Source: Rickettsiales bacterium
Lineage (GTDB): Bacteria; Pseudomonadota; Alphaproteobacteria; Rickettsiales; UBA998
Direction of reading: 5' to 3'
NCBI GenBank assembly: GCA_028279475.1
Contig: JANQNR010000004.1
Span: 124,001 to 188,000, forward strand
DNA: 64,000 nt
In this document: piece after piece, positions 1 through 64,000 of the stretch
Layout: every line of letters starts with the position of its first letter
How positions within the stretch are numbered: the stretch's first letter is position 1
Program-made: the position numbers and the translations under genes
The notes under the pieces: generated by a model
Database searches by the model: none
Seen by the model: the letters and a program-made list of their open reading frames with translations, nothing else
What the model was told of the DNA's origin: nothing

Positions 1-306
1 GATGGCATCAACAGCTTTAACAGCCAGCAAATGCCGGATGGCACCTACCAGATTGTAGTCAGTGCCAGGGGGACGGGCGATAGCGAGCTGGACGTCACAA
101 CTTTCACTACCGGGCGAGTGACATCTGCCGAAGTGGATGCAGAAGGGCAGACACTCTTAACGGTTGGTACGACAAAAGTGCCGGTGAGCGATGTGCGGGC
201 GGTGCGTGAAATCACAACGGCACCAAACGTCGTTGATGAGGTGGCAGCCAATGACAATACGGGTGATGAGGAATCATCCTCGGATGACACAGAATTATCA
301 GGTTAA
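1..306 (+). CDS. flgD: Flagellar hook assembly protein FlgD, C-terminal part (truncated by window start)
   Basis: Frame is open from base 1 (DGINSFNSQQMPDGTYQIVVSARGTGD...); FlgD-like C-terminus immediately upstream of flgE. Confidence 0.8.
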   Translation, partial: DGINSFNSQQMPDGTYQIVVSARGTGDSELDVTTFTTGRVTSAEVDAEGQTLLTVGTTKVPVSDVRAVREITTAPNVVDEVAANDNTGDEESSSDDTELSG

Positions 307-321
307 CAGGAGGGTTTTTCC

Positions 322-3165
322 ATGACACTTTACGGAGCATTATTTACAGGCGTATCCGGGTTAGATACGCAGGGGCAGAAAATCGGGATCATTTCCGATA
401 ACATCGCCAATGTGAACACAGTCGGCTATAAGGAAGCCGAGGCACAGTTTGAAACATTAGTGATTAACCAGTCTAACCAATCGGCCTATTCACCAGGTGG
501 AGCACGTAATGAAACACGCTTGAACATTGATAAGCAGGGCATTATTACGTCAACATCCGCTCCATCGGATATTGCTATTTCCGGGGATGGGTTCTTTGTC
601 GTCAACGCATCCGCTGATGGTTCGTCACAGGATCTTTATTCGCGTGCCGGGTCGTTCCGTCAGGATTCTCTGGGGAACTTTGTGAACTCTCAGGGGTTTT
701 TCCTGCAGGCATGGCCACTGGATCGCGATGGCCGTCTACCGGGACAGGTTGGTAACCTGAATACAATTTCCAGCGCGAACCTGGAGAGCCTGGAAACAGT
801 CAATATTGAAGCGGCCAGTGGTGTGGCGCAGGCAACAACGGAAGTCGCGTTCGGGATTAATCTGAATGCCGGTGAAGATGTTTATCCGGGTGCCAGCGCA
901 ACCATCAGCATGGATCCATTGGCTACGAACAATTTCGGCATTGATGCCGATACCATTATTGTGCCGGATGAAGCATCTGCTACGGCACCGCTATTCGGAC
1001 TGTCAACGCCCAACAACATTGCCCGCGGCGATCAGTTTACCGTGACTACCGGCAATGGGCTAAGCTATGATTATCAGTATGGCGGGTTCAGTATCGGACG
1101 GCAGGTGAGCAGCTCTAACCTTGCGACAAATACCGGTGATCGTAACACGGATTTATCATCCACAGACATTATCGGTGCGGGGGGGAGTATTACCCTTAAC
1201 AACGGTGACAGTTTCTATACTGTGGATGTTGGTGCCGCGCATGGCCTGTCGGTGGGTGATCAGGTGCTACTCAGCGGGGTGACGCTGGCCGGTCCATCGA
1301 ACGTGCCGATTTCGGAATTTAATGGTGTTGTGACTGTTGCATCGACGCCGGCTGCAAACACGTTTACTGTGTCAACGACGGTAGCGCATGCCAACCCGAA
1401 TACGACGGCGGCAACCGCTTTGTATAATACCCGTATTTATGCAGGAAATGTACTCGATGCAACAACGACATCACAGTCTTTCTTCCAAAGCACAGATCTT
1501 AATAATTATACTACGGCGGCGCGGAGCTTTACTATTGCCAATGCCAGTATTCCTAATGGAACAGCTACGTTCACCTATACGGCATCAAGCCCGAACACGG
1601 CGGCTGGACAGTTTAACTCCATGCTTACATTGGCGGAAGCCATTAATGATACGTCCGGATTGTCTGCACGCATTGTCGACGGGCGCTTGGTTGTGGGTGC
1701 ATCCGATGCCAATGAGTCGATTACCTTTGCCAATGTTGATTCAGCTGGTAGCGGTGGTTTGCTGGGAATTGACTGGCTAACTGAGCTTGATCTTGCTGAT
1801 GTGGCTGCGGGGAGCCGGCGTTTTTCAACGATGAATAATTTGGCGACCTTGGTGAATGCCGACGAGGGTGTGACAGCCGTCGTGAGTGATCCGCTATCCC
1901 AGGCAACGTTGGACATTCGTGTGGATGACCCGCTGGATACAATTCGCTTTACCGATTTCTTGGGTACGGCGACCGCTTTACCGAATGATCCGTTAACCGT
2001 AGCCGCGTTTCCGGGGGCAGGTGGTGCGGGTACCATTGATATTACCATTACCCAGAACGCGCATACGTTCAATATTGGTGACAATATCGTGCTTAGCGGG
2101 TTGGCCGATTACGGGGTCATCCCTAACCAGGTAACAGCCGCGGAACTAAACACTACACACACGATTACCAACGTGAATGCCGGGGTGGACTATACCATTA
2201 CCGTGACTACGGCAGCAGCGGCAGCGCCGGCTGGTGCGGGTGGTGGTGCTGCCGGGATGGTGCAAGCAACCAATATCGGTAGTTTGTTGGCAGAATTTGG
2301 GATTGTGACCTCACTGAACGGTGGAGCCTATGTGCGTGGTGACTCAGGAAACCTGGGGCCGGTTTATGATTCTGCCGGCAGTAATGGTCAGAATATGGCT
2401 TCCGGTGATATTACGGCTCACTTCAGCCGTACCCTGACCGTCTATGATTCGCTGGGAGCGGGACATGACTTACGCGTTGCTTACCTTAAGACGGGTGAAA
2501 ATGAATGGGCGGTAGAAATCTTTGCCGTTGATGAAACCGAGGTTAGCTCGACGCTTCCCAATGGGCAGGTGGCATCCGGTACCATTCTCTTTAATGGAGA
2601 TGCGTCACTGAGGAGTGTGTCCAGTTCCTTGACGGGGGCGACGACAATCAACTGGACGAATGGAGCCATTGCAAGCAGTATCGAGTTTGATTGGGGAACG
2701 GCAGGCTTCCCATTTGGTACAACAGGGGCGACATTGATTGGTGATACGGATGGGCTGAGTCAGTTCGATTCTGCCTATAATGTAGCATTCCTGAACCAGA
2801 ACGGTGCACCGGTTGGTGAGTTGATCAGTGTGACCATTGACTCGGATGGGTTTGTCATTGCCAGCTTCTCAAATGGAGAGAATCAGCAGCTTTACAAAAT
2901 TCCATTGGCGGACTTCACCAATCCGAACGGGTTGAAAGCCATTTCCGGGAATGTGTATTCCGAAACCAATGAGTCCGGTGAAGTGAACCTGCGTGAAGCG
3001 GGCACCAGTGGCGTCGGTGACATTGTATCCAACGCACTTGAGGCCTCGAACGTCGACCTTGCAGAGCAATTGACGGATATGATTGTCGCGCAGCGGGCGT
3101 ATCAGTCCAACACGCGGGTGATTAGTACGTCGGATGAGTTGCTGGAGCAGTTGAACCAGATCTAA
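322..3165 (+). CDS. flgE: Flagellar hook protein FlgE, unusually large (947 aa)
   Basis: N-term MTLYGALFTGVSGLDTQGQKIGIISDNIANVNTVGYKEA and C-term SNALEASNVDLAEQLTDMIVAQRAYQSNTRVISTSDELLEQLNQI are classic FlgE ends; RBS aggagg upstream. Confidence 0.95.
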   Translation: MTLYGALFTGVSGLDTQGQKIGIISDNIANVNTVGYKEAEAQFETLVINQSNQSAYSPGGARNETRLNIDKQGIITSTSAPSDIAISGDGFFVVNASADGSSQDLYSRAGSFRQDSLGNFVNSQGFFLQAWPLDRDGRLPGQVGNLNTISSANLESLETVNIEAASGVAQATTEVAFGINLNAGEDVYPGASATISMDPLATNNFGIDADTIIVPDEASATAPLFGLSTPNNIARGDQFTVTTGNGLSYDYQYGGFSIGRQVSSSNLATNTGDRNTDLSSTDIIGAGGSITLNNGDSFYTVDVGAAHGLSVGDQVLLSGVTLAGPSNVPISEFNGVVTVASTPAANTFTVSTTVAHANPNTTAATALYNTRIYAGNVLDATTTSQSFFQSTDLNNYTTAARSFTIANASIPNGTATFTYTASSPNTAAGQFNSMLTLAEAINDTSGLSARIVDGRLVVGASDANESITFANVDSAGSGGLLGIDWLTELDLADVAAGSRRFSTMNNLATLVNADEGVTAVVSDPLSQATLDIRVDDPLDTIRFTDFLGTATALPNDPLTVAAFPGAGGAGTIDITITQNAHTFNIGDNIVLSGLADYGVIPNQVTAAELNTTHTITNVNAGVDYTITVTTAAAAAPAGAGGGAAGMVQATNIGSLLAEFGIVTSLNGGAYVRGDSGNLGPVYDSAGSNGQNMASGDITAHFSRTLTVYDSLGAGHDLRVAYLKTGENEWAVEIFAVDETEVSSTLPNGQVASGTILFNGDASLRSVSSSLTGATTINWTNGAIASSIEFDWGTAGFPFGTTGATLIGDTDGLSQFDSAYNVAFLNQNGAPVGELISVTIDSDGFVIASFSNGENQQLYKIPLADFTNPNGLKAISGNVYSETNESGEVNLREAGTSGVGDIVSNALEASNVDLAEQLTDMIVAQRAYQSNTRVISTSDELLEQLNQI

Positions 3166-3322
3166 GGTAGCGTCATATATGGCAGCTTCTTAATGTTGAA
3201 ATTTTTTCGGAAATTTGGGCGTTGACCGCTAAGTATATCCAGATACAGCTGTATGGTTCTTATCCAAAAGCTAACGGTTGGTGTCGGTTGTATATTGGTT
3301 GTTGCTGATAAGGATCAGTCAT

Positions 3323-4057
3323 CTACCACTGATACCTGAACAATTCATGCCCGTGCTGTTTCAGCCACTGTTTAGCCCGAGACATACCGGGGCATAATGC
3401 AGCATTGAGCGCCCAGAATGCCTGGCCATGGTTCAAATGCACCAGATGGGCGCATTCATGGGCGATCACATAGTCCAGTACATAGCGAGGCGCAAATACC
3501 AGGCGTTTGGAAAACATCATGGCACCATCAGGACTGCAACTTCCCCAGCGTGATACCGGGTCGCTCAACCGTATGGTCGGTGTTTTCTGTATATCTGCAA
3601 GTAGCGGGTCTGCTAGTATGCGTGTTAGACTTTCATTGATATAACGTTTTAATTCCTGTTCCAGCAATCGCATCGCTTGTTTTCCGGATTTTGCCGGTGT
3701 AGTTGGCACGACCAGAGGGAATGGTTCCTGCTCGATCAGGCGTTCGACCGGGGTAGGTTGAATGCGATAAGAGACGCCTAACACAGGAATGATAGTGCCA
3801 TGGGATAGTGGAATGGGAGAGGGCAGGGCAGCAACGTAACCCTGCATTTGTTTGGTATGCGTTGTCAGAAAATGTTGAATCTCTTTTTGGGAGGTGCGAA
3901 ACGGTGCGGATAGCACGCAATGGCGCTTTATCGGGTGGTAACGTAGACACAAATATCGGCATCTCCGGCGTCGTTGCAGAATAATCTCAATATCGCCATT
4001 GTCAGACGGTATTGTTTTGGTTAAAACTGTCATCTGTTTTGTCTTATTCGTAATCAC
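3323..4057 (-). CDS. YgjP-like (DUF45/M48-type) metal-dependent hydrolase; start may be internal (e.g. 4033)
   Basis: Contains VIAHECAHLVHLNHGQAFWAL (HExxH zinc motif) and DPVSRWGSCSPDGAMMFSKRLVFAP. Confidence 0.85.
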   Translation of the reverse strand: MITNKTKQMTVLTKTIPSDNGDIEIILQRRRRCRYLCLRYHPIKRHCVLSAPFRTSQKEIQHFLTTHTKQMQGYVAALPSPIPLSHGTIIPVLGVSYRIQPTPVERLIEQEPFPLVVPTTPAKSGKQAMRLLEQELKRYINESLTRILADPLLADIQKTPTIRLSDPVSRWGSCSPDGAMMFSKRLVFAPRYVLDYVIAHECAHLVHLNHGQAFWALNAALCPGMSRAKQWLKQHGHELFRYQW

Positions 4058-4058
4058 T

Positions 4059-5900
4059 ATGCGTTATCCTGCATCATTTATTAACCGTGTAAAGCAACAT
4101 TTTCGCCTTTCAGAGGTGATTTCCCGCCGTGTGCCATTAAAGCGCTATGGCCGGGAATATAAAGCATGTTGTCCGTTTCATCAGGAAACCACGCCTTCCT
4201 TTACCGTGAATGACGAGAAAGGGTTTTATCATTGTTTCGGTTGTGGGGCGCACGGCGACGCCATTACTTTCCTCATGGAGCATGACCGGCTGCATTACGT
4301 CGAAGCGGTTGAAACACTGGCAAAGGATGCCGGAATTCCATTGCCTGAACCTGATAAGAAGCTTTCCCGTTACTATGATCAGGAAGAGAAGCTGCTAGGG
4401 CTGATGGACGCGGCGGCTGCATGGTTCCGCGACCAACTCTATGGCAGCGTTGGGCATTCAGCACGCTTATACCTCCATGAGCGGGGACTTGAGCGTCATA
4501 CATGTGACGAGTTTGGTATTGGTTATGCGCCACAAAAGCGTGACGGGTTGAAATTTGCCATGCAACGTTTGGGGTATACAGAAACCCAGATGGTAGATGC
4601 CGGGTTGCTTATCAAGGTAGAGGGAAAACCAACCTATGATCGGTTTCGAGGACGTATTATCTTTCCGATTGCCCGGCTTGATGGTCGTATCGTTGCATTT
4701 GGCGGCAGACATATTGACCAGAATGCCCATGGTCCGAAATATCTGAATTCACCGGAAACACTGATTTTCAAGAAGCAGGAGGTGCTCTATAATCTCCATA
4801 ACGTCCGGCGCATTGCTAAAGATGCACCTTATATCGTCGTAGTCGAAGGATATATGGATGCTATCATCCTGCATAGCCACGGTATCCCCTATGCTGTTGC
4901 ACCTTTGGGCACAGCGTTTGGTGAGCAACATTTGCAGCTATTATGGCGTTATTCCACTAACCCAATTTTGTGTTTTGATGGGGACAAAGCAGGGCAAAAA
5001 GCAATGCTGAGAGCGGCAGATGTGGCGTTGCCCCATATTCGTGTCGATTGCTTGCTACGATTTTGTGGTCTGCCAAATGGTGAAGACCCGGATTCATTTG
5101 TTCGTTCCAGCGGTGTTCAGTCATTGGAAACCCTGTTCAAGCGCGCAATGAGTGTCTCGGAACTATTGTGGAATGTGTATATCAGCAACCGGCGTTTTAA
5201 AACGCCGGAACAGCTGGCAACTGCCGAACAAGCGCTGATGAAGACTGTCAACCGGATCCAGGATAGTGGTCTGCGCCGGCGTATTACTACCTCATTTCAG
5301 AATCGTATCTGGCATATATCCAAGCAGCAGATGCTTCGGGGTATTCGGCCTGAAGGCAGGGAAGGGGTGCTACCGGTTGATAGCACAAAACTGCATGTTG
5401 CCTCAAAAAACCCGCTGGTTCCGGCCTTGGAGCAGGTCTTTGCCATTGTGGTGCGTTATCCGGCGCTGTTGAACAACGCAGAAGTAGAGCATGCATTTTA
5501 CGAATGGGACTGGAGTGAAACCTATTGTGCGGACTGTATTGCGGAAATGCTGAAGCAGACCGATTTGCTGAGTAGTTGCCGCTATGTTATGGCAGAGTTT
5601 TTGACCCGAGAATTTCCTACTACAGATATGCGTCTGCAGCAGCATTATTCGCAAGGAGTCATTCCGACACAGCTTTACGGTCAGGACGAACAGCTGGGGC
5701 TTGAAGCGGCTACCGCGCTTTTTCACAAATTAAAGCGCAAGGTAGAGCAAACCGTAATGACGCAGGAGTTATCAACGCTTGCTGGTTCCGGGAAGCTTTC
5801 CGCAGATGAAAAACGTGCGGAGCAATTGCTGGAATTGATAAAATTACAACAAAAAGCATTGTTACATGCTTCCAATTCACCGGAAGACTCTTATATATAG
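4059..5900 (+). CDS. dnaG: DNA primase DnaG
   Basis: CCPFHQETTPSFTVNDEKGFYHCFGCGAHGD zinc finger and TOPRIM VVVEGYMDAI...GTAFGEQH. Start trimmed from ORF 3999 to ATG 4059 (MRYPASFINRVKQHF). Confidence 0.95.
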   Translation: MRYPASFINRVKQHFRLSEVISRRVPLKRYGREYKACCPFHQETTPSFTVNDEKGFYHCFGCGAHGDAITFLMEHDRLHYVEAVETLAKDAGIPLPEPDKKLSRYYDQEEKLLGLMDAAAAWFRDQLYGSVGHSARLYLHERGLERHTCDEFGIGYAPQKRDGLKFAMQRLGYTETQMVDAGLLIKVEGKPTYDRFRGRIIFPIARLDGRIVAFGGRHIDQNAHGPKYLNSPETLIFKKQEVLYNLHNVRRIAKDAPYIVVVEGYMDAIILHSHGIPYAVAPLGTAFGEQHLQLLWRYSTNPILCFDGDKAGQKAMLRAADVALPHIRVDCLLRFCGLPNGEDPDSFVRSSGVQSLETLFKRAMSVSELLWNVYISNRRFKTPEQLATAEQALMKTVNRIQDSGLRRRITTSFQNRIWHISKQQMLRGIRPEGREGVLPVDSTKLHVASKNPLVPALEQVFAIVVRYPALLNNAEVEHAFYEWDWSETYCADCIAEMLKQTDLLSSCRYVMAEFLTREFPTTDMRLQQHYSQGVIPTQLYGQDEQLGLEAATALFHKLKRKVEQTVMTQELSTLAGSGKLSADEKRAEQLLELIKLQQKALLHASNSPEDSYI

Positions 5901-6054
5901 CGATTAATATATTATTAGGGGTCTGTGATAAATGATGCATAGTGGTAAAATATTAAATTCTTAATGGTAAGTAGGTATTCGGTTGCAGCAAAAGGAAAGT
6001 TTTGCTAAGCAGCCTCTCTTACCCAGATAATACAACGTAGGAAATCAGGCATTT

Positions 6055-8175
6055 ATGGCAAAAGCAAAAAAAGCGACAGGTGATTCTGCGAAGTCTTCGA
6101 CCAAGGATACGAAAACGACGAAAGCGGCAACAAAATCTCTACCGGCAAAGAAGGTGGCCAACTCTAATAAAAAGGTGGTTGCTGATAAGAAGGCGGTGGG
6201 GACATCGGCAGCCGATTCTCGTAAACGCGAGATGGAGTTGGTTAAAAAGCTGATGGAGCTTGGAAAGGCGCGTGGTTATGTTACTTATACAGAGTTGAAC
6301 GACCTCTTGCCTCCCTCGGAATTTTCGCCCGAGCGTGTAGACGGGGTTATCAGCGCATTGGCGCAAGTGAAGATACGGGTAATTGAGGAGAGTGAAGCGG
6401 ATAGCGCTAAAAAGAAAAGTATTCACCTTCAAGAAGAAGATGTGCTTGATGGAGAAAATAGCGAAGCTGAAACCGAAGAGGCTGAAACACCTGCCGTTGA
6501 GAATGCCGGGCGCTCCGATGACCCGGTACGCATGTATTTACGGGAAATGGGGAATGTAGAACTACTCTCCCGGGAAGGGGAAATAGAAATTGCCAAACGC
6601 ATTGAGCATGGACGCGAGATGCTGATTACGGCGCTGTGCGAAAACCCTATTGCGATGCAGCAGATTCTGAAATGGCGTGATGAGTTAAGTGCCGGGACGA
6701 TCCTTCTGCGTGAAATCGTTGACCTTGACGCCAGTTTTGGCGCTGGAACGCAAGATGAAGATGAGGATGAAACTACTGAGGAAGGTGATTCAGCAAATGA
6801 TAGCGAGTCCTCAGGTGAAGAAGGGTTTGGAGACGAAGACGAGGACGAGGACGATCTAACGGACGAAGAAGAAGGGGGCGAGTCAGATGATGATGACGAT
6901 GAAGCGCCGATGTCTCTGATCGCTATGGAAAATGCGCTATTGCCGCAAATGCTGGAGACATTGGATCAGTTTGCGGCTATCAGTAAGAAAATGCGCAGCT
7001 ACCATGAAAAGCGCCTCGATGCTGCCTTTGGCGAGGCAAAAATTACGGCCAGAGACACCAATAACTACACAAAGCATAAAACAGAACTAACCAATCTGGT
7101 GTTAGATATTAAGTTGAGTAATGCGTCAATTGAGCTGCTGACTGATACCTTATATGGCATCAATAAGCGCTTGTTTGATCATGAAGGTAAGATTCTGAAG
7201 CTGGCGGAAAAATATAAGGTAAGCCGTAAGGAGTTTCTCAAGCATTATCCGGGCAACGAGATGAATCCGAAATGGCTGGACGAGGTAGCGAAGCTTCGCA
7301 CGAAAGGCTGGAAAGAGTTTGCTAAGGAAAGCCGTAAAGACGTTGAAGAAATACGGGAAAAGATTTTCTCTGTTGGGCGTGAAGTGGGCGTCGATATTGC
7401 GGAATTTAAGCGTATGGTGGCGGATGTCCAGAAGGGTGAACGTACGACAAATCGTGCTAAGAAAGAAATGATCGAGGCTAACTTACGCCTGGTCATTTCT
7501 ATTGCCAAGAAATATACAAACCGTGGATTGCAGTTCCTTGACCTGATTCAGGAAGGAAATATTGGTCTGATGAAGGCAGTGGACAAGTTTGAATATCGTC
7601 GTGGCTATAAGTTCTCGACCTATGCAACCTGGTGGATTCGTCAGGCAATTACTCGCTCGATCGCTGATCAGGCACGCACGATCCGGATTCCGGTGCATAT
7701 GATTGAAACGATCAACAAGATTGTCCGTACCTCGCGTCAGATGTTGCATGAGATGGGACGGGAGCCAACGCCGGAAGAACTGGCGGAGCGCTTGGTAATG
7801 CCGCTCGACAAAGTGCGCAAGGTAATGAAAATCGCTAAAGAGCCGGTGAGTCTGGAAACGCCGATCGGTGATGAAGAAGATTCCCAATTAGGTGATTTTA
7901 TCGAGGATAAGAATGCGATCCTGCCGGTCGAAGCGGCGATGCAGTCGAATTTACGTGAAGTCACAACTCGAATTCTATCTAGCCTCACACCTCGAGAGGA
8001 GCGCGTATTGCGGATGCGTTTTGGTATCGGCATGAACACTGATCACACGTTGGAAGAGGTGGGACAGCAATTCTCAGTCACACGGGAGCGGATTCGTCAA
8101 ATTGAAGCCAAGGCGCTACGTAAGCTCAAACATCCGAGCCGTTCGCGCAAGATGCGTAGCTTTCTGGAGCACTAA
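6055..8175 (+). CDS. rpoD: RNA polymerase primary sigma factor RpoD (sigma-70)
   Basis: [72 protein letters not shown], and the region 4.2 motif. Confidence 0.98.
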
Positions 8176-8179
8176 TCTG

Positions 8180-8599
8180 TTATTTGATACCGGGTAGTTC
8201 CACTTGCGGGCTTTGCGGCAAGGGAGTCGGTTTGGTTTGCAGGCCTTCGACAGTGGTTGGGGCTGCTACAGGGAATGTCTCTTGCGATGGTAATTGCGGC
8301 GCGGTATGAGGGTATAATGTTGTATCTGCTGGAGAAGATGAAGGAGACAGGTTATAAGGATTAGCCTTTGCTCCATTAACTTCTTTCGCATTTCCTCCGA
8401 TCCTGAGCTCGAGAGTTGCTTTTGGATTGCCGTGCTCTTCAGAGAAGGTTCCTTGCACAGTAAATCCTCCGCTCTTTTGTGATTCAGCAATGCTAGCACA
8501 TTGTCCCATCAAGTTCATTAATCCATCGCTTGGATGCTCAGTGGCCTTAAATTTTTCAATCGCTGCATCACATGTTTTTCCTGAAATTGTTTTTCCCAT
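8180..8599 (-). CDS. Hypothetical protein, Pro-rich C-terminus
   Basis: 139-aa ORF with in-frame ATG; no family recognised. Confidence 0.6.
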   Translation of the reverse strand: MGKTISGKTCDAAIEKFKATEHPSDGLMNLMGQCASIAESQKSGGFTVQGTFSEEHGNPKATLELRIGGNAKEVNGAKANPYNLSPSSSPADTTLYPHTAPQLPSQETFPVAAPTTVEGLQTKPTPLPQSPQVELPGIK

Positions 8600-8807
8600 T
8601 TCTATATTTCCTTTTTTATATTAATTTACTTAAAAATACTTAGTTGTTACTATATTTATACTTGTTCATTATTACAATGAAGAGTGAAAAACATGACGAT
8701 TCCATGAAAAACGTTCATCCATATTCACGATGGCAAATGTTCACTTCTTCGCTGTCATGTAACTTTCACACAGTGAAAGCTCACAAAAATGTATAATATT
8801 ACCAGTT

Positions 8808-10157
8808 ATGGTAAACTTGGCGCCAGATAAAGAGAATTCGAAGGAAGAAGAGCATGCTCCGAAAAAAACGGGCGGCGAACATGCGTTCAATTTCACGTCC
8901 TGGTTTTTGTTCGGCTGGATTATCAATTCTCTTAGCGGTGTGGCGACCGCGGAATATGCGAATAACAGACCAGGGAGTTGGGCGTATGGGGCGAAAAGAT
9001 GGGCGCAGGAACATGCAGCCAACATCTACGAATGGGTTAACAACAAGATTAGCCCCAAAGATATTCAAGAGTTGCAGAAAATATTTCTAAAGCGGGTTTC
9101 ACAGGTTGACCTTCCTGATGAGGTCGTCAAGCAATTTATTAAGGATGGCGTATTTAATGCTAAGGGTGAACATAATCAGGCGTTCTATGATTTATTTCAA
9201 CAGGAAGGCGGCTTTAAAGAGGTTGCCGACAAGTTAGGGAAAGGGTTCTCCGCCGAAAATATTGAGCAATTACGCAACCATATGCTCCGTCAGGAAACTG
9301 GTCGTGATACGATTGCAACGCTGGCAACGCTACTTGCCCTATGCGCCGGTGGGTTCATCGTGATGGTGCCGATCAAGCTGATGGAAGACAATAAGCGCCC
9401 GATGGTGGAATGGCTGGATAAGCATGTGGTGGATCCGTTTAAGCAGATCACGGGACAGGCGCCGGCGACCGCTATGGAGAAGGAGCGGCTGGAAGAGCAG
9501 CGCAAGGAACGATATGATTATTTTAGCCAGACAGAAAAACAGACTTGGGCTAGTGTACTTAAGAGTCGTCTTGTCGGGCTTATCCCTATCTATGTCTTTC
9601 ATCTGTCGATGGGCGGAAAGAATAACATCGTCAAGTTAGGGCAGGAAAAGATCACCGGTGATTATGTCAACCCTGATCCCAATGTGGGGTTTGGCGGTGT
9701 CGGACATATGGCCGAGCAGTTTGGTAATTGGGCGGGTGCAAGTGCTCATAATATCACTCCGGACTCTGCCAAACAACATATAGCCAATCAATGGGTCACC
9801 GACGAATTCAGAAATAACCACAGCCTGCCTGCCGGTGGTGATCACAGCAAGCGCTGGATGCAGGAAAAACTTGAGTGGCTGGCGATTGATGTCGGCTACA
9901 GCTTCTTTGCGACGGTTTTTACCTTCGGACTGTCGCGCATTTTTGGAAAAAAGTCTGATGATAATCAACAGGTGGAAACAGCCAATAACATCACGCCAGT
10001 AAAGGGCGAACTATCGTCAAAGCGTGCCCACATGGCTTCCGTAGGGAGTCAGGCTGCATCGCGCATTTATGAAAAGACACCGACGACTTCCCTACATATG
10101 GCTGAACATGCGGGTGCTGTTGAAACGGCACCTGAACGTCTCAGAGAATCCCTGTAA
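8808..10157 (+). CDS. Hypothetical integral membrane protein (449 aa)
   Basis: Long ORF with hydrophobic segments (WFLFGWIINSLSG, LATLLALCAGGFIVMVPI, LVGLIPIYVFHLSMG, VGYSFFATVFTFGLSRIF); no family recognised. Confidence 0.75.
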   Translation: MVNLAPDKENSKEEEHAPKKTGGEHAFNFTSWFLFGWIINSLSGVATAEYANNRPGSWAYGAKRWAQEHAANIYEWVNNKISPKDIQELQKIFLKRVSQVDLPDEVVKQFIKDGVFNAKGEHNQAFYDLFQQEGGFKEVADKLGKGFSAENIEQLRNHMLRQETGRDTIATLATLLALCAGGFIVMVPIKLMEDNKRPMVEWLDKHVVDPFKQITGQAPATAMEKERLEEQRKERYDYFSQTEKQTWASVLKSRLVGLIPIYVFHLSMGGKNNIVKLGQEKITGDYVNPDPNVGFGGVGHMAEQFGNWAGASAHNITPDSAKQHIANQWVTDEFRNNHSLPAGGDHSKRWMQEKLEWLAIDVGYSFFATVFTFGLSRIFGKKSDDNQQVETANNITPVKGELSSKRAHMASVGSQAASRIYEKTPTTSLHMAEHAGAVETAPERLRESL

Positions 10158-10182
10158 GTAGCGCTGACGATGGAAAGAGTCG

Positions 10183-10656
10183 TTGCTTTCGCTGTCTCAC
10201 GGCGCTAATCATAGGCACATGCATGTTTTAATTGTCGTTGCTGATTTCTATGAAGACATTGCCGAAATGTTGCTGGCAGGTGCCATTGATGCGCTGGTAG
10301 AAGCAGATGCAGCCTATGAAGTGATACGGGTTCCTGGGGCGCTGGAAGTGCCTGTCGCAATTGCCATGGCGGCGCATCATGTCGGCGAGTATGACGGGTT
10401 TATTGCCCTGGGCTGTGTGATTCGTGGGGAAACCAGCCATTATGAGACGGTGTGCGAAGAAAGTGCGCGTGGCTTGACAGAGCTTGGTGTTCGGGAAAGG
10501 CTAGCGATTGGTAACGGAATATTAACGGTTGAATCCAAGGCGCAGGCAGAAGTGCGTGCGAATCCGGAAAAGAAGGACAAGGGTAGGGGAGCGGCGCTTG
10601 CTTGTTTGCGACTGGCGGAGATTCAGCAGCATTATCATCAGAAGGCAGGCGCGTAA
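10183..10656 (+). CDS. ribH: 6,7-dimethyl-8-ribityllumazine synthase (start could be the later ATG at [13 protein letters not shown])
   Basis: [55 protein letters not shown]. Confidence 0.93.
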
Positions 10657-11219
10657 TGGGAATTATGCCGGATCACTGGATACGCCAGCAGGCAACCGAA
10701 CATGGTATGATCGAACCGTACGTCGATAAGCTAACGCGTGACGGTGTGATATCTTATGGCGTCTCATCGTATGGGTATGATGCGCGTGTCTCCGACGAAT
10801 TCAAGATTTTTACTAATGTCGATTCGGCGGTGGTTGATCCAAAAAGCTTTGCCACCAATGGCTTTGTCGATCGCAAAACCGATATTTGTACCATTCCTCC
10901 TAACAGCTTCGTGTTGGCGCGTACCGTGGAATATTTCCGCATCCCGCGCGATGTGCTGGTCATTTGCGTGGGGAAATCCACTTATGCACGCTGCGGCATT
11001 ATTGTAAATGTGACGCCGCTGGAACCGGAATGGGAAGGGCATGTCACATTGGAATTTTCTAACACGACGCCGCTGCCGGCACGTATTTATGCCAATGAGG
11101 GTGCATGCCAATTCCTGTTTCTGAAAGCCGATAGCGTCTGCGAGACGTCGTATGGCGATCGTAAGGGCAAATACATGCACCAGCAGGGAGTCACTTTACC
11201 TGTTGTAGAGAAAGTATAA
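10656..11219 (+). CDS. dcd: dCTP deaminase
   Basis: [78 protein letters not shown] overlaps ribH stop (TAATG). Confidence 0.95.
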
Positions 11220-11252
11220 TTGTTCTTCGTTTCAACAATAAAATAGTATAAA

Positions 11253-11525
11253 ATGTTGTATGAGTTTGAATATGATGTTGAGAAAAGCGCTGCGAATCAA
11301 GAGAAGCACGGTATAGATTTCGAAGCGGCTAAAGAAATATGGAATGATGAGTGCCGTCTGGAGATTCCTGCTATTTCAAGAGGGGAATCCAGATATGCAG
11401 TCATCGGAAGGCTGAATGGCAAGTTATGGATAGCATTTGTCACCTATCGACGCTCCGTTATTCGCATTATTTCCGTGAGACGGGCACGTAGAAAAGAGGC
11501 AGAATTATATGAATATCAAAAGTAG
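11253..11525 (+). CDS. brnT: BrnT-family toxin (DUF497)
   Basis: FEYDVEKSAANQEKHGIDFEAAKEIW...RYAVIGRLNGKLWIAFVTYRRSVIRIISVRRARRKEAELYE matches the BrnT pattern. Confidence 0.85.
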   Translation: MLYEFEYDVEKSAANQEKHGIDFEAAKEIWNDECRLEIPAISRGESRYAVIGRLNGKLWIAFVTYRRSVIRIISVRRARRKEAELYEYQK

Positions 11526-11748
11526 TGAAGAGTTGGATCGTATCTTTGATAATGGTAAGGAGGACATGTTACCTTATTTTGATACGGAACGTGCGCGACG
11601 CCCAGGATTGGAAATTCAACCGATGCAGTTTGAGTGTCCTTCCTGGATGGCGGAAGCGTTAGATGCGGAAGCCATGAGGCAAGGTGTATCACGACAATCA
11701 TTAATTCAGCAATGGTTGGCGGAAAAGTTGCCGCACGCTGATAAATAA
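11509..11748 (+). CDS. CopG/BrnA-type antitoxin partner
   Basis: IKSSEELDRIFDNGKEDMLPYFDTERARRPGLEIQPMQFECPSWMAEALDAEAMRQGVSRQSLIQQWLAEKL; overlaps the toxin gene by 17 nt. Confidence 0.82.
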   Translation: MNIKSSEELDRIFDNGKEDMLPYFDTERARRPGLEIQPMQFECPSWMAEALDAEAMRQGVSRQSLIQQWLAEKLPHADK

Positions 11749-11784
11749 TATAGCGCACTCATTGGCATTCGCTTATAACGTCTT

Positions 11785-13077
11785 ATGGACAAAATCCGTA
11801 TTAAAGGCGGGCAACCGCTCCATGGCGCTATTCGTATCAGCGGTGCCAAGAATGCAGCGCTGCCATTGATGTGTGCGTCGTTACTGACTGACAAGCCGCT
11901 CACCTTGCATAATATTCCCTATCTGGCGGATATTGTAACGATGGCGCGGCTGTTGATGCAGCATGGGGTTGAAATCCGGATGACCGACGCGTTGGAAAAG
12001 CAAGAGCTGGGGGGCATGACCCTGGGGCGTACGTTGGTCTTTGATGGATCGAATATCACTAGCCGCACAGCACCCTATGAGATTGTTAGAAAAATGCGCG
12101 CATCGGTACTGGTGCTGGGGCCATTGTTGGCGCGTTTTGGTGAGGCACGCGTATCACTGCCGGGTGGTTGTGCGATCGGCACTAGGCCTATTGATCTGCA
12201 TCTGAAAGCGCTAGAGCAGATGGGTGCAGAGATTGAGCTGGATCAGGGCTATGTAGTCGCCAAGGCTCCTAAAGGCTTACAAGGGGCGGAAATCTACTTT
12301 GACAAGGTATCCGTTGGCGCGACGGAAAACCTGCTAATGGCCGCATCGCTGGCGAATGGCACAACCGTGTTGAACAATGCTGCACGCGAACCGGAAGTCT
12401 GTGATCTGGCGCATTGTCTGGTGGCCATGGGGGCAAAGATTGAGGGTATTGGTACGGCGCGGCTAGAAATCCACGGACAATCAGCGCTCAATGCTGCATC
12501 GCATTCGGTCATTGCCGATCGTATTGAGGCAGGCACCTATCTGGCCTGCGTGGCCATTGCGGGGGGTGAGGTGCAGCTCAAATCTGCTCCCATTGAAGCG
12601 CTGAAGCCGGTATTGGAAAAATGCCGTGAGGCAGGGCTTGCATTAAATATAGAAGATAATGAGTTGACTGTGGTCAGTAATGGCACCGTTGAGCCAGTCG
12701 ATATTATCACTCAACCACATCCTGGCTTTCCAACTGATATGCAGGCGCAGTTCATGGCCATGATGCTGCTGACAGGGGGAACAGCGACTATCACCGAGAC
12801 GATTTTTGAGAATCGCTTTATGCATGTGCCGGAATTATTGCGTATGGGCGCTAACATTCATGTCAATGGCCGTTCCGCCATTATTAAAGGTGTGGATGCA
12901 TTGCATGGTGCCAATGTGATGGCGACTGATCTGCGAGCGTCTGTGTCCTTAGTAATCGCCGCGTTAGCAACGAATGATGAAACGGTATTGCACCGTATTT
13001 ATCATCTGGATCGTGGTTATGAAAACCTGGAGGCAAAACTAGCGGCGTGCGGTGCTGACATTCGCCGCATCTCCTGA
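11785..13077 (+). CDS. murA: UDP-N-acetylglucosamine 1-carboxyvinyltransferase
   Basis: [34 protein letters not shown]; catalytic region [23 protein letters not shown]. Confidence 0.97.
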
Positions 13078-13145
13078 TGGACACATCTATATTTTCCATA
13101 ATATATATTATAGGATTATTTGATTGCGAAGTGGGGATCGTTATA

Positions 13146-13793
13146 TTAGCGATTGCGGCGCTTACTGTGACTCCCGATAAATTCGAACAGTTCGTCATCC
13201 AGCGTCAGGTTTAACTCGGCATTGCTTAGAGAAATGTTGGTTTCTTCGCCCTTGGCGTCTTTAAGCAGGATATTGCGTAATTTGTATGGTGTGGTTTCAA
13301 ATTCAAATGCCAATTCACCTTCGTCCGGGGTTTCTTTTTGTGTGATGCGAAGTGTTGCTGCTCCATCTTGCTCAAAGGCGTAAAGTATTTGAATCTTTGG
13401 ATCATTAAAGTCTACATGCTTCTTAGCTAGAAACCCCGCCAACGTATCCTGAATGGGAATGTCGCTCACCTGATCGAGTTCGTAGTCATAATAGCGCAGG
13501 ATCGTGCCACGCGAGAGCATAATGACGGGCACCGGCGGATCGTACTGCCAGCGCATCTTTCCCGGCCGCTCCAGATAGAGCGTGCCGCTGGCAAGTGCGC
13601 CATCCGGGGCGATCTGGGTAAAGCTGGCCTTGAGTGACTGCACCTCATTCAAATAGTCTTGCGCTTGCGCAACCACAGCGGCATCGACCTGCGGCGAACT
13701 CCCCTTCCCTTGCCATGGCAACCCATTATTGCTGCTTGCAGGCAGTGCAACCGTCATGCTCATGATCCATAGGACAAACAGCCATGGTTTCAT
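13146..13793 (-). CDS. lolA: Outer-membrane lipoprotein carrier protein LolA
   Basis: Signal peptide, AQDYLNEVQSLKASFTQIAPDGALASGTLYLERPGKMRWQYDPP. Confidence 0.9.
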   Translation of the reverse strand: MKPWLFVLWIMSMTVALPASSNNGLPWQGKGSSPQVDAAVVAQAQDYLNEVQSLKASFTQIAPDGALASGTLYLERPGKMRWQYDPPVPVIMLSRGTILRYYDYELDQVSDIPIQDTLAGFLAKKHVDFNDPKIQILYAFEQDGAATLRITQKETPDEGELAFEFETTPYKLRNILLKDAKGEETNISLSNAELNLTLDDELFEFIGSHSKRRNR

Positions 13794-13794
13794 G

Positions 13795-14406
13795 TCATAC
13801 CGCCAGTCTGGCCGTGAGCGCGGCGCCTAGCGTGCCGTCATCCAGATAATCCAGCTCCCCACCTATCGGGATGCCCTGCGCCAGCCGGGTAATGCGCAAC
13901 CGGCTGCTATCCAGCTGATCCATGATATAATGCGCCGTCATCTGGCCATCGGCGGTGGCATTGGTTGCTAGAATAATCTCATTCACGTGTGGAGCCGCAC
14001 TCCGCTCAATCAGCTTGGGAATCCCTAATTGCTCCGGCCCTACCCCATCCATGGCTGAGAGCACACCACCCAGTACATGATAGGTGCCACGAAACATCCC
14101 GGCGCGCTCCATCGCCCATAAATCCGCCAATTCTTCCACAACGCAAATCACGCTCGTATCACGAGTCTGATCCTCGCAGATATGACAGGGATTGATCACA
14201 TCCATGTTGCCGCAGGTGTCGCAGCGCTGAATGGATTCGGACAGTTCCGTCAATTGCTGAATTAACGGTTCCAATACTTTCTCCTTACGGCGGAGCAGAT
14301 GTAGCACAATACGACGCGCAGAGCGTGGCCCTAAGCCCGGAAGCTTTCCCACTGTGCTAATCAATTGGTCAATGGCTGATGGCGGTTTATTATGCCCTAT
14401 CTGCAT
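13795..14406 (-). CDS. recR: Recombination protein RecR
   Basis: KLPGLGPRSARRIVLHLLRRK, CDTCGNMDVINPCHICEDQ, YHVLGGVLSAMDGVGPEQLGIPKL. Confidence 0.96.
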   Translation of the reverse strand: MQIGHNKPPSAIDQLISTVGKLPGLGPRSARRIVLHLLRRKEKVLEPLIQQLTELSESIQRCDTCGNMDVINPCHICEDQTRDTSVICVVEELADLWAMERAGMFRGTYHVLGGVLSAMDGVGPEQLGIPKLIERSAAPHVNEIILATNATADGQMTAHYIMDQLDSSRLRITRLAQGIPIGGELDYLDDGTLGAALTARLAV

Positions 14407-14430
14407 GGTAATAGCATACCAGATTGCTTG

Positions 14431-14754
14431 CTAAAATGGCATTTTAAAATCAGCCGGCAGTCCCATCCCACCGGTTAACGCACCCATCTGATCTTGCGCG
14501 GCATTATCGGCTTTCTTCTTGGCATCATTGAAGGCGGCAACCATCAAATCTTCCAGAATGTCTTTTTCATCTACTTGCATCAGTGAGTCATCGATATTGA
14601 CGCGTAGCATCTCGCCTTTGCCACTCACGGCCACTTTCAGCATTCCGCCACCTGCTACGCCCTCATATTCCTGGTTGGCTAGCTCTTCCTGCATATCCAT
14701 CATTTTCTGCTGCATCTGCTGCGCCTGCTTCATCATTTTCTGAAGATTCATCAT
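14431..14754 (-). CDS. YbaB/EbfC nucleoid-associated protein
   Basis: NLQKMMKQAQQMQQKMMDMQEELANQEYEGVAGGGMLKVAVSGKGEM; recR-ybaB-dnaX order. Confidence 0.93.
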   Translation of the reverse strand: MMNLQKMMKQAQQMQQKMMDMQEELANQEYEGVAGGGMLKVAVSGKGEMLRVNIDDSLMQVDEKDILEDLMVAAFNDAKKKADNAAQDQMGALTGGMGLPADFKMPF

Positions 14755-14769
14755 TGTTTCCTGTCGTGG

Positions 14770-16488
14770 TTATGTGGTTGGTAATGTTTCAATCTCTACC
14801 ATAGTGGCATCGTCAAAGCATTCAAGGATGGAAGCGACTAACGGATGCGTGGACGCTTCTTTCATGCGTGCTTCGCGGTGTCGCTGCTCCTGTTGCGCCA
14901 GTGTTGTTGCTCCCTCTTCATCGGAACGTGTAATGCGCCAGGGCTGGCCAGTCTGACGTGTCAGGAACATTTTCAACTCACTCTGGGCATTTGTGGTAAG
15001 CGTTGACCCCTTCCCTATCACTAACTCACCTGGCACACAGAAGACCAGCTGAATGCCTTCACGCAGATGGTGCAGTAGGATTGCCTCGCGCTTTTCTTCA
15101 AGGAGCGCAACAATTTCTTCAAATGATGCAATGGCTTGCGCTGGGTTGTTGGCCACCAGTGTTAAATGCTCTGCGTTTGGCCGCGCAACATCATAGGCCA
15201 TTGTTTCCATCGTGGGAGCGACTGCCTGTGCTGGCGATGCCTGCGTTTGTAATGCCGGAGCGGGTGTCATCACAGGTGCTGACACGTTTGCAGGAGTAGC
15301 GGCTCCATTCGTCGGCGGTGATTGATGCAGGGCTTTGACCAGATCACCGGGATCGGGCAGATTGGCGGCGTAGCTGAAACGAATGAACAACATCTCGGCT
15401 GCGGCCAACGCATTCGGTGCGCGCTTCAACTCATCCAGCCCTTTCAGCAGAAGCTGCCATGCTTTGGTCACGGACGCAATGGTTAGTTTGCTCTTCATCG
15501 TTTGCAGCACATCACGTTCGTGATCCGAATAGGTGCGATCCATACGATAGTCTGGCATGACCAGCATACGGCTAAGGACATGCGCCGTCTGCATCATATC
15601 CTGCACCAAAGTCACCATATTGGCGCCATCCTGATGTTGCGCCTGAAGTAATTCCAGCGCGTCCTTACACTCCCCGGCAAATAAATGCTGCAACATGGTA
15701 TAGAGCCGGGTACGATCGACCAACCCCAGCACACCTCGCACCGTTTCAGCGCTAACCACGATGCCGCTATCCGAACCGGTTTCACTATGAGCAATGGCCT
15801 GATCCAGCAGTGAAAGCGCATCCCGCACCGAGCCTTCCGAAGCGATGGCAATCAGTTCCAGCGCCTCTGCATCTGCTTTCACCTGCTCTTTTTCGGCGAT
15901 GCTTTGCAGATGCTGCGTCATTTCTTCGGTTGTTAGGCGGCGTAGATCAAAGCGCTGGCAGCGTGACAGGATGGTCACCGGAATCTTGCGTATTTCCGTG
16001 GTCGCCAGCACGAAAATCACATGATCCGGCGGCTCTTCCAGTGTTTTCAATAGCGCGTTAAAGGCGCTGTTGGAAAGCATGTGCGCCTCGTCAATGATAT
16101 AGACCTTGTAGCGTCCGGAGGATGGTTTATAACGCGCTGATTCAATGATTTCGCGGACATCGCCAACACCGGTATGCGAGGCCGCGTCCATCTCCAGCAC
16201 ATCAACATGCCGGTCTTCGCGAATCTGGACACAATTGGCACAGACGCCGCATGGGGTAATAGTCGGGCGGTCGATACTCCCCTCTTCCCCGATGCAGTTC
16301 ATCGCTTTGGCGATAATGCGCGCTGTCGTCGTTTTGCCGATGCCTCGGATGCCGGTGAGCAGGAAGGCATGGGCAATACGCCCGGTTTCAAACGCATTGG
16401 TCAGGGTACGCACCAACACCTCCTGTCCGACCAGATCGTCAAAATTCTGTGGCCGGTAGGCTCGGGCTAATACGCGGTAATCACTCAT
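14770..16488 (-). CDS. dnaX: DNA polymerase III subunit gamma/tau
   Basis: YRVLARAYRPQNFDDLVGQE, HAFLLTGIRGIGKTTTARIIAKAMNC, VYIIDEAHMLSNSAFNALLKTLEEPP. Confidence 0.96.
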   Translation of the reverse strand: MSDYRVLARAYRPQNFDDLVGQEVLVRTLTNAFETGRIAHAFLLTGIRGIGKTTTARIIAKAMNCIGEEGSIDRPTITPCGVCANCVQIREDRHVDVLEMDAASHTGVGDVREIIESARYKPSSGRYKVYIIDEAHMLSNSAFNALLKTLEEPPDHVIFVLATTEIRKIPVTILSRCQRFDLRRLTTEEMTQHLQSIAEKEQVKADAEALELIAIASEGSVRDALSLLDQAIAHSETGSDSGIVVSAETVRGVLGLVDRTRLYTMLQHLFAGECKDALELLQAQHQDGANMVTLVQDMMQTAHVLSRMLVMPDYRMDRTYSDHERDVLQTMKSKLTIASVTKAWQLLLKGLDELKRAPNALAAAEMLFIRFSYAANLPDPGDLVKALHQSPPTNGAATPANVSAPVMTPAPALQTQASPAQAVAPTMETMAYDVARPNAEHLTLVANNPAQAIASFEEIVALLEEKREAILLHHLREGIQLVFCVPGELVIGKGSTLTTNAQSELKMFLTRQTGQPWRITRSDEEGATTLAQQEQRHREARMKEASTHPLVASILECFDDATMVEIETLPTT

Positions 16489-16603
16489 GGGACGTCACTG
16501 TAGAAGCCCCCTTCCCGCTTGTCCAGTGTTGTTGTGGTTGCGTTGAGGATAAGAACAGGGTAACAATGTGTATACAATGTCGTTTTTATGTATGGGTGTT
16601 CAT

Positions 16604-16789
16604 ATGGACAACCAACGTACTGGTATTTCTGGTGCTCCTTTCCGTTTTATATTATCTTATAATGAAGTAAGGGGGAGGTGGATATATATAGCAAATCCAA
16701 AGGGCAAATATAATCAAGAAACCGCAAGGCAAATAATAGATTATAGGAATTCTGAAGGTCTAAAGCCTGAAGACATCATCGACGAATAG
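16604..16789 (+). CDS. Hypothetical small protein (MDNQRTGISGAPFRFILSYNEVRGRWIYIANPKGKYNQETARQIIDYRNSEGLKPEDIIDE)
   Basis: ORF 16568..16789; internal ATG 16604 chosen. Stop codon merges into a strong terminator hairpin. Confidence 0.5.
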   Translation: MDNQRTGISGAPFRFILSYNEVRGRWIYIANPKGKYNQETARQIIDYRNSEGLKPEDIIDE

Positions 16790-16813
16790 CTGCTTTCGGG
16801 CAGCTTTTTTTTT
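16788..16813 (+). terminator. Rho-independent terminator
   Basis: agctgc-tttcgg-gcagct followed by an uninterrupted T run. Confidence 0.85.
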
Positions 16814-16861
16814 ATAGAAATCCCGCTTGAGCCGCTTCCTCTTATCTCCTATACTCCGCCC

Positions 16862-17158
16862 ATGCAGAAGGATTCCCGTATATTTGATGATGTTGCCCGT
16901 ATGATGTCGGGGGCTACGAATCTGGCGTTTGATATGAAGCGCGAGGTGGAAGCGATGGTCGCGCAGCAACTGGAAGCCATGCTGGGTAAAACATCACTGG
17001 TGACACGGGAAGAATTCGAAGCCGTGAAAGCCATGGCCGTGAAGGCGCGTGAAGAAAATGATGCGCTCAGAACCGAACTGGAAGCGTTCAAAAGCTCGAA
17101 AAAGACCGTTCCGTCTTCTAAAAAGCCAGCGACGAAGAAAACATCCCCCGACTCATAA
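16862..17158 (+). CDS. BMFP-domain / UbiK-like accessory protein
   Basis: IFDDVARMMSGATNLAFDMKREVEAMVAQQLEAMLGKTSLVTREEFEAVKAMAVKAREENDALRTELEAF. Confidence 0.75.
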   Translation: MQKDSRIFDDVARMMSGATNLAFDMKREVEAMVAQQLEAMLGKTSLVTREEFEAVKAMAVKAREENDALRTELEAFKSSKKTVPSSKKPATKKTSPDS

Positions 17159-17174
17159 GGTGCACATCCCTCCT

Positions 17175-18056
17175 ATGTCCCCACTTCCCTTTGATGATCG
17201 TGACGGCGAAATCTGGCTTGACGGAACGTTTGTTCCGTGGCGTGGTGCTCATGTCCATCTGCTAACGCATGGTTTGCATTATGCCAGTTCCGTGTTCGAG
17301 GGATTGCGTGTCTATAATGGCCGTATTTTCAAGTTGCAGGAACATTCCGAACGTTTGCATGCATCCGCACAAATGCTGGATATGGAGGTGCCCTATTCGG
17401 TGGATGCCATTAACAAAGCCTGTGAAGAAACAGTCAACCGCAATCAGGTGCAAAACGGCTATATCCGCCCGGTGGCCTGGTCAGGTAGTGAAATGATGGC
17501 CATTTCCGCGCAGCATAATACGGTACATGTCGCAGTTGCCGCTTGGGAATGGGGTAGCTATTTTGACCCGGCACTGAAAGAAAACGGTCTGAAATTGGTA
17601 ACTTCTACGTGGAAACGCCCCTCCCCTGAGACTGCGCCGTCTCATAGTAAAGCCGCCGGGTTGTATATGATCTGTTCCATGTCCAAACATGAAGCGGAGC
17701 GGCAAGGTTACCATGATGCACTAATGCTGGACTGGCGTGGCTATATCGCTGAAGCCACCGGCGCAAATATCTTTCTGGTAATGGAGAATGGAGAGATTCA
17801 TACCCCAACGCCCGACTGTTTTCTGGATGGCATTACGCGCCGTACGGTGATGGAACTGGCCAAACAGGCGGGCCATACAATCGTTGAACGTCATATAATG
17901 CCAGAAGAACTGGCTGATGCACGGGAGGTGTTTCTGACCGGCACGGCAGCAGAGGTAACGCCCGTCGGCTCTATTGATGGCTATCAATTTACTGTGGGTG
18001 ATGTCACCCGTCGCCTGATGCAGGATTATCTAGCACTGTGCAATAGTGCTGTTTAA
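17175..18056 (+). CDS. ilvE: Branched-chain amino acid aminotransferase
   Basis: GEIWLDGTFVPWRGAHVHLLTHGLHYASSVFEGLRVYNG; EATGANIFLV; start trimmed from ORF 17049. Confidence 0.93.
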   Translation: MSPLPFDDRDGEIWLDGTFVPWRGAHVHLLTHGLHYASSVFEGLRVYNGRIFKLQEHSERLHASAQMLDMEVPYSVDAINKACEETVNRNQVQNGYIRPVAWSGSEMMAISAQHNTVHVAVAAWEWGSYFDPALKENGLKLVTSTWKRPSPETAPSHSKAAGLYMICSMSKHEAERQGYHDALMLDWRGYIAEATGANIFLVMENGEIHTPTPDCFLDGITRRTVMELAKQAGHTIVERHIMPEELADAREVFLTGTAAEVTPVGSIDGYQFTVGDVTRRLMQDYLALCNSAV

Positions 18057-18062
18057 CGTATT

Positions 18063-18200
18063 TCAAAAATCCACGCATTTTCCATTATTTTCCCAGTCGC
18101 CATAGCGTGTAGGGTCTGGCCCGGTGCGCCCACCGATTTCTTCCTCGTTCGATACGAACGGTTCTTCTGATTCCGGGTTTACGGTATCTTCTTTTTCCAT
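18063..18200 (-). CDS. DUF1674 / SdhAF4-like small protein (45 aa), not in supplied ORF track
   Basis: Reverse-strand translation MEKEDTVNPESEEPFVSNEEEIGGRTGPDPTRYGDWENNGKCVDF*; GGRxGPDPTRYGDWExxGxCxDF is the DUF1674 signature. Confidence 0.88.
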   Translation of the reverse strand: MEKEDTVNPESEEPFVSNEEEIGGRTGPDPTRYGDWENNGKCVDF

Positions 18201-18220
18201 GAGCCTATATATACATGCTA

Positions 18221-19558
18221 ATGGCTAAAAAATCCAATCCCAAACTCTCTCAGGCATTGATTGCCCGCGCTGCTGCGCTGAACTGTCTCATGGCGGTTGT
18301 TCAAAAAGGACAGTCACTGGATAAGGCACTCCACCTGCATTGCCATGATGCATCACTCACCCCTCAGGATCGTGGTTTTTCCGAACATCTGGTGCGCTGT
18401 ACATTAAAACGGCGTTGGACGGTCATGCCTATACTTGCCAGTCACTTGAAACAACCCTTTAAAAAGCTCCCGGTCATTGCACAATGGCTCATTCTGATGG
18501 GAGCGGCGCAGTGCCGATACATGGACGTCCCTGCCTATGCCGCCGTGAATACCACGGTGGAGCTGGCAAAGCATCACCGCCTGCATGGCCTGAGTGGCAT
18601 GATGAATGCAGTGTTGAAGAAAGTAGCTGCTGAAAAAGATGCAGAAACCACGTCCACTGATCTGCTGCATTCCATGCCGGACTGGCTGACGCAGCGACTG
18701 ATCCAGGATTATAGGAAGGAGCAGGCATACCGCATCATTGCTGCCAGTATACAAGATGTTGATGCACTGGATATAACGCTGAAACCAGATATTTCATTGG
18801 ACGATTGGGCAAAGAAACTGAATGCGCATCCTATTGCCGGGCATGGTTTGCGCCTGGCTACCAATCGAAATATTCCCGAACTCCCGGGGTTCGAAGACGG
18901 TGCATGGTGGGTGCAAGACGCCGCCTCTGCACTTCCGATATATGGTATCCGGGGTAAGCTGCAAGGCAAGCGTGTGCTGGATGCCTGCGCTGCTCCCGGT
19001 GGAAAAACCATGCAGCTTTGCGCTTACGAGGCGGAAGTAACCGCGCTTGATCGATCAAAAAAACGCCTTGAACGATTGCAACAAAACCTCCAGCGTACCG
19101 GACTCAAGGCAAGTGTTGTTTGTGCTGACTTATTGGATTATCAGCCGGAAACACCCTTCGATATCGTGGTGCTGGATGCCCCCTGTTCTGCCACCGGCAC
19201 GTTGCGCCGTAACCCAGACATTCTCTATCATCGCAGCGCATCTGACATAGAGAACGTCATTGACCTTCAGCGCGCATTGATCCGGTGTGCTGCTGAATGG
19301 GTGGTTCCCGGCGGTCATCTGCTCTACTGCGTTTGTTCACTGTTCAAGGAAGAAGGTGAAGCGCATCTTTCGTTGTTGCAAGAGCTGGGGTTTAGTGCGC
19401 TTCCCGTTCCAGACTGGCAAGCGCTTGCTCCACTGCCCGTCTATGACACGTCGATCCCCTGTTATCGTAGCCTGCCACATTACCTGGCAGATGACGGTGG
19501 TATGGATGGTTTTTTTGCCCTATGGTGCCGAAAGGATGGAAAGGCCATGGAAAATTAA
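18221..19558 (+). CDS. rsmB: 16S rRNA (cytosine-C5)-methyltransferase RsmB-like
   Basis: NusB-like N-terminus plus VLDACAAPGGKTMQLC, VVLDAPCSATGTLRRNPDI, LLYCVCSLFKEEGE. Confidence 0.9.
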   Translation: MAKKSNPKLSQALIARAAALNCLMAVVQKGQSLDKALHLHCHDASLTPQDRGFSEHLVRCTLKRRWTVMPILASHLKQPFKKLPVIAQWLILMGAAQCRYMDVPAYAAVNTTVELAKHHRLHGLSGMMNAVLKKVAAEKDAETTSTDLLHSMPDWLTQRLIQDYRKEQAYRIIAASIQDVDALDITLKPDISLDDWAKKLNAHPIAGHGLRLATNRNIPELPGFEDGAWWVQDAASALPIYGIRGKLQGKRVLDACAAPGGKTMQLCAYEAEVTALDRSKKRLERLQQNLQRTGLKASVVCADLLDYQPETPFDIVVLDAPCSATGTLRRNPDILYHRSASDIENVIDLQRALIRCAAEWVVPGGHLLYCVCSLFKEEGEAHLSLLQELGFSALPVPDWQALAPLPVYDTSIPCYRSLPHYLADDGGMDGFFALWCRKDGKAMEN

Positions 19559-20612
19559 GGCAATTCTACTGGTTCTACTTTGCGGGCTTGTGGGAGGATG
19601 CGCGATGCTGGAAGAACAGCCGGTTCTGACACCTGTTACTTTTGATGCACTACCGGGATGGGAAGCGACATCCTTTGGCCATGCGCTGGAGGCGTTGCGT
19701 CATTCTTGTGATACACCACGCAAAATGGAGGTTGGCGCCTTTGGTCACCATGTCACATCTGGGCAATGGCAGAGTCTTTGTACACAGGCGCAGCAACCGG
19801 TCAAAGACGCAAAGGCGTTCTTTGAAGCGCATTTTACCCCGTACCATGTCACAACCACCTGGCGTGATACAGGGTTGCTGACTGGCTACTTTACCCCGAC
19901 ACTCTCTGGCAGCCTGACACCGTCGGAGCAATATATCACCCCCGTACTGGCACCACCTACAGACCCGACACTACGCACCCGCTACAGTCGCCGGGAGATT
20001 GAGAATGGTGCGCTATCCGGTAAAGAACTGGAAATCCTCTGGCTGGACGACCCGGTAGCGGCGTTCTTCCTCCATATTCAGGGATCGGGACTGGTGCAAC
20101 TGGAAAATGGCGGCATGAAGAAGCTGGTTTATGCCGGGAAAAATGAGTTTCCCTATACGCCGATTGGCCGGCAATTTGTTGAAGATGGGATCGTCGAACA
20201 GCAGGATATGTCGATGCAATGGCTGATTGAGTGGTTGCGTCGTCACCCGGAATCCGCTGCCGACGCGATGCAACGTAATGCGTCCTATATCTTCTTTGCC
20301 TTAGAAGAGGTTGAAGAAGAACCAATGGTCAACGGCGCAGAGGGCAGTCCCCTCACCCCTATGCATTCCATCGCGATTGATCCGGATTATATCGGCTATG
20401 GCACCGTGTGTTATCTGCACGCACCGGAGGAACAGATCGCCACATTGGCCGTGGCGCAGGACACCGGCAGCGCTATTAAGGGGATGATTCGTGCCGACTT
20501 GTATGTTGGTATGGGGGACGATGCGGCAACACTGGCAGGGCGACTCAAAGACCCGTTACAGTTTTATGTGCTGTTACCTAAACAAACGGAGCCTAGGGAA
20601 GAACAGCCATGA
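19536..20612 (+). CDS. mltA: Membrane-bound lytic murein transglycosylase A (lipoprotein)
   Basis: Lipobox LVGGCAM; GYFTPTLSGS, FFLHIQGSGLVQLENG, RNASYIFFALEE, AQDTGSAIKGMIRADLYVGMGDDA. Confidence 0.92.
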   Translation: MERPWKIKAILLVLLCGLVGGCAMLEEQPVLTPVTFDALPGWEATSFGHALEALRHSCDTPRKMEVGAFGHHVTSGQWQSLCTQAQQPVKDAKAFFEAHFTPYHVTTTWRDTGLLTGYFTPTLSGSLTPSEQYITPVLAPPTDPTLRTRYSRREIENGALSGKELEILWLDDPVAAFFLHIQGSGLVQLENGGMKKLVYAGKNEFPYTPIGRQFVEDGIVEQQDMSMQWLIEWLRRHPESAADAMQRNASYIFFALEEVEEEPMVNGAEGSPLTPMHSIAIDPDYIGYGTVCYLHAPEEQIATLAVAQDTGSAIKGMIRADLYVGMGDDAATLAGRLKDPLQFYVLLPKQTEPREEQP

Positions 20613-21142
20613 ACCGGTCTGATTCAGAAAACACTCCCAATCATGAGCAGCATGTCTGGCAGTCGGTAGTGCAGGATGTGAAGCCGTTGCGCCAAAAAGA
20701 TCGTGTGGCTAATGCATTGCCTGTCGTGCGTCCGATCAATCCGGTCAATAGACCTGTCGCGCCTTCAACTGCCTCTTTATCTCACCATGTGTCTACAACG
20801 GGAGCTACGCACCCTTTGCCAGCGATCGATACTAATCTCTACCGCCGTATCCAGCAAGGTAAGCTTCCTATTGAGCGTACGCTGGACCTACATGAGCTTA
20901 CCCAGAAAGCAGCTTATGAACGCTTCTATACCTTCCTGATAGAATGTTATGAAGCAGGTTTACGTACGGTTCTGGTGATTACCGGTAAGGGGAGTGTCCA
21001 GCAAGGTGGCATCCTGCGTCATGCCCTGCCGCGCTGGTGTGAGGAGCCGACATTTCGTGTGTTGCTCAGCGGTATACGTCCTGCACATAAGCGCCATGGT
21101 GGACACGGTGCTTATTATCTCAGGATAAAACGCCATGCCTAG
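20609..21142 (+). CDS. Smr-domain protein
   Basis: RTLDLHELTQKAAYERFYTFLIECYEAGLRTVLVITGKGSVQQGGILRHALPRWC...GGHGAYYLRIKR. Confidence 0.9.
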   Translation: MNRSDSENTPNHEQHVWQSVVQDVKPLRQKDRVANALPVVRPINPVNRPVAPSTASLSHHVSTTGATHPLPAIDTNLYRRIQQGKLPIERTLDLHELTQKAAYERFYTFLIECYEAGLRTVLVITGKGSVQQGGILRHALPRWCEEPTFRVLLSGIRPAHKRHGGHGAYYLRIKRHA

Positions 21143-21833
21143 CGATTCTCCGCCCCATTTACTGATTGTCGATGATGATGCCCGGTTACGTAATCTACTA
21201 GCACGTTATCTGGGAAAGCAGGGATGGCTGGTGACATGCGCTAAAGATGTGAAAGATGCTGAGAAAAAACTACAATATTTCCTCTATGATCTGATCGTAC
21301 TAGATGTGATGATGCCGGGTGAAACGGGGCTGGAATTTGCTCGCCGCTACTGCTCACCTGATACGCCACCCATCCTGATGCTGACGGCCATGGGTGATGC
21401 AGATGATCGCATCGCCGGATTGGAGGCCGGGGTAGATGATTATCTGCCTAAGCCATTTGAACCACGCGAGTTGTTGCTACGCATCGAGCGTATTCTTGCC
21501 CGTACCCGTATTATTGTGAATGACAAAGATAGTGCGCTTGTCTCTTTTGGTATGTACGATCTGGATTCACAATCAAAACGGTTGTTGCGGGATAATGACC
21601 CGGTGCATTTGACCGAAAGTGAAATGGCCTTGCTCTGTATGTTGGCGCAACATATCAATGAACCGGTATCCAGGGAACGCTTAAGCGAAATCATTGCGTC
21701 TCCCGGAGAGGAACCGAACCCAAGAAGCGCAGATGTGCTCATCACCCGACTGCGCAAGAAAATTGAAGAAGATTCTTCCCGTCCCGTTTATCTGCAAACA
21801 ATACGGGGTGAAGGATATATACTGAGAAGTTGA
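21135..21833 (+). CDS. OmpR-family response regulator
   Basis: LLIVDDDARLRNLLARYL, LIVLDVMMPGETGLEF, C-terminal winged helix VLITRLRKKIEEDSSRPVYLQTIRGEGYIL. Confidence 0.93.
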   Translation: MPSDSPPHLLIVDDDARLRNLLARYLGKQGWLVTCAKDVKDAEKKLQYFLYDLIVLDVMMPGETGLEFARRYCSPDTPPILMLTAMGDADDRIAGLEAGVDDYLPKPFEPRELLLRIERILARTRIIVNDKDSALVSFGMYDLDSQSKRLLRDNDPVHLTESEMALLCMLAQHINEPVSRERLSEIIASPGEEPNPRSADVLITRLRKKIEEDSSRPVYLQTIRGEGYILRS

Positions 21834-23182
21834 CCACGATGAAGCATCCATACCATGCCATTACACAGCATATCAAACAGGCGATGCCCAAAAGCCTGTT
21901 TGGACGGGCATTGCTGATTCTGGTACTACCAACCATCCTGTTGCAGATACTGGCCATTACTATTTTCTATGAGCGCCACTGGAGCAGCATCCGCCGGCAT
22001 CTGTCATCCTCACTGGCTGGAGAAATTGCCGTAGTAATTGATCGTGCCTATACCGCTCCTTCCGGGCATCGTGGTGAAGCACTGGAAAGCTACGCCGATA
22101 TGATGAACATGGACATTGCATTATTACCTTTGCCGCTTGATACGGAGACAGACCATCATCATAAACGCTTTCATCTCTATGTCATGGAACTGGAAAAGCG
22201 CATTAACCTGCCCTTCATGATACGCCAACTCAGTGAAGAAGAGATGATTCGTACCCAAGTGGCGCTTCCGGATCAGGTCGTACAGGTAGATGTTGGCATA
22301 AAACGGCTGGAGAGTTCAACAACCTATATTTTCGTAACCTGGGTTGTGGGATCTGCTGTGCTATTATTGGTGATTGCTATCGTCTTCCTACGCAACCAGA
22401 TACGCCCTATCAGTCGGCTGGCGGAAGCAGCACAGCGCTTCGGTATTGGGCAGGATGTTGGTAATTTCCGTCCGCATGGAGCGGAGGAAGTACGCAGTGC
22501 CGGAAAAGCATTTATGGTGATGCGCAGCCGTATCACCCGGCAAATGGCAACGCGCACCGCTATGCTGACGGGTATTTCGCATGATTTGCGTACGCCTCTG
22601 ACACGTATGAAACTACAGTTGGAAATGCTGGGAGATGGCGAAGAAACCCGTTCCATGCGCCAGGATGTACAGGACATGGAATACATGCTGAACGAATATC
22701 TGGATTTTGCTCGCGGTAATGACGATACGGCGCCACGGGAAACCGTCAATCTGGCCGAATGGCTACGTGACCTGATTCAGTCTTATCTGGTCACAGGCGC
22801 ATCTATCAGCTACAGCCTGCCGGATACGGCAGCATTGTCCATCCACCCGGTACAAATGAAGCGCGCCTTACAGAACGTCATCGGCAATGCCCTGAAATAT
22901 GGAGAACAATGCCATGTGACGCTGGAAGTCAATGGGGCATGGTGCTCTATCCGTGTTGAAGATGATGGGCCAGGCATTCCTGAAACGGCCATGGAAGACG
23001 TGTTCCGGCCTTTCACCCGGTTGGATACATCCCGCAACAGCGATACTGGCGGTGTAGGGCTGGGGCTGGCGATTGCCCGTGATATTGTGCAGGTGCATGG
23101 CGGCCATATCCGCATGAACAACCGCTATGATGAGCAGGAGCAGATCGTCGGGCTATCCGTATTGATTCTATTGCCTTTATAG
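21830..23182 (+). CDS. EnvZ-type sensor histidine kinase
   Basis: Two TM segments, HAMP, H-box GISHDLRTPLTRMKLQLEML, N-box NVIGNALKYGE, G-box DDGPGIPE. Confidence 0.93.
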   Translation: MTTMKHPYHAITQHIKQAMPKSLFGRALLILVLPTILLQILAITIFYERHWSSIRRHLSSSLAGEIAVVIDRAYTAPSGHRGEALESYADMMNMDIALLPLPLDTETDHHHKRFHLYVMELEKRINLPFMIRQLSEEEMIRTQVALPDQVVQVDVGIKRLESSTTYIFVTWVVGSAVLLLVIAIVFLRNQIRPISRLAEAAQRFGIGQDVGNFRPHGAEEVRSAGKAFMVMRSRITRQMATRTAMLTGISHDLRTPLTRMKLQLEMLGDGEETRSMRQDVQDMEYMLNEYLDFARGNDDTAPRETVNLAEWLRDLIQSYLVTGASISYSLPDTAALSIHPVQMKRALQNVIGNALKYGEQCHVTLEVNGAWCSIRVEDDGPGIPETAMEDVFRPFTRLDTSRNSDTGGVGLGLAIARDIVQVHGGHIRMNNRYDEQEQIVGLSVLILLPL

Positions 23183-23193
23183 AATTGCCGTAT

Positions 23194-24066
23194 TTATCCC
23201 TTTTCCAGTGTTGCCGTTCCGGGTCTTCGGAACACAATCACTGCGACTCCGGCAATCGTGCAGATGCCACCTAGTATAAACTGCCAGGTCAACGGTTCAT
23301 CAAAAAACCATTGGGCGAAGGCCAACCCAAAGACCGGCACCAGCAAGGAGTACGGCACCACCTGCGATACGGGAAAGCGGCTCATCAGGCTATACCAAAG
23401 GCCATAGGCCACCAGGGTAGACAATAATACTGTGTAAGCAAAAGCTGTCCATGCAGTAATGGTTGCATTGTGTAGTGATTCTAATTGCCCGCTTTCCGTA
23501 AGAAGGCTCAGAATAAGTAATTGTGGGCACGCCAGTAGCGATAGCCATCCCAACACTCCCAGAATATTGACTCCCCCAAAGCGTTTGATGTAGATATTTC
23601 CTAGCGCCCATGCGAATGCGCCAGCACATATCATGATAAACTGCCAATATTGATCGATTATTCTGGGGCTTCCAGCAATCAATATAACGCCAATAAACGA
23701 AATTAACATACCAAGCGATCGCCAGCGGCCAATCTTATCTCGAAAGAGAATGCTACCTAGAAGGCAGGAGAATGGTACGCCAAGCTGACTTGCAACCACG
23801 GCGCTGGATACATCTAAACCAAAATATATTGAACCAAACATCAGAGAAAAATGCAGCGTACCCAACAGACATGATAGTACGGCAATGTCTTTGAAGGAAC
23901 CTGCTGGGCGAGGAAAGAAAGGAATCAGCAGTAGTGCAATGATGCCAAAGCGTAGTGCTAATAACCAAAAAGGAGGAAATATGTCCAGTGCCAGACGCGC
24001 CGCCACGAAGTTCCCACCCCAGCAGACAGCAACTAAGATGGCTTGAAGGATGTGTAGCGGTGTCAT
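23194..24066 (-). CDS. EamA/DMT-family transporter
   Basis: TPLHILQAILVAVCWGGNFVAARLALDIFPPF and two EamA repeats; start trimmed from 24171 because the upstream extension is a repeat element. Confidence 0.88.
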   Translation of the reverse strand: MTPLHILQAILVAVCWGGNFVAARLALDIFPPFWLLALRFGIIALLLIPFFPRPAGSFKDIAVLSCLLGTLHFSLMFGSIYFGLDVSSAVVASQLGVPFSCLLGSILFRDKIGRWRSLGMLISFIGVILIAGSPRIIDQYWQFIMICAGAFAWALGNIYIKRFGGVNILGVLGWLSLLACPQLLILSLLTESGQLESLHNATITAWTAFAYTVLLSTLVAYGLWYSLMSRFPVSQVVPYSLLVPVFGLAFAQWFFDEPLTWQFILGGICTIAGVAVIVFRRPGTATLEKG

Positions 24067-24090
24067 AATGCCTTTGGAAAACTGGTGTTT

Positions 24091-24175
24091 GTCACCCCGG
24101 CGACTTGTCTCGCCAAAGCACAGCGACGGCGGAATGCCGGGGTCTGGCCGGATGCCGTCATTCGACGGCATGACA
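24091..24175 (+). repeat. Dispersed GC-rich palindromic repeat, long copy
   Basis: gtcaccccggcga...gaatgccggggtctggccggatgccgtcattcgacggcatgaca; same sequence inverted at 59249..59303. Confidence 0.85.
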
Positions 24176-24205
24176 GGTAAATTGCAACCCCAGAACCTTT
24201 GAGCA

Positions 24206-25042
24206 TTATTTTTTCTTCTTTTTCAATCCCAGCGGTTTCCATAATTGCGGTTCGGTTTCCAGCTTATCTTTATAACGTACTGGCTGATTACCTGTACTTT
24301 GCACCGCAGGCGCATTGGGCGCTTTCGGACGTTCCGCTTTTTCTGTATTGATCACGATACGATCTACCCGATCCGGATGACCGTAGGGTAGTTTGCGCCC
24401 TAGCGCCAATATGTCATATTGCTGGCGGCGCACCTGCATATTGCAGATGCCCAGTGAGCGCATCATATTCGGCAGGGTTTCCGCTGTATAACCACTGCGA
24501 TGGATACGACTGTTGTCTCCTTTTTCAATAAACTTGCGGAACCCGAAGATCATATCCGCCGGTGTCACTGGCCCTGCCGGCGCATGATACAGCTCCTGTT
24601 CAACTTCTCCCCGCGCGATATACGTAGCACCCAGCTGCATGTCCGGCACGGCAGCCAGAATGATGGCATTGTCTTTCATAATCCGCAGCGCTTCCTGAAT
24701 AATCTTCTGAGCATCGGAGAATGTCGCACGTTGCAGCACATGGCCGATCCATACCCCATCAACCGATGCATCGGGCAGTGGTTCGATATGCGCCAGCGAG
24801 GAGACGATATCTGGATTGGCTGTTTCGCTCATATCCACGCGAATTTCATGCCATTCTTTTTCGGGAAATTGTTTGCTTAAGCGCCCGGCATAAGCACTGT
24901 CCCAACCCATTGATACCACCAGTTTCTTATCGGTTTGCGGCATTTCAAAGGGTTTGCGCTTCTTCACTGCCTGCATGAACGCCTTCTGTTGCGCTGCTTT
25001 TTGTTGTTTCGGAGACGCCTTACGCACTGCTTTTTTTGCCAT
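24206..25042 (-). CDS. Class I SAM-dependent methyltransferase-like protein
   Basis: LVVSMGWDSAYAGRLSKQFP...HIEPLPDASVDGVWIGHVLQRATFSDAQKIIQEALRIMKDNAIILAAVPD. Confidence 0.65.
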   Translation of the reverse strand: MAKKAVRKASPKQQKAAQQKAFMQAVKKRKPFEMPQTDKKLVVSMGWDSAYAGRLSKQFPEKEWHEIRVDMSETANPDIVSSLAHIEPLPDASVDGVWIGHVLQRATFSDAQKIIQEALRIMKDNAIILAAVPDMQLGATYIARGEVEQELYHAPAGPVTPADMIFGFRKFIEKGDNSRIHRSGYTAETLPNMMRSLGICNMQVRRQQYDILALGRKLPYGHPDRVDRIVINTEKAERPKAPNAPAVQSTGNQPVRYKDKLETEPQLWKPLGLKKKKK

Positions 25043-25043
25043 G

Positions 25044-26336
25044 TTATGCTGCCTCCTTCACCAGGCTGGAGAAATGCTCCGTATCATGCCGTGCCATGAT
25101 GGTGTCATGAGTCGGCGGCGGCAGTTTGCGTTCCGCCAGATCAGTGATAAGTTGCATATGAATGGGAATCAGTTCTTGCAGGGAATAGCGCTCGACCATG
25201 GCCTGACGCGCGGCGTGGCGCATCTCCTGCATCCCATCCTTTGATTCCAGCACGCGGATCACCTGCTCTGCCACCTGCTGTGGGTTAAAGAAATCCGCTA
25301 ATAACGCGGTTTCTCCATCTGTCATTACCTCTTGCACGGGCAAGGTGCTGGAAGATACCATAGCACAGCCGGTCGCCATTGCCTCCATGGATGACCAGGA
25401 CAGTACGAACGGATAGGTCAGGTAAATATGCGCTGCCGACACCTGGAACAATTTAATCAGATTGTGATAGGACAACACACCGGGGAAAATAAGGCGGCTC
25501 TCATCCACTTCCACTTCCTGCATCATCTTCTGCCGCCAGGTCTCGCCCTTTTTCAGCTTGCGGCCATAGCTGACTTCATCCGCGCCGATTGCTAGAATAC
25601 GGCAGTTAGGACGCTGCTTCAGGATAATCTCCGCCGCACGCATGAAGGTCGGAAATCCACGATATGGCTCAAAATTCCGGGCAATATAGGTCACCACCTC
25701 ATCCCCTGGACGATAGGTAGTGCCTTGTAAGGTGAGTTCTGCCTTTGGATCAGGCTGACAGAATTCGGTATCCACTCCATCATGCAGCACGGAAATACGC
25801 GGTTTAAATTCTTCCGGATGCAAACTATGTTGCCATAGAGTGGGGCTGATACCCCAATCCATACTGTCCAGGCTTAACAGGTTCACGACATTCTTAATGC
25901 GAACGCGCGCTGCATCGTCTGCCCCTGGGGGATCCGTTTTATCGAATCCAACATCGGCACCGTTTGAGCGATAGAAGAATTCTAGAAAACTCAAAATCGG
26001 TGTGTCGGGATATACATCCTTTAGAAACAGAGCATCGCCCCAACCGGGATGACAGCAGATCACATCCGGAATAAAGCCTTCTTCCTGTTTCAGCTTTGCA
26101 CAGGCGCGCCAGACTTCCTGCCCGGCCAATACCCCCTTCTCCGCTCCCTGCAAATAGCGATGGGTCGACGCCGATCCCTCACGCGGCACCTTATATTCCA
26201 GCTTATGCACTCCTGGAATATCGAAGTTTTTCTGTTTCGTGAGAAACACGACCTGATTGTTTTTATCTTCGGCAAAGGCGCGGCATAAATGCTTATACTG
26301 CCCCGGCATATTCTGGTGTAAGAAGAGAATTTTCAT
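25044..26336 (-). CDS. Glycosyltransferase family 4-like protein
   Basis: MKILFLHQNMPGQYKHLCRAFAEDKNNQVVFLT...SVLHDGVDTEFCQPDP...ILSWSSMEAMATGCAMVSS-type C-terminal motif. Confidence 0.88.
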   Translation of the reverse strand: MKILFLHQNMPGQYKHLCRAFAEDKNNQVVFLTKQKNFDIPGVHKLEYKVPREGSASTHRYLQGAEKGVLAGQEVWRACAKLKQEEGFIPDVICCHPGWGDALFLKDVYPDTPILSFLEFFYRSNGADVGFDKTDPPGADDAARVRIKNVVNLLSLDSMDWGISPTLWQHSLHPEEFKPRISVLHDGVDTEFCQPDPKAELTLQGTTYRPGDEVVTYIARNFEPYRGFPTFMRAAEIILKQRPNCRILAIGADEVSYGRKLKKGETWRQKMMQEVEVDESRLIFPGVLSYHNLIKLFQVSAAHIYLTYPFVLSWSSMEAMATGCAMVSSSTLPVQEVMTDGETALLADFFNPQQVAEQVIRVLESKDGMQEMRHAARQAMVERYSLQELIPIHMQLITDLAERKLPPPTHDTIMARHDTEHFSSLVKEAA

Positions 26337-26461
26337 AATAAAAATAGCTTAACAGCTGGGTTATACGAAGGAAGTTTTTTACCATACGATCTGCAAGCAA
26401 TCCACCGCTTTCTTGCAGAAAGAAGAATACGTTAACATTTTTGACATGTTGGTACGCTACT

Positions 26462-27133
26462 ATGGATGGGATGAAGGTTCCAAATCGCAATCAAGCTGGC
26501 GGCTACAGCGTACGTGAAATACTCGATGAGTTAGAAGAGTATTGTGATCAGTCAAGCATTGAACATGCAACCAATAAGGTAACAGAGCAAGCCATTAGCA
26601 TACTTGGGAAACACAATATAAGTATTGAAGGAGATGCCTACACATCTGTCTCACAAGCAGCACAGCGGGTTTTATTAGCAGAAGCAATAAACTTAGCGGC
26701 TAAGAAATTTGACGAACGCTATTACCGCATCAAACCGGCACTGTTTATTTCGGCTGCAATACAAGGTGCCGATGATGGCGTACGCATACATGCTTCGGAA
26801 GACGAGAACGGCAATGCTGTCTGGTATATACATCATGAAGAAGTTGGGATTGTCAGCTTCCATGACCCATATGGAGAGATTGCAGAATTGGCAGAACTAT
26901 ACCATGAAAAACTGTGCTACGATGACACAATAGAGTGGAGCGGTGTGGCACGTACCCCACTAGCATTTGAATGCCTTACAAATGAATCACTACTTGATGC
27001 AATGGTAACGTTAACTACCACCTCTATGAACTCCACGCCAAGATTTCGTATTTTCAACGGCTCCTCTGAAAGTCGTGTAGTAGACTTAGCTTCCTCTGAG
27101 CATCAACAAGAGGAAGCGTATCGATCTCAGTAA
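26462..27133 (+). CDS. Hypothetical protein
   Basis: ORF 26441..27133 with plausible ATG 26462 (MDGMKVPNRNQAGGYSVREILDELEEYC); no family recognised. Confidence 0.6.
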   Translation: MDGMKVPNRNQAGGYSVREILDELEEYCDQSSIEHATNKVTEQAISILGKHNISIEGDAYTSVSQAAQRVLLAEAINLAAKKFDERYYRIKPALFISAAIQGADDGVRIHASEDENGNAVWYIHHEEVGIVSFHDPYGEIAELAELYHEKLCYDDTIEWSGVARTPLAFECLTNESLLDAMVTLTTTSMNSTPRFRIFNGSSESRVVDLASSEHQQEEAYRSQ

Positions 27134-27205
27134 CCACTTGCTGTAATATACACTGCTCTTACCTATGTTTTACTTGCGTTGCAGCGCAAAGCTGTGGTCT
27201 TCTAG

Positions 27206-29212
<2,007 letters not shown>

Positions 29213-29214
29213 GA

Positions 29215-29297
29215 TATAGTAGTTTGACTTTTTGATTAGACAAAATACTCTTCTAATCACGCTATCCATCGATTCAAAAAGTCAAGGTCGCGCTGTA
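29215..29297. repeat. Palindromic intergenic element, copy A (83 bp)
   Basis: TATAGTAGTTTGACTTTTTGAT...TCAAAAAGTCAAGGTCGCGCTGTA, between convergent thiC and GT2; related to 47881 and 53615. Confidence 0.75.
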
Positions 29298-29307
29298 ATA
29301 ACTTACC

Positions 29308-30210
29308 TTAATGCTTCACCAGGTGGTGTGCAATTCGCACTATAATACTCGGCCAATCCACTAGTCGAACGCGCTTTGCATAGGCTTTGATGCGTGGCCA
29401 CATCTCTTTGACAATGCCATGCTGGATGGCATAGGCAACCCCCACCACAAATAAGATATTACAGAATTTGCGTACATGTGGAGCAACCTTCAGCAATTCC
29501 GTACAACTGGTCAGAAAGATACGTGACTTGGCCAGCGTCAGCTTGCTCCCGGTATCGGTATAGAGGTTGCTACCATGGATAGTCTGGGCAGTCAGTTCTG
29601 CTTCATCATGAATCCCTTGTGCACTGGCGATCAGGAAGAACTTGATATAATGGTCACTGATATAAATCGACTTGGCTTTCGGTAGTGGGAAAATTGGTTC
29701 GGCAAGACGACGACGGAAGGTCAGCCCGGATGTTGCTGGAGGGCTATAGCCTGGTTTACCAGTCGTTTGCATGGCATGGCGCACATCAAGAATGCGATGA
29801 CTCGAAGCCGCTGCTCCTGGTTCCTTTTGCAAGAAATCGATAATTTCCAGTTGTCGGCAATGGGCTACATCATGGAATATCCAGTCAATCTGGGGATGTC
29901 CCTCGTAAAGCGCCCGGATATGTGCATGCTTATGGGGTGCAAACACATCATCCGAGTCGAGTAGAAAGAGAATATCCCCGGTTGACTGTGCCACCCCCTG
30001 GCTAATTGCTGCCGCCTGCCCGGCATTCTCCTGAAATACCATCGTAATCCGATCGCCATAGGCGCTAATCACGTCACGCGAATGGTCGGTAGAGCCATCA
30101 TCCACTACAATAATTTCGTCGAATGGCACCGTCTGATTCAGTGCACTGTCAATCGCAGCGCCAATATAGTCACCGTAATTATAGTTGGGAATAATCACAC
30201 TACTTCGCAT
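29308..30210 (-). CDS. Glycosyltransferase family 2
   Basis: SVIIPNYNYGDYIGAAIDSALNQTVPFDEIIVVDDGSTDHSRDVISAYGDRI...LFLLDSDDVF. Confidence 0.92.
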   Translation of the reverse strand: MRSSVIIPNYNYGDYIGAAIDSALNQTVPFDEIIVVDDGSTDHSRDVISAYGDRITMVFQENAGQAAAISQGVAQSTGDILFLLDSDDVFAPHKHAHIRALYEGHPQIDWIFHDVAHCRQLEIIDFLQKEPGAAASSHRILDVRHAMQTTGKPGYSPPATSGLTFRRRLAEPIFPLPKAKSIYISDHYIKFFLIASAQGIHDEAELTAQTIHGSNLYTDTGSKLTLAKSRIFLTSCTELLKVAPHVRKFCNILFVVGVAYAIQHGIVKEMWPRIKAYAKRVRLVDWPSIIVRIAHHLVKH

Positions 30211-30297
30211 ATGCGAGGTGTTGTAACATATTTTAATCTTTTATCCATGGCCTTTTTACCGTATGCACGGCCTAATCATCTATCTTTCGGAGCCTTC

Positions 30298-31434
30298 ATG
30301 CCAAATGCTGCTATTTTTCTTAGTCACTGCTTGCCCCTAAGCTCGGTCTTTGTGCTGCACCAGATGCAAGCAATGCAACGCTACAAACCGCATGTGCTGG
30401 CCTGTAAGCGCGTAGAACCGTCTGTAGATCTTGGTGCAATACCTGCCGCAGTCATCAATCGTCACCATACCCCAATTGATCGCGCATTGGAGTTTGGCTT
30501 TAAGTTGACCGGTTACGCCCCTTCACTGTCAAATGTTGCAAAGCATTGCGACATTATGCATGCCCATTTCGGCCCCACCGGGTTGTTAGCACTACCACTT
30601 GCTCGTAAAGCTAATATTCCATTGGTGGTGACGCTGCACGGATTTGACGTGCTCAAGCGCAATCCAACCTTACAGACCGATGGCCGGTTGTTCATGCATT
30701 ATGTCAAGCATCTACAAACATTGGCACAGGGAGCCACCCAATTTATCTGTGTCTCAGACTATACCAAGCAGCGTGCCATCGAATTTGGCTTCCCGGAAGA
30801 AAAATGTACCGTCCATTATATGGGTATCCCCCTTATTGAACATACAGTACCAAAGGCTGAGCGTAGCTCTGAGCAACCCTTCCGTATCATCACGGTTGGA
30901 CGGCACGTGCCATTTAAAGGTCATGCTAAGCTGATTGAAGCATTAAGTGCCGTAGAGAAAGAAGGCCATCACATCCATGTTGATTTTGTCGGTGATGGAG
31001 AACTGCGCGGCGAGTTGGAGCAGCAAGCAGAACAATCACTCAGCAGCTATACTTTTCATGGGGCAAAGCAACATGCGGACGTTATTCGCCTGATGCGTGG
31101 TGCTGACCTGTTTTGCCATACCAGTATGCATCAACCGAATGGTCAAACGGAGGCATTTGGGTTGGTCGTACTGGAGGCGCAATGGGCGGGACTGCCCGTG
31201 GTTGCCTTTGCCTCCGGTGGTGTGCCGGAAGCAGTGAAGGAAGGTGAGACCGCCCTTCTTTGTCCGGAAGGAGATGTGCAGGCCTTAAAAGAGGCGGTAT
31301 GCAACATGTTAAGCGACGACGCCAAACGCATCAGTATGGCTTCGGCCAGCCCGAATTTTGTGAAAGACCATTTTGATAATCGACTCCAGACACAGAAATT
31401 AGAAGAGATTTACGATCAAATACGTAACCAATAA
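30298..31434 (+). CDS. Glycosyltransferase family 4 (start could be 30247)
   Basis: GRHVPFKGHAKLIEALSAV, VDFVGDGELRGELE, ADLFCHTSMHQPNGQTEAFGLVVLEAQWAGLPVVAFASGGVPEAV. Confidence 0.92.
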   Translation: MPNAAIFLSHCLPLSSVFVLHQMQAMQRYKPHVLACKRVEPSVDLGAIPAAVINRHHTPIDRALEFGFKLTGYAPSLSNVAKHCDIMHAHFGPTGLLALPLARKANIPLVVTLHGFDVLKRNPTLQTDGRLFMHYVKHLQTLAQGATQFICVSDYTKQRAIEFGFPEEKCTVHYMGIPLIEHTVPKAERSSEQPFRIITVGRHVPFKGHAKLIEALSAVEKEGHHIHVDFVGDGELRGELEQQAEQSLSSYTFHGAKQHADVIRLMRGADLFCHTSMHQPNGQTEAFGLVVLEAQWAGLPVVAFASGGVPEAVKEGETALLCPEGDVQALKEAVCNMLSDDAKRISMASASPNFVKDHFDNRLQTQKLEEIYDQIRNQ

Positions 31435-31439
31435 CCTTT

Positions 31440-32969
31440 TTACTCCACCCCTTCTACTGCATCGAAGCGGGGGAAGATAGGTTCTGGTGCAGGCAATACT
31501 GCACCTGGCCGTAACGCATGTGCCGGATCAATGGCAGACGCCATACGGGTATCCTCGGACACGCTGAGCTGGAATAGTAGCTTATCCGCTGAATCGGGGA
31601 TAAAGGGTTGCAGGCAGATCGCCAGGCACCGTATCCCTTCCAGCAAGGTATAGAGTACTGCTTCCATACGCTGTGGGTCGGTTTTCTTGAGTTTCCATGG
31701 CGCCTGCGCATCGATATATTCGTTCAGCCGCCGTCCGCCCTCGACAATGGCGTCTAACGCCTGATGAAAGGCCAGCGTTTTCAGCGCATCGCGAACCGCA
31801 TCAATCACCGGGTAAATGCCAGCCAGCACGTCTGCATCCTGCGGCGTAGAAGCAGCACTGGATGGCACCCTACCCTCGCAATTCTTCTGTACCATGGATA
31901 GGCTGCGCTGTGCCAGATTGCCGATCGTATTGGCCAATTCACTGTTGATTCGTTGCACCATGGCCAGCCGAGAGAAATTCCCGTCACTGCCAAACGGCAC
32001 CTCACGCAGCAGGAAATAGCGCGTCTGATCCAGCCCATACGTCTCAATCAATTGCTCCGGTTTGATGACATTACCCAATGATTTGGAAATTTTCTGTCCT
32101 TCATTGGTCCACCAGCCATGCGCAAAGACCTGCCGCGGCACCGGTAATCCGGCACTCATCAGGAAAGCCGGCCAATAGACTGCATGGAAGCGCAGAATAT
32201 CCTTCCCTACAACATGCAGCACATCGCCACCCGCCCAGAAAGTCTGGTAGTCCACTGCATTCGTATCTGGGTAGCCAACCGCCGTCATGTAATTGACCAG
32301 CGCATCCAGCCAGACATACATCACATGCGCTTCGTCACCCGGCACCGGCACGCCCCATTCAAACGAGGTGCGTGAGATGGATAAATCATGCAGACCGCCC
32401 TTCACAAAGCTGATGACCTCATTACGGCGTGATGCCGGAGCGATAAAGTCAGGATGGGATTCATAGAATGCCAGCAATCGCTCTTGCCAGGCGGAGAGCC
32501 GAAAGAAATAGCTTGGCTCCTCGACCCATTCCACTGGGGCACCGGTCGGTGCCTTACCGTCAATTAGCTCGTCTTCGGCGTAAAATGCTTCATCACGCAC
32601 CGAATACCAACCGGCATAGCTGCCAAGATAGATGTCGCCACTGGCTTCTAGCGCCTGCCACATTGCCTGCGCTGCCTGTTTGTGGCGTACTTCCGTGGTG
32701 CGGATAAAGTCATCATTAGAGAGATTCAGCTCCTCGGTCAGTTCCCTGAACGATTCCGAGACCATGTCGGTAAATTCCTGCGGGCTGACTCCCGCCGCCG
32801 CTGCCGATTTTTCTACCTTCTGCCCATGCTCGTCGGTACCGGTCAGGAAGCGCACCGCCTGTCCCTCCATGCGGGCAAACCGGGCGAGCACATCGCAGGC
32901 GATGGATGTATAAGCGTGGCCGATATGCGGCTTGTCATTGACGTAATAGATGGGTGTGGTGATGTACAT
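31440..32969 (-). CDS. metG: Methionyl-tRNA synthetase
   Basis: TTPIYYVNDKPHIGHAYTSIACD (HIGH), WWTNEGQKISKSLGNVI (KMSKS-like). Confidence 0.96.
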   Translation of the reverse strand: MYITTPIYYVNDKPHIGHAYTSIACDVLARFARMEGQAVRFLTGTDEHGQKVEKSAAAAGVSPQEFTDMVSESFRELTEELNLSNDDFIRTTEVRHKQAAQAMWQALEASGDIYLGSYAGWYSVRDEAFYAEDELIDGKAPTGAPVEWVEEPSYFFRLSAWQERLLAFYESHPDFIAPASRRNEVISFVKGGLHDLSISRTSFEWGVPVPGDEAHVMYVWLDALVNYMTAVGYPDTNAVDYQTFWAGGDVLHVVGKDILRFHAVYWPAFLMSAGLPVPRQVFAHGWWTNEGQKISKSLGNVIKPEQLIETYGLDQTRYFLLREVPFGSDGNFSRLAMVQRINSELANTIGNLAQRSLSMVQKNCEGRVPSSAASTPQDADVLAGIYPVIDAVRDALKTLAFHQALDAIVEGGRRLNEYIDAQAPWKLKKTDPQRMEAVLYTLLEGIRCLAICLQPFIPDSADKLLFQLSVSEDTRMASAIDPAHALRPGAVLPAPEPIFPRFDAVEGVE

Positions 32970-32972
32970 CGT

Positions 32973-33076
32973 TAGGGATTAGGGGCTAGGGTGTAGGGAT
33001 TAGGGTATAGGGTATAGAGATGAGAGTGTCATCCTCTAATCAATCCTCAGAACCTACATCCTAGCCCCTAATCCCT
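32973..33076. repeat. TAGGGNN heptad array plus inverted G-rich arm in the holB-metG junction
   Basis: Six TAGGGNN units with GGG tracts exactly 7 nt apart (32975..33012); 24-nt arm 32974..32997 pairs with 33053..33076. Confidence 0.85.
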
Positions 33077-34137
33077 GTCATCATCATCAACAGATTCGTG
33101 ATGACCTGTCGTTTATCCAGATAGAGGATACTTGCCGTCTCAACGGACTGGCGTTGTGTTTCCCATAGTTCCAGCCATGCCGGTAAGGGGCGTCGCTGCG
33201 CCAGTTTCTCCAGTACTGACCGGATCGTGGCATCGTCGGTTTGCATTTCTCCTGTTGCCTGGTACGCTGCCACCTGACGCACCAGCATATCGACCAGACG
33301 CTGCACATGCGCTAGCGTCATATGTTCGTCCTTGCCTATCGTTTCCGCCAGCTTTAGCAATGCATGCGTATCGTTTGGGGCAATGAGCGCGTCGAGCAAT
33401 TGCCACCAGTAGTCCAATGCTTTGGTTTCCTGCCAATGCAGCGCCATCCCCGGCGATCCATTGGTCAGGGCATAAAGTTGCGTGGCGCTGGTAGCATCCA
33501 TATGGCCATCCACGACTGCGTTAAAAGCATCATGCGAAAGGCCTGGCATGGTAATCTCACGGCAACGCGAACGGATGGTCGGAAGCAATTTACCAGGCAC
33601 ATGCGACACCAGAATGAACAGACTACGCGCCGGGGGTTCTTCCAGCCATTTCAACAGGGCATTGGCAGCGTTGTGGTTCATCGCCTCCGCCGGATCGACC
33701 ACGACAATCTTCCAGCCCATCTCACCCGCCGTCAGTGACATGAACTCGCCGATTGCACGCACGCGTTCGATGGGGATGTCCTTCTTGTAGGCTTTCTTCT
33801 TTTCATCGTAAGGTGGGCGAATCCAGAGAAAATCCGGGTGCGAGGATTGCAGCATACGCGTCAGCGCTGAAGCATCCGGATCGACTGATAAGGTCGAGGA
33901 TGGTGCAGCCGGTAATGTATCACCAAAGAGACCGCCATCTGCGCTTGCAGCCTCGGCGGGTGCCAGCAGACTTGCAGCCAATCGACAGGCCAGTGTGGCT
34001 TTGCCAATTCCTTCTGCTCCACTTAGCAGGTAAGCGGAGGGCAATCGTTCCCTGTCCAGTGCCCCGGCAAGTTGTGCTTCGACAGCTTCCATGCCATGCA
34101 GTGGTTTGGTAAACCAATCGGTGGCGGGCTGACTCAT
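33061..34137 (-). CDS. holB: DNA polymerase III subunit delta'
   Basis: LPSAYLLSGAEGIGKATLACRLA, VVDPAEAMNHNAANALLKWLEEPPARSLFILVSHVPGKLLPTIRSRC; between tmk and metG. Confidence 0.92.
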   Translation of the reverse strand: MSQPATDWFTKPLHGMEAVEAQLAGALDRERLPSAYLLSGAEGIGKATLACRLAASLLAPAEAASADGGLFGDTLPAAPSSTLSVDPDASALTRMLQSSHPDFLWIRPPYDEKKKAYKKDIPIERVRAIGEFMSLTAGEMGWKIVVVDPAEAMNHNAANALLKWLEEPPARSLFILVSHVPGKLLPTIRSRCREITMPGLSHDAFNAVVDGHMDATSATQLYALTNGSPGMALHWQETKALDYWWQLLDALIAPNDTHALLKLAETIGKDEHMTLAHVQRLVDMLVRQVAAYQATGEMQTDDATIRSVLEKLAQRRPLPAWLELWETQRQSVETASILYLDKRQVITNLLMMMTGIRG

Positions 34138-34775
34138 GCGGCTTCCTCAAGCATTGGCAGTAACCCGATAATGGCCTCGTGTAATTGCTCAGGTGATTGC
34201 GATGCATCCAGTACGTGGAATCGTTGCGGCTCTTTCTTAGCCAATGCTAAAAACCCTTCACGTAGGCGCTGATGGAAATCTGTTCCCAGCGCTTCAAAAC
34301 GGGTTTCTACCCCTTGACGCGATGCGGCTCGCTGCAATCCTGCCTCTGGATCAATATCCAACAGGATAGTCATGTCCGGCGTTACACCTCCTAACATCAT
34401 TCGGTGCAGGTGATCATAGTAGGCGATTCCCAATCCTTTTGCGATACCCTGATAGATACGGGATGAATCATGGAATCGATCGGAAATCACAACCTTTCCC
34501 TCATTCAATGCCGGTTGAATGACGTTGCGTACATGCTCGACACGCGCCGCCATAAACAGCAGCATCTCACTTTCCGGCAACCATTCCTCTTCCTGTGGCT
34601 TTACCAACAATGCGCGAATCTTCTCTGCCTGTACCGTTCCTCCCGGCTCGCGGGTAATGAGATGAGGAATATGGTTGTTTTCCAACCATGCCGATAGAAG
34701 CGCTATCTGTGTCGATTTGCCGCTCCCCTCGCCTCCTTCAATCGTGATAAACAGGCCGCGATGTTCTGACGACAT
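34134..34775 (-). CDS. tmk: Thymidylate kinase
   Basis: GLFITIEGGEGSGKSTQIALLSAWL, LITREPGGTVQAEKIR, VISDRFHDSSRIYQG. Confidence 0.96.
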   Translation of the reverse strand: MSSEHRGLFITIEGGEGSGKSTQIALLSAWLENNHIPHLITREPGGTVQAEKIRALLVKPQEEEWLPESEMLLFMAARVEHVRNVIQPALNEGKVVISDRFHDSSRIYQGIAKGLGIAYYDHLHRMMLGGVTPDMTILLDIDPEAGLQRAASRQGVETRFEALGTDFHQRLREGFLALAKKEPQRFHVLDASQSPEQLHEAIIGLLPMLEEAA

Positions 34776-34780
34776 AGGGC

Positions 34781-35905
34781 TTACGTTCCAAATAGCAGAT
34801 GCTTTGCATTGGTCATCAGGCGCTTGAAGAAACTGGCCTCTGCCACGGGCTGCGTGGCAATAATCTCTACCGTCTGATCAGACATACCCCCTGCCGATAC
34901 AGTCATGACACCTACGACCTGTCCGGCGTCAATTGGTGCTTTGAGTGGTGCATCGTAGGTGATATGCGCTTTAATGCCACCTGTTTCCACTGTAGGAAGT
35001 ACAATCATGGTTTCTCCCATTACTTGTATCGGCACTGTATCACTTGCCCCATACCAGACCGGTAACTCACTTAAAGGTGTATTCGCTTCCCCTAAGATCC
35101 GATGCGCAAATTCGGCGTATGCATAGCGATAGAGTTTTGCCGCCTCGCGCGCGCGTTCTTTCTCGCTTCCCAAGCCATTGACCACCACATGCACCCGCCG
35201 TTCATCCTGTTCGCCTGAAATCGTAATACCATAACCAGCGGCCTCCGTATGCCCGGTCTTCAGCCCGTCTACACCGATGTCCCGTGCCAGCAGAACATTA
35301 CGATTATGCTGGCGAATATCGTTATAGGTATATTCCATCTGTGCATAAATCGGATAATATTCTGGGAAGTCCATTACCGTGCGGCGCGATAACACTGCCA
35401 GGTCATAGGCTGTCGTCACATGCGCTTCATCAGGCCAGCCGGTAGAATTCTTAAACACTGTGTGCTGCATACCAATCTCTTTGGCCTTCAGTGTCATACG
35501 CTGGGCAAAGCGGTCTTCACTCCCGGCATACCCTTCGGCAAATACGATGCAGGCATCATTGCCGGACTGAATAACAATTCCCTTCATCAAATTGGCGATA
35601 CTGACCGGCACCTCCAGCCGTACAAACATTTTTGAACCGCCCTTACGCCAGGCTTTTTCACTCACGGGATAGGTGTCTTCTACGGATAATTCACCGGAAC
35701 GCAACGCCTCAAACATCATATAGGCCGTCATCATTTTGGTCATGGAAGCAGGATACATCGGTTCATGCGCCTGCTTGTCATAAAGCACGACACCCGTCTT
35801 ATGATCGAGAATCACGGCATGGGAAGCAGTGGTCTCAATTGCATGACCTGCCACCGAGGTCATCAGAAAAAAACACAGGCCGAGAATCAGTCGTTGCATG
35901 AGCAT
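34781..35905 (-). CDS. dacA: D-alanyl-D-alanine carboxypeptidase (PBP5/DacA family)
   Basis: MYPASMTKMMTAYMMFEAL (SxxK), GNDACIVFAEGYAGSE, DGLKTGHTEAAGYGI (KTG). Confidence 0.93.
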   Translation of the reverse strand: MLMQRLILGLCFFLMTSVAGHAIETTASHAVILDHKTGVVLYDKQAHEPMYPASMTKMMTAYMMFEALRSGELSVEDTYPVSEKAWRKGGSKMFVRLEVPVSIANLMKGIVIQSGNDACIVFAEGYAGSEDRFAQRMTLKAKEIGMQHTVFKNSTGWPDEAHVTTAYDLAVLSRRTVMDFPEYYPIYAQMEYTYNDIRQHNRNVLLARDIGVDGLKTGHTEAAGYGITISGEQDERRVHVVVNGLGSEKERAREAAKLYRYAYAEFAHRILGEANTPLSELPVWYGASDTVPIQVMGETMIVLPTVETGGIKAHITYDAPLKAPIDAGQVVGVMTVSAGGMSDQTVEIIATQPVAEASFFKRLMTNAKHLLFGT

Positions 35906-35986
35906 ATCCGAGGTTGGTTAAAGTCCTTATGTCATACAAGTGATAACGTAGGATGACAACCCGATAAACAAAACGGTATATATGAA

Positions 35987-36457
35987 TCAGTCGAGAACGG
36001 TTTCTAGGTATTCAATCATGCGAGCAGGGAAACTTAAAGAATTCATATAGTCCTGGTCCTCCTGCTCCCAACGCTCACGCGCTACAGCGGCTATATTCCC
36101 AATTTCAGCACGTAACGCATCCTCATCTAGCGTGGCGTTATGCAATCCGGTGATGCGAGCATACGCTTTCTTTTCTGCCTCACTATAGGAGCCATCTTCA
36201 TGAAATACCGTGGTTGCAATATTGATGAGATGCGCCCGATGCTGTGGATCGGTGATGTCGCTCCATACTTCCGTTAGCAGAATTTCCTCGTCTACGGCAT
36301 CCCGCAAAGTTTCTTTCTGCGTATCATTCAGCCGCCCATTCGCATCAATATAATCATGCAGGCGATCCTGTTCCTCGCCATCAAGGACACCATCTGCCCA
36401 TGCCAGGGCAATCATCCCCTTGAACATCGCGATATAGCTGTCAGTTACCTGCGTCAT
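35987..36457 (-). CDS. TerB-like domain protein
   Basis: FKGMIALAWADGVLDGEEQDRLHDYID...INIATTVFHEDGSYSEAEKKAYARITGL resembles the TerB helical fold. Confidence 0.6.
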   Translation of the reverse strand: MTQVTDSYIAMFKGMIALAWADGVLDGEEQDRLHDYIDANGRLNDTQKETLRDAVDEEILLTEVWSDITDPQHRAHLINIATTVFHEDGSYSEAEKKAYARITGLHNATLDEDALRAEIGNIAAVARERWEQEDQDYMNSLSFPARMIEYLETVLD

Positions 36458-36466
36458 AAATATGCC

Positions 36467-37735
36467 CTAATGGAATTGTGCTTCTTCAGTGGATCCTTTC
36501 AGCGCCGCCGTGGAGAGTTCCCCTCCAGCAATGGTCTGTGCCAACTGGTCGAAATACCCGGTGCCGACCTCACGCTGGTGCTTCGCAGCACTAAAGCCCT
36601 TGGGTTCGGCAGCAAACTCTTTCTCCTGCAACTCAACATAGCCAGTCATGCCACTGGCTTTATAAGCCGTTGCCAGTTCAAACATGCTATAATTTAATGC
36701 ATGGAACCCGGCTAGCGTAATAAACTGGAACTTATAGCCCATCGCTCCTAGCTCTTTCTGGAATTTAGCAATCGTAATATCATCCAGATTTTTCCGCCAG
36801 TTAAAGGATGGCGAACAGTTGTAGGACAACATTGTATCAGGATAGTCTTTCTTGATGGCCTCGGCATAACGCTTGGCTTCTTCCAGGCTGGGAGTCGACG
36901 TTTCACACCAGATCATATCGGCATAGGGTGCATAGGCCAGCCCCCGAGCAATGGCACAATCCAGTCCGCCTTTCATTTTGAAGAAGCCTTCCGGTGTACG
37001 CTCTTGCTCGATGAATGCTGCATCTGCCTCATCAATATCACTGGTAATCAGGAACGCGCCATTGGCATCGGTACGTGCAATCAACACAGTCGGTACATCA
37101 CATATATCCGCTGCCATGCGCGCCGCTTTTAACTTGTTCACGGCTTCTTGTGTTGGCACCAATACCTTGCCGCCCATATGACCGCACTTCTTAGCCGACG
37201 CCAGTTGATCCTCAAAATGAACCCCGGCGGCTCCGGCATCAATCATATCCTTCATCAGCTCATGCGCATTGAGCGGCCCGCCAAACCCAGCTTCCGCATC
37301 GGCAACAATCGGCTGCATCCAGTCAACGCTGTGATCACCTTCGGCATGGTGAATCTGATCGGCGCGTCGCAGCGTATTATTGATACGGCGAATCACGGAC
37401 GGTACGGAGTCCGCCGGATAAAGACTTTGATCTGGGTACATTTCTCCGGCCAGGTTGGCATCAGCTGCCACTTGCCATCCTGACAGATAGATCCCTTTTA
37501 ACCCGGCTTTCACCTGCTGCATTGCCTGGTTGCCAGTCAGTGCACCCAATGCATTGACATAATCTTCCGTCTGGAAATAGTTCCACAGCTTGCGCGCGCC
37601 CTGGCGCGCCAGAGAATAGTCTACATGCACCGTGCCACGCAGTTTTTCCATCTCCTGCGCCGTATAATCTCTCTGCACCCCTTTCCAACGTGCCGATGTA
37701 TCCCAATCCGTTTGAATTTCCTGTGCTGAACGCAT
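36467..37735 (-). CDS. aceA: Isocitrate lyase
   Basis: [54 protein letters not shown] (KKCGH active site). Confidence 0.97.
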
Positions 37736-37884
37736 GGCTACTCCCTATTATATAAACTCAGCGCAATTTTGTGTCGTGCCATGCATCAAGCGCAAGGAAA
37801 TCCTTTGCTGTCAGCTTTTTACTCTTCACATATTTCGTGCCAGAGACCAGTATGTCACAAAAATTCCTGCCAACATCATCGCCA

Positions 37885-38109
37885 TCACTCGTTCGTCGTT
37901 TGTTTTTTCGACGCTTCTTTGCATTCTGATCCGGCAGTCGTCACTCTGGCATCAACAAAATCCTGTAGGTCAATTCTGGCGATACGGAACTCCCGCTCTA
38001 AACGCACTGCGCGCAACTCCCCTTCCTTAATCCAGCTACGCACCGTAGCACTACTGACTTTCAGTAGATCTGCCACTTCCTGAATCGTCATAAAAGGAGC
38101 GCTCAACAT
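37885..38109 (-). CDS. Excisionase-family (MerR-like HTH) DNA-binding protein
   Basis: FMTIQEVADLLKVSSATVRSWIKEGELRAVRLEREFRIARIDLQDFV. Confidence 0.85.
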   Translation of the reverse strand: MLSAPFMTIQEVADLLKVSSATVRSWIKEGELRAVRLEREFRIARIDLQDFVDARVTTAGSECKEASKKQTTNE

Positions 38110-38282
38110 AGCTCAAACCGCTTTAATCATGCTTGTTTCTTCTCAACTATACCCGTTTTAATTTGATTCTGGCAAGCAAACTTCTATACTAAGTTAGCGC
38201 AAGAAATCACACAGCGCATTTTACCCTGTTCATTCATCATATAACAATATGATTATATAATCCATTAATACGGAGCTCCAGC

Positions 38283-39224
38283 ATGCATCATTATCGTAAT
38301 CTTCTCTATATCAGCCATGGCAACACCGATGAAACGGACGGCCTGAAACAGGCGCTTAGCCTGGCGCGGAATAACCAGGCTCCATTGACTATCTTGATCC
38401 TGTGCCCACAGTTCCCGGGAGAGTTAGCAGATTATAGAAAAACCTATGAAGAATCGCTGATTCAGCAGGTGGAAACCTCCATTATCGCTTCAAAGGAAGC
38501 CATCAATCTGAAAGAAGGGGACGTTAATCTTACGATTACCCTTGAAAGCAGTGCTACACCGTCGGTTGACAGTATCCGGTATGTGTTACGTGGTGGCCAT
38601 GATCTGGTGATCAAGGAAGCTGATACTCATACAAGTGGCAGTGGATTCAAGGCATTGGATATGGATCTACTGCGCAAATGCCCCTGCCCTGTCTGGCTAT
38701 GTCGCCCTATCTCTCGTTCGCGACAAGACATGCAGGTTGCCGTTGCCATTGATCCGGAAAGCGAGGAGGATGCAGCGGAGGTGTTATCAAAACGTCTACT
38801 GGATCTCTCCTATTCGCTGGCCGAAAGTTGTAGTGGTAAGTTACACATTATCTCTTGCTGGGACTATGTATTCGAATCGGCATTGCGCAACAGCATCTGG
38901 TTTAAGCTACCGGAAGATAAAGTTCAGGAAACACTGCAAAGTGCAGAAGCGAACCATCGGGGGGCGTTGGATGAACTGATTGCAGCATCTAAGGTCAGTA
39001 GCAATGCCTGTCATGTTCACCATCTACACGGCCAGCCGGATGAATTGATTCCAGCATTTGTCCAGGAACAGAAGGTTGATGTACTTGTCATGGGTACCGT
39101 TGCTCGCACCGGGATTCCCGGATTTATGATTGGTAATACGGCAGAGAATATCGTGCAGCAACTTTCCTGTTCGTTATTGGCACTAAAACCTCACGGATTT
39201 ACTTCGCCTATTCAGGCATATTGA
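38283..39224 (+). CDS. Universal stress protein, tandem-domain type
   Basis: C-terminal VDVLVMGTVARTGIPGFMIGNTAENIVQQLSCSLLALKPHGF; 313 aa with two UspA-like halves. Confidence 0.88.
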   Translation: MHHYRNLLYISHGNTDETDGLKQALSLARNNQAPLTILILCPQFPGELADYRKTYEESLIQQVETSIIASKEAINLKEGDVNLTITLESSATPSVDSIRYVLRGGHDLVIKEADTHTSGSGFKALDMDLLRKCPCPVWLCRPISRSRQDMQVAVAIDPESEEDAAEVLSKRLLDLSYSLAESCSGKLHIISCWDYVFESALRNSIWFKLPEDKVQETLQSAEANHRGALDELIAASKVSSNACHVHHLHGQPDELIPAFVQEQKVDVLVMGTVARTGIPGFMIGNTAENIVQQLSCSLLALKPHGFTSPIQAY

Positions 39225-39255
39225 TAGCAGGCCTGGAAACGTTAGTAGGTCATGT

Positions 39256-41964
39256 ATGGACGAGAAGTGCGCATCCGCATCATGGCATGCCTTGCCCGCG
39301 AGCGTAGCAATTGAGCAATTGCATACGAATACTGGCGGATTAACTGAAGAAGACGCCGTAAAACGTTTGGCTGATGTTGGGCCAAACCTTTTGCCTGCTG
39401 CAAAAAAGCGTAGTGGGTTTCAGCGTTTTATACAGCAATTTCACAACATACTCATTTATGTTCTAATGGCTGCTGCAGTGATTACAGCAATGCTGGATCA
39501 TCTGGTCGACAGCATCGTGATTGTTGCTGTGATACTGGTTAATGCAGTAGTAGGGTTTCTTCAGGAAGGCAAAGCTGAACGTGCGATGGATGCCATACGC
39601 CGCATGCTGGCGCCGCGGGCAAGCGTATTGCGTAATGGCACCAGAAAGAGCATAGATGGTGAAGCGTTGGTTCCCGGAGATGTTATCTTACTTGAAGCAG
39701 GTGATAAAGTGCCGGCAGATATACGGCTGATAGAAGCGCATGGGCTGACCGTAGAGGAAGCGATGCTGACAGGTGAATCACTACCTGTTTCCAAGCAGCT
39801 TGAGCCGGTGTCAGAAGACGCTGCACTAGGTGATCGTAGTTGTATGATGTTTTCCGGTACGCTGGTAACTGGTGGGCAAGGTCGTGGTGTAGTTGCCGAG
39901 ACAGGTGGCAATACGGAAATTGGCCGTATCAATCGGATGCTTTCCAACGTTACACCTCTTACAACACCACTGGTTCGGCAGATGAATCGTTTTGGGAAAT
40001 GGCTGACCGGATTTATTCTTATACTATCGGCTGCCATACTGGCGTTTGGCCATGTCATTCAGGGGCATGCTTTTGCCGATTTATTTATGGCTGTTGTTGG
40101 GCTATCGGTCGCCGCCATTCCCGAAGGACTGCCTGCCGTATTAACAGTGACACTAGCGATAGGCGTGCAACGTATGGCAAAGCGTCAGGCCATTGTCCGA
40201 CGGCTCCCTGCGATCGAAACCCTTGGCTCAGTCTCTGTGATTTGTACGGACAAAACCGGAACGTTAACGCGTAATGAAATGATGGTGGCTTCTGCCATGA
40301 CCTCAGCACATATCATTAGTATAGAAGGAACTGGCTATGAACCATTTGGCGCCTTGCGACTGGATGATGCCCCGGTTTCCGTAGAGGAACACCCGGAGTT
40401 ACAGGAGCTTGGCCGCGCTGCTACGTTATGTAACGATGCCTCTCTACAGAAACAGGGAGAACTCTGGACGGTAGAAGGTGATCCGATGGAAGGTGCATTA
40501 CTGGCGTTTGCCGGTAAGCTTGATAGTGATGTGGTGTCAGACTGGGTTCGGCAGGATGCCATCCCCTTCGATGCCAAACATCGTTTTATGGCAACACTTC
40601 ATCACGATCACCAGGGACATGTGCGTGTGTTTGTGAAAGGTGCGCCGGAGCAACTCCTGGAGATGTGTCAGTATCAGCACAATGCACAGGGCAGCGTTGA
40701 ACCGCTCAATGCGGACTACTGGCATCAGCATATAGAAATGGCTGCCTCACAGGGGCAACGGGTGCTGGCATTTGCGGCCATATCGAAGCCAACGACTTGC
40801 ACCGCCATTAAATTTCATGATGTGGAATATGGCTTAACCTTATTGGGAATGGTAGGATTAATTGATCCGCCACGCTCGGAGGCCATTACCGCCATTGCCG
40901 AGTGCCATCAGGCTGGCATCAATGTCAAGATGATTACCGGAGACCATGCCGGCACTGCCCGTGCTATTGGTGAACAGATCGGCTTGCGCAATACACAGGC
41001 TGTGCTGACAGGCCAGGATATTGATACGCTCGATGATATGGCGCTTGCGCACGCTGCTACTGCTACAGACATTTTCGCTCGCACCAGTCCAGAACACAAG
41101 TTACGTTTGGTGATGGCATTGCAATCACAGGATATGACGGTGGCAATGACGGGAGACGGCGTTAATGATGCCCCGGCACTCAAACGCGCTGATGTTGGTA
41201 TCGCTATGGGACGCAAGGGCAGCGAAGCAGCCAAGGAAGCAGCAGAGTTGGTGCTGGCCGACGATAATTTCACCTCCATTGCTGCTGCCGTGTATGAAGG
41301 ACGTACGGTGTATGATAACCTTAAGAAGGTCATCAGTTGGACGTTGCCAACGAATGGTGGCGAAGCCATGACGATTATTCTGGCATTATTGCTAGGCATT
41401 ACCCTGCCAATTACGCCGGTGCAAATTCTATGGGTCAACCTTGTCACCGCTGTTACATTGGGCATTGCTCTGGCATTTGAGCTTCCCGAGGCACAGACCA
41501 TGCAGCGCCCTCCCCGACCACGCCATGAAGCGCTGCTTACCGGACAGCTGGTGTGGATTATCACACTCATCTCCAGCCTGTTTGCAGCATTTGTGTTTGG
41601 TGTGTTTCACTATGCGCTGGAGACGGGATATTCTATTGAAATGGCGCGGACAATGGCCGTCAATACACTGGTTGTGTTGGAAATTTTCAGCCTCTTCTAT
41701 ATGCGTAACCTCTACACCACCTCACTCACATGGCAGGCCGTGAAGGGCACGCGTATTATGTGGTGTGTGATTTTCGTGATTGTTGTCGCTCAGTTTGCCT
41801 TCACCTATGCCCCGCCGATGCAGACGCTATTCCAGACGGAAAGCCTGCCATTGCACTATGGCGTCATGTGTGTGTTTTGCGGCATTGTGCTATTCACGAT
41901 TCTGGAAACTGAAAAGCAGATTCGTTTACGATATCTAGCGCGCCGAGCGCATGTTGAAAAATAG
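39256..41964 (+). CDS. Cation-transporting P-type ATPase (Ca2+-ATPase-like)
   Basis: PEGLPAVLTVTLAIGVQRMAKRQAIVRRLPAIETLGSVSVICTDKTGTLTRNEM; MTGDGVNDAPALKRADVGIAMG. Confidence 0.93.
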   Translation: MDEKCASASWHALPASVAIEQLHTNTGGLTEEDAVKRLADVGPNLLPAAKKRSGFQRFIQQFHNILIYVLMAAAVITAMLDHLVDSIVIVAVILVNAVVGFLQEGKAERAMDAIRRMLAPRASVLRNGTRKSIDGEALVPGDVILLEAGDKVPADIRLIEAHGLTVEEAMLTGESLPVSKQLEPVSEDAALGDRSCMMFSGTLVTGGQGRGVVAETGGNTEIGRINRMLSNVTPLTTPLVRQMNRFGKWLTGFILILSAAILAFGHVIQGHAFADLFMAVVGLSVAAIPEGLPAVLTVTLAIGVQRMAKRQAIVRRLPAIETLGSVSVICTDKTGTLTRNEMMVASAMTSAHIISIEGTGYEPFGALRLDDAPVSVEEHPELQELGRAATLCNDASLQKQGELWTVEGDPMEGALLAFAGKLDSDVVSDWVRQDAIPFDAKHRFMATLHHDHQGHVRVFVKGAPEQLLEMCQYQHNAQGSVEPLNADYWHQHIEMAASQGQRVLAFAAISKPTTCTAIKFHDVEYGLTLLGMVGLIDPPRSEAITAIAECHQAGINVKMITGDHAGTARAIGEQIGLRNTQAVLTGQDIDTLDDMALAHAATATDIFARTSPEHKLRLVMALQSQDMTVAMTGDGVNDAPALKRADVGIAMGRKGSEAAKEAAELVLADDNFTSIAAAVYEGRTVYDNLKKVISWTLPTNGGEAMTIILALLLGITLPITPVQILWVNLVTAVTLGIALAFELPEAQTMQRPPRPRHEALLTGQLVWIITLISSLFAAFVFGVFHYALETGYSIEMARTMAVNTLVVLEIFSLFYMRNLYTTSLTWQAVKGTRIMWCVIFVIVVAQFAFTYAPPMQTLFQTESLPLHYGVMCVFCGIVLFTILETEKQIRLRYLARRAHVEK

Positions 41965-41975
41965 AGTTGCGTAAG

Positions 41976-42269
41976 TCAGCCCTTGGCTGAGTCCTTTGCC
42001 GGCTTCACTTCTTCGGCTTCGCCTTCAATGATTGTGACCTTCTCTTGTTCCATATTCGGTTCGAACGTATCGCCTTGTATGTTCTGTCCTTTACTTCCCC
42101 ATTCTTTACGAGGGCGAAGAATGCCCTGACGCTTGAACCAGATCATGGAACCGACTACTACCGCTACTCCTAATAGCAGCATGAACACAAAGAAACTGGC
42201 TACCATTAGTCCGGCTACGATCAACGTTGCCAGCAGGACTCGAGCAATATTCATTACCATCTGCATCAC
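41976..42269 (-). CDS. Small membrane protein, terminal gene of fli operon
   Basis: 97 aa with hydrophobic N-terminal half; 4-nt overlap with fliP. Confidence 0.65.
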   Translation of the reverse strand: MMQMVMNIARVLLATLIVAGLMVASFFVFMLLLGVAVVVGSMIWFKRQGILRPRKEWGSKGQNIQGDTFEPNMEQEKVTIIEGEAEEVKPAKDSAKG

Positions 42270-42991
42270 AAGCCGAAGCTCCTGGCCAGACTGCCGGTTA
42301 CCATGTACCAGCCATCGACCAGCACAAAGAAGATGAGTTTAAAAGGCAGTGAAATAATCACTGGCGGTAACATCATCATCCCCATCGCCATTAGGATGGA
42401 GGCTACCAGCAGGTCAATAATCAGGAAGGGAACGAACAACAGGAATCCAATTTCAAACGCGCGTTTCAGTTCGCTAATCATAAAGGCGGGAATCAATATC
42501 TGATATGGTGTTGCTGCGCGTTCTTCCAGTTCCAGATCGGGGGTCATATTGACAAACAGTTCCAGATCCTTGTCCCGCACATGTTGAAGCATAAATACCC
42601 GGAATGGTTCGGCAGAACGTTCCAACGCCTGTTCTTCTGTTATTTCTTCCTCAATAAGCGGTAAAATACCATCATAATAGGATTGTTCGAATACAGGTGC
42701 CATAATGAATGCTGTCAGAAATAGTGCCAGTGCAATCAATACCTGGTTAGGTGGTGTGGTCTGTGTACCAATTGCCGTACGTAGGAAGGACAAGACAATA
42801 ACGATTCGGGTAAAAGATGTCACCATTACCAGGATGGATGGTGCCAGTGACAATACTGTTAGCAATAGCACCATCTGGATCATACGGGCGGCAGCGGAAC
42901 CACCTTCTACTCCGCCAAGATTGATGCTGAGATCCTGTGCCAGCGCCAATTCCGGCATTAGTGTTGCCATCATGAGTAACAGCAGTGCCAT
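42266..42991 (-). CDS. fliP: Flagellar biosynthetic protein FliP
   Basis: SFTRIVIVLSFLRTAIGTQTTPPNQVLIALALFLTAFIMAPVF, IPAFMISELKRAFEIGFLLFVPFLIIDLLVASILMAMGMMMLPP. Confidence 0.97.
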   Translation of the reverse strand: MALLLLMMATLMPELALAQDLSINLGGVEGGSAAARMIQMVLLLTVLSLAPSILVMVTSFTRIVIVLSFLRTAIGTQTTPPNQVLIALALFLTAFIMAPVFEQSYYDGILPLIEEEITEEQALERSAEPFRVFMLQHVRDKDLELFVNMTPDLELEERAATPYQILIPAFMISELKRAFEIGFLLFVPFLIIDLLVASILMAMGMMMLPPVIISLPFKLIFFVLVDGWYMVTGSLARSFGL

Positions 42992-43260
42992 CAGGATGAT
43001 TGCTCCAATGTATCGATGATTTGCGCTCGTTCGTTGTCCAGCAACAGAACGTAACGTTTTCTCTGCATTCCGAGTACTACAACCCGGCGCTTGGGATCAA
43101 GAAACATGGTGTCTTCCACATGCAGCAAACCTTCTGCACTTTTGAGTGGTGCCCATCGTTTTTCCAGTCCGAAACGCCTGACAAGATATGCCAGTCCCAG
43201 CATCAGACCAATTACAAAAACAAAAGAAATGCCGATCTGACCTAATTGCGCCCATTCCAT
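42991..43260 (-). CDS. fliO: FliO-like flagellar protein
   Basis: Single TM then LLHVEDTMFLDPKRRVVVLGMQRKRYVLLL; directly upstream of fliP. Confidence 0.8.
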   Translation of the reverse strand: MEWAQLGQIGISFVFVIGLMLGLAYLVRRFGLEKRWAPLKSAEGLLHVEDTMFLDPKRRVVVLGMQRKRYVLLLDNERAQIIDTLEQSS

Positions 43261-43264
43261 GGTG

Positions 43265-43600
43265 CTAACCTTTCTTTTTAGCGCTGGCAAGCGATGATTT
43301 CAGATATGCTTTTGCAGCATGACTGGCACCATCGGCTTGATCAAGTTTGCCCCGAATTACCTCCTGGTGTTCGCCCATCTGATCTAGCAATTGTCCGAGT
43401 CGAATCCCAATGACTTCCAGTTCTTTGGAAAATAATTGTACATCACCTACGGGGATAGATTGCAGATGAATATTCATCTCTTGGCAGATGCTATGAAACT
43501 CGGGAATCTGATCATAATCCCCGGCATCCAGATGTGCAAACATTGCTTCAATGGAGGCTTGGACTCCAGCAATCATTTCGGCAGTGGCTGACTGTGTCAT
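43265..43600 (-). CDS. Hypothetical flagellar-operon protein (111 aa, helical; FliT/FlgN-chaperone-like size)
   Basis: Overlaps the FhlB-like gene by 4 nt and ends 4 nt before fliO; no family firmly recognised. Confidence 0.6.
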   Translation of the reverse strand: MTQSATAEMIAGVQASIEAMFAHLDAGDYDQIPEFHSICQEMNIHLQSIPVGDVQLFSKELEVIGIRLGQLLDQMGEHQEVIRGKLDQADGASHAAKAYLKSSLASAKKKG

Positions 43601-43917
43601 GTCTGTTCTTCTCCCTCTACACCCGGTTTGCCATAAATAGCATTCGTACGATACACATAGCTTAGAATTTCGGCAACGGCGGTAAATGCCTCAAGAGGGA
43701 TGACAGAATCTACTTCCAATTGCGAGAGAATTTCCACAAGATCCGCGTCTTCACGCACCCGTACCCCATGGGCAAAGGCTAATGCCAGAATTTGTTCAGC
43801 GACATCCCCCCTGCCTGTTGCCGTAATTCGGGGGGCGTTATCCTGCCCAGCATCATATTGCAGGGCGACGGCTTTTGTGACATCCTGCCCTGGCGATATG
43901 GTGTCATCACCGGTCAT
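43597..43917 (-). CDS. Stand-alone FlhB C-terminal-domain homologue (FhlB/YlqH type)
   Basis: AVALQYDAGQDNAPRITATGRGDVAEQILALAFAHGVRVREDADLVEILSQLEVDSVIPLEAFTAVAEILSYVYRTN aligns by eye with the FlhB C-domain encoded at 46716..47810. Confidence 0.88.
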   Translation of the reverse strand: MTGDDTISPGQDVTKAVALQYDAGQDNAPRITATGRGDVAEQILALAFAHGVRVREDADLVEILSQLEVDSVIPLEAFTAVAEILSYVYRTNAIYGKPGVEGEEQT

Positions 43918-44181
43918 CTACGCATCCTTTGCCGTATCATCAGGTAGAGTATCAAATGAAGAAAAGTCCAGTGTTTCATCACTAAACAGATCAGCATCGG
44001 CAATCATGGCGGCAGCATTTTCTTCACGAATGCGATCGTGTATTTCTTTACGTAGGATGCTGGCTTCTGGCGGAAAGTCAAACCCCAGCTTGGCGGTTTT
44101 GCCTTTTACCTCTTTAACCGTCAGGGTAATATTGTTGTTGATAACAATCGATTCCCCTACTTTGCGTGACAAATACAGCAT
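43918..44181 (-). CDS. csrA: Carbon storage regulator CsrA
   Basis: MLYLSRKVGESIVINNNITLTVKEVKGKTAKLGFDFPPEASILRKEI. Confidence 0.94.
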   Translation of the reverse strand: MLYLSRKVGESIVINNNITLTVKEVKGKTAKLGFDFPPEASILRKEIHDRIREENAAAMIADADLFSDETLDFSSFDTLPDDTAKDA

Positions 44182-44323
44182 GGCTACGCTTTATAATCCA
44201 ATTTTTTTATCAGGTAAACTGCATTCGCGCTTGAGGTGGTGTGGAATCACGTTTAGTGGCTAAATCCATTATCTTAGCGCGTATAATTACCCACTTGGCA
44301 TGATTTTGGCATAATATACATCA

Positions 44324-44734
44324 ATGGATTACTCAAACATCAAACTCATGCAGATGATGGGCATTAAAATGTCCTACCTGTCCGAGCGGCAGGATATTCT
44401 GGCGCAGAATATCGCCAATGCTGATACGCCGGGTTTTAAAGCCAAAAAACTACGTGATTTGGACTTTGAGCGCATTGCGCTGGCGGAAGCACGTAGGCTC
44501 CATATGAAGGCAAGTTCTGCAGGAGAAAGCCTCGCTGGTGCCCGTTCGACACAAGATTTTCGCCGTGAAAAGCAGCGTGAGACTTATGAAACCACGCCGG
44601 TAGAAAACTCCATTGCTCTAGAAGAACAAATGGCGATGGTGGCGGATAACAATCTGCAATATATGACCGTGACCAACCTTTATACCAAGACTGCCGGTAT
44701 GTTTAAGGTGGCAATCGGACATGGAAACAACTAA
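44324..44734 (+). CDS. flgB: Flagellar basal-body rod protein FlgB
   Basis: YLSERQDILAQNIANADTPGFKAKKLRDLDF; precedes flgC. Confidence 0.94.
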   Translation: MDYSNIKLMQMMGIKMSYLSERQDILAQNIANADTPGFKAKKLRDLDFERIALAEARRLHMKASSAGESLAGARSTQDFRREKQRETYETTPVENSIALEEQMAMVADNNLQYMTVTNLYTKTAGMFKVAIGHGNN

Positions 44735-44748
44735 CGGGAGAATGGAAC

Positions 44749-45159
44749 ATGGTTGATCTGGTTAATTCCATGCATATCGCCGCATCCGGCATGAAAGCGC
44801 AAAGCGATCGCTTGCGGATCGTAGCACAGAATATCGCGAATGTAGACTCCACAGGGGAGACACCAGGTTCTGCTCCTTATCGGCGTAAAGTCGTTACCTT
44901 TAAAAATGTACTGGATCGGGAAATGGACGCCGATCTGGTAGAAGTGAGTAAATATGGCGTCGATAAAAAGCCGTTCCCCCGGCAATATGATCCGTCTCAT
45001 CCGGCTGCCGATGAGAACGGGTATGTGTTGCGTCCAAACGTCAACCCAATGCTGGAAATGGTGGATATGCGTGAAGCGCGACGCGCCTATGAGGCCAACA
45101 TTAATGTGGTGGAAGTCAGCAAGAGCATGCTGATGCAAACGGTGAATATGTTGCGCTAA
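44749..45159 (+). CDS. flgC: Flagellar basal-body rod protein FlgC
   Basis: SMHIAASGMKAQSDRLRIVAQNIANVDSTGETPGSAPYRRKVV; YEANINVVEVSKSMLMQTVNMLR. Confidence 0.96.
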   Translation: MVDLVNSMHIAASGMKAQSDRLRIVAQNIANVDSTGETPGSAPYRRKVVTFKNVLDREMDADLVEVSKYGVDKKPFPRQYDPSHPAADENGYVLRPNVNPMLEMVDMREARRAYEANINVVEVSKSMLMQTVNMLR

Positions 45160-45207
45160 CATCATAACCGGCGTATAGTGATAGTCAGGGACAAATAGGA
45201 GAACCTC

Positions 45208-45567
45208 ATGGATGTGAATCTCACCGCAGCGACTGCCGCCTACAAAAACACCGCCAAAATGCAGAGCGGTACAGGCTCTTCACAAACGGAGAAAACAGCA
45301 TCATTAACGGAAAGTCCGCATTTGCCCGGTGAAGGCCCCACCCGCTTCAAGCCCAACTTTGATGCGCTGGTGGGCGAAGCACTGGATAATGCCCGTGACG
45401 CCGGGTATCGTGGTGAGGGAGTCAGCGCCGAGTCCATTGCTAACAAGGCGGAATATCATGAGTTAATTACCGCAGTGAATAATGCTGACCTGACGTTGCG
45501 CACCGTCGTCGCCGTGCGCGACCGGATGATCAGCGCCTATCAGGACATTATCAAAATGCCGATCTAA
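45208..45567 (+). CDS. fliE: Flagellar hook-basal body protein FliE
   Basis: ADLTLRTVVAVRDRMISAYQDIIKMPI. Confidence 0.92.
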   Translation: MDVNLTAATAAYKNTAKMQSGTGSSQTEKTASLTESPHLPGEGPTRFKPNFDALVGEALDNARDAGYRGEGVSAESIANKAEYHELITAVNNADLTLRTVVAVRDRMISAYQDIIKMPI

Positions 45568-45633
45568 TCTCGGGCATTGTACTTCATGCCGCTCCCGGTA
45601 TAGACTAAACACACAATCATTGCGGAGACAGGT

Positions 45634-45915
45634 ATGAACGGAGCGGAAGTGTTGGATATTGGTCGGGATGCTCTGTATGTGCTGCTTATCATGTCTGCAC
45701 CGGTGATGATTGTATCGCTGGTGGTCGGTCTGGTAATTGCACTGTTTCAGGCATTGACGCAGATTCAGGAGATGACCCTGACCTTTGTTCCCAAAATTGC
45801 TGCTATTTTTATCACACTGATGATCGCCCTACCCTTCATGGGCGCAACATTAGGGGATTTCTACCTGGAACTGATGGATCGGCTGGCCCTACCGGAGAGT
45901 GCCGGAGAAGAATGA
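45634..45915 (+). CDS. fliQ: Flagellar biosynthetic protein FliQ
   Basis: PVMIVSLVVGLVIALFQALTQIQEMTLTFVPKIAAIFI. Confidence 0.96.
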   Translation: MNGAEVLDIGRDALYVLLIMSAPVMIVSLVVGLVIALFQALTQIQEMTLTFVPKIAAIFITLMIALPFMGATLGDFYLELMDRLALPESAGEE

Positions 45916-45936
45916 TGACATTACGCCACAGTACCC

Positions 45937-46716
45937 ATGGAATATAACAATATTCTCGAAGGCTACCTGGTCAGCAATCTGTTTGCCGTACTGATTGTCT
46001 TTGCACGGCTGGGGTCTGCTCTGATGATTATGCCAGGCTTTGGCGAGTTTTATGTCCTAGCCCGCTCACGCTTGCTGCTGGCACTGATTCTATCGCTTGC
46101 CATGGCGCCGTTTCTGGAGCCGTATCTCCCCGAGGTGCCTGACGACCCTGCCCGCCTGATGCTCCTGCTGCTGGGAGAAATAATGATTGGTCTTCTGATC
46201 GCTACGGTAGCACGCATTCTCATCAGCGCCATGCATGTTGCCGGGATGGTTATTTCCTTTCAGTCCAGTTTGGCATTAGCCAATCAATTTGACATTACCC
46301 AGGCTAGCCAAAGTTCCATCATTGGTAACTTTTTGAGTGTAACGGCGATGGTTTTTATTTTTTCGCTGGATTTACACCATATGTTGCTGCGTGGTATTAC
46401 TGACAGCTATACGCTAATGTTACCAGGTGCTATGCCACCGGTTGATGACATCGCCGATTATCTGGCGCGCCTCGTCTCCTATATGTACCGTGTTGGCGTT
46501 CAGCTGGCCGGTCCCAGCATCGCTGCCGGGCTGCTGCTCTACCTTGCAGCAGGTATTCTCTCGCGAGTCATGCCGAATATGCAGGTGTTTTTTGTTATCA
46601 TGCCGCTACAAATCGCTTTGAGTTTCTTTATTCTGATGATTGCATTCAACACGATCATGATTGAATTTGCCGAGTATTTCAGTGCAACTTTCAGTGACTT
46701 TCTGGAGGGCATCTGA
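45937..46716 (+). CDS. fliR: Flagellar biosynthetic protein FliR
   Basis: ARLGSALMIMPGFGEFYVLARSRLLLALILSLAMAPFL; between fliQ and flhB. Confidence 0.95.
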   Translation: MEYNNILEGYLVSNLFAVLIVFARLGSALMIMPGFGEFYVLARSRLLLALILSLAMAPFLEPYLPEVPDDPARLMLLLLGEIMIGLLIATVARILISAMHVAGMVISFQSSLALANQFDITQASQSSIIGNFLSVTAMVFIFSLDLHHMLLRGITDSYTLMLPGAMPPVDDIADYLARLVSYMYRVGVQLAGPSIAAGLLLYLAAGILSRVMPNMQVFFVIMPLQIALSFFILMIAFNTIMIEFAEYFSATFSDFLEGI

Positions 46717-47810
46717 TGGCGGAAGGCGATTCGCAGGACGACTCTCAGAAAACCGAGGAGCCGACCCAGAAACGTATCGAGGATGCGCGTAAGAAAGGGC
46801 AAATTGCCTTTTCTCGTGAAGTAAGTAGTTTTTTTATCTTGCTTGTTTTGTGTATCCTGCTGATCGGGCTATTTCCTTACCTCATGAAACAGTTTGCCGT
46901 GACGTTTTATCCATTCCTCAACCGCCCGCATGACATGGTTACAAGCGCGGGCGGTATCTGGCTTATCAGTGCCGGATTGCTCGAAGATCTGGCACTCATT
47001 ATGATTATCCCGTTTGCAATGACTGTCACGGCGGCATTGGTTGCCGGTGCCATGCAGACACGCTTTAATGTGTCACTGGATCGCATCAAACCCAAATTGG
47101 AAAAAATCTCCTTGTTAAAGGGATTTAAGCGGCTCTTTTCACTAAAAAACTTTGTTGAATTTCTCAAAGGTATCTTCAAAATCGTTATTGTGGGTGTGGT
47201 TGGTTACCTGGCTGTAGCGCCCTATCTTGATTATCTCCGTCTTCTACCAAGTTATGACATGTCCAATTTATTGGAATTCACGATGAAAATGGCCATACGA
47301 ATTGCCGTAGGTATGACGTTGATTATGTTCTTGATTGCGATTGTCGACTACATGTACCAACGTTTTGAATATTTGAAGAACCTGCGTATGACCAAGCAGG
47401 AAATCAAGGATGAATATAAGCAGCAGGAAGGTGATCCGCTGATTAAGTCCAAATTGCGGCAAATCCGTATGGAGCGTGCTAAGAAGCGCATGATGGCGAA
47501 TGTCCCGGATGCAGATGTGGTTGTTACTAATCCAACCCATTATGCCATCGCGCTTTCCTATGAATCGGATAGTATGAAAGCGCCGATTGTCCTTGCGAAG
47601 GGTAAAGATAAGGTGGCGCATCGTATTCGTGAAATAGCCGAGGAACATCGTATCCCGGTTTTCCGTAACCCAATCGTGGCGCGTGCTTTATTTGACAATG
47701 CCGAATTGGATGAGGAAATCCCGATTGAACATTATGAGGCCGTGGCAAAAATTATCGGCTATGTGTACAAAATGCAGGGTAAGATTCCCAAACAGGCACG
47801 ACAATCGTAA
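46716..47810 (+). CDS. flhB: Flagellar biosynthesis protein FlhB
   Basis: EEPTQKRIEDARKKGQIAFSREV; autocleavage motif VVTNPTHYAIAL. Confidence 0.97.
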   Translation: MAEGDSQDDSQKTEEPTQKRIEDARKKGQIAFSREVSSFFILLVLCILLIGLFPYLMKQFAVTFYPFLNRPHDMVTSAGGIWLISAGLLEDLALIMIIPFAMTVTAALVAGAMQTRFNVSLDRIKPKLEKISLLKGFKRLFSLKNFVEFLKGIFKIVIVGVVGYLAVAPYLDYLRLLPSYDMSNLLEFTMKMAIRIAVGMTLIMFLIAIVDYMYQRFEYLKNLRMTKQEIKDEYKQQEGDPLIKSKLRQIRMERAKKRMMANVPDADVVVTNPTHYAIALSYESDSMKAPIVLAKGKDKVAHRIREIAEEHRIPVFRNPIVARALFDNAELDEEIPIEHYEAVAKIIGYVYKMQGKIPKQARQS

Positions 47811-47880
47811 TGGCAGACAGGTTCCCGCATCAATTTTCCTTGCGTTGCCCTTTCCGGCCTTTTAGGTTTTAGATTATTGG

Positions 47881-47933
47881 TATAGCAGTTTAACATCACT
47901 TTTGAACAAAAGTGATGTTAAGGAATTGCTATA
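47881..47933. repeat. Palindromic intergenic element, copy C (53 bp)
   Basis: TATAGCAGTTTAACATCACTTTTGAACAAAAGTGATGTTAAGGAATTGCTATA: perfect 15-bp stem plus perfect 7-bp terminal stem. Confidence 0.85.
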
Positions 47934-47990
47934 CAACTTTTAAATATCGTCACTTTTTCACTTATAAGTGAAGTGACTATAGAGGTGTAT

Positions 47991-48374
47991 ATGAAACATT
48001 TGCTTTGTTGGTTCATGATTATCATGATTGGTTTGTCCTCGGTGCCTGTTCCGGCGTTTGCGCAGCAAGGTAGTGATATTCCGTTGATGGTGATTCGCTA
48101 TAATCAAACGCGTGTCTATTATGACCGACAACTCTATTCTGCGGCCTCCAAGGCTATTAATATTAAGCCATCCGTACTGTTTTCTGTTGTTTCTTTTGTG
48201 CCTCAAAATGGATCAAAACGTCGTCAGAAGTTGATGCACGAGCAATCAGATGCGCAAACGGGACAACTGGTTGCGGATATGAAGCGTATGGGAATTCCTG
48301 CGGATCAGATCAAAGTTACACGTGAATTTGTCGGCGACGGCCGTTACCATGAAATCTATATTTACGTTGATTAG
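47991..48374 (+). CDS. Hypothetical periplasmic protein with signal peptide
   Basis: MKHLLCWFMIIMIGLSSVPVPAFAQQ signal peptide; start trimmed from 47973. Confidence 0.75.
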   Translation: MKHLLCWFMIIMIGLSSVPVPAFAQQGSDIPLMVIRYNQTRVYYDRQLYSAASKAINIKPSVLFSVVSFVPQNGSKRRQKLMHEQSDAQTGQLVADMKRMGIPADQIKVTREFVGDGRYHEIYIYVD

Positions 48375-48552
48375 ATGATGGTCTAAAAAGCAGGGCGCTT
48401 GGCATGACGTCTTCGGCTGATGGGGCATGACCTAAGCGGCGCAACTTGACGCCACACCTGCAACCTGTTATATTCTCTATAGTTCTTTGATGTTATATAC
48501 ATCTTAATTTGTTTCTGGAAGATGAGTGTTGTTATTCTAAGGTGCAATTATT

Positions 48553-48951
48553 ATGCAAACTCTAGCCCCCTCTGACTCCAATCGCGATGCCATCATTGCA
48601 AAGGAGTTAGAAAGTGCTGGAATTCGCGCGATTCCTAGCACAATGTGGGGGAAAGAAGCGTATATTGTTCACGGACCAGATAAGGTTTTTCTTTTTTTTA
48701 GAGAAGAAGAGGCATGGCTGGTGGAGGGAGAAGTCCCTATCGATGTTGCAGAGGGGATGTATCGCGAGCCGGAGAAAGAGCAAATGGTTATTAATGATGA
48801 CCTGACCTGTTTCAATCCGACATCATGCGCAAGCATGATTGAGGATAGGCTGTATGTGACGCGGTACCGCATCACATCGCAAGAGGCCTTAAATCTCTTC
48901 GCGAAAACGATGAAGGATTATGAATTATTCATACCCCCTTGTTATCACTAG
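48553..48951 (+). CDS. Hypothetical protein
   Basis: 132-aa ORF followed by a terminator; no family recognised. Confidence 0.65.
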   Translation: MQTLAPSDSNRDAIIAKELESAGIRAIPSTMWGKEAYIVHGPDKVFLFFREEEAWLVEGEVPIDVAEGMYREPEKEQMVINDDLTCFNPTSCASMIEDRLYVTRYRITSQEALNLFAKTMKDYELFIPPCYH

Positions 48952-48973
48952 TTGATATGGGGGATTTTTTTTT
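48930..48973 (+). terminator. Rho-independent terminator overlapping CDS 3' end
   Basis: ataccccc...gggggatttttttt; left arm lies inside the last codons of 48553..48951. Confidence 0.65.
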
Positions 48974-48978
48974 AAGCG

Positions 48979-50436
48979 CTACAATCTTTGAAATCCAAGT
49001 GCTTCTTCTAGCGCAGCTGCGGCTTTAAACAGCACCGCTTCTTCAAAGGAATTGGACAATAATTGCAGCCCTAGCGGCAGCCCTTGTGCATTCAGACCTG
49101 CCGGAATGGAAATACCCGGCAATCCGGCCAAACTAGCCGGTACGGTAAATACATCGTTGAGATACATCGTCACCGGATCATCCATTTTTTCTCCTGCCTT
49201 GAACGCGGCACTTGGAGCAGTTGGCGTCAGAATCACATCCACCTGCTCATACGCTTCCCGAAAATCTTGAATAATCAGCCCTCGAACCCGCTGCGCCTTG
49301 CGGTAATAAGCGTCATAATAACCGGCAGAGAGCACATAGGTGCCAATCATAATCCGTCGTTTGACTTCCGCGCCAAATCCAGCTGAACGCGTTTTTTCAT
49401 ACATCGCTTCAATGCCGTCTCCCGGGTCGCAGACGCGTAGCCCATAACGTACCCCGTCGTAGCGTGCCAGATTCGATGACGCTTCTGCCGGGGCAATAAT
49501 ATAATAGGTTGGCAATGCATATTTCGTATGTTTCAGTGAAATTGGTACAATCTTAGCGCCCTGCTCTTTCATCAGCTGGATGCCTTTTTCCCACAGTGCC
49601 TCGATCTCCGAATCCATGCCGTCCATTCGATATTCTTCCGGCACACCGACGCGCAGTCCATTTATGTTATGTGTCAGGTCGGCTGCTATATCGGGCAATG
49701 GCTTGTCAGAAGAAGTAGAGTCTTTCGGGTCGTGTCCGGCCATGGCAGAAAACAGTAGGGCGGCATCCTCAACCGTTTTGGTAAGCGGTCCGGCCTGGTC
49801 GAGCGAACTGGCAAAGGCAATGGTTCCCCAGCGTGAGCACCGTCCATAGGTAGGTTTAAAACCAACAATACCACAAAAGGATGCCGGCTGACGGATCGAA
49901 CCGCCCGTATCAGTACCCAGCGCCGCCGTACATAAATTTGCTGCGACTGCTGCCGCCGATCCACCCGATGATCCACCCGGCACCAGTTCTTCACCCCATG
50001 GATTGCCTACATTGCCGTAGTAGCTAGTGATATTCGCCGATCCCATGGCGAATTCATCAAGATTGGTTTTTCCCAGCGTTATACAACCCGCATCCAGCAG
50101 ATTTTGCGTCACGGTCGATTCATAGGAGGGTACAAACCCGTCCAGGATATGCGATGCCGCCGTAGTCTGGATCCCCTGAGTACAGAATAAGTCCTTTATT
50201 GCCAGCGGCACACCTTCCAGCGCCCGCGCATCACCGGCGGCAATCCTTGCATCCGATGCTTTCGCCTGTTCCAGCGCTTTATCAGCCGTCACGGCTATAT
50301 AGGCATTTAGCCCCGGATTCCTTGCCCCGATAGCATCTAGATAAGCACTGCTCACTTCTTGTGCAGAACATTCTCGCGTAGCAATTTTCGTTTGTGTTTC
50401 CGCCAGTGTCCAGCGGGTTACTTCATTTGTTGGCAT
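48979..50436 (-). CDS. gatA: Asp/Glu-tRNA amidotransferase subunit A
   Basis: [58 protein letters not shown] (amidase signature). Confidence 0.97.
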
Positions 50437-50441
50437 TTCTT

Positions 50442-50735
50442 TTATCCCTGATCGATCACTTTAGGTACCACATAACAGCCATGACTGCTTTGCGGTGCAT
50501 TCTTCAGCACGTCGTCCGGCTTGTTCCCGTCCGTTACAGTATCTTTACGCATGGGAAGTGGATGCTCTATCACGCTGGCTATAGCATCGCTCGTGTCATC
50601 ATGCACTTCGGAAAGCTGTTCTATCCAGTCCAGAATGGCAGACAGTTCCTTAGTATAAGTGGCTGTTTCTTCCTCGTTTAATCGGATGCGTGCGAGTTTG
50701 GCGATGTGTGTGACTGTTTTTTCGTCAATGGACAT
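50442..50735 (-). CDS. gatC: Asp/Glu-tRNA amidotransferase subunit C
   Basis: [44 protein letters not shown]. Confidence 0.95.
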
Positions 50736-50842
50736 GAATTAAGAATCTTACTTTATTACAACAAGCGCTTGTGATAGCGGCTTCCACGGCATGAATCCAG
50801 AAAAATTTCACCTTGCATTTTGTTGGCGTACTCCGTACCGCT

Positions 50843-51292
50843 ATGGGAAACAGTAAACAACGGAGATGCCCTATGTATGCTTATTATTCCCGGTTATGCC
50901 TCACCACCATCGCTACTATCGTATTATCTACCACTGCCCTTGCTAACCCTTACGCTAATATGGATCAGGCACAAATGCAGAAGATGATGCAGGCTGCACA
51001 GAAAATGCAGACCTGTATGCAGGGCATTGACCAAAGCGAGATTAACCGCTTGCAGAAAAAAGGAGAAGCGCTGGAAAAAGAAGTAAAAGCATTATGTCAG
51101 GCGGGAAAACGCCAGAAGGCACAATCAGTGGCGCTGAAACGTGGTAAAGCCATATCCTCTGATCCGGCAATGAAGAAAATGATGAAATGTGGTCAGGGAA
51201 TGGATGGCTTTATTGCTGATATTATGCCGATGGCGCAGGCATCTACCCAGGATGCTTCCGGACGACCCAAGCATCTATGTGATGATATGTAG
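50843..51292 (+). CDS. Hypothetical secreted protein, Gln/Met/Lys-rich (start could be 50873)
   Basis: ORF 50813..51292; signal-like YSRLCLTTIATIVLSTTALANPYA, then helical MDQAQMQKMMQAAQKMQTC. Confidence 0.6.
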   Translation: MGNSKQRRCPMYAYYSRLCLTTIATIVLSTTALANPYANMDQAQMQKMMQAAQKMQTCMQGIDQSEINRLQKKGEALEKEVKALCQAGKRQKAQSVALKRGKAISSDPAMKKMMKCGQGMDGFIADIMPMAQASTQDASGRPKHLCDDM

Positions 51293-51308
51293 TTCATATT
51301 TTTAGGCT

Positions 51309-52097
51309 ATGTTGTACGAAACTGAGCGCTATCAACTCTATCAGATTGACCTGCGTAATGCGTTGGCGAATTACAACTATATCCTGCATTGCCGAAAAAC
51401 CGGCTGTACGGCAGCGATTGATCCGACGGAGGCTGTCCCGATACTGGAAGTACTGGACCAGCAAGGCTGGGAACTGAATTATATCCTGAGCACCCATCAC
51501 CACGCCGACCATGTCGGAGGGAATCTGGAACTGAAACGGCAAACGGGATGTACGATTGTTGGCAATCGCCATGACGCAGACCGTATTCCCGGTATTGACC
51601 AGATGGTCGAGGAAGGACAACAGATAAATGTGGGAGACCTGCAAGCTTCTATCATTGACCTGCCTGGACATACGATTGGCCATATCGCTTATTTCTTTGA
51701 ATATAACCGGCTATTGTTTAGTGGTGATACGGTATTCTCCATGGGATGTGGTCGGTTATTTGAAGGGACGGCAGCACAGATGACGAAAAGCTTCAGCAAA
51801 ATCGCCACTTTGCCTGATGATACTCTGATCTGCGCCGCGCATGAATATACGCAGAGTAATGGAGTGTTTGCCTTGCATGTTGACCCCGACAATGCACAGC
51901 TTCAAGAACGCATGAACGAGGTTAAACAGCAGCGAACGAAGGATTTACCCACTGTTCCTGTCTCTTTAGGTGTTGAAAAAGCGACCAATCCCTTCTTTAG
52001 ATTGCACAGCGACGACATCATTGCCAATCTGGGGTTACATCGGCCAGCTTCGGATGTGGTTTTTAGAACACTAAGAGAATTAAAAAATTCTTTTTAG
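51309..52097 (+). CDS. gloB: Hydroxyacylglutathione hydrolase (glyoxalase II)
   Basis: ILSTHHHADHVGGNLEL (HxHxDH), LPGHTIGHIAYFF, LFSGDTVFSMGCGRLFEGT. Confidence 0.93.
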   Translation: MLYETERYQLYQIDLRNALANYNYILHCRKTGCTAAIDPTEAVPILEVLDQQGWELNYILSTHHHADHVGGNLELKRQTGCTIVGNRHDADRIPGIDQMVEEGQQINVGDLQASIIDLPGHTIGHIAYFFEYNRLLFSGDTVFSMGCGRLFEGTAAQMTKSFSKIATLPDDTLICAAHEYTQSNGVFALHVDPDNAQLQERMNEVKQQRTKDLPTVPVSLGVEKATNPFFRLHSDDIIANLGLHRPASDVVFRTLRELKNSF

Positions 52098-52197
52098 TCG
52101 CGTTGATTCTAAAATCCCGTTAATTTTGCGGCGCAGCATGTAATGTAGTTTTACGTAAGCGTTTGCTTATTTAACATACATAAAGGATTGTTTTACT

Positions 52198-53529
52198 ATG
52201 TTTTCTGTAATGACAAAAATCCTTCCCTGTCTTTCACTCTTGGCATTAATGCATGTACCTAGCGCTGCTCTTGCGCAGGATATGCCGGTGGCTGAAGGTG
52301 TATCCGGGGAAGTTGTTTATATTTTGAACACATTGTTGTTCCTGTTTTGTGGTGTACTAGTCATGTTCATGGCTGCCGGGTTTGCCATGCTGGAAGCCGG
52401 GATGGTGCGTTACCAGAATGTCGGCGCAATTGTGCTCAAGAATATCTCACTATACTCTCTTTCCGGCCTGATGTTCTATCTGGTGGGCTATAACCTGATG
52501 TATTCCGGCGTTGACGGCGGGTATATCGGATCATTTGGTATCTGGGGTGCTGATGACTCTGCTGCAGAAGCCGGCAATTTTGGTGAAGTTGGCTACGCCG
52601 CTTCGTCCGACTGGTTCTTCCAGATGGTATTTGTGGCTACTGCGTCTTCTATCGTTTCCGGTGCCGTTGCTGAGCGGATGCGTGTCTGGGCATTCCTGAT
52701 GTTTACCGCCGTACTGAGTAGTATAATCTATCCGATTACCGGTTCATGGAAATGGGGCGGCGGTTGGCTGGATGGTATTGGCTTCCAGGATTTTGCCGGT
52801 TCTACACTCGTACACTCCGTCGGAGGCTGGGCGGCATTAACTGCCATCGCTATTTTGGGGCCACGGATTGGTCGTTTCACTGAAAGCGGACAGCCGGTGG
52901 CAATCCTACCGTCCAACATTGTCTTTGTCTGCCTGGGTGTGTTTGTCTTATGGCTGGGTTGGTTTGGATTTAATGGTGGATCACAACTGGCCCTCGGTTC
53001 CGGTGCTGATGCTAATGCTGTTGCAAATATTTTTGTAAACACAAATATCGCTGCCGCTGCCGGGGTCATTACCGTCATGGTACTTACACAGGTTCTGCGT
53101 AAGAAAATTGACGTGTATATGGCACTCAATGGCGCGTTGGCTGGCTTGGTAAGTATTACGGCAGAGCCGTTGACTCCTAGCATTGGTCAAGCTGCTATCA
53201 TCGGTGCTGTCGGTGGTGTCATCATTATGATCACGGTTCCGCTGCTGGAGCGTTTCCGTCTGGATGATGTGGTCGGTGCCATTCCGGTTCACCTATGCTG
53301 TGGTATCTGGGGTACGCTGATTGTTCCTTGGACTAATGCCGATGCGACACTGGTTGCTCAGTTAACAGGCATCGTTGCGATCGGTGGTTTCACGATCGTC
53401 AGCACGACGGTGGTCTGGTTGGTGATTAAAGCCATTGTCGGTGTACGGGTTGAGTCTGAAAAAGAGCATGAAGGACTCGACATTGCCGAGCTTGGTGTAC
53501 TGGGAATGCCTTACGCACATAAGTCGTAA
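52198..53529 (+). CDS. amtB: Ammonium transporter Amt
   Basis: FAMLEAGMVRYQNVGAIVLKN, DFAGSTLVHSVGGWAAL, AIPVHLCCGIWGTL. Confidence 0.93.
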   Translation: MFSVMTKILPCLSLLALMHVPSAALAQDMPVAEGVSGEVVYILNTLLFLFCGVLVMFMAAGFAMLEAGMVRYQNVGAIVLKNISLYSLSGLMFYLVGYNLMYSGVDGGYIGSFGIWGADDSAAEAGNFGEVGYAASSDWFFQMVFVATASSIVSGAVAERMRVWAFLMFTAVLSSIIYPITGSWKWGGGWLDGIGFQDFAGSTLVHSVGGWAALTAIAILGPRIGRFTESGQPVAILPSNIVFVCLGVFVLWLGWFGFNGGSQLALGSGADANAVANIFVNTNIAAAAGVITVMVLTQVLRKKIDVYMALNGALAGLVSITAEPLTPSIGQAAIIGAVGGVIIMITVPLLERFRLDDVVGAIPVHLCCGIWGTLIVPWTNADATLVAQLTGIVAIGGFTIVSTTVVWLVIKAIVGVRVESEKEHEGLDIAELGVLGMPYAHKS

Positions 53530-53549
53530 GGGATTCTAAGCCTAATAAG

Positions 53550-53585
53550 AAAGCCGGGGCGGATTCTCCTCCCCGGCTTTTTTTT
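53550..53585 (+). terminator. Rho-independent terminator after amtB
   Basis: aaagccgggg-cggattctcct-ccccggctttttttt. Confidence 0.92.
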
Positions 53586-53614
53586 ACTTATGAAGTGAAA
53601 TGAGAAATACGTAT

Positions 53615-53697
53615 TATAGCACTTTAACTTTATGATCATACATGCATCACAGTTTTTCTATGTTGCCAATCAATCATAAAGTTAAGGTCGCGCTATA
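53615..53697. repeat. Palindromic intergenic element, copy B (83 bp)
   Basis: TATAGCACTTTAACTTTATGAT...ATCATAAAGTTAAGGTCGCGCTATA; overlaps the aceB stop codon. Confidence 0.85.
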
Positions 53698-55305
53698 CTG
53701 CGCCAAGACTTCATAGGCTGGTAATGTAAGGAACTCCGTGTAGTCTTCATTAAGCGTTTGCTGTTCCAGCATGTCTGCCGCTTGCTGATAGAGTCCGGCA
53801 GTGAATGTTGCTTCGCCCACTTGCGCGCGAATGGCGTCGAGTTCTTCGGCAATAAATGATTTTAGCATACTTGCATCGACATTACGCCCATCGTCGAGGC
53901 TTCCAGCCTCATGATGTACCCACTGCCACAACTGCGTACGGGAAATCTCCGCTGTGGCTGCATCTTCCATCAGGTTGAAGAGCGGCACACAACCGTTCCC
54001 CTCCATCCAGGCTGCCATATATTGGATGCACACATTGATATTATTTCGTACTCCGGCCTCAGTAATCGTCCCTTCCGGTACTTTCAGCAGGTCTTCCTGC
54101 GTAATATTCACATCATCCCGCGTATTTTCCACCTGATTTGGCGTGGGCATATGCTCATCAAAGATGCTCATGGCAATCGGAATCAGCCCCGGATGCGCTA
54201 CCCAGGTGCCGTCATGCCCCAGTTTCACCTCACGCAATTTATCTGCTTTCACCTTGGACATGGCGGCTTCATTCGCTGCTTCATCCCCCTTAATCGGAAT
54301 CTGCGGCGCCATCCCGCCCATCGCAAAGGCACCACGTTTATGGCAGGTTTGAATGAGTAATTCCGAGTAGGCGTTGAGGAAATGCGTCGTCATGGTGACT
54401 TGTGCCCGATCCGGCAGCACAAAGTCCGGGCGCTTATGGAACTTCTTGATATAACTAAAGATATAATCCCAGCGCCCGCAATTCAGCCCGGCAGCATAAT
54501 CCTTGAGTACATACAAAATTTCGTCCATTTCAAACACGGCCGTGATGGTCTCGATCAGCACCGTGGCTTTAGTCGTGCCATGCGGAATGCCCAGCGCCTC
54601 CTCGGAAAAGGCAAAAATCTTTGCCCATAGTGCCGCTTCTTCGCAGGATTCCAGCTTTGGCAGATAAAAGAACGGCCCGGTTTCATGCTCAGCCTGATAG
54701 GCTGCGTTATGGAAAAAGAAAATGCCGAAATCAAACAGCGCGCCTGCAATAGGCTTGCCATTAAATAACACATGCTTTTCCGGTAGGTGCCATCCTCTTG
54801 GTCGGACAATCAGCGTCGCAATATCCTCATTGAGCCGATAGTCTTTTCCTTCCGGCGAGGTATATTTCAGCTGATGGCGCACAGCATCACACAGTGCCGT
54901 ATGCCCTTCCACAACCTTGTCCCAGGTGGGGCTGAGTGAGTCTTCAAAATCCACCATGAACATCTTGGCACCAGAGTTCAACGCGTTGATGATCATCTTA
55001 GGTTCGGCAGGTCCGGTAATCTCTACACGCCGATCCTGCAATGCCAGCGGAATGGGATCAACCGTCCAGTTTCCGTCTCGAATGCCTTTGGTATCGTTGC
55101 GAAAATCCGGTAATTCACCCCGGTCAAATGCTTTTTGGCGCTGGGTACGCGTTTCCAGCAGCTCTAAACGCTCCTCGTCAAAATTTTCAACCAATTGCTG
55201 AACAAACGCCAGTGCATCTTCGCTTATCACGGAACGGTATTCGGATCGAACCGGGCAGGTTAACTCCAGACTTCCCGATGGTGATGATTGCTGCGCTAAT
55301 ACCAT
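53674..55305 (-). CDS. aceB: Malate synthase A
   Basis: FMVDFEDSLSPTWDKVVEGH, LIVRPRGWHLPEKHVLFNGKPIAGALFDFG; start trimmed from 55335 to ATG 55305. Confidence 0.95.
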   Translation of the reverse strand: MVLAQQSSPSGSLELTCPVRSEYRSVISEDALAFVQQLVENFDEERLELLETRTQRQKAFDRGELPDFRNDTKGIRDGNWTVDPIPLALQDRRVEITGPAEPKMIINALNSGAKMFMVDFEDSLSPTWDKVVEGHTALCDAVRHQLKYTSPEGKDYRLNEDIATLIVRPRGWHLPEKHVLFNGKPIAGALFDFGIFFFHNAAYQAEHETGPFFYLPKLESCEEAALWAKIFAFSEEALGIPHGTTKATVLIETITAVFEMDEILYVLKDYAAGLNCGRWDYIFSYIKKFHKRPDFVLPDRAQVTMTTHFLNAYSELLIQTCHKRGAFAMGGMAPQIPIKGDEAANEAAMSKVKADKLREVKLGHDGTWVAHPGLIPIAMSIFDEHMPTPNQVENTRDDVNITQEDLLKVPEGTITEAGVRNNINVCIQYMAAWMEGNGCVPLFNLMEDAATAEISRTQLWQWVHHEAGSLDDGRNVDASMLKSFIAEELDAIRAQVGEATFTAGLYQQAADMLEQQTLNEDYTEFLTLPAYEVLAQYSATLTL

Positions 55306-55331
55306 GTTCTGTTTCCCCCCTTGTTCCAAAT

Positions 55332-55475
55332 CCACTCCCCCCTTGCGGGGGAGTCAAAACAGGTAGACAATTACCTGTTCTGGTGGGGGGTTATAAACCT
55401 AGTAGCTACCCCTCACCGAATCGCCTTCAGATAAACATCTTCGGCTCTTCGACTCTCCCGCAAGGGGAGAGCGGA
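55332..55475. repeat. Composite palindromic region upstream of aceB
   Basis: Three hairpins: actccccccttgcgggggagt, aacaggta-gacaat-tacctgtt, ctctcccgcaaggggagag; outer two are related and inverted. Confidence 0.6.
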
Positions 55476-55601
55476 TGAAACGTTGATTACTTTTTCTACG
55501 GGCACCATATCAATCGTTTTCCTTACGGGCAAGGGTTTATGTGCACCGCAACACTGTTGTTGCCATTGCTATCAATAGAAATATTCCAGCAAAACCGGCA
55601 T

Positions 55602-55632
55602 AAAAAAAATCCCCACGCAAGGCAGGGATTAA
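55602..55632 (-). terminator. Rho-independent terminator for 55668..55820
   Basis: Minus strand reads aatccctgccttgcgtggggatttttttt. Confidence 0.65.
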
Positions 55633-55667
55633 AGCCATTCAGAACAAAGAGGCTCCTGAGAACCTAA

Positions 55668-55820
55668 CTATTCTTCGTCCTTTTGCTGTTTGGCGTACTC
55701 AGCCATTAGTCTCAACCCTACACGAAACGCTTCTTCCTCGGTTATACCAAGTTTGTCGGCAATTTGCTTTAGATCACGCGCATCGTCAGGGTCGACTTGG
55801 AATCTATATGTTTTAGCCAT
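55668..55820 (-). CDS. Small ribbon-helix-helix/antitoxin-like protein (50 aa), not in supplied ORF track
   Basis: MAKTYRFQVDPDDARDLKQIADKLGITEEEAFRVGLRLMAEYAKQQKDEE*; RHH-like pattern; terminator downstream. Confidence 0.7.
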   Translation of the reverse strand: MAKTYRFQVDPDDARDLKQIADKLGITEEEAFRVGLRLMAEYAKQQKDEE

Positions 55821-55870
55821 GGCTTTTATTCTGATAAAGAAACTTAATAATAACCAATATTATTGGCTTG

Positions 55871-58558
55871 TCAATTTTTGGCCTTATATGCTCCGGATGA
55901 AAGCACCGCCTGCGCTGCTGCCAAACGGGCGATGGGCACGCGATAGGGGGAGCAGGAGACGTAATCCAGCCCTGTGTGCTGACAAAACAGGATGGAAGCC
56001 GGGTCGCCGCCATGCTCACCGCAAATGCCCAGCTTCATGTTAGGATGCACATCGCGCCCACGCTCAGCGGCCAGTGCAACCAATTCACCCACACCATCCA
56101 CATCCAGTGACACGAAAGGATTGGCCGGCATAATCCCGGCACGCTTATAATGCCCTAGGAACCCACCAGCATCATCGCGGGAAATACCAAACGTCGTTTG
56201 TGTCAGGTCATTGGTACCAAAGCTGAAGAACTGCGCTGAACGGGCAATTTCCCCGGCACGCAACGCAGCACGGGGCAACTCAATCATCGTACCCACTAGG
56301 TAATCCAGTGTCTTATCCGTCTCTTCAAATACCTGTCGGGCAGTATTGTCAATGACTTGCTTAAGCGCATCAAACTCACGCCGTCCTGTTACCAGCGGCA
56401 CCATAATCTCCGGGATAACCGGTGCTGTCGCTTGACGGGATGCTTCCAGTGCCGCCTCAATGATCGCACGGGTCTGCATAGCATAGATTTCCGGATAGGT
56501 AATTCCTAGCCTACATCCTCTGTGCCCTAGCATTGGGTTAGTTTCCCGTAATGCAATGACACGTTCTTCTACCTTCCGTACCGAAATACCAAACAGCTTT
56601 GCTAGTTCTTCCATATCCTCCGGTGTATGCGGCAGGAACTCATGCAGCGGCGGGTCAAGCAGGCGAATCGTCACCGGCAGTCCGGCCATCGCCCCAAATA
56701 AGCCAATAAAATCATCCCGCTGCATTGGCAGCAGTTTGGCCAATGCCACCTCGCGCTCCTCCAGCGATTCCGCCAGAATCATTTCTCGCATGGCAACGAT
56801 ACGATCCCCTTCAAAGAACATATGCTCGGTGCGGCACAACCCAATCCCTTCAGCGCCAAACTCCCGCGCCAATGTGGCATCCTGCGACGTATCAGCATTG
56901 GTACGCACCTGCATGCTACGCACCTCATCTGCCCAGCTCATCAGCTCAGAGAAATCACCTGACAAATTGGGCTGCACGGTCGCTACCTCTCCGGCAATGA
57001 CTTCTCCGGCGGAACCGTCAATGGTCAGAATATCTCCGGCCTGAAACAGGTGGGAACCGATACGCAGAGTTTTTGCCTGATAATCAATATGCAACGCAGA
57101 TGCGCCGGACACACAGGGCTTGCCCATCCCCCGTGCTACTACAGCGGCATGGGAGGTCATCCCTCCCCGCGCTGTCAGGATGCCTTCCGCTAAGTGCATC
57201 CCATGAATATCGTCCGGGCTGGTCTCAATTCGTACCAGAATCACCTTGTCACCCCGGCGAGTATGGGCTTCCGCTTCTTCCGAGGAAAAGACGAGTTGTC
57301 CGGATGCCGCCCCCGGTGAAGCAGGCAACCCCTTCGTGACCACCAGCTTGTCTGCCTCAGGGTCGAGGGTGGGGTGCAGGAGTTGATCGAGCATGAGTGG
57401 ATCCACACGCAATAACGCTTCTTCCTTGTCAATCACGCCTTCGCGTACCATGTCGGCAGCAATGCGGATGGCGGCAGCGGCGGTGCGCTTGCCGGTACGG
57501 GTCTGAAGCATCCAGAGCTTGCCATTTTGCACCGTAAACTCAATATCCTGCATATCGCGGTAATGCGCTTCCAGCGTTGTGAATGCCTGCGTCAGTTGTG
57601 CATACACATCCGGCATCACCTCTTCCATGGCAGGTAAATCACTGTCCGGCTCTTTCGCGGCAATCGTAAGCGGTTGCGGGGTGCGAATCCCGGCGACGAC
57701 ATCTTCCCCCTGCGCATTGACCAGAAACTCACCATACCAGGCTTTCTCACCGGTGGACGGGTTACGGGTAAACGCCACACCGGTTGCGCAATCCTCGCCC
57801 ATATTGCCAAAGACCATCGCCTGTACATTGACCGCCGTGCCCCAATCTTCGGGAATGTCATGCAGGTCGCGGTACGTGATCGCGCGTTGGTTCATCCAGG
57901 AATCAAACACCGCGACAATCGCTCCCCAGAGCTGTTCATGCACATCCTGCGGAAACGGCGCACCGGTGGACTGTTCGACACGCTCTTTGAACTGCCCGAC
58001 TAGCTCTTTCAAATCCTCTGCCGTCAGTTCGGTATCAAGCAGATAACCGCGATCAAACTTCAGATTTTCCAGCAATTCCTCGAAATAATAATGTGCGACG
58101 CCGAGCACGACATCGCCATACATCTGGATGAAGCGGCGATAGCTGTCATAGGCAAAGCGGGGATTGCCGGTAAGCTGTGCCAGCCCTTCCACGGTTTCGT
58201 CATTCAGGCCGAGATTCAGCACCGTATCCATCATCCCCGGCATGGAAGCACGCGCGCCGGAACGCACCGACACCAGTAGCGGGTTGGCGGCATCACCAAA
58301 ACTCATGCCGGTTTGTTGTTCAATGCCCGCCAGCGCCGTTTCCACCTGTGAAGGCAGGTCAGGCGGTAGGGTGTTAGCCTGCGCGTAATAGGCGATACAG
58401 ACCTCGGTGGTGATGGTAAAGCCGGGCGGCACCGGCAGCCCCAGCGCACTCATTTCCGCCAGGTTCGCTCCCTTCCCGCCGAGCAGGTCACGCATCGACG
58501 CATCGCCCTGCGCTTCTCCGTTGCCGAAGGTATAGACATGCTGTGTGGTCATAAGCAT
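55871..58558 (-). CDS. ppdK: Pyruvate, phosphate dikinase (start could be 58552)
   Basis: [77 protein letters not shown]. Confidence 0.97.
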
Positions 58559-58711
58559 TTTTTATCTGAAATCATGGGGTTATGACACCGTTTTCTGCAT
58601 GAACAGGCGTGATCTTATTTTAACCATTTGAAAAAACACCAGAGATTGTGTATAATGGTCGGGATTTTCGATTGTTATTTATCTAAAGTCCTTAAGGACT
58701 GTTTTTCTATC

Positions 58712-59155
58712 ATGAACAGACTATTTTGTCTCTCTGGCCTTTCTGCTGTTTTGCTTTTGAGTGCGCCGTTTTCGGCTGTCGCTCAGTTTCAAAGAAGCAG
58801 AGAACCAGTTGTCCTCCGTGGCAGCTGCGCTGGGGAAAGCTGGGCGGCTCACATCGGTGCCAGAAAATACGGTAATGGTGCATGGCATCCCACGTACAGT
58901 GTCAAGGGAACAGGTCAACTGTTTTCTAACTTACATAGTGATGGGCAGGGTTTTGTATCAGGTGAGAGCCTGTCAAATCCCGCGTTTGAAATGACTGTGC
59001 GTTATAGTGGTACAGTCGTCATAACTTGTTATGATGAACATCAGGCCACATATAATCCCAATACTGGCCATTACAAACTCGGTAATGGCCCCTTGAAAAA
59101 AGGGCGAGCAGTGATGCCACCCCCATCAAGGCGAGAGACACAAATCGAAATCTAA
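58712..59155 (+). CDS. Hypothetical secreted protein
   Basis: MNRLFCLSGLSAVLLLSAPFSAVAQ signal peptide; start trimmed from 58628. Confidence 0.65.
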   Translation: MNRLFCLSGLSAVLLLSAPFSAVAQFQRSREPVVLRGSCAGESWAAHIGARKYGNGAWHPTYSVKGTGQLFSNLHSDGQGFVSGESLSNPAFEMTVRYSGTVVITCYDEHQATYNPNTGHYKLGNGPLKKGRAVMPPPSRRETQIEI

Positions 59156-59248
59156 TGGCATGCGCCTACGTTATCCCCCCGGATAGCCAGGCCATGCTAT
59201 TTTTTTTTGTCTGATTTCCATGTTCAATGGAAATCAGTATTGTGTGAT

Positions 59249-59303
59249 TGTCATGCCGTCGAATGACGGCATCCGGCCAGACCCCGGCATTCGCCAGGGT
59301 GAC
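59249..59303 (-). repeat. Dispersed GC-rich palindromic repeat, short copy
   Basis: Reverse complement gtcaccctggcgaatgccggggtctggccggatgccgtcattcgacggcatgaca; lacks the ~28-bp insert of the 24091 copy. Confidence 0.85.
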
Positions 59304-59328
59304 AAGTATATGGACTTCATTTTAGTAT

Positions 59329-60255
59329 TCAAACCGTACCAAGTCCGTGTTGTTTTCCATGACGCCGATACTCCGAAAACCGCTTGAACACCGCCACGCC
59401 AATGATCCAGGCGATTTCACCCATTACCGTAAAGACCGTCGTGGTCGCGGAGAAGTACAAAGCGGCGATTCCGGCGCTCAGTGCGATATTATTCGTGCCG
59501 GAACAAATGGCATAGGTGGTTTTCTCCCGCGCAGGCATGGAGAAGGCATACAACCAGCCGAACACATATAATAAGGCGAACAATCCGCACGCGACTGCCA
59601 GCGCCCACAGCACCTCCTGCGGATAATCAAAGATATAACTCCGTTGCAGGGCAATCACCAATGCCGCCATGACACCCAGCAATAGCGTCGTCGCCGCCTG
59701 TGATTCACGGCTGATCCAGCGTTTCACCGGCGCGATCCGCCGCGCGATCAGGAAATACAGCGATGCCGGTAAAAATACGCTGAGTGCCAGCGTAATCAAC
59801 ATGCGCCCCGCATCAAGCGGCACATCATTGCCTGAAAGCAGCCATAGCATGAACGGCACGGTGAGCGGGGTCATGGCATTGGTCACTACGGTTGCCGCCA
59901 GTGAAATCGACGGGTTGCCCCCGGTCAGGTTGGCCATGGCAGTGGACGCCACACCCACCGGCATCAACGCCACCAGCAAAATGCCCAGCGCATAATCCGG
60001 CACGACCTGCAATGCCAGATAATAGAGCAATGCCGGCACCAGAAAAAACCGTACCACAAAGAACAGGAAGGCTGCGCGCCTGTCAAACCCACGAATCTCC
60101 TCCAGCGAAACACGTGAACAGGAGAAGAAAATCACCATTGAGATGGCGATAATCGGGGCATAGGCAGGCAGGTGATCCAGTCCGGGCACATATAACCCTG
60201 CTACAATGCCCAGCAGCAGGATGAAGGTAAAGTTACGTTCGATCAGGGCGCGCAT
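59329..60255 (-). CDS. Bile acid:sodium symporter (BASS)-like transporter
   Basis: MPVGVASTAMANLTGGNPSISLAATVVTNAMTPLTVPFML; ICSGTNNIALSAGIAALYF; start trimmed to ATG 60255. Confidence 0.75.
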   Translation of the reverse strand: MRALIERNFTFILLLGIVAGLYVPGLDHLPAYAPIIAISMVIFFSCSRVSLEEIRGFDRRAAFLFFVVRFFLVPALLYYLALQVVPDYALGILLVALMPVGVASTAMANLTGGNPSISLAATVVTNAMTPLTVPFMLWLLSGNDVPLDAGRMLITLALSVFLPASLYFLIARRIAPVKRWISRESQAATTLLLGVMAALVIALQRSYIFDYPQEVLWALAVACGLFALLYVFGWLYAFSMPAREKTTYAICSGTNNIALSAGIAALYFSATTTVFTVMGEIAWIIGVAVFKRFSEYRRHGKQHGLGTV

Positions 60256-60259
60256 GCAT

Positions 60260-62323
60260 TCACCCCTCCACCTGCGAAAAATCAGCGACACGACGCAGCA
60301 AGCTACGCAACGCTGCCAGTATCTGCAGGCGATTGGCACGTATCTCCGCCGCTTCTGCATTCACGGTTACCTGTTCAAAGAACGCGTCCAGAGGCGAGCG
60401 CAATGCTGCCAAATGCTGCATGGCCTCAGCGTAATCTTCTTTCTCCAATGCATCATTCACTTTAGGCGTGATCACACTAAGCGTCTTGACCAGCAAGGTT
60501 TCTTCCGTCTGTTGCAGGGCATCGTCATCATAGTCACCATCATAGGTACACTTGTCTTTCTGTTCTTCCTTGCGCAAAATATTGGATGCCCGCTTACACG
60601 CAGCCATGACGTGTGCTCCTTCATCGCCTTCCAGGAAAGCCTGTAATGCCGTCACGCGAGCGACCAGACGTACGGTGTCGTCATCCTCTGCGTCAGCGAA
60701 TACGGCGTCAATGACATCATGCCGCATCCCCTCTTCCCGCAACATCACCGCCAGGCGATCCCGCAAGAATGCGGCAATCTGTACCTGCGTCTCTTCTGAC
60801 GATTGCAGTGCCTTAAAGGGTGCCGATGCCTTGGGCAAAATGAGTGACAGCGGAATACGCAGCTGGTGAGTGCGCAGGATACGCAGTACACCCAGCGCCG
60901 CGCGGCGTAGAGCAAACGGATCCTTGGAACCAGTCGGCGCTTCCCCGGCGGCGAACAACCCGCACAGACTATCCAGCTTGTCGGCCAGTGACAGTGCCAT
61001 TGCCACGGCTCCTTGTGGCACTTCATCATCACGCCCGGCAGGCTTGTAATGGTCGCGGATAGCGTCGGCTACCTCGTTCGGCTCTCCCTGATCCAGTGCA
61101 TAATAACGCCCCATCACGCCTTGCAGTTCCGGGAACTCGCCTACCATACCGGTGACCAGATCGGCTTTACATAAATCGGCGGCTCGCGACACCTGTGTCA
61201 GATTGGCATGGGGAATAAAGACCGCCAGTGATTGCGCCAATGGGGAGATACGCTCCACCTTTTCCTGCATCGTACCCAGGCGCTTATGGAATACCATCGA
61301 AGCCAGCCCTTCTGCCCAGTCTTCCAGCGGCTTCTTACGATCTTGTTCGTAATAAAACGCACCATCTTCCAGCCGCGCCTTCAACACGCACTCATTCCCG
61401 GCAATGATTTGCTCGCCGCCGTCCGGTGCTTCGATGTTGGCAATGGTAATGAAACGGTTGGTGACAGTGCCTTGCGCATCCAACAGTGCAAAATATTTCT
61501 GATGATGACGCATTTCCAGCACCAGCACTTCCGGCGGGAGACGCAGATAAGCGGCATCAAACTGCCCCATCAACGCGACCGGCCATTCCACAAGCCCCGT
61601 GACTTCATCAAGCAGCCCTGTATCTTCCTTCAGAGTAAGTCGTTCTTTCTCCGCCAGCGCTTTAGCCTGCTTCAGGATCAATGCCCGGCGCGCATCGGCA
61701 TCGGCGCGAACATGCGCCTGTTCCAGCGACGCAGTATAGTCCTCTGGAGTGGCAAGCGTAATGGCACCTTCTGCCATGAATCGGTGTCCGAACGTGGTAT
61801 TGCTCGCCTGAAGATGTTCCCATTGCAGCGGCACCACCTGATTGCCAAGCAAACAGGCGATACTACGTAGCGGGCGCACCCAGGCACGGCTATGCTCACC
61901 CCAGCGCATGGATTTCGGCCAATGAAACCCTTGCAGTACCGGCTCAATGACCTCTTTCAATGCCTCAATAGCAGGCTTTCCTTTTTGTTCGGTGACCGCA
62001 AAATAGACATCATCTTTGCCGATGCTCCGTACTTCCAGTGCTTCACGGCTTAAACCCACCGACTTGCAGAATCCCTCGATGGCTTTCTCGGGGGCTGAGG
62101 TTTTAGGACCTTTGCGTTCCACTGTCAGGTCAGGCTGCACATCTGGCACCGCATCAATGGTCAGCGCCAGGCGCCGGGGCGTGACATAGGAACGTACCTC
62201 ACCACCTTCCAACCGTGCTTCCTGCAGACCTCCGGTAATCCCGGCTACCAACTGCTCCATGGCGGTACGCTGCATACGGGCAGGGATTTCTTCACAGTGT
62301 AATTCCAGCAACAGGGCAGGCAT
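60260..62323 (-). CDS. glyS: Glycyl-tRNA synthetase beta subunit
   Basis: ALLLELHCEEIPARMQRTAMEQL, FHWPKSMRWGEHSRAWVRPLRSI. Confidence 0.96.
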   Translation of the reverse strand: MPALLLELHCEEIPARMQRTAMEQLVAGITGGLQEARLEGGEVRSYVTPRRLALTIDAVPDVQPDLTVERKGPKTSAPEKAIEGFCKSVGLSREALEVRSIGKDDVYFAVTEQKGKPAIEALKEVIEPVLQGFHWPKSMRWGEHSRAWVRPLRSIACLLGNQVVPLQWEHLQASNTTFGHRFMAEGAITLATPEDYTASLEQAHVRADADARRALILKQAKALAEKERLTLKEDTGLLDEVTGLVEWPVALMGQFDAAYLRLPPEVLVLEMRHHQKYFALLDAQGTVTNRFITIANIEAPDGGEQIIAGNECVLKARLEDGAFYYEQDRKKPLEDWAEGLASMVFHKRLGTMQEKVERISPLAQSLAVFIPHANLTQVSRAADLCKADLVTGMVGEFPELQGVMGRYYALDQGEPNEVADAIRDHYKPAGRDDEVPQGAVAMALSLADKLDSLCGLFAAGEAPTGSKDPFALRRAALGVLRILRTHQLRIPLSLILPKASAPFKALQSSEETQVQIAAFLRDRLAVMLREEGMRHDVIDAVFADAEDDDTVRLVARVTALQAFLEGDEGAHVMAACKRASNILRKEEQKDKCTYDGDYDDDALQQTEETLLVKTLSVITPKVNDALEKEDYAEAMQHLAALRSPLDAFFEQVTVNAEAAEIRANRLQILAALRSLLRRVADFSQVEG

Positions 62324-62679
62324 TAATAGGCAGCCTCAAGGCTGTTTATGCCCTGTAATTGTACCACAACCGGCTCATGGAACCCGGCATCTTCTTCAGT
62401 CATCTGTAAAAAGGCGCAGATAATCACCAGATCGCCTCGCTGCACCAACCGTGCCGCTGCACCATTGACGACAATCTCACCACTGCCTTCCGGGGCAGGA
62501 ATCACATACGTCGAAAAGCGCTCGCCATTATTGATATTCAGTACGTCGACTCGCTCATTGGGCAGGAAGCCTGCGGCATCCATCAGCGTCTTGTCGATCC
62601 CGATCGATCCTTCATACTCCAGATCACTGGCCGTTACCACCGCCCGGTGCAATTTCGATTTCAGCATGGTCAAAAACAT
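62323..62679 (-). CDS. panD: Aspartate 1-decarboxylase
   Basis: [59 protein letters not shown] self-cleavage site; start trimmed from 62739. Confidence 0.95.
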
Positions 62680-63584
62680 CAGGCCACCTCCTTTTCCTCT
62701 ACAGATGGTATAGCGCCTTCCAGGTAGACCTCGCAACATCCTTTTGCCAGTGCGCGCACTCTGGCAATATAAGCGGCACGTTCCGTGACACCAATCACGC
62801 CACGCGCATCCAGAAGGTTAAAAATATGTGACGCCTTGAGACAATAATCATAGGCCGGAAGCGCCAACCCTTTCTCCAGTGTGGCATTGCATTCCTTTTC
62901 GGCATCGTCGAAATGCGAAAACAGCATGTCCGTATTGGCGTATTCCAGGTTATAGGTCGAACATTCCACCTCGTTGCGATGGAACACATCGCCGTAGGTA
63001 AAAGACGGCTTGCCTGCTTGCGGTGTATTCCACTGTAAATCATAAACATTCTCAACACCCTGAATATACATGGCCAGACGCTCGACCCCGTAGGTCAGTT
63101 CCCCTGTGACCGGTTTGCACTCAAACCCGCCCACCTGTTGAAAATAGGTGAATTGCGTCACTTCCATCCCGTCGCACCAGACTTCCCAGCCCAGCCCCCA
63201 GGCACCCAGTGTCGGGCTTTCCCAGTCATCCTCTACAAAGCGAATATCATGGGTCTGTAAATCGATGCCCAGTGCTTCCAGACTGCCGAGATACAGCTCC
63301 TGAATGTCCTCCGGTGAGGGCTTGAGCACCACCTGAAACTGGTAATAATGCTGTAGCCGGTTGGGGTTTTCACCGTAGCGCCCATCGGTGGGGCGTCGGG
63401 ATGGCTGCACATAGGCGGCATTCCAGGCATCCGGTCCCAGTGCCCGCAGGGTCGTCGCCGGGTGGAACGTCCCTGCCCCCACCTCAATGTCATAGGGTTG
63501 CAGGATGACACAACCACGCTGCGCCCAGTAGCGCTGGAGCGTAAGGATGATGTCCTGAAAGGCAAAGGGCGTGGTGGGAGTCAT
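62679..63584 (-). CDS. glyQ: Glycyl-tRNA synthetase alpha subunit
   Basis: [83 protein letters not shown]. Confidence 0.98.
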
Positions 63585-63644
63585 AGGTCAGCTATAGCGC
63601 GGAATTAAGGGGGATGCAACGAGTGATGTAGGAATCCTATACAC

Positions 63645-63674
63645 AAAAAAAATCCCCATGAAATCAGAGGGGGA
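63645..63674 (-). terminator. Rho-independent terminator for 63706..63918
   Basis: Minus strand reads atccccctctgatttcatggggatttttttt. Confidence 0.7.
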
Positions 63675-63705
63675 TGCAACAATGCTATGAATTAGTTAGC
63701 TATGA

Positions 63706-63918
63706 TTATCTGTCAACAACTACTCGTCTAATCAATGCAAACCAGAATAAAACTGATAGGGAGAGCCCTATCACTCCTGCTTTGTTTGCATCCACAGACA
63801 CTTGAAATTGTGCTAACTCAGCTAATCGTAGCAGCGCAACCAAGGGTAGGTACGCGTATACAATTGCCATTGCAGCGGCAAGTACTAATACAACAAATAG
63901 CTCTTTTAATGTCAGCAT
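63706..63918 (-). CDS. Hypothetical small membrane protein (70 aa)
   Basis: Two hydrophobic segments (LFVVLVLAAAMAIVYAYLPLVALL, AGVIGLSLSVLFWFALI); terminator follows. Confidence 0.6.
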   Translation of the reverse strand: MLTLKELFVVLVLAAAMAIVYAYLPLVALLRLAELAQFQVSVDANKAGVIGLSLSVLFWFALIRRVVVDR

Positions 63919-64000
63919 TCTGAAGTGCCAATCAAATTTAGCATGTTAGTTTATACACTAAACTCCAGAAAAGCAAGAAAAAACTCAATTCGGCCGGCTT

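Follow-up and report, generated by a model that had tools for sequence, protein, structure and literature searches.

The window, the 64,000-nucleotide stretch of Rickettsiales DNA that was analyzed, contains an element of about 105 bp that occupies the gap between holB and metG. The features of this locus are as follows.

31440..32969, minus strand: metG, the gene downstream of the hairpin
32973..33028, plus strand: left arm, six exact TAGGGNN heptads and then TAGAGAT and GAGAGTG
33029..33052, no strand: central loop between the arms, without an IVP gene
33053..33076, minus strand: right arm, the reverse complement of 32974-32997 at 23 of 24 bases (96%, 24 nt)
33061..34137, minus strand: holB (DNA polymerase III delta'), whose open reading frame ends in the right arm

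The six exact heptads (32973-33014; in order, TAGGGAT, TAGGGGC, TAGGGTG, TAGGGAT, TAGGGTA, and TAGGGTA) stand in perfect 7-nt register, and the two degenerate heptads extend the array to 33028 with the register kept. The pattern TAGGGNNTAGGG has five tandem matches in the window, all inside the array, against an expectation of 0.02, and a count of five was reached in 0 of 100 shuffles. These data confirm, far beyond chance, the register and the degenerate copies described in a sequence-only reading of this DNA. That reading had also called the array telomere-like, which is unsupported; the array belongs to an interstitial hairpin, of which it forms one arm. Since the TAGGGNN array makes up only the left half of the element and the right half is its reverse complement, the whole is a hairpin, and the transcribed strand is predicted to fold at -52.3 kcal/mol (z = -6.3). 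An Rfam search with the hairpin gave only sub-threshold matches, to four microRNA families and one viral element, which were rejected because their scores lie far below the gathering scores.

The holB stop codon (33061-33063) lies within the right arm, which supplies the final holB codons as well as the stop, and the metG start codon is located 3 bp past the outer end of the left arm. The distance from the end of the upstream frame to the conserved metG start motif is 100 nt in the window and 14 to 57 nt in four relatives (L147, L149, L152, and L153), none of which carries a hairpin of the window type at the holB-metG site. In another relative (L151, genome G003), the holB-metG gap upstream of metG carries a different insertion, with CCCCTCAAGGGGGG palindromes.

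Related arrays and IVP genes in the same genome

Similar arrays were found elsewhere in the 1.98-Mb genome, in keeping with the sequence-only reading: TAGGGNNTAGGG has 28 matches, versus 5 for a reversed control. TAGGGNN loci with facing inverted arms are present on contigs C3 (two), C11 (two, one of them the window hairpin), and C14, and the remaining TAGGGNN loci are single arms. Of the two IVP (PF05635) genes in the genome, one belongs to a 455-bp element on C14 with TAGGGNN arms at both bounds, and this element is a full-length partner of the IVP-less window copy. The window element has several traits of a MITE, namely inverted ends, no coding sequence, several genomic copies, and ends common to a longer coding element of the genome, the C14 element with its TAGGGNN arms. 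The second IVP gene (C4:143277-143591; L088) has AGGTTTT-type inverted arms on both sides.

GGGAATC is the unit of a second hairpin family in this genome (G000), with the following members.

C8:30272-30340 (L084): GGGAATC hairpin
C14:24929-24987 (L085): GGGAATC hairpin
C1:75838-75914 (L086): GGGAATC hairpin
C4:16240-16270 (L083): partial GGGAATC copy

The arms of this family differ by A/G, so that one strand has mismatches where the other has G.U pairs. In the window copy and in two other elements, the arms pair better within their own element than with the arms of other elements in the genome. This preference was not seen for the C11:506895 and C14 elements, and arm-by-arm homogenization is therefore not established in this genome.

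Arms of IVP elements across bacteria

The IVP/S23 protein is a four-helix bundle of about 120 amino acids in which S, N, and E residues are invariant across the family. Across 36 same-order genomes, tandem 7- or 8-mers in inverted arms flanked the majority of IVP matches; the elements mostly span 400 to 480 bp, and the unit varies between elements. We also scanned 80 IVP loci, sampled with a peptide-pattern filter from species genomes that included Bacteroidota, Proteobacteria, Planctomycetes, and CPR records, with flanks taken from different elements and paired together as the control. The median arm-pairing score was 37, versus 16 for mispaired flanks; 45 of the 80 loci exceeded the 99th percentile of the control, and 35 fell within it. 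No IVP match was found in an annotated phage collection. A stretch of about 1 kb in genome G007 (C25:8780-9860; L130) has TAGGGNN arms at its bounds, the two in the same orientation, and contains another gene and a truncated IVP; it is also present in G004 (matching site C35).

The scan and the same-order set together provided 69 elements with significant arm pairs. The best internal lag of the arms was 7 in 51 of these and 8 in 14, and shuffled arms gave about 7 elements per lag. On the left-arm strand C is scarce (11%) and AG is abundant, so that 59 of 69 left arms have at least three AG and 11 have at least three CT. Stop codons in all three frames occur in 65 of 138 arms, versus 27 under base shuffling; a 7-nt period alone yields this excess once the unit contains a stop, and we therefore make no claim from it. 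Selection at the RNA level through sense-strand G.U pairs was not supported, as the mismatches between arms lean the opposite way (170 antisense consistent versus 109 sense, pooled P = 3e-4; by element, 35 versus 20, P = 0.06). From these two tallies, neither RNA strand is demonstrated.

The survey bears on the G-quadruplex proposed in the sequence-only reading. The window array does meet the motif, with six G-tracts and 4-nt spacers, and related heptads form G-quadruplexes in vitro (PMC4692102). A regulatory G-quadruplex of the metG operon is nevertheless highly improbable, given that only 5 of the 69 elements have a G4-capable arm, that the pairing arm on the opposite side competes, and that relatives show no conservation at this site. 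The 5 of 69 likewise led us to reject the G-quadruplex as a common feature of the element class. Because 7- or 8-nt periodicity and inverted pairing are common to the class and G4 capacity is not, a G-quadruplex in the window array is at most incidental.

IVP elements on cyanobacterial plasmids have the same architecture, with TAGGGAG and TAGGGTG among their arms. This bears out part of the link to cyanobacterial heptanucleotide repeats drawn in the sequence-only reading; the likeness to STRR sequences, which are tandem 7-nt units, is a resemblance in unit length only and serves as a lead. Plasmid IVP genes can sit within operons, between cas6 and cas4 or between ribonucleotide reductase genes, and such positions offer a simple candidate explanation of why IVP genes have been reported at cas loci (PMC3936711, PMC10910872). 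In Anabaena sp. 90 plasmid pANA02 (L274, 519-883), the left arm consists of tens of GGTGACA-type units, located between cas6 and the IVP gene, and the right arm is short; an arm of this size is consistent with slippage. A stretch of Nostoc sp. ATCC 53789 pNsp_c (L293, 412-673) has GGGAAC-type repeats and facing TTCCCTA units without an IVP gene, and it shares its TraM-gene site with the IVP element of Nostoc sp. C052 (L276).

In a Xanthomonadales family set centered on a Rhodanobacter genome, GGGAATC, GGGATTC, or GGGACTC serves as the unit in many cases, and other units are GAGTGA-like. Among elements with an arm score of at least 28, the lag is 7 in 21 of 23; mispaired flanks also score high in this family, because units are common to different elements. 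The single IVP gene of the Rhodanobacter genome lies in a GGGATTC element; short convergent hairpins of this unit number about 15 by manual count, with no matches for the control. These data show that hairpins lacking IVP share their heptad with an IVP element of their own genome. Full-length members of the class are elements of about 400 to 480 bp in which inverted arms of tandem 7-mers, sometimes 8-mers, flank one IVP/S23 gene.

Insertion and mobilization of IVP elements

Two IVP elements of genome G009 are missing from the matching sites of the congeneric genome G008, where the flanks are too diverged for the exact element ends to be resolved. Nostoc linckia NIES-25 has an empty site that corresponds to a plasmid element of Trichormus variabilis ATCC 29413; 864 of 873 flank bases are identical, and the insertion measures 428 bp. 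A direct repeat of 5 bp, GTAAT, bounds the insertion where the upstream gene has its stop codon; it is the one clean 5-bp target-site duplication. The Nostoc ATCC 53789 pNsp_a element has a TTCTA repeat with one base difference beside it, a probable target-site duplication. The filled and empty pairs from Calothrix, Nostoc C052, pNsp_c, and Nostoc edaphicum gave no clear target duplication. Among 74 elements, direct repeats 5 nt or longer close to the outer ends numbered 21, a count that includes three near-identical viral contigs, versus 11.7 expected, and this number was reached in 1 of 200 shuffles. The empty sites in relatives support, at the level of sequence comparison, the view that IVP elements insert.

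An account without a mobile element would have a heptameric simple-sequence repeat grow by polymerase slippage and acquire its inverted partner by a local template switch. Bacterial heptameric repeats are abundant and variable in unit number (PMC4692102), and the Anabaena sp. 90 left arm has expanded to tens of units. Slippage fails to predict dispersed copies that share one unit, IVP genes between the arms in many phyla, and the presence or absence of whole elements with target duplication, and we consider this account quite unlikely.

The window hairpin might instead be a MITE of an ordinary insertion sequence, with a DDE transposase acting on the heptad ends and IVP as cargo or passenger in some copies. 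DDE transposition typically gives terminal inverted repeats and target duplications, and the terminal inverted repeats and 5-bp target duplication seen here are DDE-like. The arm sequence varies between elements, unlike the ends recognized by one transposase, and the gene between the arms belongs to the same IVP family even in distant phyla. An origin from an insertion sequence is therefore unlikely.

The IVP element carries no gene for a known recombinase. The structure predicted for IVP (pLDDT 95) matches those of XCC0516 from Xanthomonas campestris (TM up to 0.94) and of 2rld, another S23 protein, and also that of Avd of diversity-generating retroelements (4dwl; TM about 0.83), in line with the reported resemblance of PF05635 to Avd (PMC10053308). 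With this fold and its hairpin form, the element could be a REP/RAYT-type or diversity-generating-retroelement-like hairpin that a Y1 transposase or reverse transcriptase mobilizes in trans. The mobilizer genes sought were those for Y1_Tnp (PF01797) and RVT_1 (PF00078), and neither had a match in this genome or in the multi-IVP genomes G030, G026, and G003. Mobilization of either kind was accordingly rejected for this genome, and we regard this explanation as very improbable. In the same-order relative G019 (contig C1), matches to PF01797 (Y1 transposase) number 89 over 2.0 Mb.

The window array thus probably forms the arm at the left end of a MITE-like copy of a mobile IVP element, about 105 bp long and lacking IVP. 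No remnant of IVP is present in this copy, and its link to IVP elements is therefore drawn from common arm units and architecture. The arms can pair into a hairpin, in RNA or single-stranded DNA. For the mobilizing mechanism, we infer that IVP binds the arms and that cellular replication or repair enzymes then copy and insert the element. IVP-less copies would be mobilized by IVP provided in trans. In mRNA the hairpin may be tolerated, or RNase III may cut it, as with 23S rRNA intervening sequences. Slippage would alter the number of units, and hairpin-templated correction would keep an element's two arms similar as units diverge between elements. More tentatively, IVP/S23 proteins, which have no known enzymatic function, may define very widespread minimal mobile elements, each with one such protein between 7- or 8-nt repeat arms that diversify between elements. 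These would spread, with IVP-less copies in trans, while encoding neither a transposase nor a reverse transcriptase, and would explain much of the bacterial heptamer excess.

Relation to known systems

We consider it likely that the window element falls within a wide group of IVP elements with heptad arms, a variant of IVS/S23 elements, and IVP elements are a candidate origin for several kinds of bacterial seven-base repeat that lack an explanation. If so, 23S intervening sequences with an S23 open reading frame, IVP in cas loci and in the rRNA insertions of CPR bacteria (PMC11270868), the heptamer excess, and the Xanthomonas GGGNATC repeats would all reflect one element class and its arms. 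The mobility of intervening sequences would also become directly testable, with the clean filled and empty pair as a start. These subjects are handled separately in PMC3936711, PMC10910872, PMC11270868, and the available part of PMC4692102, and a literature search that covered subscription papers and preprints thinly found no paper that joins S23 intervening sequences, IVP genes, and heptameric repeats. In marine Beggiatoaceae genomes, direct repeats of the heptamer TAACTGA are abundant between genes, with no role assigned (PMC4679880).

Like bacterial MITEs, the window element is short, multicopy, and gene free, with inverted ends common to a longer coding element; it differs in that the longer IVP element has no known transposase and in that the ends are heptad arrays that vary between elements. 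The Avd fold of IVP recalls diversity-generating retroelements, whereas the genome has no reverse transcriptase match. The Xanthomonas GGGNATC repeats, which include 70 to 75 convergent inverted pairs, were described as forming G-quadruplexes, with their role left open, in the available part of PMC4692102. These and the Nostoc GGGGA(C/T)T repeats resemble the elements described here in being intergenic tandem heptads, often in convergent inverted pairs, and the GGGAATC, GGGATTC, and GGGACTC arms of Xanthomonadales IVP elements and the GGGAATC hairpin family of this genome extend the likeness to GGGNATC. They differ in being presented, in that part of the source, as G4-forming repeats and with no link to IVP.

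The 23S intervening sequence of Coxiella burnetii is 428 nt long and has inverted ends, an S23 open reading frame, RNase III cleavage, and strain-variable heptameric GACAGAT repeats (PMC4990558). The window copy differs from it in lying outside rRNA genes, in the holB-metG gap, and in having no S23/IVP open reading frame between its arms. It does have the inverted ends forming a stem that an IVS/S23 (IVP) element requires. The Coxiella sequence and the element class share terminal inverted repeats that serve as a stem, an S23/IVP open reading frame in a full-length form of about 430 nt, and tandem heptameric units, which in Coxiella (GACAGAT) lie near the open reading frame.
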